A DNA stretch of 39,751 bases from Epibacterium ulvae (lineage in GTDB: Bacteria > Pseudomonadota > Alphaproteobacteria > Rhodobacterales > Rhodobacteraceae), in the NCBI RefSeq assembly GCF_018678075.1, contig NZ_JAHHIR010000010.1:1-39751 (forward strand), written 5' to 3'. A program made the position numbers and the translations under genes. Each line of letters opens with the position of its first letter. Position 1 is the first letter of the stretch. The notes below the pieces were generated by a model. It did no database searches, was not told the DNA's origin, and worked only from the letters and a program-made list of their open reading frames with translations. Below, one piece after another: positions 1-39,751 of the stretch.

Positions 1-75
1 CATCTGCAAAATCTGGACTTCACAGCCAGATCAATTCATCATCGACCCGATCCACCAGATGCCGGGACTGAACAC

Positions 76-531
76 CTAGGATGGCGGCACGATGGAAGCA
101 TCCAAAATCTGCCCGCCGCGTGCGATGTAACCTTGCCGTGCCAGGTAACCGTCGAACTGCTGGAAAAGCGCCTCAACCACCCCCGCCCTCGCGATAGAGC
201 CAGACGCGGTCTTGGCGTCAGGGGCCCGGTCCTAAAGCCCGGGGTCGAGGAAGCGCATGAAGGGCAGCCGGTCACACACCTGATATTCGGTCTGGTCGTC
301 GGACAGGTTGTAGAGCGTGCCCACTACCAGCGTCTTGAACATCACCACTGCGTCCATCGGTTTGCGGCCCGCCCGGGACTAGCGCGCCGCCGCAGGCTTG
401 CGCCAGCCCCGCTCCAGCGTCGGGCGAAACCCATCCCACGGCACGATGGCGTCAATCTCGACCATAGGGTCACGCTAGGCATCAAGGCTCACATAGCGGT
501 CTGAAAGATCAAAGAAACCCATCCGAACCAT
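76..531 (-). pseudogene. IS5-family transposase, decayed N-terminal part
   Basis: Read on the minus strand from an ATG at 531, the translation begins MVRMGFFDLSDRY and continues with pieces typical of IS5-family transposases: VEIDAIVPWDGFRP, AGRKPMDAVVMFKTL, YNLSDDQTEYQV, then VEALFQQFDGYLARQG and GGQILDASIVP. These are the N-terminal, target-binding half of the DDE transposase. The reading frame is broken by stop codons after SLDA, KPAAAR and FLDPGL, and by at least one frameshift near 200-230, where the expected KTVWLYRE segment is out of frame. The catalytic half is not seen before the window edge. It cannot make an active enzyme. It lies in host DNA outside the prophage. Confidence 0.8.
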
Positions 532-540
532 CGTCAATCC

Positions 541-1018
541 CCTGCCGCCGCAGGCACGCCGCTTTCTATCCCAACGCAGAAGTCAGGGAAATGTTCGAGG
601 TACGCTAAAGTTTGGGCGCTGAGGTCAACCATGCGGCCTCTTATTCTCGCGTACGCATTTTATAGGCGGTTTGCCTTCGAACTTTCTGTCCCGCGCGCCC
701 GCGCCTCTGGGCGCGCTCAGTCAGGTGAAGGAAGCGCGGACACGTCACCTCTACGGACAGCTGTGAGGCAGTATTGACGCCGCAACCCAAAATTTGCTTG
801 GACTTGAAATCCGATCTAAGTGTCCGTTGCACCTTCGACCACCACTTGCTCAACGCGGACAAGAAGATCGGGCCAGTATGGTCGGTCAGTCACTTTCTGG
901 CTCAGAAATTACTCCCGACTTTGGGCCAGACAATTTATGACTGAAAGCAGTGTCATAACTTAGTTGTGCCCGATTGTGCATTCGCCACCAATCGTTTAAA
1001 ACGTCGGGACGCGCCACA
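541..1018. other. host intergenic DNA, no gene recognised
   Basis: No ORF here has a ribosome binding site plus a recognisable protein. The longest frame (minus strand, 641-862) is basic, low-complexity and unlike any family I know. The stretch separates the IS remnant from the tRNA region. Confidence 0.5.
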
Positions 1019-1074
1019 GGCCCCTTAGCTCAGCTGGATAGAGCATCCGCCTTCTAAGCCGGAGATCTGGGGCC
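1019..1074 (+). pseudogene. truncated tRNA-Arg(UCU)-like relic
   Basis: The first 40 or so bases (GGCCCC, TTAGCTCAGCTGGATAGAGC, then an anticodon loop CTTCTAA) are the acceptor 5' strand, D-arm and anticodon loop of a tRNA with anticodon UCU. After the anticodon the sequence departs from a tRNA: one extra C disturbs the anticodon stem and there is no T-arm (no GGTTCGA). It ends in GGGGCC, which could pair with the 5' GGCCCC but leaves a 56-nt molecule. Most likely this is a tRNA broken by an earlier integration or deletion. It is 80 bp upstream of an intact gene with the same anticodon. Confidence 0.6.
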
Positions 1075-1154
1075 AGAAGAAGATCGAAATACAGACGATT
1101 GGGAAAACGTCACCGGCTTGCGAACCGTTTTCCGAACCGTTATCAAAGAGCCAC

Positions 1155-1231
1155 GGTCCCGTAGCTCAACTGGATAGAGCACCTGACTTCTAATCAGGAT
1201 GTTGGGGGTTCGAGTCCTCCCGGGATCGCCA
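1155..1231 (+). tRNA. tRNA-Arg (anticodon UCU)
   Basis: A full cloverleaf can be drawn. The acceptor stem is GGTCCCG paired with CGGGATC (one G-U pair), with discriminator G and an encoded CCA at 1229-1231. The D-arm is AGCTCAACTGGATAGAGC. The anticodon stem CCTGA/TCAGG closes the loop CTTCTAA with anticodon TCT. The T-arm carries GGTTCGAGTCC. The length is 77 nt with CCA. Its 3' end (1213-1231) is part of the prophage attachment core, so the phage supplies the 3' end and the tRNA stays functional after integration. Confidence 0.95.
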
Positions 1232-1234
1232 CTT
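1213..1234. repeat. attL core (left copy of 22-bp attachment repeat)
   Basis: This stretch (starts AGTCCTCCCGGG, ends CGCCACTT) is identical over 22 bp to 39198-39219. It covers the T-arm 3' strand, acceptor 3' strand and CCA of tRNA-Arg, the usual crossover segment for tRNA-targeting tyrosine integrases. The integrase gene begins 68 bp further in. Outside the repeat the two copies diverge at once on both sides. Confidence 0.9.
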
Positions 1235-1269
1235 ACAAAATTTATCCTTGAAAAACAAACGACTACGTG

Positions 1270-1302
1270 AGTGTGTCCCATTCGTTTTTCGAGTGTGTCC
1301 CA
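1270..1302 (+). promoter_or_regulatory. candidate integrase arm-type sites, left arm
   Basis: Two perfect copies of AGTGTGTCCCA lie at 1270-1280 and 1292-1302, 22 bp apart (about two helical turns), between the attachment core and the integrase stop codon. The related motif TTGTGTCCC(A/G) occurs twice just inside the right attachment core (39092-39101 and 39147-39156). Repeated short motifs flanking the core on both sides are typical of arm-type binding sites for the N-terminal domain of tyrosine integrases. The function is inferred from position. Confidence 0.6.
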
Positions 1303-2310
1303 CTATGTCGCGTCTACGATAAGCCGGATGATACGCTTGCGGTCTGCCGCTTTCGTGTATCTTTCCACCTCGGTCAGTGTCTGGTGGCCCGCCATGGTAG
1401 CGATCTGGTGCGTCGTCATACCCTGTTCAGCCCAATACACGCAAAACGCCTTCCGCAGACCGTGGAGCCGGGAAACGATCCCGGCAGCTGTGGCGGCATC
1501 GCCGTAAAGGTTCCCAAGGCTGGCTGGTTTGTAAGGTTGCCCCCGGCTGTTCGTGATAAAGGCTGCGGCACCGTCCGGGGTCTGATCAAGCAGCCGCCGC
1601 AATTCCGGGGTTATGGGGACGTTCGTTTCCACTTTGGTCTTGTGGCGTTTGAAAGTTAACAATCGCCCGTTCAGGTCCCCCGGCCCGATCCGGGCGAGGT
1701 CTTGCCGTGCCGCACCTGTCAGCAGTCCGAGTTCGAAAACGCGGCGCTGAACGGAACCCTGCGGCCATCGGTTCAAGTACTTTTCGATGTCGTCCGCGTT
1801 CGCGGTTGGGAAGCCGTCACTCTTCGGCTTGTCCAATTTCACACCGGTGGCAGGGTCGATGTCGATGTACTTTAGTCTTTTCAGATGTTTGAACACCGGC
1901 TTCAACGCTTTTAAATCCGATATAGCCCCGAAGCCCCCTTTTGCATATAGCGCGGCTTCTAGGTCCTCGGTTGTTATGGTGGAAATCGGACGATCACCCT
2001 GGGCCGCCGTGTACCGGGCGTAAATCGCGGCCCGACCCTTTCTCGTCATCACCGAATACTTGTTGTTCCACTCCCAATTGGTCGCTTGGTACAGTTCAAC
2101 TCCCCATGCGAAGGTGTTGATTTTCGGTGATTTTGCCTCTAGCGGGCGATCTTCCCAGCGGGCGTGCTGCACACAATACGCGGTGAACACCTTGGGGTCT
2201 GTTGGGTGGAGCCCGTGAACGCCCAAACTCATCTCTTTTCCGGCGCGCCGGTAGTAGTGGAACCACCGCCCTCGTCTTCGTCGACTGCGCAGGTATTTGG
2301 GGTCGTCCAT
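1303..2310 (-). CDS. int: phage tyrosine integrase
   Basis: A tyrosine recombinase (phage_integrase fold) that would join attP to the host tRNA-Arg 3' end. In the 338-residue numbering from an upstream GTG at 2319, all catalytic residues are visible: Arg205 in TGAARQDL, Lys229 in RHKTKVETNVPI, His286 and Arg289 in HGLRK, His312 in AGHQT, and the nucleophile Tyr321 in EVERYTK. Residues 1-65 are basic (RSRRRRGRW) and may form the arm-binding domain; residues about 70-155 are the core-binding SAM-like domain. I take the ATG at 2310 (MDDPKYL), preceded by GGGGTG; the GTG at 2319 would overlap the upstream stop. It is the last gene of the leftward cluster and adjoins attL. No excisionase was recognised nearby. 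Confidence 0.95.
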   Translation of the reverse strand: MDDPKYLRSRRRRGRWFHYYRRAGKEMSLGVHGLHPTDPKVFTAYCVQHARWEDRPLEAKSPKINTFAWGVELYQATNWEWNNKYSVMTRKGRAAIYARYTAAQGDRPISTITTEDLEAALYAKGGFGAISDLKALKPVFKHLKRLKYIDIDPATGVKLDKPKSDGFPTANADDIEKYLNRWPQGSVQRRVFELGLLTGAARQDLARIGPGDLNGRLLTFKRHKTKVETNVPITPELRRLLDQTPDGAAAFITNSRGQPYKPASLGNLYGDAATAAGIVSRLHGLRKAFCVYWAEQGMTTHQIATMAGHQTLTEVERYTKAADRKRIIRLIVDAT

Positions 2311-2315
2311 GTGTA

Positions 2316-2510
2316 TCACCCCGCGCTGAACGGCTTTCCGGACCAGTCCGCGTTATCATTGGCCGCGTCTTTGGGGTCTGGGTATTCGAATTCTATGCCG
2401 TTCGGCCCCACGGATTTAATGCGGGCGCGCGGATGGAGTTCAACCACTGAGGCGTTGGCATCACGGATCTGTTTGTCCGTAGGCATGTGTGGAGCTGATG
2501 GCCGTCCCAT
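2316..2510 (-). CDS. small hypothetical protein upstream of integrase
   Basis: A 64-residue soluble protein (MGRPSAPHMPTDKQ...) with a central PRARIKSVGPNGIEFEYPD segment. Small proteins with a similar RIKSVGPNGIEFEY-like strand pattern are often found just upstream of integrases in alphaproteobacterial prophages, but I know no assigned function. Its stop (TGA at 2316-2318) overlaps the alternative GTG start of the integrase, so the two are translationally linked. It has no clear helix-turn-helix, so calling it an excisionase is not supported. An internal ATG (MPTDKQIRD) is a possible shorter start. Confidence 0.6.
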   Translation of the reverse strand: MGRPSAPHMPTDKQIRDANASVVELHPRARIKSVGPNGIEFEYPDPKDAANDNADWSGKPFSAG

Positions 2511-2512
2511 AG

Positions 2513-2812
2513 TTAAGCCGCCAAAAACTCAAGCGCGAACACTTGTTCTTCAAGGTCTTTGATCTCGCCTTGTAGCTTTCCGATAGTCTCTTCAAGGCCT
2601 TTGCGTTCGGCGTCCCAATCGTCCTCCAATGCGGTGGCTTTGCGGTCGGTGGCTTGCTCCACGAGTTCTGCGTGGGCCTCGCGGAGGTCGAGGACGGTTG
2701 CCCAGATCTGCTCACCGAGCTGGGAACTGTCAATGTCCGAAACGCTTAAGGGTTCGGCACCGTAAGCCCCGGCGGGGGCCTGTGCGTCAAGTAACAGGTG
2801 TGTATTGGGCAT
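2513..2812 (-). CDS. hypothetical coiled-coil protein
   Basis: 99 residues from the ATG at 2812 (MPNTHLLLDAQ). This start is chosen because GGAAGGAG lies 7 bases upstream, inside the last codons of the helicase gene; the longer in-frame start at 2830 would sit within that gene without such a site. Residues about 35-95 are strongly helical and charged (heptad-like QLGEQIWATVLDLREA and EETIGKLQGEIKDLEEQVF), predicting a coiled coil. No enzymatic motif is visible. It lies 1 bp after the helicase stop, so it is part of the same transcript. Confidence 0.65.
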   Translation of the reverse strand: MPNTHLLLDAQAPAGAYGAEPLSVSDIDSSQLGEQIWATVLDLREAHAELVEQATDRKATALEDDWDAERKGLEETIGKLQGEIKDLEEQVFALEFLAA

Positions 2813-2813
2813 T

Positions 2814-4214
2814 CTAAACTCTCCTTCCAATGTCCGATTTCAGCGCGTCCAATAGCGCCCGTTGCGTGACGTCCTTACGCGCCAGTGCGGCCAGAACGGT
2901 TTGGTCGACCGTGTCTTCGACGGCGAGATGGTGGATGATTGTCGGTTTGGTTTGTCCTTGTCGGTGCAGGCGCGCGTTGAATTGTTGGTAGAGTTCCAGC
3001 GACCAATTTAACCCGAACCACACGATGGTGTTGCCGCCTTTTTGGAGGTTCAGGCCGTGGCCCGCACTGGCCGGGTGTGCCAGCAGCATTCGGATCTCCC
3101 CCCGGTTCCAGGCGTCGATTTGTGCCGGGTCTTTACCCAGGGGCTGCGCTTGGGGGAACCGCGCTAAGATCCGGGCCGCGTCACTTTTGAAATTGTGGGC
3201 GACCAACAGCGGTGCGCCGGCGCTTCCGTCTACGATCTCGGCCAGCGCGTCCAATTTCGCGCTGTGGACATCCGCCCACGCCCCGGTGTCGTCGGTGTAG
3301 ACCGCGCCGTTTGCGAACTGCAGCAGCTTGTTTGTGAGCGCGGCGGCGTTAAACACTTCGACGGTGTCGTCGCCGATCTCCGCGAGGAAATCGCGCTCCA
3401 ACTCGCGGTACTGGCCCCGCGCTGTCTCGGGCAGCTGGAGGGGTACGACGTTGTCGACCCGATCCGGCAGTGTGAGATAGTCTACCGCCGATAGGGTCAG
3501 ACAGACGTCGTCTAAGGCCTCGTAAATCTGGTCGCTTGCGCCCCGGCGCGGTGTGAAGTTATACCCCATGTAGTCGGCTTCGAAATACCGGTTCTTGTAT
3601 TGGGTAAATGTCTTTCCGAGGCGAGCACCGCGATCCAAAAGGAAGATTTGGGACCACACGTCCAAAAGGCCGTTGCTGGCAGGCGTGCCGGTCAGCTGGA
3701 TCAGTCGATCAATCGCGGGCAGCGCCTTGCGCATCGCTTTAAAACGCCGTGTCTTGGACGATTTAAAACTGGACGCTTCGTCGATCACGACCACGTCGTA
3801 GGGCCAGCCCGCTTTGTGCTCTTTCAGCGTCTCGACCAGCCAGGGCACGAGTTCGCGGTTGATCACGTGAACATCGGAACGATCCCCCAGGATGGTAGCG
3901 GTGCGTGCGGCGGGTGGTCCGTGGATGTTGCGCAGGGTCAGATGGCCCAGATGGCCCCAAACACCGAGTTCTCCGGGCCACGTATTCAGGGCGACACGCA
4001 GCGGCGCAATGATCAGCACGCGGTGCGCTTCGAAAGATTTCAAAAGGTCGGAGACAGCTGTTAGGACCGTGACGGTCTTGCCCAACCCCATGTCGACCCA
4101 CAGCGCGCAGGACGGGTTGTCCTTGATGAACTGGACCGCGCGTTCTTGGTATCCGTGAAGGTTATCCCTCGAAAGTGTTTCGGGCGTCTTCAACGCTGTC
4201 GATGACATAAACAT
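2814..4214 (-). CDS. SNF2-type DEAD/DEAH helicase (phage replication)
   Basis: 466-residue superfamily 2 ATPase. Motif I is DMGLGKT (41-47), motif II DEAS (145-148), motif III LTGTPAS (174-180) and motif VI QFNARLHRQGQTK (about 411-423), the RxHRxGQ pattern of the SNF2/RapA group. It is much smaller than chromatin-remodelling SNF2 proteins and matches the size of phage SNF2 helicases that accompany VRR-NUC and family A polymerase genes. The likely role is DNA translocation or remodelling during phage replication or recombination. The start is uncertain: ATG at 4214 or 4208, both inside the end of the VRR-NUC gene (overlap about 50 bp). Confidence 0.9.
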   Translation of the reverse strand: MFMSSTALKTPETLSRDNLHGYQERAVQFIKDNPSCALWVDMGLGKTVTVLTAVSDLLKSFEAHRVLIIAPLRVALNTWPGELGVWGHLGHLTLRNIHGPPAARTATILGDRSDVHVINRELVPWLVETLKEHKAGWPYDVVVIDEASSFKSSKTRRFKAMRKALPAIDRLIQLTGTPASNGLLDVWSQIFLLDRGARLGKTFTQYKNRYFEADYMGYNFTPRRGASDQIYEALDDVCLTLSAVDYLTLPDRVDNVVPLQLPETARGQYRELERDFLAEIGDDTVEVFNAAALTNKLLQFANGAVYTDDTGAWADVHSAKLDALAEIVDGSAGAPLLVAHNFKSDAARILARFPQAQPLGKDPAQIDAWNRGEIRMLLAHPASAGHGLNLQKGGNTIVWFGLNWSLELYQQFNARLHRQGQTKPTIIHHLAVEDTVDQTVLAALARKDVTQRALLDALKSDIGRRV

Positions 4215-4431
4215 CCATCCCTTGTTCCCTGAGTTTTTCGATTTGGCGCACCTGCAGCGGGGTCGCTTGTTTTCCGGGGGCTTTGAATTCCGCGAACACT
4301 ACCCGGCCCGCCCGAACAAAGACCCGGTCTGGGACGCCCTTCTGGTTGGGCGACGTGAATTTATAGACCAACCACCCCGCCGCCTTGGCTATCGCGCAGG
4401 ATTTTCGCTCGATGTAACTTTCGCGGATCAC
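4162..4431 (-). CDS. VRR-NUC domain nuclease
   Basis: An 89-residue stand-alone VRR-NUC domain (PD-(D/E)XK fold, Holliday-junction or flap type nuclease). Visible signature: RESYIERK near the N-terminus, GVPDR with Asp35, the VFAEFKAPGKQ strand with Glu48 and Lys50, and a Gln in TPLQVRQ. The length fits phage VRR-NUC proteins, which are usually 85-120 residues. It starts with GTG at 4431, overlapping the HNH gene stop as GTGA, and overlaps the start of the helicase. The VRR-NUC and SNF2 pairing is a recurrent phage module, suggesting they act together on branched DNA. Confidence 0.9.
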   Translation of the reverse strand: MIRESYIERKSCAIAKAAGWLVYKFTSPNQKGVPDRVFVRAGRVVFAEFKAPGKQATPLQVRQIEKLREQGMDVYVIDSVEDARNTFEG

Positions 4432-4964
4432 GCCGCGTTCCTCCCCTGCCTGCCGTGATTTTTGTGGAAGCCGTGTTCTTTTTCGGCGGCCAGCCGTGTA
4501 GCGATTGCGTCGTCCAATTCGCCGAACTGCCCCAGATAGATCATGTGGCCTTCGACCTTAATCTGGGCTTGCCATTTGCGAGTGCCTTTGTCCCAGCACA
4601 CGCCGGAGACACCGGAACGGTTGTTGGCGTTCAAACGGCGGTTACGCATGTTATCGCCTGCCGTAACCAAGCGGATGTTCTTGCGGCGGTTGTCCAGTCC
4701 GTCGCCGTTTTTGTGGTCGACCAACACGCCCTTCGGTGCCTCCAAAATCAACCGGTGCAACATCTGGACACCGTTCCCGTGGCGACGGCGGACATAGAGC
4801 GTTTCACCCCCGCAAGTCATAGCGAACCAGCGTCCGCCGCCGTCCAACACCAGTTCGCGGTCGGCGGCGTCGATTTTGGCGAAACGACTGGGGTATTTCG
4901 GTGTCGATACGTCCAGAACAAGGACGTTGCCGATTTGACGGACGGTGTTAGTCTTTCGGCTCAT
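4428..4964 (-). CDS. HNH endonuclease with AP2-like DNA-binding domain
   Basis: 178 residues from ATG 4964, chosen because GGAAGGACG lies just upstream and only 1 bp separates it from the polymerase stop; a GTG at 4994 is the longer alternative. The HNH core is MLHRLILEAPKGVLVDHKNG followed by LDNRRKNIRLVT (residues about 67-104). It is followed by SGVSGVCWDKGTRKWQA and MIYLGQFGELDDA, the AP2/ERF-like three-strand DNA-binding fold common in phage HNH proteins. This architecture is typical of free-standing homing endonucleases, which cut intron-less or rival alleles and spread. Here it sits cleanly between polymerase and VRR-NUC with translational overlaps. Confidence 0.9.
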   Translation of the reverse strand: MSRKTNTVRQIGNVLVLDVSTPKYPSRFAKIDAADRELVLDGGGRWFAMTCGGETLYVRRRHGNGVQMLHRLILEAPKGVLVDHKNGDGLDNRRKNIRLVTAGDNMRNRRLNANNRSGVSGVCWDKGTRKWQAQIKVEGHMIYLGQFGELDDAIATRLAAEKEHGFHKNHGRQGRNAA

Positions 4965-4965
4965 A

Positions 4966-7062
4966 TCAGTCGTCCTTCCGGTATCTGTCTGCACTGAACC
5001 CGGCTGCGGCCAGAGGGAAACCCGTCGCCCAAGCGGGCGGGGTCGCCATGATCGCGGCCAGCTTCTCGGCGGTGTGGTCTTCGTCGATTGGGGCTTCGGT
5101 CACGGTCTCATCGTGGACCGTCAGTAAGATCTCGAACCCGGCAGCTTCGCAGGCCGACATGTTCTGCGCGAGAATGTCGCGGCTGAGGCTTTGGCACGCG
5201 TTCTCAACCAGTTTACCGCCGTAGGTGTGTTGGCGAACCCATTGGCGCGTCAGCGGGTCAACGCCCCGGTGCGTGATCCGACCTTGCTGATCGAGCTTGG
5301 GGGAGAAATAGACAAGGAACTTGCCAGACGGTAGGCGATTCAACAGGTAGGGGTGTCCGGCGTGGGCCACCGCCTTGAACCGCATGTGCGGGCCAGCTGC
5401 GAATGTCTGCCCGGGTTTCTTCACGGCGCTGCGTGCAGCGGTTTCACAGGCGTGCCAAAGTCGTTCGATGGCGGGGTGCCGGTGCCGCCAAGCCAGTTTG
5501 ACGGTTTCCGAGGCGATCCACTCCATTTCGTCCAGATCGGGATCGCGCTCCTTGCCCCAGATCGCGTAGTTTTCGAACGCTTTGCTGGCGAACCCAGGCA
5601 TGTTGTCGGAGATTGTGTGCCAATGGTCTGCCATGTGGACGCCGTAGGCCTGGGCGAAGGTCTGGAACGCCCCTACCCCGCCCTGGTAACCCAGTGCCAA
5701 TTCTGGAACTTTACCCATCACGTTGCGGTCGGTCTTGCTAATCTCGTAAGGCGACTTCCCGAGCAATGAGCCGGCGGTCACGTTGTACAGATCCGGCCCT
5801 TTGCCTGCGTCGAACGCCTCGAACGCTTCCAGCTTCCACGTCTCACCCGCCAGCCACGCGTTGGCGCGACCCTCAATGTTGGATAGATCCGCGACCGTGA
5901 GCTGTTTGCCTTCTGGTGCGATCACGACCCCACGCAGCGCTGCCGATCCAAACAACATCAGGTCATCAAACAGCAGGTCCTGGACCCCTGCTTTCAAAGC
6001 GCGGATGTACTGGTCCACGTCGTCCTGCGGCGGCAGACCGCGCGACGGCAGGTTATGGGGCTGAAAGGTCCGCCCCGCCCACCGCCGTGTGCGCGCCGCG
6101 CCGGAAAACTGCAACCCACCACGGAACCGACCGTCCGGTGAAACCGCCGGTGCGAGTGCGCCGTATTTCGCGGTGCTGGTCTTGTTCGACATGATAGAAA
6201 TTTCCATCAGCTCGACACAGTCTTCCGGCAAACCGTGGTCCGTTTTCAGCAGATCCTTGAAGGTTTGGGACCGGGTGTTGTCGAGTTCCAGACCGTAGGT
6301 GTCGTTCAGGAACTCGCAAAACTTGGCGCGCTTGGTCGGTTTATCCACCGCGCCGCCCGTCAGTTCGATGAACCTTGCGGCTAAAGTCTCTTTTTCTTCT
6401 ACCGCCGCGAGCACCCCGGCTTCCACCAGCCCCACGTCACAGAGGAACCCTCGATCATTGATCTTCTGGTCAAGGCGGTACATTTCCAGTTCGTCGTCAC
6501 GGTAGTTCCAATCGGGCAACCGCTTGTCGATCTCGCGCATGGCCTCCACATCTCGCACGGCGTATTCGCAAAAGCGTGCCCATTCTTCGGGGTGCGTCTC
6601 GCGGGTGTAACGGTCGGCCTTGTGGTTGCGGGGCGCGGGCTTACAAAACCGATTGATCAGCTTTTTGCCGTCTTTGATCTTAGATTGATCACTCGGCAGC
6701 CCCAGGATCTTGCCCAGCTGGTCCAGCGATCCGGGAAAGCCGTGCGTCATGGCCTTGACCATGGTGCACCGCCAACGGTCGGGTTGCGCCGCGATATCGC
6801 CGACCAGGTAACCCAAACAGTTGCGCAAGATTTGGCGGTCGAACATCGCATTGTGGGCCGTGATCTGGATCGACCCATCCAAGAGTGCGTCGAACAGTTC
6901 TTCGGGCCGTTCGACGTCTTCGTCCGTCAAATCCCACAGGTTCACGGGGCCGTCACCGATCGCATAAGTGACCAAGAGGATTTCCGCTGTCCGCGCGTAC
7001 TCAAAAGTCCCGGCGGAAATGTCTTTTTCGGAGTTGAATGTCTCGGTGTCGATGTAGAGCAT
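4966..7062 (-). CDS. family A DNA polymerase with 3'-5' exonuclease
   Basis: 698 residues from ATG 7062 (MLYIDTETFN), preceded by GGAAGGGGG; the longer frame upstream to 7212 lacks a site and overlaps two other genes. The exonuclease domain has Exo I (DTE, 5-7), Exo II (HNAMFD, 70-75) and Exo III (YAVRD, Asp171). Polymerase motif A is VADLSNIEGR (catalytic Asp392), motif B is GKVPELALGYQGG (Lys451 to Tyr459) and motif C is TVHDE (His650-Asp651-Glu652). There is no 5'-3' exonuclease domain. It is the replicative polymerase of the phage. The partner primase-helicase is encoded far away on the other strand (14212-16443), so both transcription units must be on for replication. Confidence 0.95.
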   Translation of the reverse strand: MLYIDTETFNSEKDISAGTFEYARTAEILLVTYAIGDGPVNLWDLTDEDVERPEELFDALLDGSIQITAHNAMFDRQILRNCLGYLVGDIAAQPDRWRCTMVKAMTHGFPGSLDQLGKILGLPSDQSKIKDGKKLINRFCKPAPRNHKADRYTRETHPEEWARFCEYAVRDVEAMREIDKRLPDWNYRDDELEMYRLDQKINDRGFLCDVGLVEAGVLAAVEEKETLAARFIELTGGAVDKPTKRAKFCEFLNDTYGLELDNTRSQTFKDLLKTDHGLPEDCVELMEISIMSNKTSTAKYGALAPAVSPDGRFRGGLQFSGAARTRRWAGRTFQPHNLPSRGLPPQDDVDQYIRALKAGVQDLLFDDLMLFGSAALRGVVIAPEGKQLTVADLSNIEGRANAWLAGETWKLEAFEAFDAGKGPDLYNVTAGSLLGKSPYEISKTDRNVMGKVPELALGYQGGVGAFQTFAQAYGVHMADHWHTISDNMPGFASKAFENYAIWGKERDPDLDEMEWIASETVKLAWRHRHPAIERLWHACETAARSAVKKPGQTFAAGPHMRFKAVAHAGHPYLLNRLPSGKFLVYFSPKLDQQGRITHRGVDPLTRQWVRQHTYGGKLVENACQSLSRDILAQNMSACEAAGFEILLTVHDETVTEAPIDEDHTAEKLAAIMATPPAWATGFPLAAAGFSADRYRKDD

Positions 7063-7172
7063 CACGCGGCCCCCTTCCGTCTTGGGCAAGACGGGATCAC
7101 TGGGTCGTACTCTCCTTGCATCTTGTTTATTTCGGCGTTTTGCAAAGGGCGGGCGCCGTTGATCGCGTTCAT
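7062..7172 (-). CDS. small hypothetical ORF leading into polymerase
   Basis: A 36-codon frame (MNAINGARPLQNAE...) links its neighbours by overlaps on both sides. Its ATG at 7172 overlaps the upstream gene's TGA (ATGA), and its TGA overlaps the polymerase ATG (TGATG). The AAGGAG-like site for the polymerase lies inside it. Overlap chaining suggests it is translated, perhaps only to couple polymerase translation. No motif is recognised. Confidence 0.45.
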   Translation of the reverse strand: MNAINGARPLQNAEINKMQGEYDPVIPSCPRRKGAA

Positions 7173-7387
7173 AGCTGCGCCCCCGCGAGTTTGAGTTCCA
7201 GCGCGTCGGCATCGCGGATCACACCCTCTAACAGCGTCTGGATCGCGGCATGGATGCTGTAAATGCGGTCTTCCCGCACGTCTTCGGGGTAGTCGTTGTG
7301 TATGGTCGTGGCGGATTTGACCAGCCCGTCCAGGACCAATAGGTCCGACATCAGTTTAGACGGCAAAGGGATATCGTGAACGCTCAT
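7169..7387 (-). CDS. hypothetical protein
   Basis: 72 residues from ATG 7387 (MSVHDIPLPSKL), with ACGGAGG 7 bases upstream, which decides this start; the same frame stays open to 7954 but runs across non-coding DNA. The protein is mostly helical and acidic (YPEDVREDRIYSIHAAIQTLLEGVI) with no family I recognise. Its stop overlaps the next small ORF (ATGA). It is the first gene downstream of the minus-strand terminator at 7525-7548, so it either has its own promoter in 7390-7520 or needs readthrough. Confidence 0.7.
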   Translation of the reverse strand: MSVHDIPLPSKLMSDLLVLDGLVKSATTIHNDYPEDVREDRIYSIHAAIQTLLEGVIRDADALELKLAGAQL

Positions 7388-7428
7388 AGCGAACCTCCGT
7401 GTGAACAGTTTCGATAACTGACCACGGA

Positions 7429-7583
7429 GACGCCAATCTCTGGTGGCCAGATGACGCAAGATTGGCGTTACCGCCACACGGAGCGGCGCACCCGAGGGTG
7501 CTCCTGCGCATCTGACCGTAATAGAAAAACCCGCATAGAAAATGCGGGCGTCAAAGCGCCGTATGACAGACAGGACGCCAATC
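7429..7583. repeat. three copies of GACGCCAATC around a promoter region
   Basis: The motif (G)ACGCCAATC(T) occurs at 7429-7439 (plus), as a perfect 10-bp inverted copy at 7459-7468 (AGATTGGCGT), and again at 7574-7583 (plus). The first two form an inverted repeat with a 19-bp spacer. They lie in the gap between a leftward gene start (7387) and the rightward gene at 7652. This looks like binding sites for a regulator; the function is inferred. Confidence 0.5.
7525..7548 (-). terminator. rho-independent terminator inside the leftward cluster
   Basis: Read on the minus strand: stem CCCGCAT / ATGCGGG with a 5-nt loop, followed by TTTTT (7529-7525). It would stop leftward transcripts coming from 11777-7958 before they reach the polymerase and integrase genes. 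Confidence 0.7.
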
Positions 7584-7586
7584 CCG

Positions 7587-7607
7587 ACAACAGTTTTTTG
7601 CTGTTGT
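7587..7607. promoter_or_regulatory. small palindrome upstream of the 7652 gene
   Basis: ACAACAG and CTGTTGT form a perfect 7-bp inverted repeat around TTTTTTG, 45 bp before the rightward gene at 7652. It could be an operator or a weak hairpin. No convincing -35/-10 pair was identified beside it. Confidence 0.3.
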
Positions 7608-7651
7608 AAAGAAATATTGCCCCAATAACGGGAATCTGTCAACTCTGACGC

Positions 7652-7951
7652 ATGAATTTTGGTGAAGCATTTGATAGCGCACTCAAGCAAACTTGGGCGG
7701 GCGTAAAGGGTCTCGTCGGCCTCGCGTTGGTTTTGGGCGGTTGCGGATTGCTCGGCCTTTCCGTCTATAGTTGGGCGGTGACCGGCGTGTGGGGCGCACC
7801 TTCTGTCTACGACTTTGTTGTCGCCTTTTTCGGCGTCGACGCCCTGTCGGACTGGGTCGGGATAGCGAACGCCGCCGAGGGAACTGAAATGTGGACAGCT
7901 TGCTTTATCCTTGCGGGGGTGTGGGGGTTGATTTTTTCGAAGCTCGACTAA
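7652..7951 (+). CDS. small membrane protein on the opposite strand (moron candidate)
   Basis: A 99-residue protein with two predicted membrane segments: about 17-46 (GLVGLALVLGGCGLLGLSVY) and about 81-96 (MWTACFILAGVWGLIF), joined by a loop of about 35 residues. It is the only plus-strand gene within 10 kb of leftward early genes and ends 6 bp from the convergent gene 7958-8206. The upstream 265 bp hold repeats and a palindrome but no clear Shine-Dalgarno sequence. Independent, opposite-strand membrane genes in prophages are often lysogenic-conversion or superinfection-exclusion genes. That role is only inferred from position and topology. Confidence 0.6.
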   Translation: MNFGEAFDSALKQTWAGVKGLVGLALVLGGCGLLGLSVYSWAVTGVWGAPSVYDFVVAFFGVDALSDWVGIANAAEGTEMWTACFILAGVWGLIFSKLD

Positions 7952-7957
7952 CATCGT

Positions 7958-8206
7958 TTACGCCGCCGCCAACAATTCGCCGTCCTGTTCAAGACGGATC
8001 ATCGGGTATTTGAACGTGCGGCGGGTCCCGTATTGGATGTAGTGGACCATGCGATCCTCGGTCAGTTTGTCGATCTCGACGACGCAGGAGCCGTCCGCAT
8101 AGATCCGATCCAAGAGGCCCGCGCTCTCGATCACACCGGTGTCTGCGTTCACGACAAGGTGCGTCAGATCTTGGCCTTGATCTTCAAATTCGATGTGAAA
8201 GGACAT
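7958..8206 (-). CDS. hypothetical protein
   Basis: 82 residues (MSFHIEFEDQGQDL...), start supported by GGAGG 9 bases upstream. The pattern is beta-rich and acidic, with IYADGSCVVEIDKL and a basic TRRTFKYPMIRLEQ segment. No family is recognised. It follows the exonuclease gene after a hairpin with a T-run (8225-8259) and ends convergently with the plus-strand membrane gene. Confidence 0.65.
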   Translation of the reverse strand: MSFHIEFEDQGQDLTHLVVNADTGVIESAGLLDRIYADGSCVVEIDKLTEDRMVHYIQYGTRRTFKYPMIRLEQDGELLAAA

Positions 8207-8224
8207 GCTTGGGCCTCCTGTGTG

Positions 8225-8259
8225 AAAAACGGGCGGTTTGTGGTTTCTCGCTTCGCCCG
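8225..8259 (-). terminator. possible minus-strand terminator
   Basis: On the minus strand CGGGCG and CGCCCG pair across an 18-nt loop and are followed by TTTTT (8229-8225). The stem is short and the loop long, so it may only attenuate transcription between the exonuclease gene and 7958-8206. Confidence 0.4.
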
Positions 8260-8335
8260 CCCCGGATCACGCAGTCCGCAACCGTTCTTTTCGCGAAAAC
8301 AGTGAATTACGGGGCGTGTAGTAAAAGCGAGGGAT

Positions 8336-8893
8336 CTAGGGGGCGAAGAAGTCTTCACCGGTGAGGATGTCCAACGCCTTCCTTAAACACGCTATTTGGT
8401 GGCGTGCGTCGTCGAGTGCGTTGTGGTGCCCGCCTTCACGTTTGACGGTGCGGGGGTTAAATCCGGCTAAGTCGTAAGCGGTGCGGGTATCCCGGCCCGC
8501 CCAGAACTCCCACGGGGGGCGTTCGCCGACGGCGGCCATCGCGCGGCCCCAGATCGGGATGTCGAAATCCATACCTTGGCACCAAATCGCGTTTTCACGG
8601 GTGCGGTGTTTCATGAACCATTGTTTGGAGGTTTCGACAACTTCTGAAAGCGGTCTTGTTGTTTGCGGGTTAAGGAAAGCCCCCTGCACGGCCTCCCGAT
8701 CCTGTTTCATCCACCAAAGCAGGGTGTCTGCATCAATCCCTAAGCCCGCCTTGCGGCTAGTGCGCAGATCAATCGTCTGGTAAAACTCGTCATGGATCGC
8801 ACCAGTGCTGCGCCGGAACGCGATACACCCGACGGCCAGAACGGCACAGCCCGGCTTCGTACCAAGGGTTTCGATATCCAACATGAAGTCCAT
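8336..8893 (-). CDS. 3'-5' exonuclease, DnaQ-like (Rv2179c-type)
   Basis: A 185-residue DEDDh-type exonuclease of the phage/Rv2179c-like group. Exo I is MLDIETLG (Asp6, Glu8), Exo II lies around WCQGMDFDIPIW, and Exo III is HHNALDDARHQ, with the general-base His and final Asp. The length fits the family (about 170-200). It probably trims DNA or RNA 3' ends during phage replication; the substrate cannot be told from sequence. It lies between DUF2815 and a small hypothetical gene in the leftward cluster, with a 90-bp gap upstream. Confidence 0.9.
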   Translation of the reverse strand: MDFMLDIETLGTKPGCAVLAVGCIAFRRSTGAIHDEFYQTIDLRTSRKAGLGIDADTLLWWMKQDREAVQGAFLNPQTTRPLSEVVETSKQWFMKHRTRENAIWCQGMDFDIPIWGRAMAAVGERPPWEFWAGRDTRTAYDLAGFNPRTVKREGGHHNALDDARHQIACLRKALDILTGEDFFAP

Positions 8894-8983
8894 AGCGAAC
8901 TGTCCAATCTCTAGAATTCGTTTGGTTTCCGGTTCCCGCCGCCCACCGAAGCGGGCGACAGGGTTGGCTTGGGGAGGAATGGG

Positions 8984-9535
8984 TTACGCGGCCAGGAAGT
9001 CGTCGTTGTCGTCGACTTCGCCGAAACCTTCGACGGCCTCGTCTTCGGAGACGTAGGAGCCGTCCAGGGGGTCGCCGTCGCGCATGAACTGGATGGCGAC
9101 CAGTTCCGCGTTGATCCGCTTGCCGTATTGGTTGTCTTGCGCCCACAGACGCACCTTGGCGTTCACGTAACAACCGGCGTAGATCTGGCTGTCGCGTTCT
9201 TCGTGGACCCGCGTGCGGCCATCGCCACGAAGCACCACCGGACGGTCTTTGCAGTTCGCCGACAACACCAGTGTGCCATCGTATTCGGGGCGACCCTTGT
9301 CTTCCCCGGCGCGCATACAAAGTTTTTCGCTCGGGAGTTTGCGACCTTTGAACTTAAACTGGCTCAACTCTGAGATGCGATCTTCGATCTGCGCGACGAC
9401 TTTTTTGTGGGTCTCTGGGTCGAGCATCAAGGTTGCGCCACACTTCCCTTCTTCACCGTTGATAGTCGGCGGTGTGAAGAGATGCGGAAACGACACCCGC
9501 GCGTCCTTGATCATAATGAATTCGTTGTTCGACAT
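8984..9535 (-). CDS. DUF2815 protein, probable single-stranded DNA-binding protein
   Basis: 183 residues starting MSNNEFIMIKDARVSFPHLF, the typical N-terminus of the DUF2815 family, with AAAGGA upstream of the ATG. The middle has the conserved GKCGATLMLDPETH and NAKVRLWAQDNQYGKRINAE segments of an OB-like fold. The C-terminus is very acidic (SEDEAVEGFGEVDDNDD), as in SSB proteins that recruit partners through an acidic tail. DUF2815 genes recur beside DUF2800, phage polymerase and VRR-NUC/SNF2 genes, as here. The SSB role is a family-level inference. Confidence 0.85.
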   Translation of the reverse strand: MSNNEFIMIKDARVSFPHLFTPPTINGEEGKCGATLMLDPETHKKVVAQIEDRISELSQFKFKGRKLPSEKLCMRAGEDKGRPEYDGTLVLSANCKDRPVVLRGDGRTRVHEERDSQIYAGCYVNAKVRLWAQDNQYGKRINAELVAIQFMRDGDPLDGSYVSEDEAVEGFGEVDDNDDFLAA

Positions 9536-9596
9536 ATCGTTTTCCTTTTCGTGTTTCCGGTTCCGTGAGTGAGTGTTTGACCGGGTTTCGTGGGGG

Positions 9597-10763
9597 TTAG
9601 GCGGCGACCGCGACGTCGAGGTCGTCGAAGTCGCTGGTTACGTCGATCACGATGGCCGGGCGTTTGTCTCTTACCGGCGCGACTGTCGGCTTGCCTTCTG
9701 GCTTTTCCGTGTGGTCCGCCATGATCCGGCTGTCCTTGCCCAGAAGCTTTTCCGCTTTGGTGATCGTGATAACCTTTTTGGTGTAGGCCTCTTTCGCACC
9801 CAGTTTGCGGGCCAGCGCCTTCCCGGCGGCTTCTTCGTCGATCCATTTGCGCTGTGATCGGCCCTCGACCAGCTTGTAGCCGGGCACCTCTTCACCCAGT
9901 TCCAGCAAGCCTTTGGCGTGGCCCTGAACCGCTGTCGCCCATTTGGTCAACAAGTCCAATTGCGGCAGGATCGCGGCGATCTCTTCATTCGAGAGGTTGG
10001 GCAATTCGACCGGGGTCACCGGCGCGCCCACGACTTCGAAGTCTTGGCTGGCCAGCGACATATTGCGTTCAGCCAAAGCGCGGCAGATGGGCTTCGCCTC
10101 GCAGAACCGACACTGTTTGTCCCCGGGCACGACGGGCGCGTCCTCGGACTGCGCGGCGGCTGCCGCAGGAGCCAGTTCGGTTTCGGCCCAGGACAACAGA
10201 TCCTCGCGGCTGATGTCCCATTCGCTGACGCTGTCCAACCGGGGTTGGTGGATCACGATGCGCACCGTCTCGATATCAAACAGGAAGTCGTATTCGGCCA
10301 ACGCTCCAAGGGCGTAGCACATGCCCTGTGGGTTGTTCTCTGCGTGGACAGGGACGCCTTTGCCGTATTTCAAGTCGATCACGTGCATCACGCCGTCGTC
10401 GGTGAAGACCACGTTGTCCGCCGTGCCGAAACTGTCCGGCACCCACTGGGACAGATCTACGCGAATTTCGGTAAAGCGAGTGCCGCCGAGCGCTCGGACG
10501 TAATCCAGATACATCTGGACGTAATCGACCATTTCGTCGTCGACCTTGAAAAGTTCTTCGCTGAACCGAACACCTCGATACGTGTCCGCGTCTTTGTCGT
10601 TGGCCAAGGCCATCTCGGCCAAGGCGTGGGCGGTGGTACCTTCGACTGCGAAAGCGCTGCTTTCGTCGCCCACCGGAAGTTGGGCGATCAGGCCGACCGA
10701 ACCCGGGCAGAGCATCCACCGGTGCGCGCCAGATGGCCCTAGTTTTGCGTGTGCGATAGACAT
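9597..10763 (-). CDS. DUF2800 protein, RecB/Cas4-like nuclease
   Basis: 388 residues from ATG 10763, whose ATG overlaps the upstream stop (TAATG). The DUF2800 core is a PD-(D/E)XK fold: GTAD (Asp116), VIDLKYGKG (Asp130, Lys132) and NNPQGMCYALGA. Four cysteines, Cys19 near the N-terminus and Cys218, Cys221 and Cys227 (CRFCEAKPIC) after the core, match the iron-sulphur clasp of AddB/Cas4/RecB-like nucleases. The C-terminal 130 residues are basic-acidic linker followed by an acidic tail. It probably processes DNA ends for recombination-dependent replication together with the DUF2815 protein next to it. Confidence 0.88.
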   Translation of the reverse strand: MSIAHAKLGPSGAHRWMLCPGSVGLIAQLPVGDESSAFAVEGTTAHALAEMALANDKDADTYRGVRFSEELFKVDDEMVDYVQMYLDYVRALGGTRFTEIRVDLSQWVPDSFGTADNVVFTDDGVMHVIDLKYGKGVPVHAENNPQGMCYALGALAEYDFLFDIETVRIVIHQPRLDSVSEWDISREDLLSWAETELAPAAAAAQSEDAPVVPGDKQCRFCEAKPICRALAERNMSLASQDFEVVGAPVTPVELPNLSNEEIAAILPQLDLLTKWATAVQGHAKGLLELGEEVPGYKLVEGRSQRKWIDEEAAGKALARKLGAKEAYTKKVITITKAEKLLGKDSRIMADHTEKPEGKPTVAPVRDKRPAIVIDVTSDFDDLDVAVAA

Positions 10764-11002
10764 TAGGCTGCGGCCTCCGTTTCTGCGCCCGTTGCGGGGG
10801 GTGGGTTTTCCGGGACTTCGAGTTTGATCCGGGTTATCTGCGCCCCTGCGATGTCGTATTGGCGGTAGAGCGCCGCACGGGCTTGTTCTTCCAGCTTGTG
10901 CTGGGGCGTGCTGCCGCGCAGAAGCACGGTTTTGCAATCGGTGCCCTCGTTCATTTTGAACGACACAGCGCAGCGCACGAGGTTTTCAGCGACCTTGTTC
11001 AT
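10763..11002 (-). CDS. hypothetical protein
   Basis: 79 residues from ATG 11002, which overlaps the upstream gene's TGA as ATGA; this chooses it over a start at 11032. The sequence MNKVAENLVRCAVSFKMNEG followed by CKTVLLRG and AGAQITRIKLEVPENPP suggests a small alpha-beta domain with a flexible Pro/Ala tail. No family is recognised. Tight overlaps on both sides place it in the DUF2800/DUF2815 transcript. Confidence 0.65.
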   Translation of the reverse strand: MNKVAENLVRCAVSFKMNEGTDCKTVLLRGSTPQHKLEEQARAALYRQYDIAGAQITRIKLEVPENPPPATGAETEAAA

Positions 11003-11592
11003 GCGGCGTTTGCCTCCGGCGCTTCGCCACACGCCTCAATCACAGCGGCGTATTTGTCGGTCGGGATATTGGCGATTTTGGGGGCTTTACCTTCGGGCAC
11101 AAAGCGCGCACCAAGAGCCGCCATCGCTGGCCGACCATACTGTTCCCCGTATTCGAGCATGGCTTCACGGAGATCCCCTATCGAGGCTTCTTGTGCGGTC
11201 TCCGGAGCCTCTTCGACGACCGGTTCGAGGGGTTCTTTGGCGACTTCGTGGAGGGCGACGACGTTGTCTTGGGTTGGTGGGGTCGTCCCGCTTTTCAGGA
11301 CGTTGAGGATCTCGGCCAACAGATCGTTGGTGGTTTCCGCGCTCTTTTCCAGACCGCCAACCCGGCCCGCTAACTTGGCGATTTCATCTTCAAGGGACAT
11401 GTTCAACTCCGCGATTGGGGCACTGTCCAAGAGCGACAGCGCGTGGTCGATTTCCCGCAAGTACTTTCGGGGCACTCCGGGTTTGAAGCCGGTCGTGAGA
11501 CCGTTTCGTTCGATTTCTACTAAGTCTTCTGTGAGGATCTTCCCGACCATCAGTGCCGCGAAGATGACGTCTTGAGATGACGGGCGTGTCAC
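10999..11592 (-). CDS. hypothetical protein with coiled coil, possible recombination accessory
   Basis: 197 residues from a GTG at 11592 that overlaps the upstream stop (GTGA). Residues 1-60 are a helical domain (VIFAALMVGKILTEDLVEIE), residues 65-105 look like a coiled coil (SLEDEIAKLAGRVGGLEKS), then comes an acidic Glu/Pro linker, and the last 60 residues (YGEQYGRPAMAALGARFVPE) form a small helical domain. The C-terminal pattern resembles a segment seen in other phage proteins near recombination genes, but I cannot name the family. An internal ATG at residue 65 with GGAG upstream could give a shorter product. Confidence 0.6.
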   Translation of the reverse strand: MTRPSSQDVIFAALMVGKILTEDLVEIERNGLTTGFKPGVPRKYLREIDHALSLLDSAPIAELNMSLEDEIAKLAGRVGGLEKSAETTNDLLAEILNVLKSGTTPPTQDNVVALHEVAKEPLEPVVEEAPETAQEASIGDLREAMLEYGEQYGRPAMAALGARFVPEGKAPKIANIPTDKYAAVIEACGEAPEANAA

Positions 11593-11777
11593 CCCCGTGC
11601 GCGTTTCAGTTTCGCGATCTCAAGATCGATTTCGGTAAGTCGCGCCCGGTACGCCGGGCCGGAACCCCAGGCCGAGTTCTCGTAGTTAAATGCGACGTCG
11701 GCGCGCTGTTTGCGCAGACGGTTCAATTCGAGGGTCGCTTCGAGTGAGGTTGTTACGTTCTGACTATCGGTTTGCAT
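11589..11777 (-). CDS. first gene of the leftward early operon, hypothetical
   Basis: 62 residues (MQTDSQNVTTSLEATLELN...), helical and charged, ending KLKRARG. No family is recognised. It overlaps the next gene by GTGA, and it lies about 110 bp downstream of the operator/promoter cluster at 11885-11942, so it is the promoter-proximal gene. The Shine-Dalgarno sequence is weak. Confidence 0.6.
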   Translation of the reverse strand: MQTDSQNVTTSLEATLELNRLRKQRADVAFNYENSAWGSGPAYRARLTEIDLEIAKLKRARG

Positions 11778-11884
11778 GGTCGCGTCTCATCGGTTTTGCG
11801 TTTTTACAAAATGTCATGATCGGCTGGCCTGTTGGGTCGGTGCCCGAGGCGGCTCTGTGCGTCTTCGATGAATTTCGATGATCT

Positions 11885-11942
11885 AAATTTCACACATTGT
11901 GGAATTTCTGTCAATCAAAAATTTTTACACATTGTGAAATTC
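11885..11942. promoter_or_regulatory. early leftward promoter with two repressor operators
   Basis: Two 23-bp imperfect palindromes with central CAT lie at 11885-11907 (arms AAATTTCACA and TGTGGAATTT) and 11920-11942 (arms AATTTTTACA and TGTGAAATTC). A minus-strand TTGACA (11914-11909) lies between them, so the first palindrome covers the spacer/-10 area of a leftward promoter. A third copy of the palindrome lies in front of the repressor and cro genes (13223-13245). This is the expected layout of OL/OR operators. The -10 element itself is not clear. Confidence 0.7.
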
Positions 11943-12014
11943 ACTGACCGCATGCCCCGGCGGTTATCCGAAAGGATAGATTTTTTATCTGTATTTTTAT
12001 GGTAGAAAGGGTTT

Positions 12015-12200
12015 ATGAGCGTGAAATCCAAGGTCACAGTCGAACTGCTGCTACGTCTTAAAGAGCGGTACGGGGACCTGAACCGGGCCTTGGTGGTCGA
12101 GTATGTCCGGGCGTTCGGCCCCACCAGCGAGCGGCAGATAGCACAAGATATTGGGCTTTCTCGGTCCACAGTGAAGCGCGCGCTACAAGACCGGCCCTAA
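12015..12200 (+). CDS. small helix-turn-helix protein
   Basis: 61 residues (MSVKSKVTVELLL...). The C-terminal half, TSERQIAQDIGLSRSTVKRALQ, is a clear helix-turn-helix of the winged or Fis/MarR-like kind; the N-terminal 35 residues form a basic helix. AAAGGG precedes the ATG. It reads away from the operator cluster at 11885-11942, so it is probably controlled with the leftward operon. A short hairpin with a T-run (11965-11986) in its leader could attenuate it. The likely role is transcriptional control in the lysis-lysogeny switch; the target is unknown. Confidence 0.65.
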   Translation: MSVKSKVTVELLLRLKERYGDLNRALVVEYVRAFGPTSERQIAQDIGLSRSTVKRALQDRP

Positions 12201-12288
12201 TCCGACCGCCCCACTTGCAATTTAAAAGAGAATAGTTACAGTGCCTTACAGGCTACGTAAGAGTGCCGTGAATTTAAGGACCGGAAAA

Positions 12289-12546
12289 TTGAAGCGACGA
12301 GAATTTATCACTGCTGCTCCGGCGGCGGTCGCGGTTTCCTCGTGCTACGCCACACCCGTTCGTGGTGCAGATTGTTTTAGAGTACTATGCGAACAGATTA
12401 GCCAAGCCACGGCTGAGCTACTGCCTCAGCCGGGGTCACCTTTTGAATTGAAGATCAAAAACACGGACGGGATGACCGTCGTGGAGGTTCAGACAGTCAC
12501 TGACAGGATGCTGTTCCTTGATCCGGGGACTATGCTCTGGGTGTGA
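12289..12546 (+). CDS. small exported protein with Tat-like signal
   Basis: I take a TTG start at 12289 (AAGGA 9 bases upstream), giving 85 residues beginning with KRREFITAAPAAVAVSS: twin arginines, a short hydrophobic Ala-rich stretch and a signal-peptidase-like site near SSCYATPVRG. The frame is open up to GTG 12241, which would bury the signal behind 16 basic residues. Small Tat-signal proteins of this kind recur next to the repressor in Rhodobacterales prophages; their function is unknown to me. The mature part has EQISQATAELL and a beta-rich C-terminus ending MLFLDPGTMLWV. Confidence 0.55.
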   Translation: MKRREFITAAPAAVAVSSCYATPVRGADCFRVLCEQISQATAELLPQPGSPFELKIKNTDGMTVVEVQTVTDRMLFLDPGTMLWV

Positions 12547-12567
12547 CACCGGCTGCGGCGTCACACC
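12540..12567. terminator. inverted repeat between convergent genes
   Basis: GGTGTGAC (12540-12547) and GTCACACC (12560-12567) form an 8-bp perfect stem spanning the stop codons of the rightward small gene and the leftward repressor gene. There is no T-run, so it may be a weak bidirectional terminator or mRNA end-protecting hairpin. Confidence 0.45.
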
Positions 12568-13157
12568 TTGGTCACCAGGTCTGCGGGCCAATGCAGGCGC
12601 ATCCGGGCGGCCCACTTGAGCCTGACGTTCAAATTGTTTTGTGCGAACGGGTTTAGAGAAATCAAGTGGAACAGACCGGGTTCGCTACCCTCTCGCACTT
12701 GTTTGACCCACCCGACGCCGTCTTCGTCTTCGCAGACGCACTTGTGCCCTATAGCGCTACGCGGCACGCCTTCGTGCTCATCGCGTGCATAGAACAGAAC
12801 GTCGCCCCTGGAATATACCGGCTCCATACCGTCCCCCTCGACCAACACGGCTAACATTTTGGGAGATGGCAGCCCAGGCGGGCACTCTACCCGGCTCCCG
12901 TCCCCGCTTGCGGAGAAAGCCACCTCGGCCCCTGCTCTCACCTCGCCAGCGAGCACCACCGTCGGCCTTTTCTCATCTATCAATTCCGAAACCGGCATCC
13001 CCAAAACACTGGAAAGACCTTCCAAGTGTGTCTCATTTACACGGCGTTTCCCGGTTTCGAGACCATTGAACAGGCTGACGGATATGCCCAGGCGGTCGGC
13101 CAATGCTTCCTGGGTCAACCCTGCGGCGAGGCGTTTTTCACGGATGAGAAATTTCAT
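12561..13157 (-). CDS. CI-like repressor, XRE HTH plus S24 domain without catalytic Ser
   Basis: 198 residues from ATG 13157 (MKFLIREKRL); an ATG at 13193 is possible. Residues 1-60 are an XRE helix-turn-helix (LTQEALADRLGISVSLFNGLE). Residues about 67-198 are a LexA/CI-type S24 domain with an Ala-Gly pair (LAGEVRAGAE) at the usual cleavage place and Lys152 in GWVKQV. The nucleophile position, normally GxSM, reads EGDGMEP, with Gly110 in place of Ser. The family normally self-cleaves with RecA; this copy should not. It is the likely master repressor binding the 23-bp palindromes at 11885-11942 and 13223-13245. Confidence 0.88.
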   Translation of the reverse strand: MKFLIREKRLAAGLTQEALADRLGISVSLFNGLETGKRRVNETHLEGLSSVLGMPVSELIDEKRPTVVLAGEVRAGAEVAFSASGDGSRVECPPGLPSPKMLAVLVEGDGMEPVYSRGDVLFYARDEHEGVPRSAIGHKCVCEDEDGVGWVKQVREGSEPGLFHLISLNPFAQNNLNVRLKWAARMRLHWPADLVTKV

Positions 13158-13201
13158 CCCACAGGTTTGCCTGATCCCCGGCGACCACTCCATAGACTGA
13201 T

Positions 13202-13245
13202 TGTGAAATTTTACTTGCTGTAAAAATTCACTATGTGTAAAATTT
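13202..13245. promoter_or_regulatory. repressor/cro intergenic operator
   Basis: A 23-bp palindrome at 13223-13245 (arms AAAATTCACT and TGTAAAATTT, centre ATG, i.e. CAT on the other strand) matches the two operators at 11885-11942. A half-site TGTGAAATTT lies at 13202-13211, and ATTTTAC/GTAAAAAT (13208-13227) forms a further overlapping dyad. The region lies between the divergent repressor and cro-like starts and ends 6 bp before the cro ATG. Confidence 0.65.
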
Positions 13246-13251
13246 CGAACC

Positions 13252-13455
13252 ATGAACATTTCCTCACACATAAAAACGCACAACTTGTCACGGGAAACGA
13301 TCTGCGAACAGGCAGGTATCTCGCGCGCCATGTTAAGCTTGGTTGAGAGCGGTAAGCGACAGATCGGACCAAACAAGGTTAACGACCTCGCTGCGGCTTT
13401 GGGCATCGATCCATCAGAGTTGCGCCCGGACTGGGCGGAGATCGTGGGGTCATGA
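13252..13455 (+). CDS. Cro-like XRE regulator
   Basis: 67 residues with one XRE helix-turn-helix: LSRETICEQAGISRAMLSLV then KVNDLAAALGIDPSELRPDW. It is divergent from the S24 repressor and preceded by the shared operator, the classical Cro position. The size (about 65-70 residues) fits. There is no clear Shine-Dalgarno and the ATG follows closely on the operator, so a short-leader or leaderless mRNA is possible. Its stop overlaps the next ATG (ATGA), making it the first gene of the rightward operon. Confidence 0.8.
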   Translation: MNISSHIKTHNLSRETICEQAGISRAMLSLVESGKRQIGPNKVNDLAAALGIDPSELRPDWAEIVGS

Positions 13456-13784
13456 GTATGGCACGGTTGGTCACTCCTTCAATTCGTTCCCTGCGATTGA
13501 AAGATACGGTCTCTCGCTGGAAAGATCTTGCGCAAAAGGTTTTCCGTCGCCGGTGCATTCGAAACGAAGCCCGCATGTGGTTCAGCGAGCTGCTGCGGGC
13601 CGCCTTCCCTTCGCAATCCGACAGAGAGTTGGCCCGGACCGCAGCCAAGGTTTTGGACTGTTCCGAACGGCAGGTTCTCAACTGGCTCAACGCCCGCAAC
13701 GACGCGCCGCTACGTGTGGTCGCTCAGGTTCTGGTGGTCGCGAAGGCCGAAATAATTTTCAAACAGATTGAGGTGTCCGAATGA
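13452..13784 (+). CDS. small regulatory-type protein with HTH-like segment
   Basis: 110 residues from the ATG overlapping the cro stop. Residues 42-110 (MWFSELLRAAFPSQSDRELA, then TAAKVLDCSERQVLNWLNAR) look like an HTH domain that reads a WLN-type recognition helix; the first 40 residues are basic and may be a tail or untranslated if the internal ATG at residue 42 is used. No family name is assigned. It sits in a chain of overlapping small genes leading to the primase. Confidence 0.6.
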   Translation: MSMARLVTPSIRSLRLKDTVSRWKDLAQKVFRRRCIRNEARMWFSELLRAAFPSQSDRELARTAAKVLDCSERQVLNWLNARNDAPLRVVAQVLVVAKAEIIFKQIEVSE

Positions 13785-13915
13785 GCGTCCGAACGTATCT
13801 ACTGGCGCGGTGGTTCGACGCCCGCGCAAACCGGGCCCAGGCCCGCTACCGGCATTTCAAAAGCAAGGCCGCGCGGCTTTGGGTCAACCTCTACAAACCT
13901 GGGGGGTGCGATTGA
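13781..13915 (+). CDS. small basic hypothetical protein
   Basis: 44 codons (MSVRTYLLARWFDARANRAQ...). It overlaps the previous stop (ATGA) and the next start (TGATG), strong signs of coupled translation in a compact operon. The product is basic and helical, rich in Arg and aromatic residues (Trp, Tyr, Phe), with no recognisable family. Confidence 0.5.
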   Translation: MSVRTYLLARWFDARANRAQARYRHFKSKAARLWVNLYKPGGCD

Positions 13916-14208
13916 TGGCCCGAGGCGAACTAAAACAACGTGTGGTCGATCAGATCCAACGCGATCCTTACCGGTCCTCCGCAGACATCGCGAAAGCGGC
14001 GGGCGTCCGGATCGACTATGTGCGCCATGTCGCGCACCAAGAAAAGCTGAGCGTGGGCGAGCGGAAGGGTGAACGCACCCGCAAAGTGGTTCTGTCCCAT
14101 GAAAACCTGATGTGGCTTGAGCTGCAAGCGGCGGAACACAACGTCGCCCTGCCCGAATTGATCAATGCCTGTGTGACGGATCACCGCCTAGACGATGAAA
14201 GCGAATAG
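13915..14208 (+). CDS. hypothetical HTH protein
   Basis: 97 residues from ATG 13915 (MARGELKQRVVDQI), chosen because it overlaps the preceding stop; the open frame extends upstream but across other genes. Residues 15-45 (DPYRSSADIAKAAGVRIDYV) look like a winged-helix/HTH domain. The C-terminal half (VVLSHENLMWLELQAAEHNV) is helical and ribbon-helix-helix-like. A DNA-binding role is likely. It ends 3 bp before the primase gene. Confidence 0.6.
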   Translation: MARGELKQRVVDQIQRDPYRSSADIAKAAGVRIDYVRHVAHQEKLSVGERKGERTRKVVLSHENLMWLELQAAEHNVALPELINACVTDHRLDDESE

Positions 14209-14211
14209 CCC

Positions 14212-16443
14212 ATGGCCGAACATTTCCTGCGAAGCCACGGGCGGCGCTTGCTCGAACACGGCTACCCCATCGTTCCGATCAAGCGCGGGTCCAAGTTTCC
14301 CCGGGGCCTGAAAGATTGGCAACACACACGGGCGGACGGGACCAAACTCGGTCGCTGGCTGTCCAACGGGTTCGCCGACGGCGGCGTCGGTGTCCTTTGC
14401 CGCGATTTTCCCGGTGTGGATCTTGACGTCAGGGACGCGGGGATCACTCAGAAACTTGTGGAATGGTGCGAAGAACACATCGGCCCCACCGTTCAGAGGG
14501 TCGGAGAGGCCCCCAAGATATTGCTGGCGTATAGAACAGACACGCCGTTTGCCAAGGTGGCCTCGGCCAAATATGAAGACTTCTTCGGTATCGAGCACAA
14601 GGTGGAGATCCTTGGCGACGGCCAACAATACGTCGCTTTCGCGGACCACCCAGATACTGGGCGCCCATACGAATGGGTGACCAAACAGTCCCTGGCCGAT
14701 GTACCAGCCGATCGATTGCCGTTGATCACCGAGGCGCAAGCGCGGGATCTGATCGCCTACTTTGAAAGCATTGTCCCGGAAGACTGGATGCTCGTTGACG
14801 AAGCCCCGAGTACAAAGGGGGTGGACGTCACGTTGCCGGAAGTCGACCGCGTCCTGTCCAATTCGAAGCCGAAGGTTCAGATCTCATCGACAAAACTGCG
14901 GTCTGCATTGGCCGTTCTGGACGCGGATATGCGCATGCATGACTGGGTTCGCATCGGGATGGCGCTGTATCACCAATTTGACGGCAGCGACGAAGGTTTC
15001 GAGCTGTGGGACGAATGGTCGTCAGACGGGATAAAATACGAGCCCGACAAGATGCGCGCGAGATGGCGTTCGTTTGAGGCGGACTTGCGCAGCCAGAACC
15101 CGGTGACGGTGGCCACGATCTTGCAGCTGGCCAAAGCCGAACGGCGGGAGAACGACCAGAAGAAAGACCCCTTGGACCGGTTCATAGACCGGTACGTGTT
15201 TATCGAGCAAGGCAATATGGTTTGCGATCTGCAGAAGCCCCCGCACTGCGCAGTGTCCAAACTGGATGAGTTCCGCAACGCAACGGCCAATGTCCGGCAC
15301 GAAGTCCCTGCCCCGACCCAGGCGGATCCGGCAAAGACCAAATGGCAACCGGTCCATACGAACTGGATGATCGACCGGGACCGCAAAAGTGCGCAAGGCG
15401 TGCGCTATGACCCCAATTCGCCCGGCTTCTTCGAAGACACGCACCATAAGGGCCTGTGGTGGGTGAACGAGTTCTACATGCCGGAGTTCAAAGAGGTCGC
15501 CGCGGACTTTTCCGTGTTCGAGGACCACATGGCGTACCTGATCCCCGATGAACGAGAGCGCGAATGGTTCCTGGATTGGATCGCGTTCAACATCCAACGG
15601 CCTGGCACCCGGTGTAAGGTGGCACCTCTCCACGTCTCCGTCGCTCACGGTACGGGGCGCGGCTGGTTGGTGGAGTTGATGGGGAGGCTATTGGGCCAGT
15701 GGAACGTCACAAAGACAAAGATGTCCACGTTGGCCGGCGAAGGGAGCGCGGGCAACTATCAAGACTATCTCGACAAGTCGCTGCTGTGCGCCATTGAAGA
15801 AGTACGGGAACAGGAAAAGCGGTACGGTGTGTCCGACAAGATCCGGGACTACATCACCGAAAACCACTTGGAAGTGAACGTCAAATTCGGCGGGAAGAAG
15901 ACCCAGGCCGTCTACACGAACTTTTTCTTTATGTCGAACCACCCCGACGCGATGGTGTTGTCCGAGGAAGACCGGCGCGTGAACGTGTTGTCGGGTCCTG
16001 AAAAGGCGCGAGACAGAGCTTACTATCTGCGGCTCTATGACTGGCTCGAAACGGATGGCGTGGCCGCGCTCTACGCCGCTCTGATGGCGCGGGACCTGTC
16101 CCAATTCGATTGGCAGCATTCGATGCGTACCAAGGGGCGGTCTCGCATGATCGAGAACAACAGGAGCGAGACAGAAACCCTGTTCTTTGCGCTGCTGGAC
16201 GACCTTCCGTCCCCCGCGATGACCTTTTCCCAGATTGTGCGCGAAATGACGGCCCTGTCCGAAAAGGACAGCTTCGACACGGACATCGACCAAGGGCAGC
16301 TGCGGAAACTCCTGCAACATAAATCGACGCAGGCCAAACAGATGAAGGTGGACGGTAAACCTGTGCGCCCCTGGATTTTGGACCGACGTGTGAAAAACGA
16401 CACCGCCGCGATCAAGGAAAGTGTCAAAAAATGCAAAGTGTAA
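14212..16443 (+). CDS. primase-helicase: Prim-Pol, PriCT-2 and DUF5906 SF3 helicase domains
   Basis: 743 residues. Residues 1-190 are a bifunctional primase/polymerase (Prim-Pol) domain: PIVPIKRGSKFP, the catalytic Asp70-x-Asp72 in GVDLDVRD, and VEILGDGQQYVAFA. Residues about 227-290 match PriCT-2 (LRSALAVLDADMRMHDWVRI). Residues about 440-640 are a DUF5906 superfamily 3 helicase: Walker A AHGTGRGW (479-485), where the usual Lys is Arg, and Walker B LLCAIEE (524-530), followed by a C-terminal winged-helix-like region. It would prime and unwind phage DNA for the family A polymerase encoded on the leftward operon. The AT-rich repeat region immediately after it may be its origin. Confidence 0.9.
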   Translation: MAEHFLRSHGRRLLEHGYPIVPIKRGSKFPRGLKDWQHTRADGTKLGRWLSNGFADGGVGVLCRDFPGVDLDVRDAGITQKLVEWCEEHIGPTVQRVGEAPKILLAYRTDTPFAKVASAKYEDFFGIEHKVEILGDGQQYVAFADHPDTGRPYEWVTKQSLADVPADRLPLITEAQARDLIAYFESIVPEDWMLVDEAPSTKGVDVTLPEVDRVLSNSKPKVQISSTKLRSALAVLDADMRMHDWVRIGMALYHQFDGSDEGFELWDEWSSDGIKYEPDKMRARWRSFEADLRSQNPVTVATILQLAKAERRENDQKKDPLDRFIDRYVFIEQGNMVCDLQKPPHCAVSKLDEFRNATANVRHEVPAPTQADPAKTKWQPVHTNWMIDRDRKSAQGVRYDPNSPGFFEDTHHKGLWWVNEFYMPEFKEVAADFSVFEDHMAYLIPDEREREWFLDWIAFNIQRPGTRCKVAPLHVSVAHGTGRGWLVELMGRLLGQWNVTKTKMSTLAGEGSAGNYQDYLDKSLLCAIEEVREQEKRYGVSDKIRDYITENHLEVNVKFGGKKTQAVYTNFFFMSNHPDAMVLSEEDRRVNVLSGPEKARDRAYYLRLYDWLETDGVAALYAALMARDLSQFDWQHSMRTKGRSRMIENNRSETETLFFALLDDLPSPAMTFSQIVREMTALSEKDSFDTDIDQGQLRKLLQHKSTQAKQMKVDGKPVRPWILDRRVKNDTAAIKESVKKCKV

Positions 16444-16830
16444 GTTTTTCGACAGTCTCCGGTCACACTGGTAATGCAAGGGTAGGGCTACGAACGACCG
16501 CTGTCCTACCGATCAAGTACATGTTTTTATTGACTAAACATATAACGGTAACTCTGGTAACACTGATAAATAGTTTTAGAGTAGTACTATATATTTCTCT
16601 GTATACAGCCCCCCGTCTGTGCGCCCAGCCCTATAGGGCACCGATACGAACCGTTACCGGTGCGACCTTTGGCATTAACGCGCTGAAACCAAAGGGAAAA
16701 CGCCGTCCCACAGGCGAGGAACAAGCGTTACCTTTGGGGCCTATGAGCGTTACCACCTCTTCTAAGTCATTGAAATCAAACGAAACCAGCCCCGCGAACC
16801 ACTCTGGCGGGTCAAATGGAGGTACGGGGG
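16444..16830. other. AT-rich intergenic region with GGTAAC repeats, candidate origin
   Basis: This stretch follows the primase-helicase gene and is visibly richer in A and T than the rest (16520-16610). GGTAAC occurs at 16547-16552 and 16556-16561 on the plus strand, and its complement GTTACC at 16653-16658, 16727-16732 and 16749-16754: five exact copies in about 210 bp, in two opposed groups. A near copy (CTGGTAAT) lies at 16469-16476. A TTGACT hexamer is at 16530-16535. Reading frames across it (for example 16431-16838) look non-coding; a 31-codon frame at 16743-16838 (MSVTTSSKSL) cannot be excluded. Confidence 0.45.
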
Positions 16831-17019
16831 ATGGGTAAATCACGAGGCTCGCCACCACCTCCCCCGAACCCGTCGCGGCCCCCAGTCGAGGAACGGGAGA
16901 GCCCCATTCCGAAGTTTTGGCGCTTTAGATGTGGCGGTTGTGGGGCCCCTTACCGACCTGGCGACGAACATTGTGAATATTGCGAAAGCCGACCTGCTTC
17001 CCGAAAAAAGGAGACGTGA
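16831..17019 (+). CDS. small zinc-ribbon protein
   Basis: 62 residues from ATG 16831 (MGKSRGSPPP), start supported by GGAGG upstream; the frame also has an ATG at 16816 inside that site. The N-terminus is Pro/Ser-rich and basic. The C-terminal 30 residues, FRCGGCGAPYRPGDEHCEYC, have two CxxC pairs, a zinc ribbon. Such small ribbons bind nucleic acid or RNA polymerase. It lies directly upstream of the NusG-like gene (4-bp gap), so the two may act together in transcription. Confidence 0.65.
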   Translation: MGKSRGSPPPPPNPSRPPVEERESPIPKFWRFRCGGCGAPYRPGDEHCEYCESRPASRKKET

Positions 17020-17023
17020 GACA

Positions 17024-17680
17024 ATGAACGCACACGACACACAGTGGTTCGCAGTGAGGACCAAGCCACCCGTAAACTCGGGCCGCATTCGTACGATTGT
17101 GGGCGGGGATTACGAAACCTATGTCGGGCGCGGCGGTGTGCGGAAACAGCGGTTGATCCCGGGCACTGGTGAAGCGGCGTTCGTGATCGAGGAGTTGATC
17201 CACAAAGCCGGGTTCCGAACATTTCTTCCCACTCAAAAAGTTTTCCGGCGGAAGTCCCGTTACGGGCTTGCCAAGCGCCCCATGGAATACCCGAAACTGC
17301 CCGGATGGTGCTTTGTCGAAATGCCGACGCGGTTTAACACTGCAACGGGCCGTGATGAGCCGTTTGGCTGGCATCGCCTCCTGCGCCTCGATGTCGTGGA
17401 GAGCGTCGTTTGTGTCGACGGACACCCCTGCCCGATCCACCCGTTCGTGATCGAGGACATGGCGAGGCGTTGGAACAACCCACCCCCCGGACACCACCAA
17501 CACCAGCCAACGCACCACGAGTTCGACATTGGCGACACGGCGGTCGTTTCGCGGGGCACGCTTGCGGGGTTCGCGGTGGACGTGACCGACATACGGGACG
17601 CTAACGCGGTGGTGATCCTGGACTTGCTCGGCAAACAAACCGAACACGAGATCCCCATGATGCATCTGGAGGCGGCGTAA
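17024..17680 (+). CDS. phage NusG-like protein, probable antiterminator
   Basis: 218 residues from ATG 17024 (MNAHDTQWFAVRTKPP), with GGAG upstream. The N-terminal domain shows the NusG pattern: QWFAVRTKP at the start, EELIHKAGFRTFLPTQK, the basic RRKSRYGLAKRP segment, LPGWCFVEMP (compare the GYvFV strand of NusG/RfaH), and DVVESVVCVDGHPCPI. After a His/Pro-rich linker (PPPGHHQHQPTHH) comes a KOW domain: FDIGDTAVVSRGTLAGFAVD. NusG paralogues bind RNA polymerase and stop it pausing or terminating. The gene is followed by a strong terminator (17904-17940) and then all late genes, so it probably licenses late transcription. Confidence 0.85.
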   Translation: MNAHDTQWFAVRTKPPVNSGRIRTIVGGDYETYVGRGGVRKQRLIPGTGEAAFVIEELIHKAGFRTFLPTQKVFRRKSRYGLAKRPMEYPKLPGWCFVEMPTRFNTATGRDEPFGWHRLLRLDVVESVVCVDGHPCPIHPFVIEDMARRWNNPPPGHHQHQPTHHEFDIGDTAVVSRGTLAGFAVDVTDIRDANAVVILDLLGKQTEHEIPMMHLEAA

Positions 17681-17903
17681 TGGGGGTGGTGCGCAGAGCG
17701 ATCGCACGAGAGAACACATCGGGGTTGATTAGTACACTCGGGGGGTGCCACCCATAGGGCGCTCCCCAAGATGTTGTGGAGAGGGCCACTGCCAATAGAC
17801 GCATGATGCGGTGCGGCAACCCCTAGATACTGGCGGACCCCCACGGAAACCCAGTGTTACACACTGCGAAGCTATGGACACTCCTTCCCTCGACTGGTTC
17901 CTA
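17681..17903 (+). promoter_or_regulatory. leader region ahead of late-operon terminator
   Basis: No convincing gene. A 25-codon frame (MGVVRRAIAREN) starts at 17680 with TAATG overlap to the NusG-like gene and ends at 17757. The stretch has several G-runs (17681-17690, 17739-17747) and lies between an antiterminator-type gene and a terminator, so it could hold the recruiting site for antitermination. This is inference from position. Confidence 0.3.
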
Positions 17904-17940
17904 CCCCAACAGCGCTGTCGTAACGCTGTTGGGGGTCTTT
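17904..17940 (+). terminator. strong rho-independent terminator before terminase genes
   Basis: CCCCAACAGCG (17904-17914) pairs perfectly with CGCTGTTGGGG (17924-17934) around a 9-nt loop, followed by GTCTTT and further T-rich sequence. The late operon starts 33 bp downstream with no obvious promoter in between. Confidence 0.85.
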
Positions 17941-17972
17941 GCATTTGATAGATAGAATTTAGGATCAAACAG

Positions 17973-18479
17973 ATGGCCGACAAGAAACCCGGTCGACCGT
18001 CCGAATATGACAAGGCGGGCGGCGACGACAAAGTTCCGGCAATCGCCAAAAAGATGTGTTTGCTTGGCGCGATAGAGGAAGATCTCGCCGCCGCATTCGG
18101 GGTCTCCCGCCGCACGATCACCAACTGGGAAAAGCAGCACGAGCTGTTCCGGGCAGCGATACAGGACGGGCGCGTCTACGCGGATATGGAGGTCGCTCAG
18201 AGCTTGTTTGACCGGGCGACCGGGGCCGAATGGACCGAACAACAGGCCATCAAGGTCAAAAAAGTTGAATACGAAAACGGCAAAAAGCTTCGGGAAATCG
18301 AAGAAGTCGAGATCGTGGAAGTTCAACGAAGTGCGGCACCCGACACCGTGGCCGGGATTTTCTGGTTGAAGAACCGCCGGGCGCAAAACTGGCGGGATCG
18401 GCAAGAGACCAAGATCTCCGCTGACGGAGATCTTGCGAAGGTGCTGGCCGCGATTGATGGGCAAACAAAGTCCGTTTAA
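17973..18479 (+). CDS. terminase small subunit
   Basis: 168 residues. The N-terminal GRPSEYDK motif, then LLGAIEEDLAAAFGVSRRTI (HTH that recognises the packaging site), the WEKQHELFRAAIQDGR segment, LFDRATGAEW, and PDTVAGIFWLKNRRAQNWRD are all characteristic of phage small terminases. The C-terminal part would contact the large subunit. Start ATG 17973 has AGGA 8 bases upstream. It overlaps the large-subunit gene by 23 bp. Confidence 0.92.
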   Translation: MADKKPGRPSEYDKAGGDDKVPAIAKKMCLLGAIEEDLAAAFGVSRRTITNWEKQHELFRAAIQDGRVYADMEVAQSLFDRATGAEWTEQQAIKVKKVEYENGKKLREIEEVEIVEVQRSAAPDTVAGIFWLKNRRAQNWRDRQETKISADGDLAKVLAAIDGQTKSV

Positions 18480-19950
18480 CGAAGCTGTCGCCAAGTTCGG
18501 GGATCGTCGGTGGAGGCTCAACAACCTCTATTGGATCAAGGACAAGGACGGCAATGTCGTAAAGTTCCAGCTCAATCCGGCACAAGAACAGTTGCTGGAC
18601 GAGCTGCACACGCTGAACATCATCCTGAAAGCCCGCCAATTGGGCTTTTCGACGTTCATCCTGATCTTGGCGTTGGACTGCTGCCTGTTCAACAGCCATT
18701 TCGAAGCGGGCTTGATCGCGGATACGTTGGTCAACGCCCAAAACCTGTTGGACCGGATCAAGTTCGCTTACGAGCGACTGCCGGGCGACCTGAAAAACCT
18801 CCGCCCGATCACCGCGTCGAATTCCACCCAGGTCGAGTTCGGCAATGGGTCGAGTGTCGAGGTCGGCGTGTCGCTTCGATCCGGCACCAAGAATTTCTTG
18901 CACATCTCCGAATACGGGAAGGTGTGCGCGAAGGCACCGGATCGGGCCAAAGAGATCAAGTCGGGCGCGCTGAACACCGTCGCGCCGGGCCAACTCGTAT
19001 TCATCGAGAGCACCGCCGAGGGCCGTAGCGGTGACTTTTTCGACAAATGCGAGACCAGCCAGAAGTTGCGCGACATGGGCGCTGCTTTGGGGATCATGGA
19101 GTACAAGTTCCATTTCTTCCCCTGGTTTCTGGATCAGAGATATCGCCTTTCGGACCCCGTCAAACTGACGCCGGACGAGGAAAAATACTTCGACGAATTG
19201 CTGGCCGAACACGGCATCGATTTGGACGAGGAACAGGAGCGGTGGTACGCGGCCAAGTGGCGTGAACAGGGCGATGAAATGTGCCGGGAGTTCCCGTCCG
19301 TGCCCGAAGAAGCGTTCAAGGCGGCCAAAGACGGCGCGTACTGGGCCAAATGGATCGCGGGGCTGCGCCAGCGCGGTGAAATCCGCGACTTCCCGTTCGA
19401 GACCCGTACGGTGGTCAACACGTTCTGGGACCTGGGCGTCGATGACAGCACGGCGATCTGGCTACACCAGATCATCGCGGGCAAGCACCGGTTTGTCGGT
19501 TACATCGAAGACAGTGGCGAGGGTATCGCCTACTATTTGGACCGCCTCGAAAAGTGGCGGGCGCAGCACGGCGCGACATTCGGTCAGCATTACGGGCCGC
19601 ACGATATCGAACACCGGATGCAGGGCGAGAACGCCGAAAGCGTCAAGGACGTCGCCGCTCGGTTGGGCTTCCACTTCAACGTCGTGGAGCGCACCAAAGA
19701 CAAATACGGCAGTATCCAGCGTGTGCGCACGATCCTGCCACAGTGCCAGTTTTCGACCCCCGCTGTTGAAGCGGGCCTCAACCACGCGGAGCAGTACAGC
19801 CGCGATTGGGACGAAAAATACGGGGTGTGGAAATCGCAACCCCGACACGATGAACACAGTCACGGTGCCGATGCGCTGATGACTTTCGCTGACGGCTGGC
19901 AATCCCCGCCGAAAAAGACGCCGAAACAAAAAGCAATCCGAGTGGTCTGA
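18457..19950 (+). CDS. terminase large subunit
   Basis: 497 residues from ATG 18457 (MGKQSPFNEAVAKF). The packaging ATPase domain has the diverged Walker A ARQLGFSTF (about 59-67), a Walker B-type strand ending FLHISEYGK, and the coupling motif FIESTAEG. The nuclease domain has WDLGVDDSTAIWL, YGPHDIEHR and the final SHGADALM, carrying the metal-binding acids. The length and motif order match headful-packaging terminases. It drives DNA into the procapsid through the portal encoded next. Confidence 0.93.
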   Translation: MGKQSPFNEAVAKFGDRRWRLNNLYWIKDKDGNVVKFQLNPAQEQLLDELHTLNIILKARQLGFSTFILILALDCCLFNSHFEAGLIADTLVNAQNLLDRIKFAYERLPGDLKNLRPITASNSTQVEFGNGSSVEVGVSLRSGTKNFLHISEYGKVCAKAPDRAKEIKSGALNTVAPGQLVFIESTAEGRSGDFFDKCETSQKLRDMGAALGIMEYKFHFFPWFLDQRYRLSDPVKLTPDEEKYFDELLAEHGIDLDEEQERWYAAKWREQGDEMCREFPSVPEEAFKAAKDGAYWAKWIAGLRQRGEIRDFPFETRTVVNTFWDLGVDDSTAIWLHQIIAGKHRFVGYIEDSGEGIAYYLDRLEKWRAQHGATFGQHYGPHDIEHRMQGENAESVKDVAARLGFHFNVVERTKDKYGSIQRVRTILPQCQFSTPAVEAGLNHAEQYSRDWDEKYGVWKSQPRHDEHSHGADALMTFADGWQSPPKKTPKQKAIRVV

Positions 19951-19951
19951 T

Positions 19952-22078
19952 TTGGACAAAACTGACGACTATATGAGCGACGTTGTGCGGCTGGTCGACC
20001 AGTGCGAACGGCACCTGGACCAACAAGCCGGGGATCGTGAACGCGCGCTTGAGTATTACAACGGGGAGATCCGGGACCTACCTGTCGAGGCAGACGAAGA
20101 CGGCGTCCCCCTTCGTTCTTCCGTGGTGTCCCGAGACTTCCGCGATACCGTCAAAAAGATCATGCCGTCAGTGATGCGGGCAATTTTGTCGAATGACCAG
20201 GTTGTCGAGTACGAGCCGAAGACACCGGAGAGCGAAGAAAGCGCAGAACAGGCTACGAAATACGTTAACGCGGTGGTCGTACCAGAGTGTGGGGCGGAAA
20301 AAGCGATCCACGACGCGATCCACGACGCGTTCACCGTCAAGACCGGCATCCTCAAATGGGCGGCGTATAAAAACCGCCGCTCAGAGACCACCGAACACTC
20401 CAACCTCTCCGAAGAGGCCATGTTGGGTCTGATCGGAGAAGACGACGAACTGATCGACCACGAAGAGGCCGAAGAGACCGACCAGGAAGTTCTGGCGCTG
20501 ATCCCCAACGCGCGCCGCCACAGTTTCAAACTAAAGCGCGCGGTGGACCGGATTGACGTGCGCTTGGAGGCCGTCCCACGGGGATCTTTCCTGATCCACC
20601 CTGACGCCGAGACGATCGAAGACAGTCCGATTGTTGGTGAGCGACAAGAGATCAGCCGATCCGAACTGGTGTCTCGTGGGTATGATCGGGGCAAAGTTGA
20701 TAAACTGTCCGCGTACCGCAAACGCGCCGATGACGACACCGACGACCACGCCCGCAAGGGCGACGATTACAGCTACGCCGACGACCACAAGCCGACTGCG
20801 CTTGAACTCGTTCAGATTTACGAGGTTTACGCGCTCATCGACCGCGATGGGGACGGCATCGCGGAGATGTACAAGATCGTCTACGGCGAGAGCGGCGAGC
20901 GGGACACCACCGGCGGGGGCGAAGGGCAAAGCGCGCGGTCCCGGATCGTCCTGGAAGACGAGGCAGTGAGCGAAGCACCCTATGCAGAGGTCATCTGCGA
21001 GCGGGACGCCCACCAATTCGAAGGCCACTCGATTTTCGAGGACACCGAGGACATCCAACGGATCAAAACGTCGCTGACGCGCGGGGTTTTGGATAACGTC
21101 TATTGGCAAAACAACCCGTCAGGTGAAGTTGATCTGAATGGCGTCGAAAACCCGGACGCCGTTTTCAACCCGCGTTTTGGCCAAATGATCAGGCGCAAAG
21201 GCGGTAACAACGGCGTTCCGGTGGTCCAGTTGCATCAGATCCCGTTTTACGCTGCCGAAGCTTTCGCGATGCTCCCTCACTGGGACGAAGTGGTCAAAGA
21301 TCGCACAGGCATCACCGACGCCTCTGGGGGCCTCGACCCAGAACAGATCGCCAATGTGAACAGCAGTGTGGCGCAGCTGGCGGCGGACAGCGGCACGGCC
21401 CAGGCAGAGATGATCATCCGAACACTAGCCCGTGGAGGGATCGAAAAGGCTTTCCGGGGCCTTTTGAAGCTCGTTGTTGCCCACCACGATCAGGAACGCA
21501 CGATAAAAGTTAGCGGGGCGTGGGTCAGCTACAACCCCAAATCGTGGGACGCGGATCTCGATTGCACGGTCAACGTCGGTCTGGGCGCGGGTTCTCGGGA
21601 GCGGGATCTCTCGGTTTTGCAGACTATTCTGGGTCTACAGCGGGAAGTGATCGCAGCGTTCGGCCCCGACAATCCGTTTGTGAAACCGACACAGCTATAC
21701 CGCACGCTGGCCAAGATCGCGGAAACAGCCGGTTTCCCGAGCGCGGACCCGTACTTCACCGCGCCGAACGACGAAGAGGTCAAGGCCAAGCTCGCGGCCC
21801 AGCAAGAACAGCCGGACCCACAGCGGCAGAAGATCGAAATGCAAATGCAGCTCGAACAGGCGAAGGCGCAAGCGCGCCAGCAAGTCGAACAGGCTCAAAT
21901 GCAGGCGGACCTTGCTGTCAAAGACGCGGAACGGCGCGCACAGATGGAAATCGAAACCATGAAAGCGCAGCTCGCTTACATGCAGCACCAACAAAAGCTC
22001 GAACTCGAATACGCCAAGGCTGGGCTGGCGCCCCCTGGTGCGGCTTCTGCTGGGCTGCCGGAGCAAGTGTTTGGCTGA
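19952..22078 (+). CDS. portal protein, P22-like
   Basis: About 708 residues. The sequence begins DKTDDYMSDVVRLVDQ and includes SSVVSRDFRDTVKKIMPSVM, VPRGSFLIHPDAETIEDSP and GRQ-like core segments typical of P22-type portals, then QLAADSGTAQAEMIIRTLAR and a C-terminal tail of about 120 residues rich in Gln and Ala (QMQLEQAKAQARQQVEQAQM) that would form the long helical barrel extending into the capsid. The start is uncertain: TTG 19952, 1 bp after the terminase stop, or ATG 19973 (MSDVVRL); neither has a strong Shine-Dalgarno. A P22-type portal supports a podovirus-like virion. Confidence 0.88.
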   Translation: MDKTDDYMSDVVRLVDQCERHLDQQAGDRERALEYYNGEIRDLPVEADEDGVPLRSSVVSRDFRDTVKKIMPSVMRAILSNDQVVEYEPKTPESEESAEQATKYVNAVVVPECGAEKAIHDAIHDAFTVKTGILKWAAYKNRRSETTEHSNLSEEAMLGLIGEDDELIDHEEAEETDQEVLALIPNARRHSFKLKRAVDRIDVRLEAVPRGSFLIHPDAETIEDSPIVGERQEISRSELVSRGYDRGKVDKLSAYRKRADDDTDDHARKGDDYSYADDHKPTALELVQIYEVYALIDRDGDGIAEMYKIVYGESGERDTTGGGEGQSARSRIVLEDEAVSEAPYAEVICERDAHQFEGHSIFEDTEDIQRIKTSLTRGVLDNVYWQNNPSGEVDLNGVENPDAVFNPRFGQMIRRKGGNNGVPVVQLHQIPFYAAEAFAMLPHWDEVVKDRTGITDASGGLDPEQIANVNSSVAQLAADSGTAQAEMIIRTLARGGIEKAFRGLLKLVVAHHDQERTIKVSGAWVSYNPKSWDADLDCTVNVGLGAGSRERDLSVLQTILGLQREVIAAFGPDNPFVKPTQLYRTLAKIAETAGFPSADPYFTAPNDEEVKAKLAAQQEQPDPQRQKIEMQMQLEQAKAQARQQVEQAQMQADLAVKDAERRAQMEIETMKAQLAYMQHQQKLELEYAKAGLAPPGAASAGLPEQVFG

Positions 22079-22316
22079 GTTCGATACCGCCCCGAGCGGG
22101 GTAGCACAGCAGCTCCTGAACAACCCGCTGCTTGGCACGATTTTGGACGATATGGAGCGCGCGGCGATTGAAGCCGCTGTGAACGCGCCAGTGTCCGACG
22201 ATGAACAGCGCCGCGTCTCCGCGATGGAGGTGCGCGTGATCAGATCCCTTCGGAAGCAGTTGGAGACCCGCGCGGCGGGCACGACCAAGCCTCCGTCAAG
22301 GGTGTCCGTCGCCTAA
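22071..22316 (+). CDS. hypothetical head-region protein
   Basis: 81 residues from a TTG at 22071 (then AEFDTAPSGVAQQL), overlapping the end of the portal gene; GGAGC lies 9 bases upstream. The product is helical: LLNNPLLGTILDDMERAAIE and RRVSAMEVRVIRSLRKQLE. Small genes of this type follow the portal gene in related podovirus-like prophages, but I know no function. Confidence 0.55.
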   Translation: MAEFDTAPSGVAQQLLNNPLLGTILDDMERAAIEAAVNAPVSDDEQRRVSAMEVRVIRSLRKQLETRAAGTTKPPSRVSVA

Positions 22317-22358
22317 GCGCGGACCGCCTGCAACAGCAGAGAAAAGGAGACACCACGA

Positions 22359-23285
22359 ATGGCTGGTGAATTTGATACTGTCGACGACAACGTGACGGAT
22401 GGAGACGGCGAGGATCTGGGGTATGACCTGGACAACTTCGACGACGAAGCCGAAGCGATCGAGGACGGCGAATATGATAACGACGCGGAAGAAGACGACA
22501 TCGAAGAAGCCGAACAGGTGGAAGGCGATGATGGCGACGACCCCGTCGAAGATTTGATCGAGCTGGAAAACGGTGAAAGCGTTGCCTTGTCCGAACTGCG
22601 ATCCGGGTACCTGAAAGAACAGGATTACCGGGCGAAAACTACAGAGCTGGCAGAAGTACGGAAACAAACTTCGGCGCTGCAAGACACGCTCAACCAACGC
22701 CTCCAGACGACAGAAACGACGTACCAGAACCTTATCGGGTTTTTGCAAGGGCTGGTCCCTCCTGAACCGGATATCTCGCTTATCCAAACCGACCCATCGG
22801 CGTATCAGTACCAAAATGCGATGCGCGAACGCACTATCGCGGAGCTGTCACAGGTCCTTGAAGCGCGACAGGAATTCGCCGGAACCCAACAGGGTTATTC
22901 CGACGAAGATTTGACGCGTGGACGGGATGAACAGGACGCGCTTTTAGCCAAGGCGATGCCGCATCTCTCTGACCCTGCAAAGCGCACGGCATTTGACGCC
23001 GCGATCCAAAAGACCGCGGCGGACTTCGGCTTTTCAGATGATGAGATTTCCGGGGCGTTCGACCACCGCATTCTGCAACTGGTCCACTATGCCGGGCTGG
23101 GTAAGGTGGCTGAGCGCAATCGCGATGGCTATCGGAAGCGCAAAGGTGTCCCAAAGCCGACCAAGGGCAGCAAGGCCCGTGGGACGCAAAAGGCCGCCTC
23201 CCAAGCGAAATCCGACGGGGCACTGGAACGTCTCACGCAAACAGGTTCCGTTGACGACGCGGTGCGCGCGTTGACGGGCGGCTAA
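22359..23285 (+). CDS. scaffolding protein
   Basis: 308 residues with GGAG upstream. Residues 1-75 are extremely acidic (long Asp/Glu runs such as AEEDDIEEAEQVEGDDGDD). The middle is coiled-coil-like (KTTELAEVRKQTSALQDTLN), and the C-terminus is basic (RKRKGVPKPTKGSKARGTQK) followed by a short acidic helix. An acidic, helical body with a basic C-terminal capsid-binding end, located between portal and major capsid genes, is the standard picture of a phage scaffold. It would guide procapsid assembly and then leave. Confidence 0.8.
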   Translation: MAGEFDTVDDNVTDGDGEDLGYDLDNFDDEAEAIEDGEYDNDAEEDDIEEAEQVEGDDGDDPVEDLIELENGESVALSELRSGYLKEQDYRAKTTELAEVRKQTSALQDTLNQRLQTTETTYQNLIGFLQGLVPPEPDISLIQTDPSAYQYQNAMRERTIAELSQVLEARQEFAGTQQGYSDEDLTRGRDEQDALLAKAMPHLSDPAKRTAFDAAIQKTAADFGFSDDEISGAFDHRILQLVHYAGLGKVAERNRDGYRKRKGVPKPTKGSKARGTQKAASQAKSDGALERLTQTGSVDDAVRALTGG

Positions 23286-23300
23286 GAAGGAGACGGCGAC

Positions 23301-24296
23301 ATGCCCGTTGTAGCCAATACATTCCGTTCAACAGAGGCGCGCGGTAACCGCGAAGATCTGTCGGACATCGTTGATCTGACAACCCCACAGGACACCCCAG
23401 TCTATTCCATGATCGGGGCAGGAAAAGCCGCGAAGGCAACGTTCCCTGAATGGGAAACTGAGGATATCGAAGCCCCCGGCGACAACGCCCACGAAGAGGG
23501 CAGCGAATATGATTTCGACGCCCTCGACCCGGTAGAGCGAATGGGGAACCACACCCAAACATTCCGTAAGTCTGGTCGCATGTCGAATACGCAAATTGCG
23601 GTCGACAACGCCGGTCGTGCTGAAAAGCTGACCCGCAAAAAGGTTCTGAAAGGTATCGAACTCAAACGGGACATTGAGTATTCGTTGGTCGCGGCGAACG
23701 CTTCGCAAGGTGGGGCTGTTCGGCGCTCGGGATCTCTTTCGACCTGGGCTGAAACCAACGTTTCGCGGGGCGCAGGCGGGGCGAACGGCGGATATAATCC
23801 GGCAACGAACCTGACCGAGGCCCCCACAAACGGCGCGCAACGTGCATTTTCGAAACAACAGGTCGACGAAGTGCTGCGCCTGGGGTTCGACAGCGGTGCG
23901 ACGTTGAAACACACGTTCATGACCTCCTATGTGAAAGAAGTTTTTGCGGGCTTCATGACCGCCGCCGATGTGGCCCAATTGCGCACGAAGGCCACGGCCA
24001 GTGGTAAGACGACGCTTATGGGTGACGTCGAAGCCTACCGTGGCCCGAACGGCATGATCTACGTTCACCCGAACACAGTCATGAGCGTGAATGCGACCAC
24101 TGCGCGCAATGTCCTGATGTTGGACACATCCAAGTTGGCCTGGCGCTGGTTGCGGAAGGTCAAAGAAGACAAAGACCTCGCAAAAACTGGGTCCGCCCGC
24201 CAGTTCGTTCTGGAAGGTGAAGGGGCGCTTGAGGTGAAAAACGAAAAAGCCATCGGCGTGGTTGCTGATGTCTACGGGCTCTCCGCCGCCGACTAA
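23301..24296 (+). CDS. major capsid protein, SU10/DUF5309 family
   Basis: 331 residues with AAGGAG upstream. The opening VANTFRSTEARGNREDLSD, then VDLTTPQDTPVYSMIG, NHTQTFRKSGRMSNTQIAVD and RDIEYSLVAANAS, is the diagnostic pattern of the SU10 major capsid (DUF5309) family, an HK97-fold shell protein. The C-terminal part, YVHPNTVMSVNATTARNVLM and AIGVVADVYGLS, fits as well. It is followed at once by a terminator, so it probably has the highest transcript level of the head genes. Confidence 0.92.
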   Translation: MPVVANTFRSTEARGNREDLSDIVDLTTPQDTPVYSMIGAGKAAKATFPEWETEDIEAPGDNAHEEGSEYDFDALDPVERMGNHTQTFRKSGRMSNTQIAVDNAGRAEKLTRKKVLKGIELKRDIEYSLVAANASQGGAVRRSGSLSTWAETNVSRGAGGANGGYNPATNLTEAPTNGAQRAFSKQQVDEVLRLGFDSGATLKHTFMTSYVKEVFAGFMTAADVAQLRTKATASGKTTLMGDVEAYRGPNGMIYVHPNTVMSVNATTARNVLMLDTSKLAWRWLRKVKEDKDLAKTGSARQFVLEGEGALEVKNEKAIGVVADVYGLSAAD

Positions 24297-24310
24297 GTCT
24301 CCGTATGGTC

Positions 24311-24337
24311 GGGCGGCACGCGCCGCCCGCTCTTTTT
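24311..24337 (+). terminator. rho-independent terminator after the major capsid gene
   Basis: GGGCGGC (24311-24317) and GCCGCCC (24322-24328) with a 4-nt loop, then GCTCTTTTT. It sits 15 bp after the capsid stop and 22 bp before the next start, so downstream genes depend on partial readthrough or antitermination. Confidence 0.8.
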
Positions 24338-24358
24338 CCGATACCAAGAGGATAACCC

Positions 24359-24670
24359 ATGACCAAACGTAGCGAGCGCACTGGCGCGGCTGCGCCGAAA
24401 GCCGCACCCACGTCGGCCCCTTCCGCGCAGCCGACCCCCGTACCGCAAACGGCGACCCCGGCCCCGCAACCCGCTGTAGCGCCGTCGTCAGCCCCACCCC
24501 CTGCGAAATCTGAGACGACCGTGGACATGCTGCTGCACCGCGACTGTTGGGACGAAAAAGGTGTGCGGCACAAAAAGGGCAAAGTCGTTCCATTCTCTGT
24601 TGAAACCGCCAAAAAGCTCCGCAAATCGGGCAAGGCCGAACGTTTCGACCCTCTGCTGGTGGACGGATGA
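24359..24670 (+). CDS. Pro/Ala-rich hypothetical capsid-region protein
   Basis: 103 residues. Residues 10-52 are a disordered Ala/Pro/Ser-rich linker (PTSAPSAQPTPVPQTATPAP), followed by a small folded domain of about 45 residues (VDMLLHRDCWDEKGVRHKKG, then AKKLRKSGKAERFDPLL). The same domain pattern (a DVWDxxGxRHxKG strand then a short helix ending in an AERxD-like motif) recurs in small proteins near phage capsid genes, of unknown function. AGAGGA precedes the ATG. It ends overlapping the next gene (ATGATGA). Confidence 0.6.
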   Translation: MTKRSERTGAAAPKAAPTSAPSAQPTPVPQTATPAPQPAVAPSSAPPPAKSETTVDMLLHRDCWDEKGVRHKKGKVVPFSVETAKKLRKSGKAERFDPLLVDG

Positions 24671-25023
24671 TGACGAACCCGGCCCCCGTCTTGAACTCCG
24701 ACGACTTGGTCGAGGGTCAGTGGCACCTTTTCAACTACGACCACGACACGGGGACCGCGACCTACGTCATGGTGGACGGGGACCAGTACCGCGTCAAAGA
24801 GGAGCGCTTCGTTGATGGGGTTCTGCAGGTCAACCAGGAGTGCCGGAACGCCAATGACAAAGGTTGGGCGGGCGACGTGCATTTGGTGGCCGCAATACCC
24901 CAGCACCTATTCTACAACACAGCACTCGGTGAAGCCGCAAAAGAAAATGACGATAAATTCGTCATGAAGTGGCTCAACGACAGTGACAACGAAGCGTTCC
25001 GGCTGAAAGAAGGTCGCGTTTGA
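24667..25023 (+). CDS. hypothetical head-tail region protein
   Basis: 118 residues, starting with two Met codons that overlap the previous stop. The sequence is mixed alpha-beta: GQWHLFNYDHDTGTATYVMV, DGDQYRVKEERF, and a C-terminal helix KFVMKWLNDSDNEAFRLKEG. No family is recognised. Its position between capsid and adaptor genes suggests a head or connector accessory. Confidence 0.6.
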   Translation: MMTNPAPVLNSDDLVEGQWHLFNYDHDTGTATYVMVDGDQYRVKEERFVDGVLQVNQECRNANDKGWAGDVHLVAAIPQHLFYNTALGEAAKENDDKFVMKWLNDSDNEAFRLKEGRV

Positions 25024-25601
25024 TCACCGATTATTCCGAACTAGTCGCCGAGGTCACAGAACGGTCCGGCGTCTCTGGGGTGGCCAACCGCGCGGCCATG
25101 TTCGTAGGGCTGGCCGAACGCGCGCTGTCCAAGCGGCTCCGGGTAGCCGACGCAGAGACCGTGGCCACCCTTACAACAGATGCCGAGGGACGCACGGGCC
25201 TGCCATCCGATTTCGAGATGGTGCGCCAGATTTTCGTGCCACCGGGGATCGAACTGCCCGCGCGCCCTCTGGCGTCGATCCAATCGCAATTCTCTCGTGT
25301 AGAAGGGTACGCGATCCGCGGGCCTGAATTGGTGTCCAGCAAGCGCGAGACAGCGCACGAAGTGATCTATTACGCTTCGATCCCATCGCTGGTCACAAAC
25401 GGCTCGAACTGGCTGCTGGAGCGCGAGCCGGAAATCTATTTGCACGCGGTTCTCCACCAGATCTATGTGTTTGGGACGGATGTAGAGCGGGCGCAGGTAA
25501 CCGCCAGCTACTTGGATCAACTGGTGTCTGAGTTCCTGGCCGCTGATCGATCCGCGCGCTACGGGCAAATGCGGATCACCCCGCCAAGGGCGGCGCAATG
25601 A
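25020..25601 (+). CDS. head-tail adaptor, SU10-adaptor-like
   Basis: 193 residues from a TTG at 25020 overlapping the previous stop as TTGA, with GAAGGT upstream. ITDYSELVAEVTERSGVSGV, FVGLAERALSKRLRV, EGRTGLPSDFEMVRQIFVPP and the C-terminal helical segment (YLHAVLHQIYVFGTDVERAQ) follow the phage adaptor (gp6/SU10-adaptor) pattern: a helical bundle with a beta insertion that forms a 12-subunit ring under the portal. The SU10-type capsid next door supports this. Confidence 0.75.
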   Translation: MITDYSELVAEVTERSGVSGVANRAAMFVGLAERALSKRLRVADAETVATLTTDAEGRTGLPSDFEMVRQIFVPPGIELPARPLASIQSQFSRVEGYAIRGPELVSSKRETAHEVIYYASIPSLVTNGSNWLLEREPEIYLHAVLHQIYVFGTDVERAQVTASYLDQLVSEFLAADRSARYGQMRITPPRAAQ

Positions 25602-26197
25602 GCGCGGAAACCGTTTTACAAAGCGTCTTGCTGGAAGTCGGTTTGGACATACCCGGTGCCCAGATCACCAGCGCGGACTACCAAGTTCGGCAGGTTGTGG
25701 CATTCATGAATGATGCGGGTGAAGACATCGCGCGTCGGACTGAATGGTCCCGGCTTTACATTGATTGGGAAGTGCCGGGGGGCGTTTCGGCGGTGGATCT
25801 GCCCGACGACTTCCAAGAGATGGCCGAGCAAGGCGCCGTTTGTTTGATTGGCGTACCGTATACCCCCGTGCGGTCAGTCATTGCGCCGGAACAGTGGGAT
25901 TTCTTGGTCGCGAGACCTTCGGCCCAACCCTATTACCATCTGCGGGGTGGCCAGTTGCGGTTTTCGCCAGAGCTTCCCGCCGACGGTGCCCGGGTCCGGT
26001 ATGTCTCACGCCAATGGGTGAACGGTCGTGATCGGATCGCCGCGAACGCGGACACCTTAAAAATCCCGGAACGGCTTGTTCAAAAAGGCGCGGTCTGGCG
26101 CTGGAAGCGGCAAAAAGGTTTGAACTACGACGATGCGTCTGCCGAATTCGAAGCCGATTTGTTGACCGAAGTTAAAGCAGACAGAGGCCAAGCGTGA
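25598..26197 (+). CDS. second connector/tail-accessory protein
   Basis: 199 residues from the ATG overlapping the previous stop (ATGA). VLQSVLLEVGLDIPGAQITS, VRQVVAFMNDAGEDIARRTE, a beta region around SAVDLPDDFQEMAEQGAVCL, and a C-terminal KGAVWRWKRQKGLNYDDASA segment have the same helix-beta-helix plan as the preceding adaptor, suggesting a paralogous second ring, as in podovirus-like tails. The exact role is inferred from order. Confidence 0.65.
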   Translation: MSAETVLQSVLLEVGLDIPGAQITSADYQVRQVVAFMNDAGEDIARRTEWSRLYIDWEVPGGVSAVDLPDDFQEMAEQGAVCLIGVPYTPVRSVIAPEQWDFLVARPSAQPYYHLRGGQLRFSPELPADGARVRYVSRQWVNGRDRIAANADTLKIPERLVQKGAVWRWKRQKGLNYDDASAEFEADLLTEVKADRGQA

Positions 26198-27822
26198 TCA
26201 GTGTGCAGCCATCTCGCGTGCGCCCATCTGGCCGGGTCGCGACCCCGAGTGACAAAACCCCGACCGCGCGCACCGAGACGTTTGCTGCACCAATCGACGG
26301 CTGGGTGACGAACGAAAACCTCGCGTTGCAAGGCACCACCACTGCGTTGGTGCTCGACAATTTCTGGCCGACGGCGACCGGCGTAGAACCTCGCGGGGGT
26401 TCCGAGTTCCGGGTCTCGGTACCTGGCGCGGTCCGATCCATCTTTGAATACCGAGGCGGTGAAACTCCCGTATTCTTCGCCGCGACGGACACCGCGATCT
26501 ATGAATTCCTCCCCGAAACTCCGACGGGTGCCACGCTCACGAACCCCGAGGTTTCGGGACAGACCTCCGGGTCCTACATCCAATTGGAAACCCAAACAGA
26601 CGGCGGCTCGTACCTGACGGTTGTAAACGGGGCCGACCACCTGCAAATCTACGACGGGACGGACTGGCAACAAGTTACCGACGTTTCGGAACCGTTCTCC
26701 ATTACGGGTGTCGACACCCGCCGATTGGCGCACGTATGGTCTTACAACAACCGCCAATTCTACATCGAACGGGGTTCTCTCAACGCTTGGTACCTCGGCA
26801 TCAACAGTGTGGCGGGGCCTGCCGAGAGACTACCGCTGACAGGGATCTTCCGTAGGGGCGGTTCCCTCCTATTTGGCGCTTCCTGGTCTGACGATAGCGG
26901 CGACGACAGCAGTGATCGCTGCGTGTTCGTGACAGATCGCGGTGAATTCGCGGTCTACCAAGGTGACCCAAGCAGCGCCGCCACATGGCAATTCGCCGGG
27001 GTCTACGACATCGGGACCCCGTTAGGTCCAGACGCCGCACTTGCTGTGGGGGGTGATCTGATCATCGCCACTCAAACAGGGTTGATCCCGGTTTCTGCGG
27101 CGGTTCAAAAAGACGTCGGAGAACTTGAACTCGTGGCCCTCTCCCGCCCTATCGGCAACGAATGGCGGCGGACGGCTCAACTGACCGGGTTCGGCACGCC
27201 ATGGCGTGTGGAGAAATGGGCCGAACGCAATATGGCGCTGGTGGTCCCTCCTATGGACGCCGGGGCGGAGCCCCAGGCTTTTGTAGTGAACCTCGAAACG
27301 AGAGCTTGGGCGCGATTTCTTGGGTGGTCGATGAATGACCTAAGAGTTTTGGCCGGCCAACTACATTTCGGTGGCGAGGATGGCCGATTACTGCGCGGGG
27401 ACACAGGCGGTACCGATGACGGGGCCGTCGTTAGCTGTTCCCTGTGTTGGGCGTTCACCCATCTGGGCGCGCCGGGAGCTTTCAAAACCGCACATTCTAT
27501 GCGGGGGGTGTTTCGGCACACCACCCCGTTCGTCGCCAAATTGAGCGTGACCACGGACTACCGTACCGGGTTCCCCACTGCGCCCAACAGCTTACAGGGG
27601 CAGAACGGTGTGGCTACCAAATGGGACGTGGCGGCGTGGGACGCAGCATCATGGGCAGCCACCAACACCGACTGGTCAGTAAGTGAAAAATGGGAGGCTG
27701 TGAGCGGCCAAGGGTACGCTTTGGCCGCCCAATTACAGGTCACGTCTGGCGCGACGACCAAACTGGGTTGCGAACTGATCTCGGTCGATTTGGTGTTCAC
27801 AACGGGAGACACGGTGGTTTGA
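26194..27822 (+). CDS. tail hub / DNA-stabilisation protein, P22 gp10-like beta-propeller
   Basis: 542 residues from a GTG overlapping the previous stop (GTGA). It is almost all beta structure with repeated blade-like strands: ALVLDNFWPTATGVEPRGGS, VFFAATDTAIYEFLPETP, LTVVNGADHLQIYDGTDW, then GRGSLLFGASWSD-type and DRCVFVTDRGEFAVYQGDP segments. This matches the group of phage stabilisation proteins (P22 gp10 family, beta-propeller) that close the portal and anchor fibres. The start of the next gene overlaps as TTGA. Confidence 0.75.
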   Translation: MISVQPSRVRPSGRVATPSDKTPTARTETFAAPIDGWVTNENLALQGTTTALVLDNFWPTATGVEPRGGSEFRVSVPGAVRSIFEYRGGETPVFFAATDTAIYEFLPETPTGATLTNPEVSGQTSGSYIQLETQTDGGSYLTVVNGADHLQIYDGTDWQQVTDVSEPFSITGVDTRRLAHVWSYNNRQFYIERGSLNAWYLGINSVAGPAERLPLTGIFRRGGSLLFGASWSDDSGDDSSDRCVFVTDRGEFAVYQGDPSSAATWQFAGVYDIGTPLGPDAALAVGGDLIIATQTGLIPVSAAVQKDVGELELVALSRPIGNEWRRTAQLTGFGTPWRVEKWAERNMALVVPPMDAGAEPQAFVVNLETRAWARFLGWSMNDLRVLAGQLHFGGEDGRLLRGDTGGTDDGAVVSCSLCWAFTHLGAPGAFKTAHSMRGVFRHTTPFVAKLSVTTDYRTGFPTAPNSLQGQNGVATKWDVAAWDAASWAATNTDWSVSEKWEAVSGQGYALAAQLQVTSGATTKLGCELISVDLVFTTGDTVV

Positions 27823-28259
27823 TCCCGGTTCTCGACTCACCTAGACCCGTCGTTCGATTTGTCGAATTCGGCCTATGGCAGGGTGCAAAAACTTTTGGAC
27901 CTGCGACGGGCATTGGGTTCGCGACCCCCGAGGCGGGGCTTGTTGCGGGCGTCGTCTACCACAACTTTGACCCGGACGAAGGGCGAATTGAGCTTTCCGG
28001 GTATGCGGAGCGGGCGGACTGGTTGTCGCGGTCGAACTTGCGGGAAATCTTCCACTACCCTTTCGAGCAGGTCGGTGTGCGGATCGTGATCGCCCGCCAC
28101 TCTGAGAGAAATGTGCGAGCGGTTCGCCTTTGGGACCGCCTCGGGGCCGTCCAGCACCACGTGCCGGAGATCCGAGCGCGCGGAGAAGCCGAAATCATCG
28201 CGGTATTGGACCGCGAAGCGTGGCAAAACTCAAAATTCTTCGGAGAAAAAAATGGGTAA
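27819..28259 (+). CDS. GNAT-family N-acetyltransferase
   Basis: 146 residues from a TTG at 27819 (then IPVLDSPRPVVRFVEF). GIGFATPEAGLVAGVVYHNF, GRIELSGYAERADWLSRSNL, and VRIVIARHSERNVRAVRLWD form the GNAT core, where the RNVRA-like stretch and the following LWDRLGA helix bind acetyl-CoA in RimJ/RimL-type members. Such enzymes recur among tail genes of roseobacter-type podovirus-like phages. The substrate, host or virion, is not known. It overlaps the fibre gene by 8 bp. Confidence 0.8.
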   Translation: MIPVLDSPRPVVRFVEFGLWQGAKTFGPATGIGFATPEAGLVAGVVYHNFDPDEGRIELSGYAERADWLSRSNLREIFHYPFEQVGVRIVIARHSERNVRAVRLWDRLGAVQHHVPEIRARGEAEIIAVLDREAWQNSKFFGEKNG

Positions 28260-29937
28260 ATCCAAAGCGCCGGCCCCGCCGGACCCACGCGTCACTGCCG
28301 GTGCGCAGACCGCACAAAACATCGGCACGGCAATCGCGCAACAGTCTCTGAACAACATCAACCAGGTGACCCCTTACGGCTCCCTAAGTTACGAACAGAC
28401 AGGGACCACGCAATACACCGACCCGAACAACGGTCAGGTGTACAACATCCCACAGTATACTGCTGAACAAACTCTCTCGGGTAGCCAGCGCCGTCTCCAA
28501 AGGGTCAACGATACCACTCAGCTGAACTTGGCGAAGCTGGGAAGACAACAATCCAACCGGTTGGGTAGGGTCTTGGGTAAATCCATAAACACCCGCAATC
28601 TACCGAAGCGTGGACGTGTCGGAAAGCTTGGTACGCCAGACCTCGAAGAAACGCAAAGCAGCGCGGGATTGCAAACAGGGATCGCCAACGCGGGCAACGT
28701 GACTTCTGGGATCGCCAACGCGGGCAACGTGACTTCTGGGATCGCCAATGCGGGGAACGTGACTTCTGGGATCGCCAATGCGGGGAACGTGACTTCTGGG
28801 ATCGCCAATGCGGGGGATATCACCAAAACATACGGCACCGACTTTTCACAAGATCGACAAAGGGTCGAAGACGCACTACTCGAACGGCTGAACCCCTCGC
28901 TGGAGCGGGACCAAGAGGCACTCGAAGCGCGCTTAGCGTCACAAGGGATTCGCCGGGGCTCGGCGGCGTTCTCTGACGCTTTCGAAGATTTCGGTCGCCA
29001 GCGGAACGACGCGCGATTGGCGGCTGTTCTCGGTGCGGGCCAGGAACAGTCACGGCTTGCCGGACTTGAGGCGCAGCGCGCACAGTTTGAAAACAGTGCA
29101 CAGGCCCAAAATTTCGGACAGAACGCTCAACGATCCGCTTTCGCGAATGAGGCACAGGCCCAGCGTTTCGGACAGAACGCTCAACGATCCGCTTTCGCGA
29201 ATGAGGCACAGGCCCAGCGTTTCGGGCAAAACGCTCAACGATCCGCTTTCGCGAATGAGGCACAGGCCCAGCGTTTCGGACAAAATGCTCAGCGGTCCGC
29301 TTTCGCGAATGAAGCACAGGCCCAGCGTTTCGGACAAAACGCTGCGCAAGCCCAATTCACAAACACCGCCCGACAGCAAGAATTCGCGAACGCGGCTGGG
29401 GCGACCCAAGCGAACAACTCCGCCGAACTGCAACGTTTTAACGCGGGATTGGCCCTGTCGGGCGCGCAGGACGCACAGCGTGCCTCAGCGCTTCAAGAGC
29501 GGTTCGCTACAAGAAACCAAACACTTAACGAGATTTCCGCACTGTCGTCGGGGTCCCAAGTGCAAACGCCGAGCTTTCTGAATACCCAACCGGCGCAGCT
29601 CGCAAATACGGACGTGGCTGGTATCAACTTCGCGTCCAATCAGGCGGCGCAGGCGAACTATCAGGCACAGGTCGGTCAGCAAAACAGCCTTATCGGCGGA
29701 CTTGCTGGTCTCGGGAGCGCGTTCATCCTTTCGGATAGGCGTGCGAAAACCGACATCGACAAACTCGGCAAGACAAATGACGGCCTCGGGATTTACAAAT
29801 ACCGATACAAGAGCGGCGGGCCAACCCAGATCGGCCTCATGGCGCAGGAGGTCGAGAAAAAGAAACCGGGCGCGGTCGCAGAATTCAACGGTCTGAAAAT
29901 GGTCAACTATGACAAAGCGCTCAAGGAGGCCTCATGA
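28252..29937 (+). CDS. repeat-rich tail fibre/needle protein with S74 chaperone domain
   Basis: 561 residues from ATG 28252 (MGKSKAPAPPDPRV). The N-terminal 130 residues are Gln/Asn-rich (AQTAQNIGTAIAQQSLNNIN). Residues about 142-190 hold tandem 10-residue units GIANAGNVTS. Residues about 205-280 are helical, and residues about 283-363 hold 18-residue units of the AQAQRFGQNAQRSAFANE type, helical and Ala/Gln-rich. The last 68 residues (SDRRAKTDIDKLG, then GLMAQEVEKKKPGAVAEF) are a Peptidase_S74 intramolecular chaperone, which drives trimerisation and then cleaves itself off. Both repeats are near-perfect at DNA level, so their number could change. Confidence 0.82.
   Translation: MGKSKAPAPPDPRVTAGAQTAQNIGTAIAQQSLNNINQVTPYGSLSYEQTGTTQYTDPNNGQVYNIPQYTAEQTLSGSQRRLQRVNDTTQLNLAKLGRQQSNRLGRVLGKSINTRNLPKRGRVGKLGTPDLEETQSSAGLQTGIANAGNVTSGIANAGNVTSGIANAGNVTSGIANAGNVTSGIANAGDITKTYGTDFSQDRQRVEDALLERLNPSLERDQEALEARLASQGIRRGSAAFSDAFEDFGRQRNDARLAAVLGAGQEQSRLAGLEAQRAQFENSAQAQNFGQNAQRSAFANEAQAQRFGQNAQRSAFANEAQAQRFGQNAQRSAFANEAQAQRFGQNAQRSAFANEAQAQRFGQNAAQAQFTNTARQQEFANAAGATQANNSAELQRFNAGLALSGAQDAQRASALQERFATRNQTLNEISALSSGSQVQTPSFLNTQPAQLANTDVAGINFASNQAAQANYQAQVGQQNSLIGGLAGLGSAFILSDRRAKTDIDKLGKTNDGLGIYKYRYKSGGPTQIGLMAQEVEKKKPGAVAEFNGLKMVNYDKALKEAS
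28681..28830 (+). repeat. 30-bp tandem repeat in fibre gene
   Basis: Four full 30-bp units start at 28681, 28711, 28741 and 28771, with a partial fifth at 28801. Units 1 and 2 are identical and units 3 and 4 are identical, differing from the first pair at only two positions, consistent with duplication of pairs. Each encodes ten residues (GIANAGNVTS in register). Confidence 0.95.
29101..29345 (+). repeat. 54-bp tandem repeat in fibre gene
   Basis: Units start at 29101, 29155, 29209 and 29263, with a partial unit at 29317, each 54 bp (18 residues). They differ by only a few bases each, mostly silent. The length in frame means copy-number change would keep the protein in frame. Confidence 0.95.
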
Positions 29938-31601
29938 GCTTTCGCGACATCCTGGCGAACCGAGACCAGTTCATCTTCGGCGGCGGTACCGAATTGTCCT
30001 ACGAGGACATCCAATCCAAGCGCAAAACGGTGGAACGCCTCACGCAAGGAGCACTTCAAACGCCAAGAAACCTTGGTGAGGGGCTGAGTGCGATCGGTCA
30101 GGCCATCGCGGCCCGCCAGTTAGGCAAACGCGTGGACACAGCAGAGACCAAGGGGCGGGACGCCTTCAATGATCGGTTCAACGCAGCACTCGGCGGTTCA
30201 GGACGCCGACAACCGGGGGCCAGCGGTTCACCAAACGCTGTCCGCGACGGGTTGGTCGCTCGCGGGCTACCCGAACATGTTGCCGACGGTTTCGTGATGA
30301 ACTTCCAAGACGAGAGCGGCTTGCGCACGGACATAAACGAGCAAAACCCCACGGTTCCAGGCAGCCGTGGCGGCTTCGGTCTGGCGCAATGGACCGGACC
30401 GCGCCGCCGCCAATTGGAACAGTTCGCCACGCAGAATGGCACATCGGTTTCGGATCTGGACACGCAGTTGGACTTTCTGGTCCAAGAGCTTCAAGGCCCC
30501 GAAGCGAACGCAGCCCGTTCCATTTTCTCTGCCAACGACGCAGGCGGTGCAGCGGACGCGATCTTGCGCGATTTCCTACGCCCGGCCCCGGAACACGTAG
30601 CGACACGATCCGCACGATACTTGGGGGGTGGCCCTGGGCAAGCTGGGGTGAACCCGGAACTCGCACAGCTCGCGGCTGACCCGTTCGCGAGCAATGAACA
30701 GCGGTCTGTGTTGGCGCAATTGTTGCAACAGCAGATATCGGGGGCGGACCCCTTGCGCCAGTTGCAGATCCAGCGGGCGCAGGTGGGCCTGGAAACTGAT
30801 CAATCTCAGCTCGATCAGTTGCGGCAGCGGGGTCCTGAACCCGTTCGCGGCGTCGAGGTCGACGGGCGGATCGTGAACCCGGTATCGGGTGAGGTTATTT
30901 ACGAGCCGAACGGGGTGGGGGGTCGCCCCGGAAACTTGGGCATCCAGCCGGTTTATGGCCGAGATGCGGAAGGTAACACGGTCATTCTTCAATTGAGTAA
31001 AGACGGCCAAGCGGTACAGACCGCGTTGCCAGACGGCGTCCAACCGGACCTATCGGTTCGAGGGTTTGAACAGGCGCGCGGGACCGCACTTGGTAAAGCC
31101 ACTGGTGAGGCTACCGCGTCTGCGGACGCGGACTTCCAGACAGGCCAAAACGCGCTGGATCTGATCAACAGCATCCGCGATGATCCGAACCGCGAACGAG
31201 GTACCGGAAAGACCGCGATCCTGAACCAATTTCCAGGGACCAAGGGTTTTGACTTCCAACTGAAAGTGGATCAGGCAAAATCCGGGGCGTTCCTTTCTGC
31301 GATCCAGAACCTACGAGGCCTTGGCGCGCTTTCGAATGCGGAAGGCCAAGCGGCGACGGCTGCCGTGACCCGGATGAATACGTCGTCCACGGAAGAAGGG
31401 TTCCTCGAAGCTTTGGGCGATTACGAGCGCATTGTTCAGCAAGGCATGGCCAGCGCACAGGCACGTGGCGGCGGTCCTGCCCCGTCGTTTGAAGAAAGCG
31501 CGGCCCGATTGCAGGACCAAGTCCAAGGCGTACCGGACTTCGGAAGCCTGTCGGACGAAGAATTGGACGCATGGTTGGCGACAAACGGGAGTGGTCAATG
31601 A
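29934..31601 (+). CDS. ejection-type virion protein with phage tail lysozyme domain
   Basis: 555 residues; ATG overlaps the previous stop and follows AAGGAGG. Residues about 102-190 form a phage tail-lysozyme domain: DGLVARGLPEHVADGFVMNF, QDESGLRTDINEQNP with the likely catalytic Glu127, and RGGFGLAQWTGPRRRQLEQF. The rest is helical and Gln-rich (LQQQISGADPLRQLQIQRAQ), with an Ala-rich C-terminus. Such proteins are packaged in the capsid of short-tailed phages, are ejected with the DNA, and open the cell wall for it. No tape measure exists here, which fits this role. Confidence 0.8.
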   Translation: MSFRDILANRDQFIFGGGTELSYEDIQSKRKTVERLTQGALQTPRNLGEGLSAIGQAIAARQLGKRVDTAETKGRDAFNDRFNAALGGSGRRQPGASGSPNAVRDGLVARGLPEHVADGFVMNFQDESGLRTDINEQNPTVPGSRGGFGLAQWTGPRRRQLEQFATQNGTSVSDLDTQLDFLVQELQGPEANAARSIFSANDAGGAADAILRDFLRPAPEHVATRSARYLGGGPGQAGVNPELAQLAADPFASNEQRSVLAQLLQQQISGADPLRQLQIQRAQVGLETDQSQLDQLRQRGPEPVRGVEVDGRIVNPVSGEVIYEPNGVGGRPGNLGIQPVYGRDAEGNTVILQLSKDGQAVQTALPDGVQPDLSVRGFEQARGTALGKATGEATASADADFQTGQNALDLINSIRDDPNRERGTGKTAILNQFPGTKGFDFQLKVDQAKSGAFLSAIQNLRGLGALSNAEGQAATAAVTRMNTSSTEEGFLEALGDYERIVQQGMASAQARGGGPAPSFEESAARLQDQVQGVPDFGSLSDEELDAWLATNGSGQ

Positions 31602-33187
31602 ACGATGCACTGAGAGCGGCCTTGGTCGAAAAGGCACGGCGGGAAAAGGCGCGCCGTCAAGGCACGGCCCAGCAAAACGCCCCTATCGCTACCACCGCTG
31701 ACGGGGGGCGTGTTTTTCGAGCGGCAGACGGGTCCTTGAGTTTTGCGAGCCCGGGCTTTTCTACCACTGATCAGGACACAATTGCGCGGATCATGGAGGG
31801 GGCGACCCCGGCCCAGGCCAGCGAGTGGACGCCGGAGGTCAGCACCGGGGGTGCGGGCGTGATCGCAGCACGCGGCGCGTTGCAAGGGGTCTCGCACGGC
31901 TACAGTGATGAGGTTACGGCGCGGGCGGCGTCTCTGTTATCTGGCCGCGACTATGAAACCGAATTGGCCGCAGAGCGCCAACGGCTGACCCAAGGGCGCG
32001 AAGAAGCTCCCGTCGCCGCAATTGGGGGTGAAGTAGCCGGGGCAGTCGCGGCCCCCGCCGCCGCGATCCGCGCACTGCGCGGCCCCAGCTACCTTGGCCG
32101 GGCAGCCGCAAGCGGGGGCGTCGCAGCCGCGAGCGGAGCACTATATGGTTTTGGTGCAGGTGAAGGTGGGATCACAAACCGTGCACAGAACGCAGCAGTT
32201 ACGGGCGCGATCAGTGGGGGTATCGGCGCCCTGGCTCCCTTCGGCGGTACGTTGGCCAAGCAACTCTTCGACCGTGTTGCAAGACTGCGGGCACCGGGTC
32301 GTACAGCCCGAAACGCCCCGAGCACCGACGCTCTGCGATCCCAGGCCCGTCAGCTCTTTGAGAGAGCGGATAGCGCCCCGGCGTTGGATCGAGCGACTTT
32401 GACGTCGGCTGCGACCGGCATCGCCCAACGGGCAGAACGCGCCGGGTTGGACGAAGCGCTGACGCCGCAAGCCGACCGAGCCGTCACACGTGTGTTGGAC
32501 GAAGCCACGAACCAAAATCCCCAGATCGCGTTCAGGGATCTCGATGTTTTGCGGCGTCAGGCTTCCGTCCCCGCGGGGAACCGAAGCAATCCGGTGGAAG
32601 CGGCAATTGGTTCGAGATTGGTGGAAGATCTGGACGGCGTCGTCGACGCCGCATCCCCGCAACTAGGTCGGGACGTGGCCAAGGCGCGGGAGCTTTGGGG
32701 ACGACTACGCCGAACTGAACTTTTGGACAACGCCGCAGAAACGGCCCAGAACCAAGCCAGCGGCTTCGAGAATGGATTGAGGGTGGAATACCGAAAGATC
32801 CTGAACAACCCACGCAAGCGGCGCGGGTTCTCCAAAGACGAAATCGCCGCCATGGAACGCGTTGTTAGGGGCTCGACGCTGAACAATGTGGCGCGAACGG
32901 TCGGAAAACTCGGGGTCGGCGTTGGTCAACAAAGCAACGCGCTACTGGCTGTCACGGGTACCGCCGGTGGGGTGGCACTGGGGGGTCTTGGGGGGTTGGC
33001 GGTCCCAGTCGCGGGTACAGTCGCCCAGAAACTTGCCGAACGCGGAACACGAAAGAGCGCAGAACTGGCGAGGGGGTTGGCGGCGTCCGGGGGTGCCCAA
33101 TCGGTTCCTCAACTTGGAAATCTGCAACGTCTACTGATTGAGAGCTTGGCGCGACGCGGGGCCAACACAGTAGAAGCTGTCCGTTAG
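31598..33187 (+). CDS. ejection-type internal virion protein
   Basis: 538 residues; ATG overlaps the previous stop (ATGA). The sequence is Ala/Gly/Arg-rich and helical throughout, with glycine-zipper-like hydrophobic stretches (VAAIGGEVAGAVAAPAAAIR, AVTGAISGGIGALAPFGGTL, and near the end GTAGGVALGGLGGLAVPVAG) that could line or insert in membrane. It contains no catalytic motif I recognise. Its place after the tail-lysozyme protein and its composition match the second ejection protein of podovirus-like phages, which forms part of the trans-envelope channel. Confidence 0.7.
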   Translation: MNDALRAALVEKARREKARRQGTAQQNAPIATTADGGRVFRAADGSLSFASPGFSTTDQDTIARIMEGATPAQASEWTPEVSTGGAGVIAARGALQGVSHGYSDEVTARAASLLSGRDYETELAAERQRLTQGREEAPVAAIGGEVAGAVAAPAAAIRALRGPSYLGRAAASGGVAAASGALYGFGAGEGGITNRAQNAAVTGAISGGIGALAPFGGTLAKQLFDRVARLRAPGRTARNAPSTDALRSQARQLFERADSAPALDRATLTSAATGIAQRAERAGLDEALTPQADRAVTRVLDEATNQNPQIAFRDLDVLRRQASVPAGNRSNPVEAAIGSRLVEDLDGVVDAASPQLGRDVAKARELWGRLRRTELLDNAAETAQNQASGFENGLRVEYRKILNNPRKRRGFSKDEIAAMERVVRGSTLNNVARTVGKLGVGVGQQSNALLAVTGTAGGVALGGLGGLAVPVAGTVAQKLAERGTRKSAELARGLAASGGAQSVPQLGNLQRLLIESLARRGANTVEAVR

Positions 33188-33396
33188 GTGAACCCAACCA
33201 TAATTAGGACAAATGCCCCTAGTGAGCCGCACACGCAGAGCAAAGCCCACAACGGCATCGTGTCCCCGCTGGCGTCATGGTAGCGAGCTTCGCCCATCCC
33301 GGCCCGGAACGCCATTAACATAACGCCCCCCAAGAACACCCCTGCTGCGATTTGGAATACCGTATCCATGGCCCAAAAGTGGTGATCGAGCGCCAT
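33184..33396 (-). CDS. small two-pass membrane protein, antisense in late operon
   Basis: 70 residues (start ATG 33396, or ATG 33369) with two predicted membrane helices, about 12-30 (TVFQIAAGVFLGGVMLMAF) and about 47-69 (MPLWALLCVCGSLGAFVLIM), and a short polar loop (GEARYHDASGDT). It is the only minus-strand gene in the late operon, filling the gap between the ejection and fibre genes and ending convergently with a 4-bp overlap. It may be expressed in the lysogen, like a superinfection-exclusion or other conversion gene. This is inference, and no promoter was identified. Confidence 0.5.
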   Translation of the reverse strand: MALDHHFWAMDTVFQIAAGVFLGGVMLMAFRAGMGEARYHDASGDTMPLWALLCVCGSLGAFVLIMVGFT

Positions 33397-33455
33397 GTAG
33401 TCAACCCTGGAACGAACCGGGCGCGGCCCTTTCCGTTGAAAATTTGGAGAAATAA

Positions 33456-34697
33456 ATGCCTTTCAATGCATCTGGCGTTTTTCAGCGCCTGTTCAACTGG
33501 CGCACTGACCGCGACAACAACGTCAATATCCGCGCGGATCGTATGGACCAGGAATTTGACGGGATCGCTGCGGCGATTAACGACATTCTGAGCGGTAGTG
33601 TTGGTTTCCGCGCGCCCGTTCGCGGCGTCTTCGGAACAGAAGCTCTCCCCGCGTATTCCTTCACTGACGACCCGGACACGGGGTTCTACCGGAAATCCGA
33701 GAATGCTGTAGCTTTCGCTGTAGGCGGGCAAGACGTTTTCTATTTAACACCCGATGGAGTGGGCATCGGGACGCAGGCTCCGCTGACCGACCTCCATGTG
33801 CACCAAGGCGGTGGAGGCTCCACACGCGTCCGAGTGGAAAATGGGGAAGGGCACGCCGACTTCATCGCGGATTTTGCCCGCGCCCGAATTATCGCGAATG
33901 ACGGCGGCGGCGCTGCGGATTTCTATAGTTACGGCAGAGTGGATGTTTCGGGTGATGCCACCAACAACAACCATAAACTCGGGGTCTTCTGCTCAAATTT
34001 AAACTACAACAATGATACTTTTCGGCTCGTCCATGGCAGACCGGCAACGAGCGGGTTTAGCTTCTTCCGTTGCATAAGCAATGACGCAGTAAGTCCGGAT
34101 GTCGAGATTATTGGCCGGGGCAATGGTGACCTCGCTATGGACGGCAATGTGTCAAGCGGCGGTGCCGACTACGCTGAATTCTTTGAATGGGCGGACGGCA
34201 ACCCCGAAGGAGATGACCGGCGCGGTGTCTCGGTTGTTTTGGTGGAGGATAAGATCCGGCCAGCCGAAGAGGGTGAAGTGCCTTTCGGTGTGATTTCGGC
34301 AAACCCGTCCGTTGTCGGTGACGCCGACATTGACCGCTGGATGTACAAGTATCTGCGCGACGACTTTGGGTCGCCAATCTTAGAAGATTACGAAATTGTC
34401 GAATGGGAAGCCACGGATGGTGAAACGGGTGAAGTAGAACACTATCAGTTCGTTGCGGATGCCCTTCCAGATGGAACTGCCGTTCCAGAAGATGCGAAGA
34501 GGACCGTGGCCAAGCGCCGGGTACTGAACCCCGAATGGGGTCCAAATCGGGAATACACACCCCGCAGAGATCGGGCGGAATGGGACTGTGCGGGCCTTAT
34601 GGGAAAGTTACGCCTGCGCAAGGGACAGCCGGTCGCGCCGGGGTGGATCAAGATGAAAGACGTCAGTGAAACCGTAGAGATGTGGCTGGTGAAATGA
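33456..34697 (+). CDS. tail fibre with Peptidase_G2 self-cleaving domain
   Basis: 413 residues with GGAG upstream. The N-terminal 60 residues (NWRTDRDNNVNIRADRMDQE) are a virion-attachment segment seen in short-tailed phage fibres. Residues about 60-230 are a beta-rich shaft (GTEALPAYSFTDDPDTGFYR, GVGIGTQAPLTDLHVHQ). Residues about 231-413 match the Peptidase_G2 intramolecular chaperone: GGADYAEFFEWADGNPEGDD, VPFGVISANPSVVGDADIDR, and the long C-terminal end ENP-like RVLNPEWGPNREYTP. These domains fold the trimer and then auto-process. Confidence 0.85.
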   Translation: MPFNASGVFQRLFNWRTDRDNNVNIRADRMDQEFDGIAAAINDILSGSVGFRAPVRGVFGTEALPAYSFTDDPDTGFYRKSENAVAFAVGGQDVFYLTPDGVGIGTQAPLTDLHVHQGGGGSTRVRVENGEGHADFIADFARARIIANDGGGAADFYSYGRVDVSGDATNNNHKLGVFCSNLNYNNDTFRLVHGRPATSGFSFFRCISNDAVSPDVEIIGRGNGDLAMDGNVSSGGADYAEFFEWADGNPEGDDRRGVSVVLVEDKIRPAEEGEVPFGVISANPSVVGDADIDRWMYKYLRDDFGSPILEDYEIVEWEATDGETGEVEHYQFVADALPDGTAVPEDAKRTVAKRRVLNPEWGPNREYTPRRDRAEWDCAGLMGKLRLRKGQPVAPGWIKMKDVSETVEMWLVK

Positions 34698-34939
34698 AGG
34701 AAGTTCTTGAAACATTGGTCGAGACACGTACCGCAGAAGTCGCAGGGAACTGGGGAACCTTTGGCGGTTCTATCGCTGCCGTCCTCGCTTGGATCGGGTC
34801 GCAAGATGTCGCGGCCGGATTGGGCGTCATCATCGGTGTGGCAGGCCTGGCCCTGAGTTTCTGGCGGGTTCGGTTCGCGGCCCGTATCGAGCGTGCCAAA
34901 TTGACGCCAGAGCAGCGCGCGACGTTCGAGCAGTCTTAA
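34694..34939 (+). CDS. holin
   Basis: 81 residues from ATG 34694 overlapping the fibre stop (ATGA); a GTG at 34682 would add four residues. The amphipathic N-terminus (MKEVLETLVETRTAEVAGNW) is followed by a hydrophobic region of about 35 residues (SIAAVLAWIGSQDVAAGLGV, IIGVAGLALSFWRV), probably two short membrane helices, and a charged C-terminus (RFAARIERAKLTPEQRA). This is a class II-like holin shape, placed directly before the endolysin. It would make membrane holes that trigger lysis. Confidence 0.75.
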   Translation: MKEVLETLVETRTAEVAGNWGTFGGSIAAVLAWIGSQDVAAGLGVIIGVAGLALSFWRVRFAARIERAKLTPEQRATFEQS

Positions 34940-34970
34940 GCCTCTAAAAACTCTGACTATAACCCCCACA

Positions 34971-34992
34971 AGCCCGCACGCGGGCTCTTTTG
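34971..34992 (+). terminator. rho-independent terminator between holin and endolysin
   Basis: AGCCCGC (34971-34977) and GCGGGCT (34980-34986) with a 2-nt apparent loop (4 nt if the closing pair opens), then CTTTTGG. It lies 15 bp before the endolysin start. Confidence 0.6.
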
Positions 34993-35007
34993 GCATGGAG
35001 ATTTGCC

Positions 35008-35736
35008 ATGAAACTGCAAGACGACTGGAAACAAACGGCGCGGACCGCGTGGTCGATCCGCCTCATGGTTGTGGCGGCATTGATCGCCGGACTGGCCGCC
35101 TTTCTCGCCGCAATCGACGCTTCGGTGTTAGGGGTCCCTCCGCTCTATTTCGCTGCGGCTTCTGCGCTCTTGAACACACTCGCTATCCCTGCCCGCCTGA
35201 TTTTGCAGGACAGCCTGCCGACGCTACGCCAGTTTTTCACCGACGAGGGTGGTGCAGTGCGGAAACGAACTGTCGGTTTGCTCGCGGCGGGCGGTGTTGC
35301 ACTTTCAGGGGCCGTTTCTTTCGTCGGACAGTGGGAGGGTTTGCGAACAGAAGCCTACCGAGACATCGTAGGGGTTTGGACTGTCTGCTACGGCGAAACA
35401 AAAGGTGTGACCCCCATAGACCGGTATTCGAAAGCTGAGTGCGACCGAATGTTGGGTGCGCGGGTCCTTGAGTTTGAACGCGAATTGGACCGCTGTTTGA
35501 CCGGGTCGGTGCCCGTGGGTGCCAAGATCGCTTTTGTCTCTTGGGCCTACAACGTCGGCGTTGGCGCAGCTTGCCGCTCGACATTGGTGCGCAAGGCCAA
35601 TGTCGGGGACGTCCGGGGGGCGTGTAACGAGCTGCCCCGCTGGAACCGTGCAGGTGGGCGGGTCGTGCGGGGCCTCACGAACCGGCGAATGTCGGAACGC
35701 GACCTCTGTCTTCGCGCGGTCGAAGGGGTGGCGTAA
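35008..35736 (+). CDS. fused membrane domain and SAR-type endolysin (GH24 lysozyme)
   Basis: 242 residues from ATG 35008 (MKLQDDWKQTARTAWS), chosen because GGAG lies 8 bases upstream; a TTG at 34990 is spurious. Residues 1-70 match the DUF7940-like small membrane proteins of phage lysis cassettes: helices about 17-36 (IRLMVVAALIAGLAAFLAAI) and 46-66 (LYFAAASALLNTLAIPARLI). After an acidic-basic linker a third weakly hydrophobic helix (89-107, VGLLAAGGVALSGAVSFVG) leads straight into a GH24 lysozyme with the E-8-D-5-T triad Glu110, Asp119, Thr125. The third helix is Gly/Ala-rich, as in signal-anchor-release endolysins. Normally the two parts are separate genes. Confidence 0.85.
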   Translation: MKLQDDWKQTARTAWSIRLMVVAALIAGLAAFLAAIDASVLGVPPLYFAAASALLNTLAIPARLILQDSLPTLRQFFTDEGGAVRKRTVGLLAAGGVALSGAVSFVGQWEGLRTEAYRDIVGVWTVCYGETKGVTPIDRYSKAECDRMLGARVLEFERELDRCLTGSVPVGAKIAFVSWAYNVGVGAACRSTLVRKANVGDVRGACNELPRWNRAGGRVVRGLTNRRMSERDLCLRAVEGVA

Positions 35737-36083
35737 TGCGCCCGCTAGCTCTGTGCCTCCTGCTGTTAGGCTGTGGCGTTTCGCCGCTTAAATTGGGCGG
35801 CCCGAATGTCGCGGCCAATGTGCAGGCGGGCGCAGAGAACGTGCAAGGTTTCAAAACAGACCAAGGCCAGTCGGTTTCGCGCGTGACCGGCGACGTGCGC
35901 CAAGAGCGCGCCGCCCGGCAGGTGCGCGCCGAAACCATCGATACCGTTGTCACCTACCAAAACCAGCCCTGGCTGATCTGGGCGTTGGTTTTGGCCTTCT
36001 TTTTGGACAGCCCGCTGCGTTGGCCCGAACAAATCTACGCGGCGTTCTCACGTCGCAAATCAAATGGAGAAAGACATGCCTGA
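35736..36083 (+). CDS. candidate unimolecular spanin (lipoprotein with C-terminal membrane helix)
   Basis: 115 residues; ATG overlaps the endolysin stop (TAATG). The N-terminus MRPLALCLLLLGCG has a short signal and a lipobox (LLGC, Cys13, then Gly rather than Asp, which predicts outer-membrane sorting). A soluble, helical/Gln-rich middle of about 60 residues spans the periplasm, followed by a membrane helix (PWLIWALVLAFFLDSP, about 78-93) and a basic cytoplasmic tail (FSRRKSNGER). One protein with both an outer-membrane lipid anchor and an inner-membrane helix is the T1 gp11 u-spanin plan, fusing the two membranes in the last lysis step. Confidence 0.7.
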   Translation: MRPLALCLLLLGCGVSPLKLGGPNVAANVQAGAENVQGFKTDQGQSVSRVTGDVRQERAARQVRAETIDTVVTYQNQPWLIWALVLAFFLDSPLRWPEQIYAAFSRRKSNGERHA

Positions 36084-36339
36084 ATTCCAAGATCTCGGCC
36101 ACGTTGGCGTCCAATTCGACAGCCCCGGAGTGCGGCACTTCGCGATTGACCCAGCCGACGGACAAGACCTGCCAATTCGACCCCGCGTTCTCCGGGTTCT
36201 CGCGACGGGGAACTTGGCTGTACGGGACGAGCTTGGCGAAACTATCGTCTATCCCGTTTTCGCTGGTGAGACGTTTGCTTTCTCCGGTGTCGGGATTGAT
36301 GAGACAGGAACCACTGCTGATGTCGTTGGGTGGCTCTGA
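36076..36339 (+). CDS. spike base protein, RCAP_Rcc01079 family (GTA-like)
   Basis: 87 residues from ATG 36076 (MPEFQDLGHVGVQF), with GGAG 7 bases upstream; the ATG at 36064 lies in the spanin gene and precedes that site. SPGVRHFAIDPADGQDLPIR, PRVLRVLATGNLAVRDELGE and TIVYPVFAGETFAFSGVGID closely follow the small beta protein that forms the base of head spikes in the Rhodobacter capsulatus gene transfer agent (RCAP_Rcc01079 family). It would attach a spike to the virion, and the two genes after it encode a small linker and a tailspike. Confidence 0.8.
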   Translation: MPEFQDLGHVGVQFDSPGVRHFAIDPADGQDLPIRPRVLRVLATGNLAVRDELGETIVYPVFAGETFAFSGVGIDETGTTADVVGWL

Positions 36340-36506
36340 TGTTAGGTTTGGGTCTCGGTATCACGAATCTTCTGCTTTTGCGTCCGTTCACCGCGATCAC
36401 TCGCCTTGTGCGCAACCAGGACGGCACGGTCACCGTGGAGGCCCTTGAAGCCCCGTCCTTAAGAACTACCCGCAATCTAGACGGCACAGTCACCGTGGAG
36501 AATTAA
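36339..36506 (+). CDS. small hypothetical protein with internal duplication
   Basis: A 55-codon frame (MLGLGLGITNLLLLRP...) starts at TGATG overlap with the spike-base gene and ends 1 bp before the tailspike. It holds two copies of a ten-residue unit, RNQDGTVTVE and RNLDGTVTVE; the DNA copies are 36411-36440 and 36471-36500. The second copy's GTGGAG doubles as the ribosome binding site of the tailspike gene. It probably links spike base and spike; the role is inferred from order. Confidence 0.55.
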   Translation: MLGLGLGITNLLLLRPFTAITRLVRNQDGTVTVEALEAPSLRTTRNLDGTVTVEN

Positions 36507-36507
36507 A

Positions 36508-37779
36508 ATGCCCGAATTTCGTTGGTCGATTGATGGCGGTGTGACCTGGACCTATGAGGACCAGACGTTGCCATATGTTTTACCCGTTAATGTGGGGCAG
36601 TACCCGTTGGTTCAGGGCATCGGCGCGCGCGTCACCGCTGGCGACTATATCCCGCCGCCGGTGGTGCCTGTCGACACTGCTCCAAGTGGCCCAGAGGTCA
36701 TCGCCCCCGGTGCGTCCTACACGCTGACCCGTGGAGTCGAACCTAATCTGCTGGCAGACATTGCTGCAGCTGGCCCGTACACTTCGACAGGGATGCCCCG
36801 CGGGCTGTCCGTTGACCCCGATAGTGGCGTTATTGAGGGTGAGCCTCTAGAGTTTAAGCCTTTCGAGCAAGCTACTATATCGCGTGGTGGAGTGGATCAG
36901 GTGGTTAGCTTCGGCGTTAGGCCCAACGCCCTGTTCCCCGTGCCGATTGCGGATGCCGGGGTCAATCCACTGCGCAACGTTGATTGGACTTCGATAGATC
37001 GTCAAGACCTTTGGTCAACCAATGTAACTGTTGGTGATAATGTTGACGCCAATGCCGATCAATCCGCATTGGTAGCCGCGTATCTATCTGCGGCCAACGA
37101 TCAGGGATCTGTTACCGCTCCGAAGTATCACAAAATCGTTTATACCGGGGCACACATAGATGAAGCCACTGCTCCAAATTTCGTTCGCACTGGCATTGAT
37201 GACCCGAATACTGTCATCGTGGTTGTGGCCCAGCACCCCACGGATGAATACACGAAAGTTAGCCAAGTTCGCCTCAGGTCCTTTCCTGTGATGGTCGGAT
37301 GGCACATACACGGGTGCGGGAATTCAGGCGCATACGATACAGTTCCAGTCAATAATTATGTAGATGTTGGGACCGATGGTATACACATGCAGGCTGTAGC
37401 CTGCCGGTTCGGATCGTGGTGGTTGCGAATTGATTTCTCCGTCGAGGGGCAGGATCTAAAGATGCGGTCGCGAAACAACGGATCGTATGTAATCGAGAAG
37501 AGCGAATTTGCTGGCCTGTATGGTGGGATTAATACTGAAGCTGCGAATGGCGCTATTCTTGGGTGTAATTTCCACAACATGTCAGAGGACCATTTTCGGT
37601 TTTTCTTCTCAGACACCTCAGCAACAGACACCCTGTCATACATTTTTGGCAACACACTTAGTCGAAACACTGTAGTTTACCGTGACGACCTGACTGTCGG
37701 GCAGTCCCACATTGACATCGGGTCCCAGCATGATCTGGGGTCCGCATTGACGCCGCGCGCACGTGCACTCCGGATATAA
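36508..37779 (+). CDS. tailspike, N-terminal part (frameshifted)
   Basis: 423 residues with GGAG upstream. Residues 1-50 (MPEFRWSIDGGVTWTYEDQT) may bind the spike base. Residues about 65-140 form an Ig-like or cadherin-like domain with a putative-Ig motif (MPRGLSVDPDSGVIEGEP). Residues about 155-410 look like a right-handed parallel beta-helix with short repeated strands (VVAQHPTDEYTKVSQVRLRS, IEKSEFAGLYGGINTEAANG, AILGCNFHNMSEDHFRFFF). The frame ends abruptly at 37779 after an out-of-character ARALRI end, while the beta-helix continues in the +1 frame (37763-38722). It is therefore the first half of one spike of about 740 residues. Confidence 0.75.
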   Translation: MPEFRWSIDGGVTWTYEDQTLPYVLPVNVGQYPLVQGIGARVTAGDYIPPPVVPVDTAPSGPEVIAPGASYTLTRGVEPNLLADIAAAGPYTSTGMPRGLSVDPDSGVIEGEPLEFKPFEQATISRGGVDQVVSFGVRPNALFPVPIADAGVNPLRNVDWTSIDRQDLWSTNVTVGDNVDANADQSALVAAYLSAANDQGSVTAPKYHKIVYTGAHIDEATAPNFVRTGIDDPNTVIVVVAQHPTDEYTKVSQVRLRSFPVMVGWHIHGCGNSGAYDTVPVNNYVDVGTDGIHMQAVACRFGSWWLRIDFSVEGQDLKMRSRNNGSYVIEKSEFAGLYGGINTEAANGAILGCNFHNMSEDHFRFFFSDTSATDTLSYIFGNTLSRNTVVYRDDLTVGQSHIDIGSQHDLGSALTPRARALRI

Positions 37780-38722
37780 TGTTATGATCAGTGATGCGGG
37801 GCTGTACGCGTCCACAGGTTATCGACTGAATGGAACTGGCGTCCCAGCGGACAATAGCAGGATGGGCCGTGTCGTTATTGAAAACGACGTCTTTTTCATT
37901 ACGGGCTATGATGGCGCGGTTTTCCAAAACGCCGAAAGCGTCGCTATGGATGGGTTTGTGTGTCTGCCGCCGCCCGGGCTACCCATGCTAGCGTCGAGAT
38001 TGGATTTCAACACCGTCGACACGGCAGATCTGTCAAACATCGCATTCACGCACTTTTTAGATGAGGCTTTCACAATCAGCGGAAACGAGGTTGAGTTTGA
38101 CCAGCAGACGAGCGGCGCGGCAGACAGCATAGACCAACTGTTCCCTCAGTATGCGGGCTCTGTAGAGAGCATGCAGCATTACGCAGCAGGAAATTATTTC
38201 GTGCCCGATCATGTGAACTTTTCCCATCACCCAAATGAAATTCGAGCATTTGCATCGGCGGCCCTGATGCGAGGGTCGGGGTGGTCAGACCCAATGAACC
38301 TAACCAGTGACCCCGCAGGGTGGGACGCAATGGGATGGGGCGCAGCTCCCACGGTGACGCCACCTGAAATCACAAGCTCCACCGCGTCAATGGATGGGTC
38401 TAGCGTCACCGTGACGGCGACCGTGACCGAGGCATCCCGCATTTACTGGACTGTGACAGAGATTGACGACACGCCCAACCCAGTTGCCGCACGCCAACAC
38501 AGGCTGACGGATGGGCGGGCGGCGGGGCCGCAGAATGGTGATTCCCAGGATGTAATGCCTGACAGGGGCGTGGTAATCGCCGAAATTGGCGTGAATGACA
38601 TACCTGTGGACAGATCTAGGCTAAGCGACGGCGCATCATACAGGATTATCATGGTCGCCGAAGGGGAGGCGGGCACGTTGTCTGACGTGGTGCGGACAGT
38701 GGAGTTCAGACATGACCCATAG
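37763..38722 (+). CDS. tailspike, C-terminal part (+1 frame)
   Basis: Open from 37751; first in-frame start is GTG 37763, but no Shine-Dalgarno precedes it or ATG 37784. The translation HSGYNVMISDAGLYASTGYR continues the beta-helix of the upstream ORF (GYDGAVFQNAESVAMDGFVC, VDTADLSNIAFTHFLDEAFT). Residues about 200-319 form an Fn3-like domain (ITSSTASMDGSSVTVTATVT then YRIIMVAEGEAGTLSDV). Fusion of both frames by +1 shift between 37751 and 37779, in a GC-rich CGCGCGC tract, gives a continuous protein. This could be a mutation, a sequencing indel or programmed frameshift. Confidence 0.7.
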   Translation: MHSGYNVMISDAGLYASTGYRLNGTGVPADNSRMGRVVIENDVFFITGYDGAVFQNAESVAMDGFVCLPPPGLPMLASRLDFNTVDTADLSNIAFTHFLDEAFTISGNEVEFDQQTSGAADSIDQLFPQYAGSVESMQHYAAGNYFVPDHVNFSHHPNEIRAFASAALMRGSGWSDPMNLTSDPAGWDAMGWGAAPTVTPPEITSSTASMDGSSVTVTATVTEASRIYWTVTEIDDTPNPVAARQHRLTDGRAAGPQNGDSQDVMPDRGVVIAEIGVNDIPVDRSRLSDGASYRIIMVAEGEAGTLSDVVRTVEFRHDP

Positions 38723-38984
38723 TGACGATCTGATGAACGCCGCCCGTCTCGCGAAGGACCGCCATAAGTATGCGAAGAGCGCGCGCGCGCTTGTCTTTAG
38801 CAAAGGCGATGGTGCGGCCAACCATAACTACCTACCGGAGATCCAGGCCAGCCACGCCCAGCATGGCAGCGACACGGTGATCTCCTTTGGTCTGGGCGTG
38901 GCACCGGACGCGGGCACCGTTTTGGTGTCTGACCTGGGGCCGAACGATCCGATGCAGCTCCACCTGGTGCTGAGACCGGCCTAA
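38712..38984 (+). CDS. hypothetical protein at right end of late operon
   Basis: 90 residues from an ATG that overlaps the end of the spike frame by 11 bp. N-terminal helix (DDLMNAARLAKDRHKYAKSA) then a short beta-rich region (GSDTVISFGLGVAPDAGTVL). No family is recognised. It is the last gene before attR and may be a tailspike chaperone or accessory, which is inference from position only. Confidence 0.55.
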   Translation: MTHSDDLMNAARLAKDRHKYAKSARALVFSKGDGAANHNYLPEIQASHAQHGSDTVISFGLGVAPDAGTVLVSDLGPNDPMQLHLVLRPA

Positions 38985-39197
38985 CATCATCAGGGTAGGT
39001 CCGTGTCTGTTCCTCGGCAGTTTATGGATTTAGGGTATTGGCGGATTTTTGTTCTTTGAAGTGTAGGCAGTTCGCCTCCGCCAGGGGGAGTTTGTGTCCC
39101 AATTCGACCACTAACCCATTGTTCGCTAACACCCCTCAAGCCACCCTTGTGTCCCGTCCGTTTCGTTGATTTTAAAGGGAAAAAGCGGGTTTTGGGC
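38985..39197. promoter_or_regulatory. right attachment arm with two integrase-type sites
   Basis: No gene is seen. TTGTGTCCC(A/G) occurs at 39092-39101 and 39147-39156, the same core (GTGTCCC) as the two copies beside attL and in the same orientation on the plus strand. The second copy ends 41 bp from the attachment core, comparable to the 35-bp distance on the left. This is the inferred P' arm of attP. Confidence 0.55.
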
Positions 39198-39219
39198 AGT
39201 CCTCCCGGGATCGCCACTT
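39198..39219. repeat. attR core (right copy of 22-bp attachment repeat)
   Basis: Identical over 22 bp to 1213-1234 (starts AGTCCTCCCGGG). It is the leftover 3' end of the host tRNA-Arg displaced by integration; no tRNA 5' part precedes it. The sequence to its right is host DNA. Confidence 0.9.
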
Positions 39220-39429
39220 CTTCACTCTTACACTGTCCCTACAGCATAACAGTGATCATTTTGGGCAAAATCGTGCCAATTGGCTGTTAAGGCAATTGTT
39301 CACATTGGCCGTGCTCAGAAAAGAATGACGGTAACGAGCAGCAAATGCCTTGCTCTAACTTTCTGCTTTCAAATGCTTTTTAGAAACAGCCTGAACAGCA
39401 TCCTCACGTAAGTAGATCCCGCCATAGGC
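39220..39429. other. host intergenic DNA, no gene recognised
   Basis: No supported ORF, RNA gene or repeat was found in this stretch to the right of the prophage. Confidence 0.5.
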
Positions 39430-39690
39430 CTAGCTGCTCGGCAAGAAGGGAAGGATGCCTGCGATTTTCAAGGCGTGTCGAATTGTGTTTCGGTGCTGCC
39501 CAGTTTCAGCAGACAGCATTGTGATCGTTGTAAAGCGTGCCTTGAACGCATCAATGTCTTCATCTGTCATAATATAAATGAGCTGCTTCGTGTTCGGGTA
39601 CCCTACCTGTGTGGCGAGGCTATGCCCGTCCTGAACAAAGGCGACAAAGGCACCTTTCTGGCGCAGGCCGATGCTGCGGTAATCCCCCAT
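39430..39690 (-). CDS. small HTH-like protein in host flank, possibly a gene fragment
   Basis: 86 residues (MGDYRSIGLRQKGAFV...). The C-terminal half, DIDAFKARFTTITMLSAETG followed by HRNTIRHALKIAGI, resembles a DNA-binding helix-turn-helix such as the C-terminal part of transposition-target (TniQ-like) or recombinase-associated proteins. An in-frame stop lies only 20 codons upstream of the ATG, and no strong Shine-Dalgarno is visible, so it may be the truncated end of a longer gene. The identity is not firm. Confidence 0.35.
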   Translation of the reverse strand: MGDYRSIGLRQKGAFVAFVQDGHSLATQVGYPNTKQLIYIMTDEDIDAFKARFTTITMLSAETGQHRNTIRHALKIAGILPFLPSS

Positions 39691-39751
39691 TTTTAATGGG
39701 GCTCAGCCGTTCGATTCACGCGGCTGTTCTCAGCTTCATAGCGGGTGTCAT

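What the first reader, a model, noticed from the sequence alone, without database searches (positions are those of the whole stretch)
17024..17972. Phage NusG paralogue paired with a strong terminator in front of the late operon
A NusG-N plus KOW protein is encoded directly before a perfect 11-bp-stem terminator, and then 21 kb of late genes begin without an obvious promoter. This suggests a NusG-like processive antiterminator as late switch, a design different from lambda N/Q. The zinc-ribbon protein just upstream (16831-17019) may be a partner. Further terminators inside the late operon (24311, 34971) would be bypassed the same way.
Basis: partly seen in the sequence, partly recalled or inferred. 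Interest (0 to 1): 0.75.

Follow-up and report, generated by a model that had tools for sequence, protein, structure and literature searches.

The report
NusG-based late-gene switch in phages
Viruses of marine bacteria carry their own version of a universal transcription helper, NusG, beside a conserved RNA leader and a stop signal that lie in front of the virus assembly genes, which looks like a previously undescribed way of switching on late virus genes.

Summary
In detail: window 17024-17680 encodes a NusG paralogue, followed by a perfect 11-bp hairpin at 17904-17934 (weak U-tract) and the late genes from 17973. Comparison goes further. The protein belongs to a clade of prophage NusG paralogues from Rhodobacterales, apart from housekeeping NusG and chromosomal RfaH-like proteins. 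Terminase or portal genes follow on the same strand in 24 of 25 non-redundant loci with at least 3 kb downstream, in two different packaging modules. In relatives NusG is followed by a conserved promoter, leader and terminator (terminator in 27 of 32 loci), the layout of lambda Q-pR'-leader-tR'. The commonest leader is an RNA with strong covariation (20 of 54 pairs; 0 of 500 shuffles) and no Rfam match. Leader type follows the NusG tree (2 changes, the minimum) but not the TerL tree (8). Best reading: a late antitermination switch, Q-like in layout, built from a NusG paralogue and its leader. Function is inferred. The window has its own leader type (one other copy found), no recognised promoter and a mediocre terminator. 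The zinc-ribbon partner is not supported.

The parts
17024..17680 (+). NusG paralogue (NGN plus KOW, 218 aa), proposed late antiterminator
   Evidence: Pfam, PHROG and NCBIfam scans, model and fold search, phage clade in tree
17776..17877 (+). Conserved noncoding leader block, proposed loading element
   Evidence: 80 of 102 aligned positions identical to L003 5350-5453, against 57.6% for the neighbouring NusG gene and 37.9% and 44.0% for the flanking noncoding DNA; no other copy found
17904..17934 (+). Leader terminator hairpin, perfect 11-bp stem, 9-nt loop; tail GTCTTTGC is a weak U-tract
   Evidence: fails the strict rule
17973..18479 (+). Small terminase, first late gene
   Evidence: PHROG 309, 4.7e-38
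18433..19950 (+). Large terminase
   Evidence: PHROG 2, 1.1e-21
19952..22078 (+). SU10-type portal
   Evidence: Pfam SU10_portal 585.9 bits
24310..24329 (+). Terminator-like hairpin inside the late region that a processive antiterminator would have to pass
34971..34986 (+). Second terminator-like hairpin inside the late region
   Evidence: sequence printed
16831..17019 (+). Small zinc-ribbon protein; proposed partner, not supported
   Evidence: flagged in 1 of 34 loci

Best explanation
The window carries a prophage late-gene switch. A phage NusG paralogue is made with the early genes. RNA polymerase transcribing the region after the gene makes a short leader and tends to stop at the leader terminator. 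When the paralogue is present it is recruited to the elongating polymerase through the leader element (RNA or non-template DNA), stays bound through its NGN domain, and lets polymerase pass this terminator and later ones, so that terminase, head and tail genes are expressed. SHOWN by computation: NusG fold and separate clade, synteny, the promoter-leader-terminator cassette of relatives, covariation in the type A leader, coupling of leader type to NusG clade, and a conserved noncoding block in the window. INFERRED: that the protein acts on its own leader, that the effect is antitermination, that it is processive, and that it turns on late genes. In the window the promoter that starts the leader is not identified.
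For: NusG fold and clade. Late genes follow in 24 of 25 non-redundant loci with at least 3 kb downstream, in two packaging modules; 21 of 22 if loci fetched by the promoter motif are left out. Conserved promoter in 21 of 32 loci and conserved terminator in 25 of 32, plus two with leader and terminator 1.9-3.9 kb away; without the six motif-fetched loci 15 of 26 and 21 of 26. Strict terminator rule met in 20 of 30 loci against 4 of 90 shuffles and 5 of 53 other stretches. The promoter motif alone matched 29 contigs, 18 with the cassette, 17 of them with NusG upstream on the same strand. Type A leader: 20 of 54 pairs with double changes, shuffled mean 5.8, 0 of 500 as high. Leader type needs 2 changes on the NusG tree and 8 on the TerL tree. 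Window block 78.4% identical to L003 beside a gene at 57.6%. LoaP precedent for NusG paralogue, leader hairpin and leader terminator (PMC12691694, passages).
Against: No experiment. The window's hairpin has a weak U-tract and fails the strict rule; no promoter is recognised there; its leader folds no better than shuffles (z 0.58) and barely resembles type A (5.9 bits, E 0.77, fourth in the window). Types A, B and C share the promoter and terminator but match model R1 mainly at the terminator, so a single recognition element is not shown. Physical closeness explains part of the coupling of NusG and leader. L128 and L131 lack the cassette, and L003 has about 1.1 kb between gene and terminator.
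Confidence: 0.68

Rival explanations
1. RfaH-like polarity suppressor: the paralogue rides on polymerase through the late operon, blocks Rho and couples ribosomes, recruited by an ops-like DNA pause, and does not act on the leader terminator itself.
For: In the tree the nearest outside group is chromosomal RfaH-like proteins; RfaH NGN is the best fold match; the best NCBIfam hit is RfaH, though far under its cut-off.
Against: It does not explain a conserved terminator right after the leader or the covarying leader RNA.
Confidence: 0.14
2. The hairpin only ends the early operon; late genes have their own promoter beyond it, and NusG does something else, such as adjusting host transcription.
For: The AT-rich stretch at 17940-17965 could hide a promoter of another type; the scan covers one type.
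Against: The order NusG, leader, terminator, late genes recurs in two packaging modules, and in relatives the conserved promoter lies before the terminator, also where other DNA has been inserted (L105, L086).
Confidence: 0.08
3. The conserved DNA is something other than a loading site: a cos or pac site in the window type, or a small RNA acting in trans in the relatives, with NusG merely linked.
For: The window block lies directly upstream of the small terminase, where cos sites often lie (recalled); it folds no better than shuffles.
Against: In type A relatives the same place holds an RNA with covariation, more than 900 nt upstream of TerS, and its type follows NusG and not TerL.
Confidence: 0.1

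Closest known systems
LoaP (NusG paralogue; dfn and mln operons)
   Same: NusG paralogue, promoter-proximal leader with an RNA hairpin, leader terminator, long operon behind it (PMC12691694, passages).
   Different: Bacterial antibiotic operons of Gram-positives; a small UNCG-type hairpin. Here phage late genes and longer leaders of several types; binding not shown.
Lambda Q / pR' / tR' late switch (recalled)
   Same: Order of parts: regulator gene, late promoter, short leader RNA, terminator, late genes.
   Different: Q is not a NusG-like protein and loads at the promoter and a sigma-dependent pause (PMC7171158, abstract start in a search listing). Here the effector is a NusG paralogue and the leader RNA covaries.
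RfaH and the wider RfaH-like group
   Same: NGN plus KOW paralogue of NusG; nearest group in the tree. [quoted passage not shown]
   Different: Recruited by ops DNA; serves polysaccharide and virulence operons (abstract starts). The phage clade is separate, with an insert after the first strand.
Lambda N/nut and HK022 put (recalled)
   Same: Phage antitermination directed by nascent RNA.
   Different: put needs no phage protein; N is a small unrelated protein; both serve early genes.

Membership tests
NusG/Spt5 family | NGN and KOW domains | tested here: met
   Pfam NusG just over the cut-off; profile match to solved NusG 2lq8, 8.2e-14; fold matches for both domains
Housekeeping NusG | the genome's main NusG; NusG equivalog score | tested here: not met
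   13.2 bits against a cut-off of 135.7; a separate NusG in the genome; separate clade
RfaH | RfaH equivalog score | tested here: not met
   26.6 bits against 144.5
RfaH | alpha-helical autoinhibited KOW that refolds | tested here: inconclusive
   the model shows a beta-barrel KOW; one static prediction does not test switching
RfaH | ops element in the target operon | not tested
   no ops search was run
LoaP-type leader control | leader RNA structure and leader terminator in front of the operon | tested here: met
   in relatives: covariation in type A and terminator; in the window only a conserved block and a weak-tailed hairpin
LoaP-type leader control | specific binding of the protein to the RNA | not testable with these tools
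   needs binding assays
Lambda Q-type late switch | regulator, late promoter, leader, terminator, late genes in this order | tested here: met
   in relatives; in the window all but the promoter
Lambda Q-type late switch | effector is a Q-family protein | tested here: not met
   the Pfam and PHROG scans of the protein list only NusG and PHROG 6386
Processive antiterminators | readthrough of successive terminators | not testable with these tools
   needs transcription assays

The most novel reading that the evidence does not exclude
Temperate phages of Rhodobacterales use a NusG paralogue in the place of lambda Q. Several distinct leader RNAs (types A, B, C and the window type) are cognate loading sites for different clades of the paralogue, so that protein and RNA form co-evolved, possibly orthogonal antitermination modules that move between packaging modules. 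It would be a second class of NusG-like protein with specific RNA recognition besides LoaP, and an independent invention of the Q switch.
Probability: 0.45. Interest if true: 0.8.

Novelty: new variant of a known kind. Interest (0 to 1): 0.66.

Why it matters
It would add a late-gene switch built on a universally conserved transcription factor family to the known phage solutions. Several matched protein and RNA types would make it directly testable how a NusG paralogue gains its target specificity; [quoted passage not shown] It also marks the late promoter and leader in a group of marine prophages and gives a covarying RNA without an Rfam match.

Tried and rejected
Zinc ribbon as partner: flagged upstream of NusG only in the window among 34 loci listed, of which four are near-copies and two (L079, L107) hold too little upstream sequence; rejected.

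Known RNA family for the leader: for window 17600-18000 Rfam gives two chance microRNA hits at E 1.6 and 1.9; for five relatives one hit, away from the leader.

The window leader as a copy of the type A RNA: model R1 gives 5.9 bits at 17786-17805, E 0.77, behind three other places in the window; not claimed. A genome search with R1 found 0 of 394 with a loose first look and no positive control; uninformative.

More copies of the window leader: two pattern scans found only L003's contig. The 17-base core matched five viral contigs; one is L003's and four I judge chance. A blastn search of 394 genomes gave the window itself and a 24-base match that I take as chance.

The first terminator test was too loose: 27 of 30 observed, 52 of 90 shuffled. 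It was replaced by the strict test, which the window fails.

NusG homologues in GenBank phages by tblastn: none for P0001 (E 1e-3) or the L064 protein (E 1e-2). A single-sequence protein search found only the query. A class-wide search found only the own genome, 1 of 385, at E 1e-14 and with at most 7 candidates scored per genome. A genome-contig scan with the two-sequence alignment found nothing. Seven weaker homologues (L066-L072) lie in chromosomal surroundings that I read by eye as partly polysaccharide genes, without a family search; they served as a comparison group.

In one search the window row was cut to 37 residues by my mistake; replace it. L130 was labelled type B from its place in the NusG tree, before its leader was read; one search then showed a B-type leader. 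L086 and L130 were typed by eye.

Paper searches list no report of a phage NusG paralogue as late antiterminator. Passages seen: PMC7819879, PMC7593976, PMC12691694, PMC13015549, PMC8224337. Other papers were seen only as listings or abstract starts. Most subscription papers are not in the library.

Full report

THE HAIRPIN. The 11-bp stem at 17904-17934 is exact (-19.8 kcal/mol). Its tail GTCTTTGC has 4 T in 8, so it is a good stem with a mediocre U-tract and fails the strict rule used below. No sigma70-like promoter is listed nearby.

THE LEADER BLOCK OF THE WINDOW. L003 is a related prophage, of Leisingera sp. NJS204 by its protein's record. It has a NusG homologue (51% identity), a TerL 84% identical, and between them a block identical to window 17776-17877 at 80 of 102 positions (78.4%). 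The NusG gene beside it is 57.6% identical (best 102-nt stretch 64.7%) and the flanking noncoding DNA 37.9% and 44.0%. A terminator-like hairpin follows in both, with unrelated stems. So a noncoding element and a hairpin are kept here while the gene has diverged more. With two sequences its structure cannot be settled, and it folds no better than shuffles.

THE FAMILY. Scans gave 18 viral loci and 12 genome loci. In a tree of 43 proteins the 20 phage proteins form one clade (SH-aLRT 99), 7 chromosomal RfaH-like proteins another (90) and 16 host NusG a third (99); the method was quick, and the tool warns of long branches meeting at the root. Of 394 genomes of the family 10 match P0001 at 1e-5: the own one, two further prophages and seven RfaH-like.

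SYNTENY. Of 34 loci, 4 are near-copies of others. Of the 30 left, 25 have at least 3 kb downstream, and 24 of these match TerS, TerL or portal on the same strand: two (window, L003) with the SU10-type module, 22 with the lambda-type one, L131 only by a piece of portal. Without loci fetched by the promoter motif it is 21 of 22. The exception, L086, ends 1.9 kb after its leader.

THE CASSETTE OF RELATIVES. In lambda-type phages NusG is followed by a conserved promoter, TTGTTAA-N-TTGAC-N-TTAA, in 21 of 32 loci, with a variant in L127. The stretch from the -10 box to the end of the terminator is 169-197 nt in those 21 loci. The terminator (CCCGGC..., then T-rich) is found in 25 of 32. L086 and L130 have the same leader and terminator about 3.9 and 1.9 kb from their NusG, which makes 27 of 32. 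The window, L003, L126 (near a contig end), L128 and L131 do not have it. Six of the 32 loci were fetched by the promoter motif itself; without them the figures are 15 of 26 for the promoter and 21 of 26 for the terminator. About a dozen loci have a second strong terminator some 90-150 nt further. A strict test (hairpin at -15 kcal/mol or better, at least 5 T in 8, within 450 nt after NusG) is met in 20 of 30 loci, 4 of 90 shuffles and 5 of 53 other stretches of the same loci; in a few loci the best hairpin is not the conserved one.

A SEARCH FROM THE OTHER SIDE. The promoter motif alone matched 29 viral contigs. 18 hold the cassette, and 17 of these have NusG upstream on the same strand: 15 in the fetched locus, L119 and L105 on the whole contig. 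The eighteenth, L095, has only about 2.4 kb of contig upstream. The other 11 gave no NusG hit in the fetched locus and were not studied. Eleven of the 18 were already known from the protein scan; 7 are new, 6 of them with NusG, and some of those are near-copies of each other.

LEADER RNA. The leaders fall into three types. Type A (12 sequences): 54 pairs in 8 helices, 97.8% of cells paired, 20 pairs with double changes against a shuffled mean of 5.8 (0 of 500 as high); slid structures pair 28-43% of cells. The structure came from the same alignment, which favours it over slid versions, and the shuffles do not keep relatedness. Types B (6 sequences, 9 of 51 pairs with double changes) and C (7 sequences, 4 of 38) give weaker signs and had no control. 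Rfam has no leader match in five loci. Model R1 of type A matches B and C leaders mainly at the terminator.

COUPLING OF PROTEIN AND LEADER. On the NusG tree the three types need 2 changes, the least possible (23 labelled rows, 24 labelled rows with L086, L130 and the protein of L105, whose leaders lie about 2-4 kb away). On the TerL tree of 23 rows they need 8 (quick method; shuffled mean 10.9, 3 of 200 as low). So the leader travels with its NusG while packaging genes are exchanged. Closeness explains part of this, less so for the three distant cases. Type A is not a clade but encloses B.

MECHANISM. The simplest reading is a late switch laid out as in lambda Q (recalled), with a NusG paralogue as effector and the leader as its loading site, as the dfn hairpin is for LoaP (PMC12691694, passages). 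Shown: anatomy, conservation, covariation, coupling. Inferred: recruitment, antitermination, processivity, timing. For the window the promoter of the leader is unknown; transcription running on from the early genes through NusG is as possible as a separate start.

NOVELTY. The paper searches and the passages seen in five papers show no such system; PMC7593976 notes rfaH-like genes on prophages. I class it as a new variant of a known kind: NusG-paralogue antitermination applied to phage late genes, with leader RNAs of its own.

Noticed in passing
window 7439-7523 (-): A match to C4 antisense RNA (RF01695, 54.8 bits, gathering 45), inside an unassigned open frame at 7169-7954 (-).
   Followed up: no
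window 16440-16840: Noncoding stretch after the primase gene with short repeats (GGTAAC and GTTACC); L003 3000-3380 has a different set (TGTCATAC). Possibly replication iterons or operators.
   Followed up: partly
L003 4661-4723: A 20-codon hydrophobic open frame (MYDLLVLLLMLIQILLQIYL) inside the long leader of L003, of the look of a type I toxin peptide.
   Followed up: no
type A loci such as L077, promoter just after NusG: The late promoter of type A loci is spanned by an inverted repeat TGTTAAGGG...CCCTTAACA, perhaps an operator. Similar TTGTTAAGT...CTTAACA motifs occur in contigs without a NusG hit (L094, L102, L114).
   Followed up: no
L074-L130, gene directly upstream of NusG: A conserved gene of about 195 aa (MDSAEQANGEKRVKGVLIDPL...) precedes NusG in most lambda-type loci listed; function not looked up; not seen upstream of NusG in the window.
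   Followed up: no
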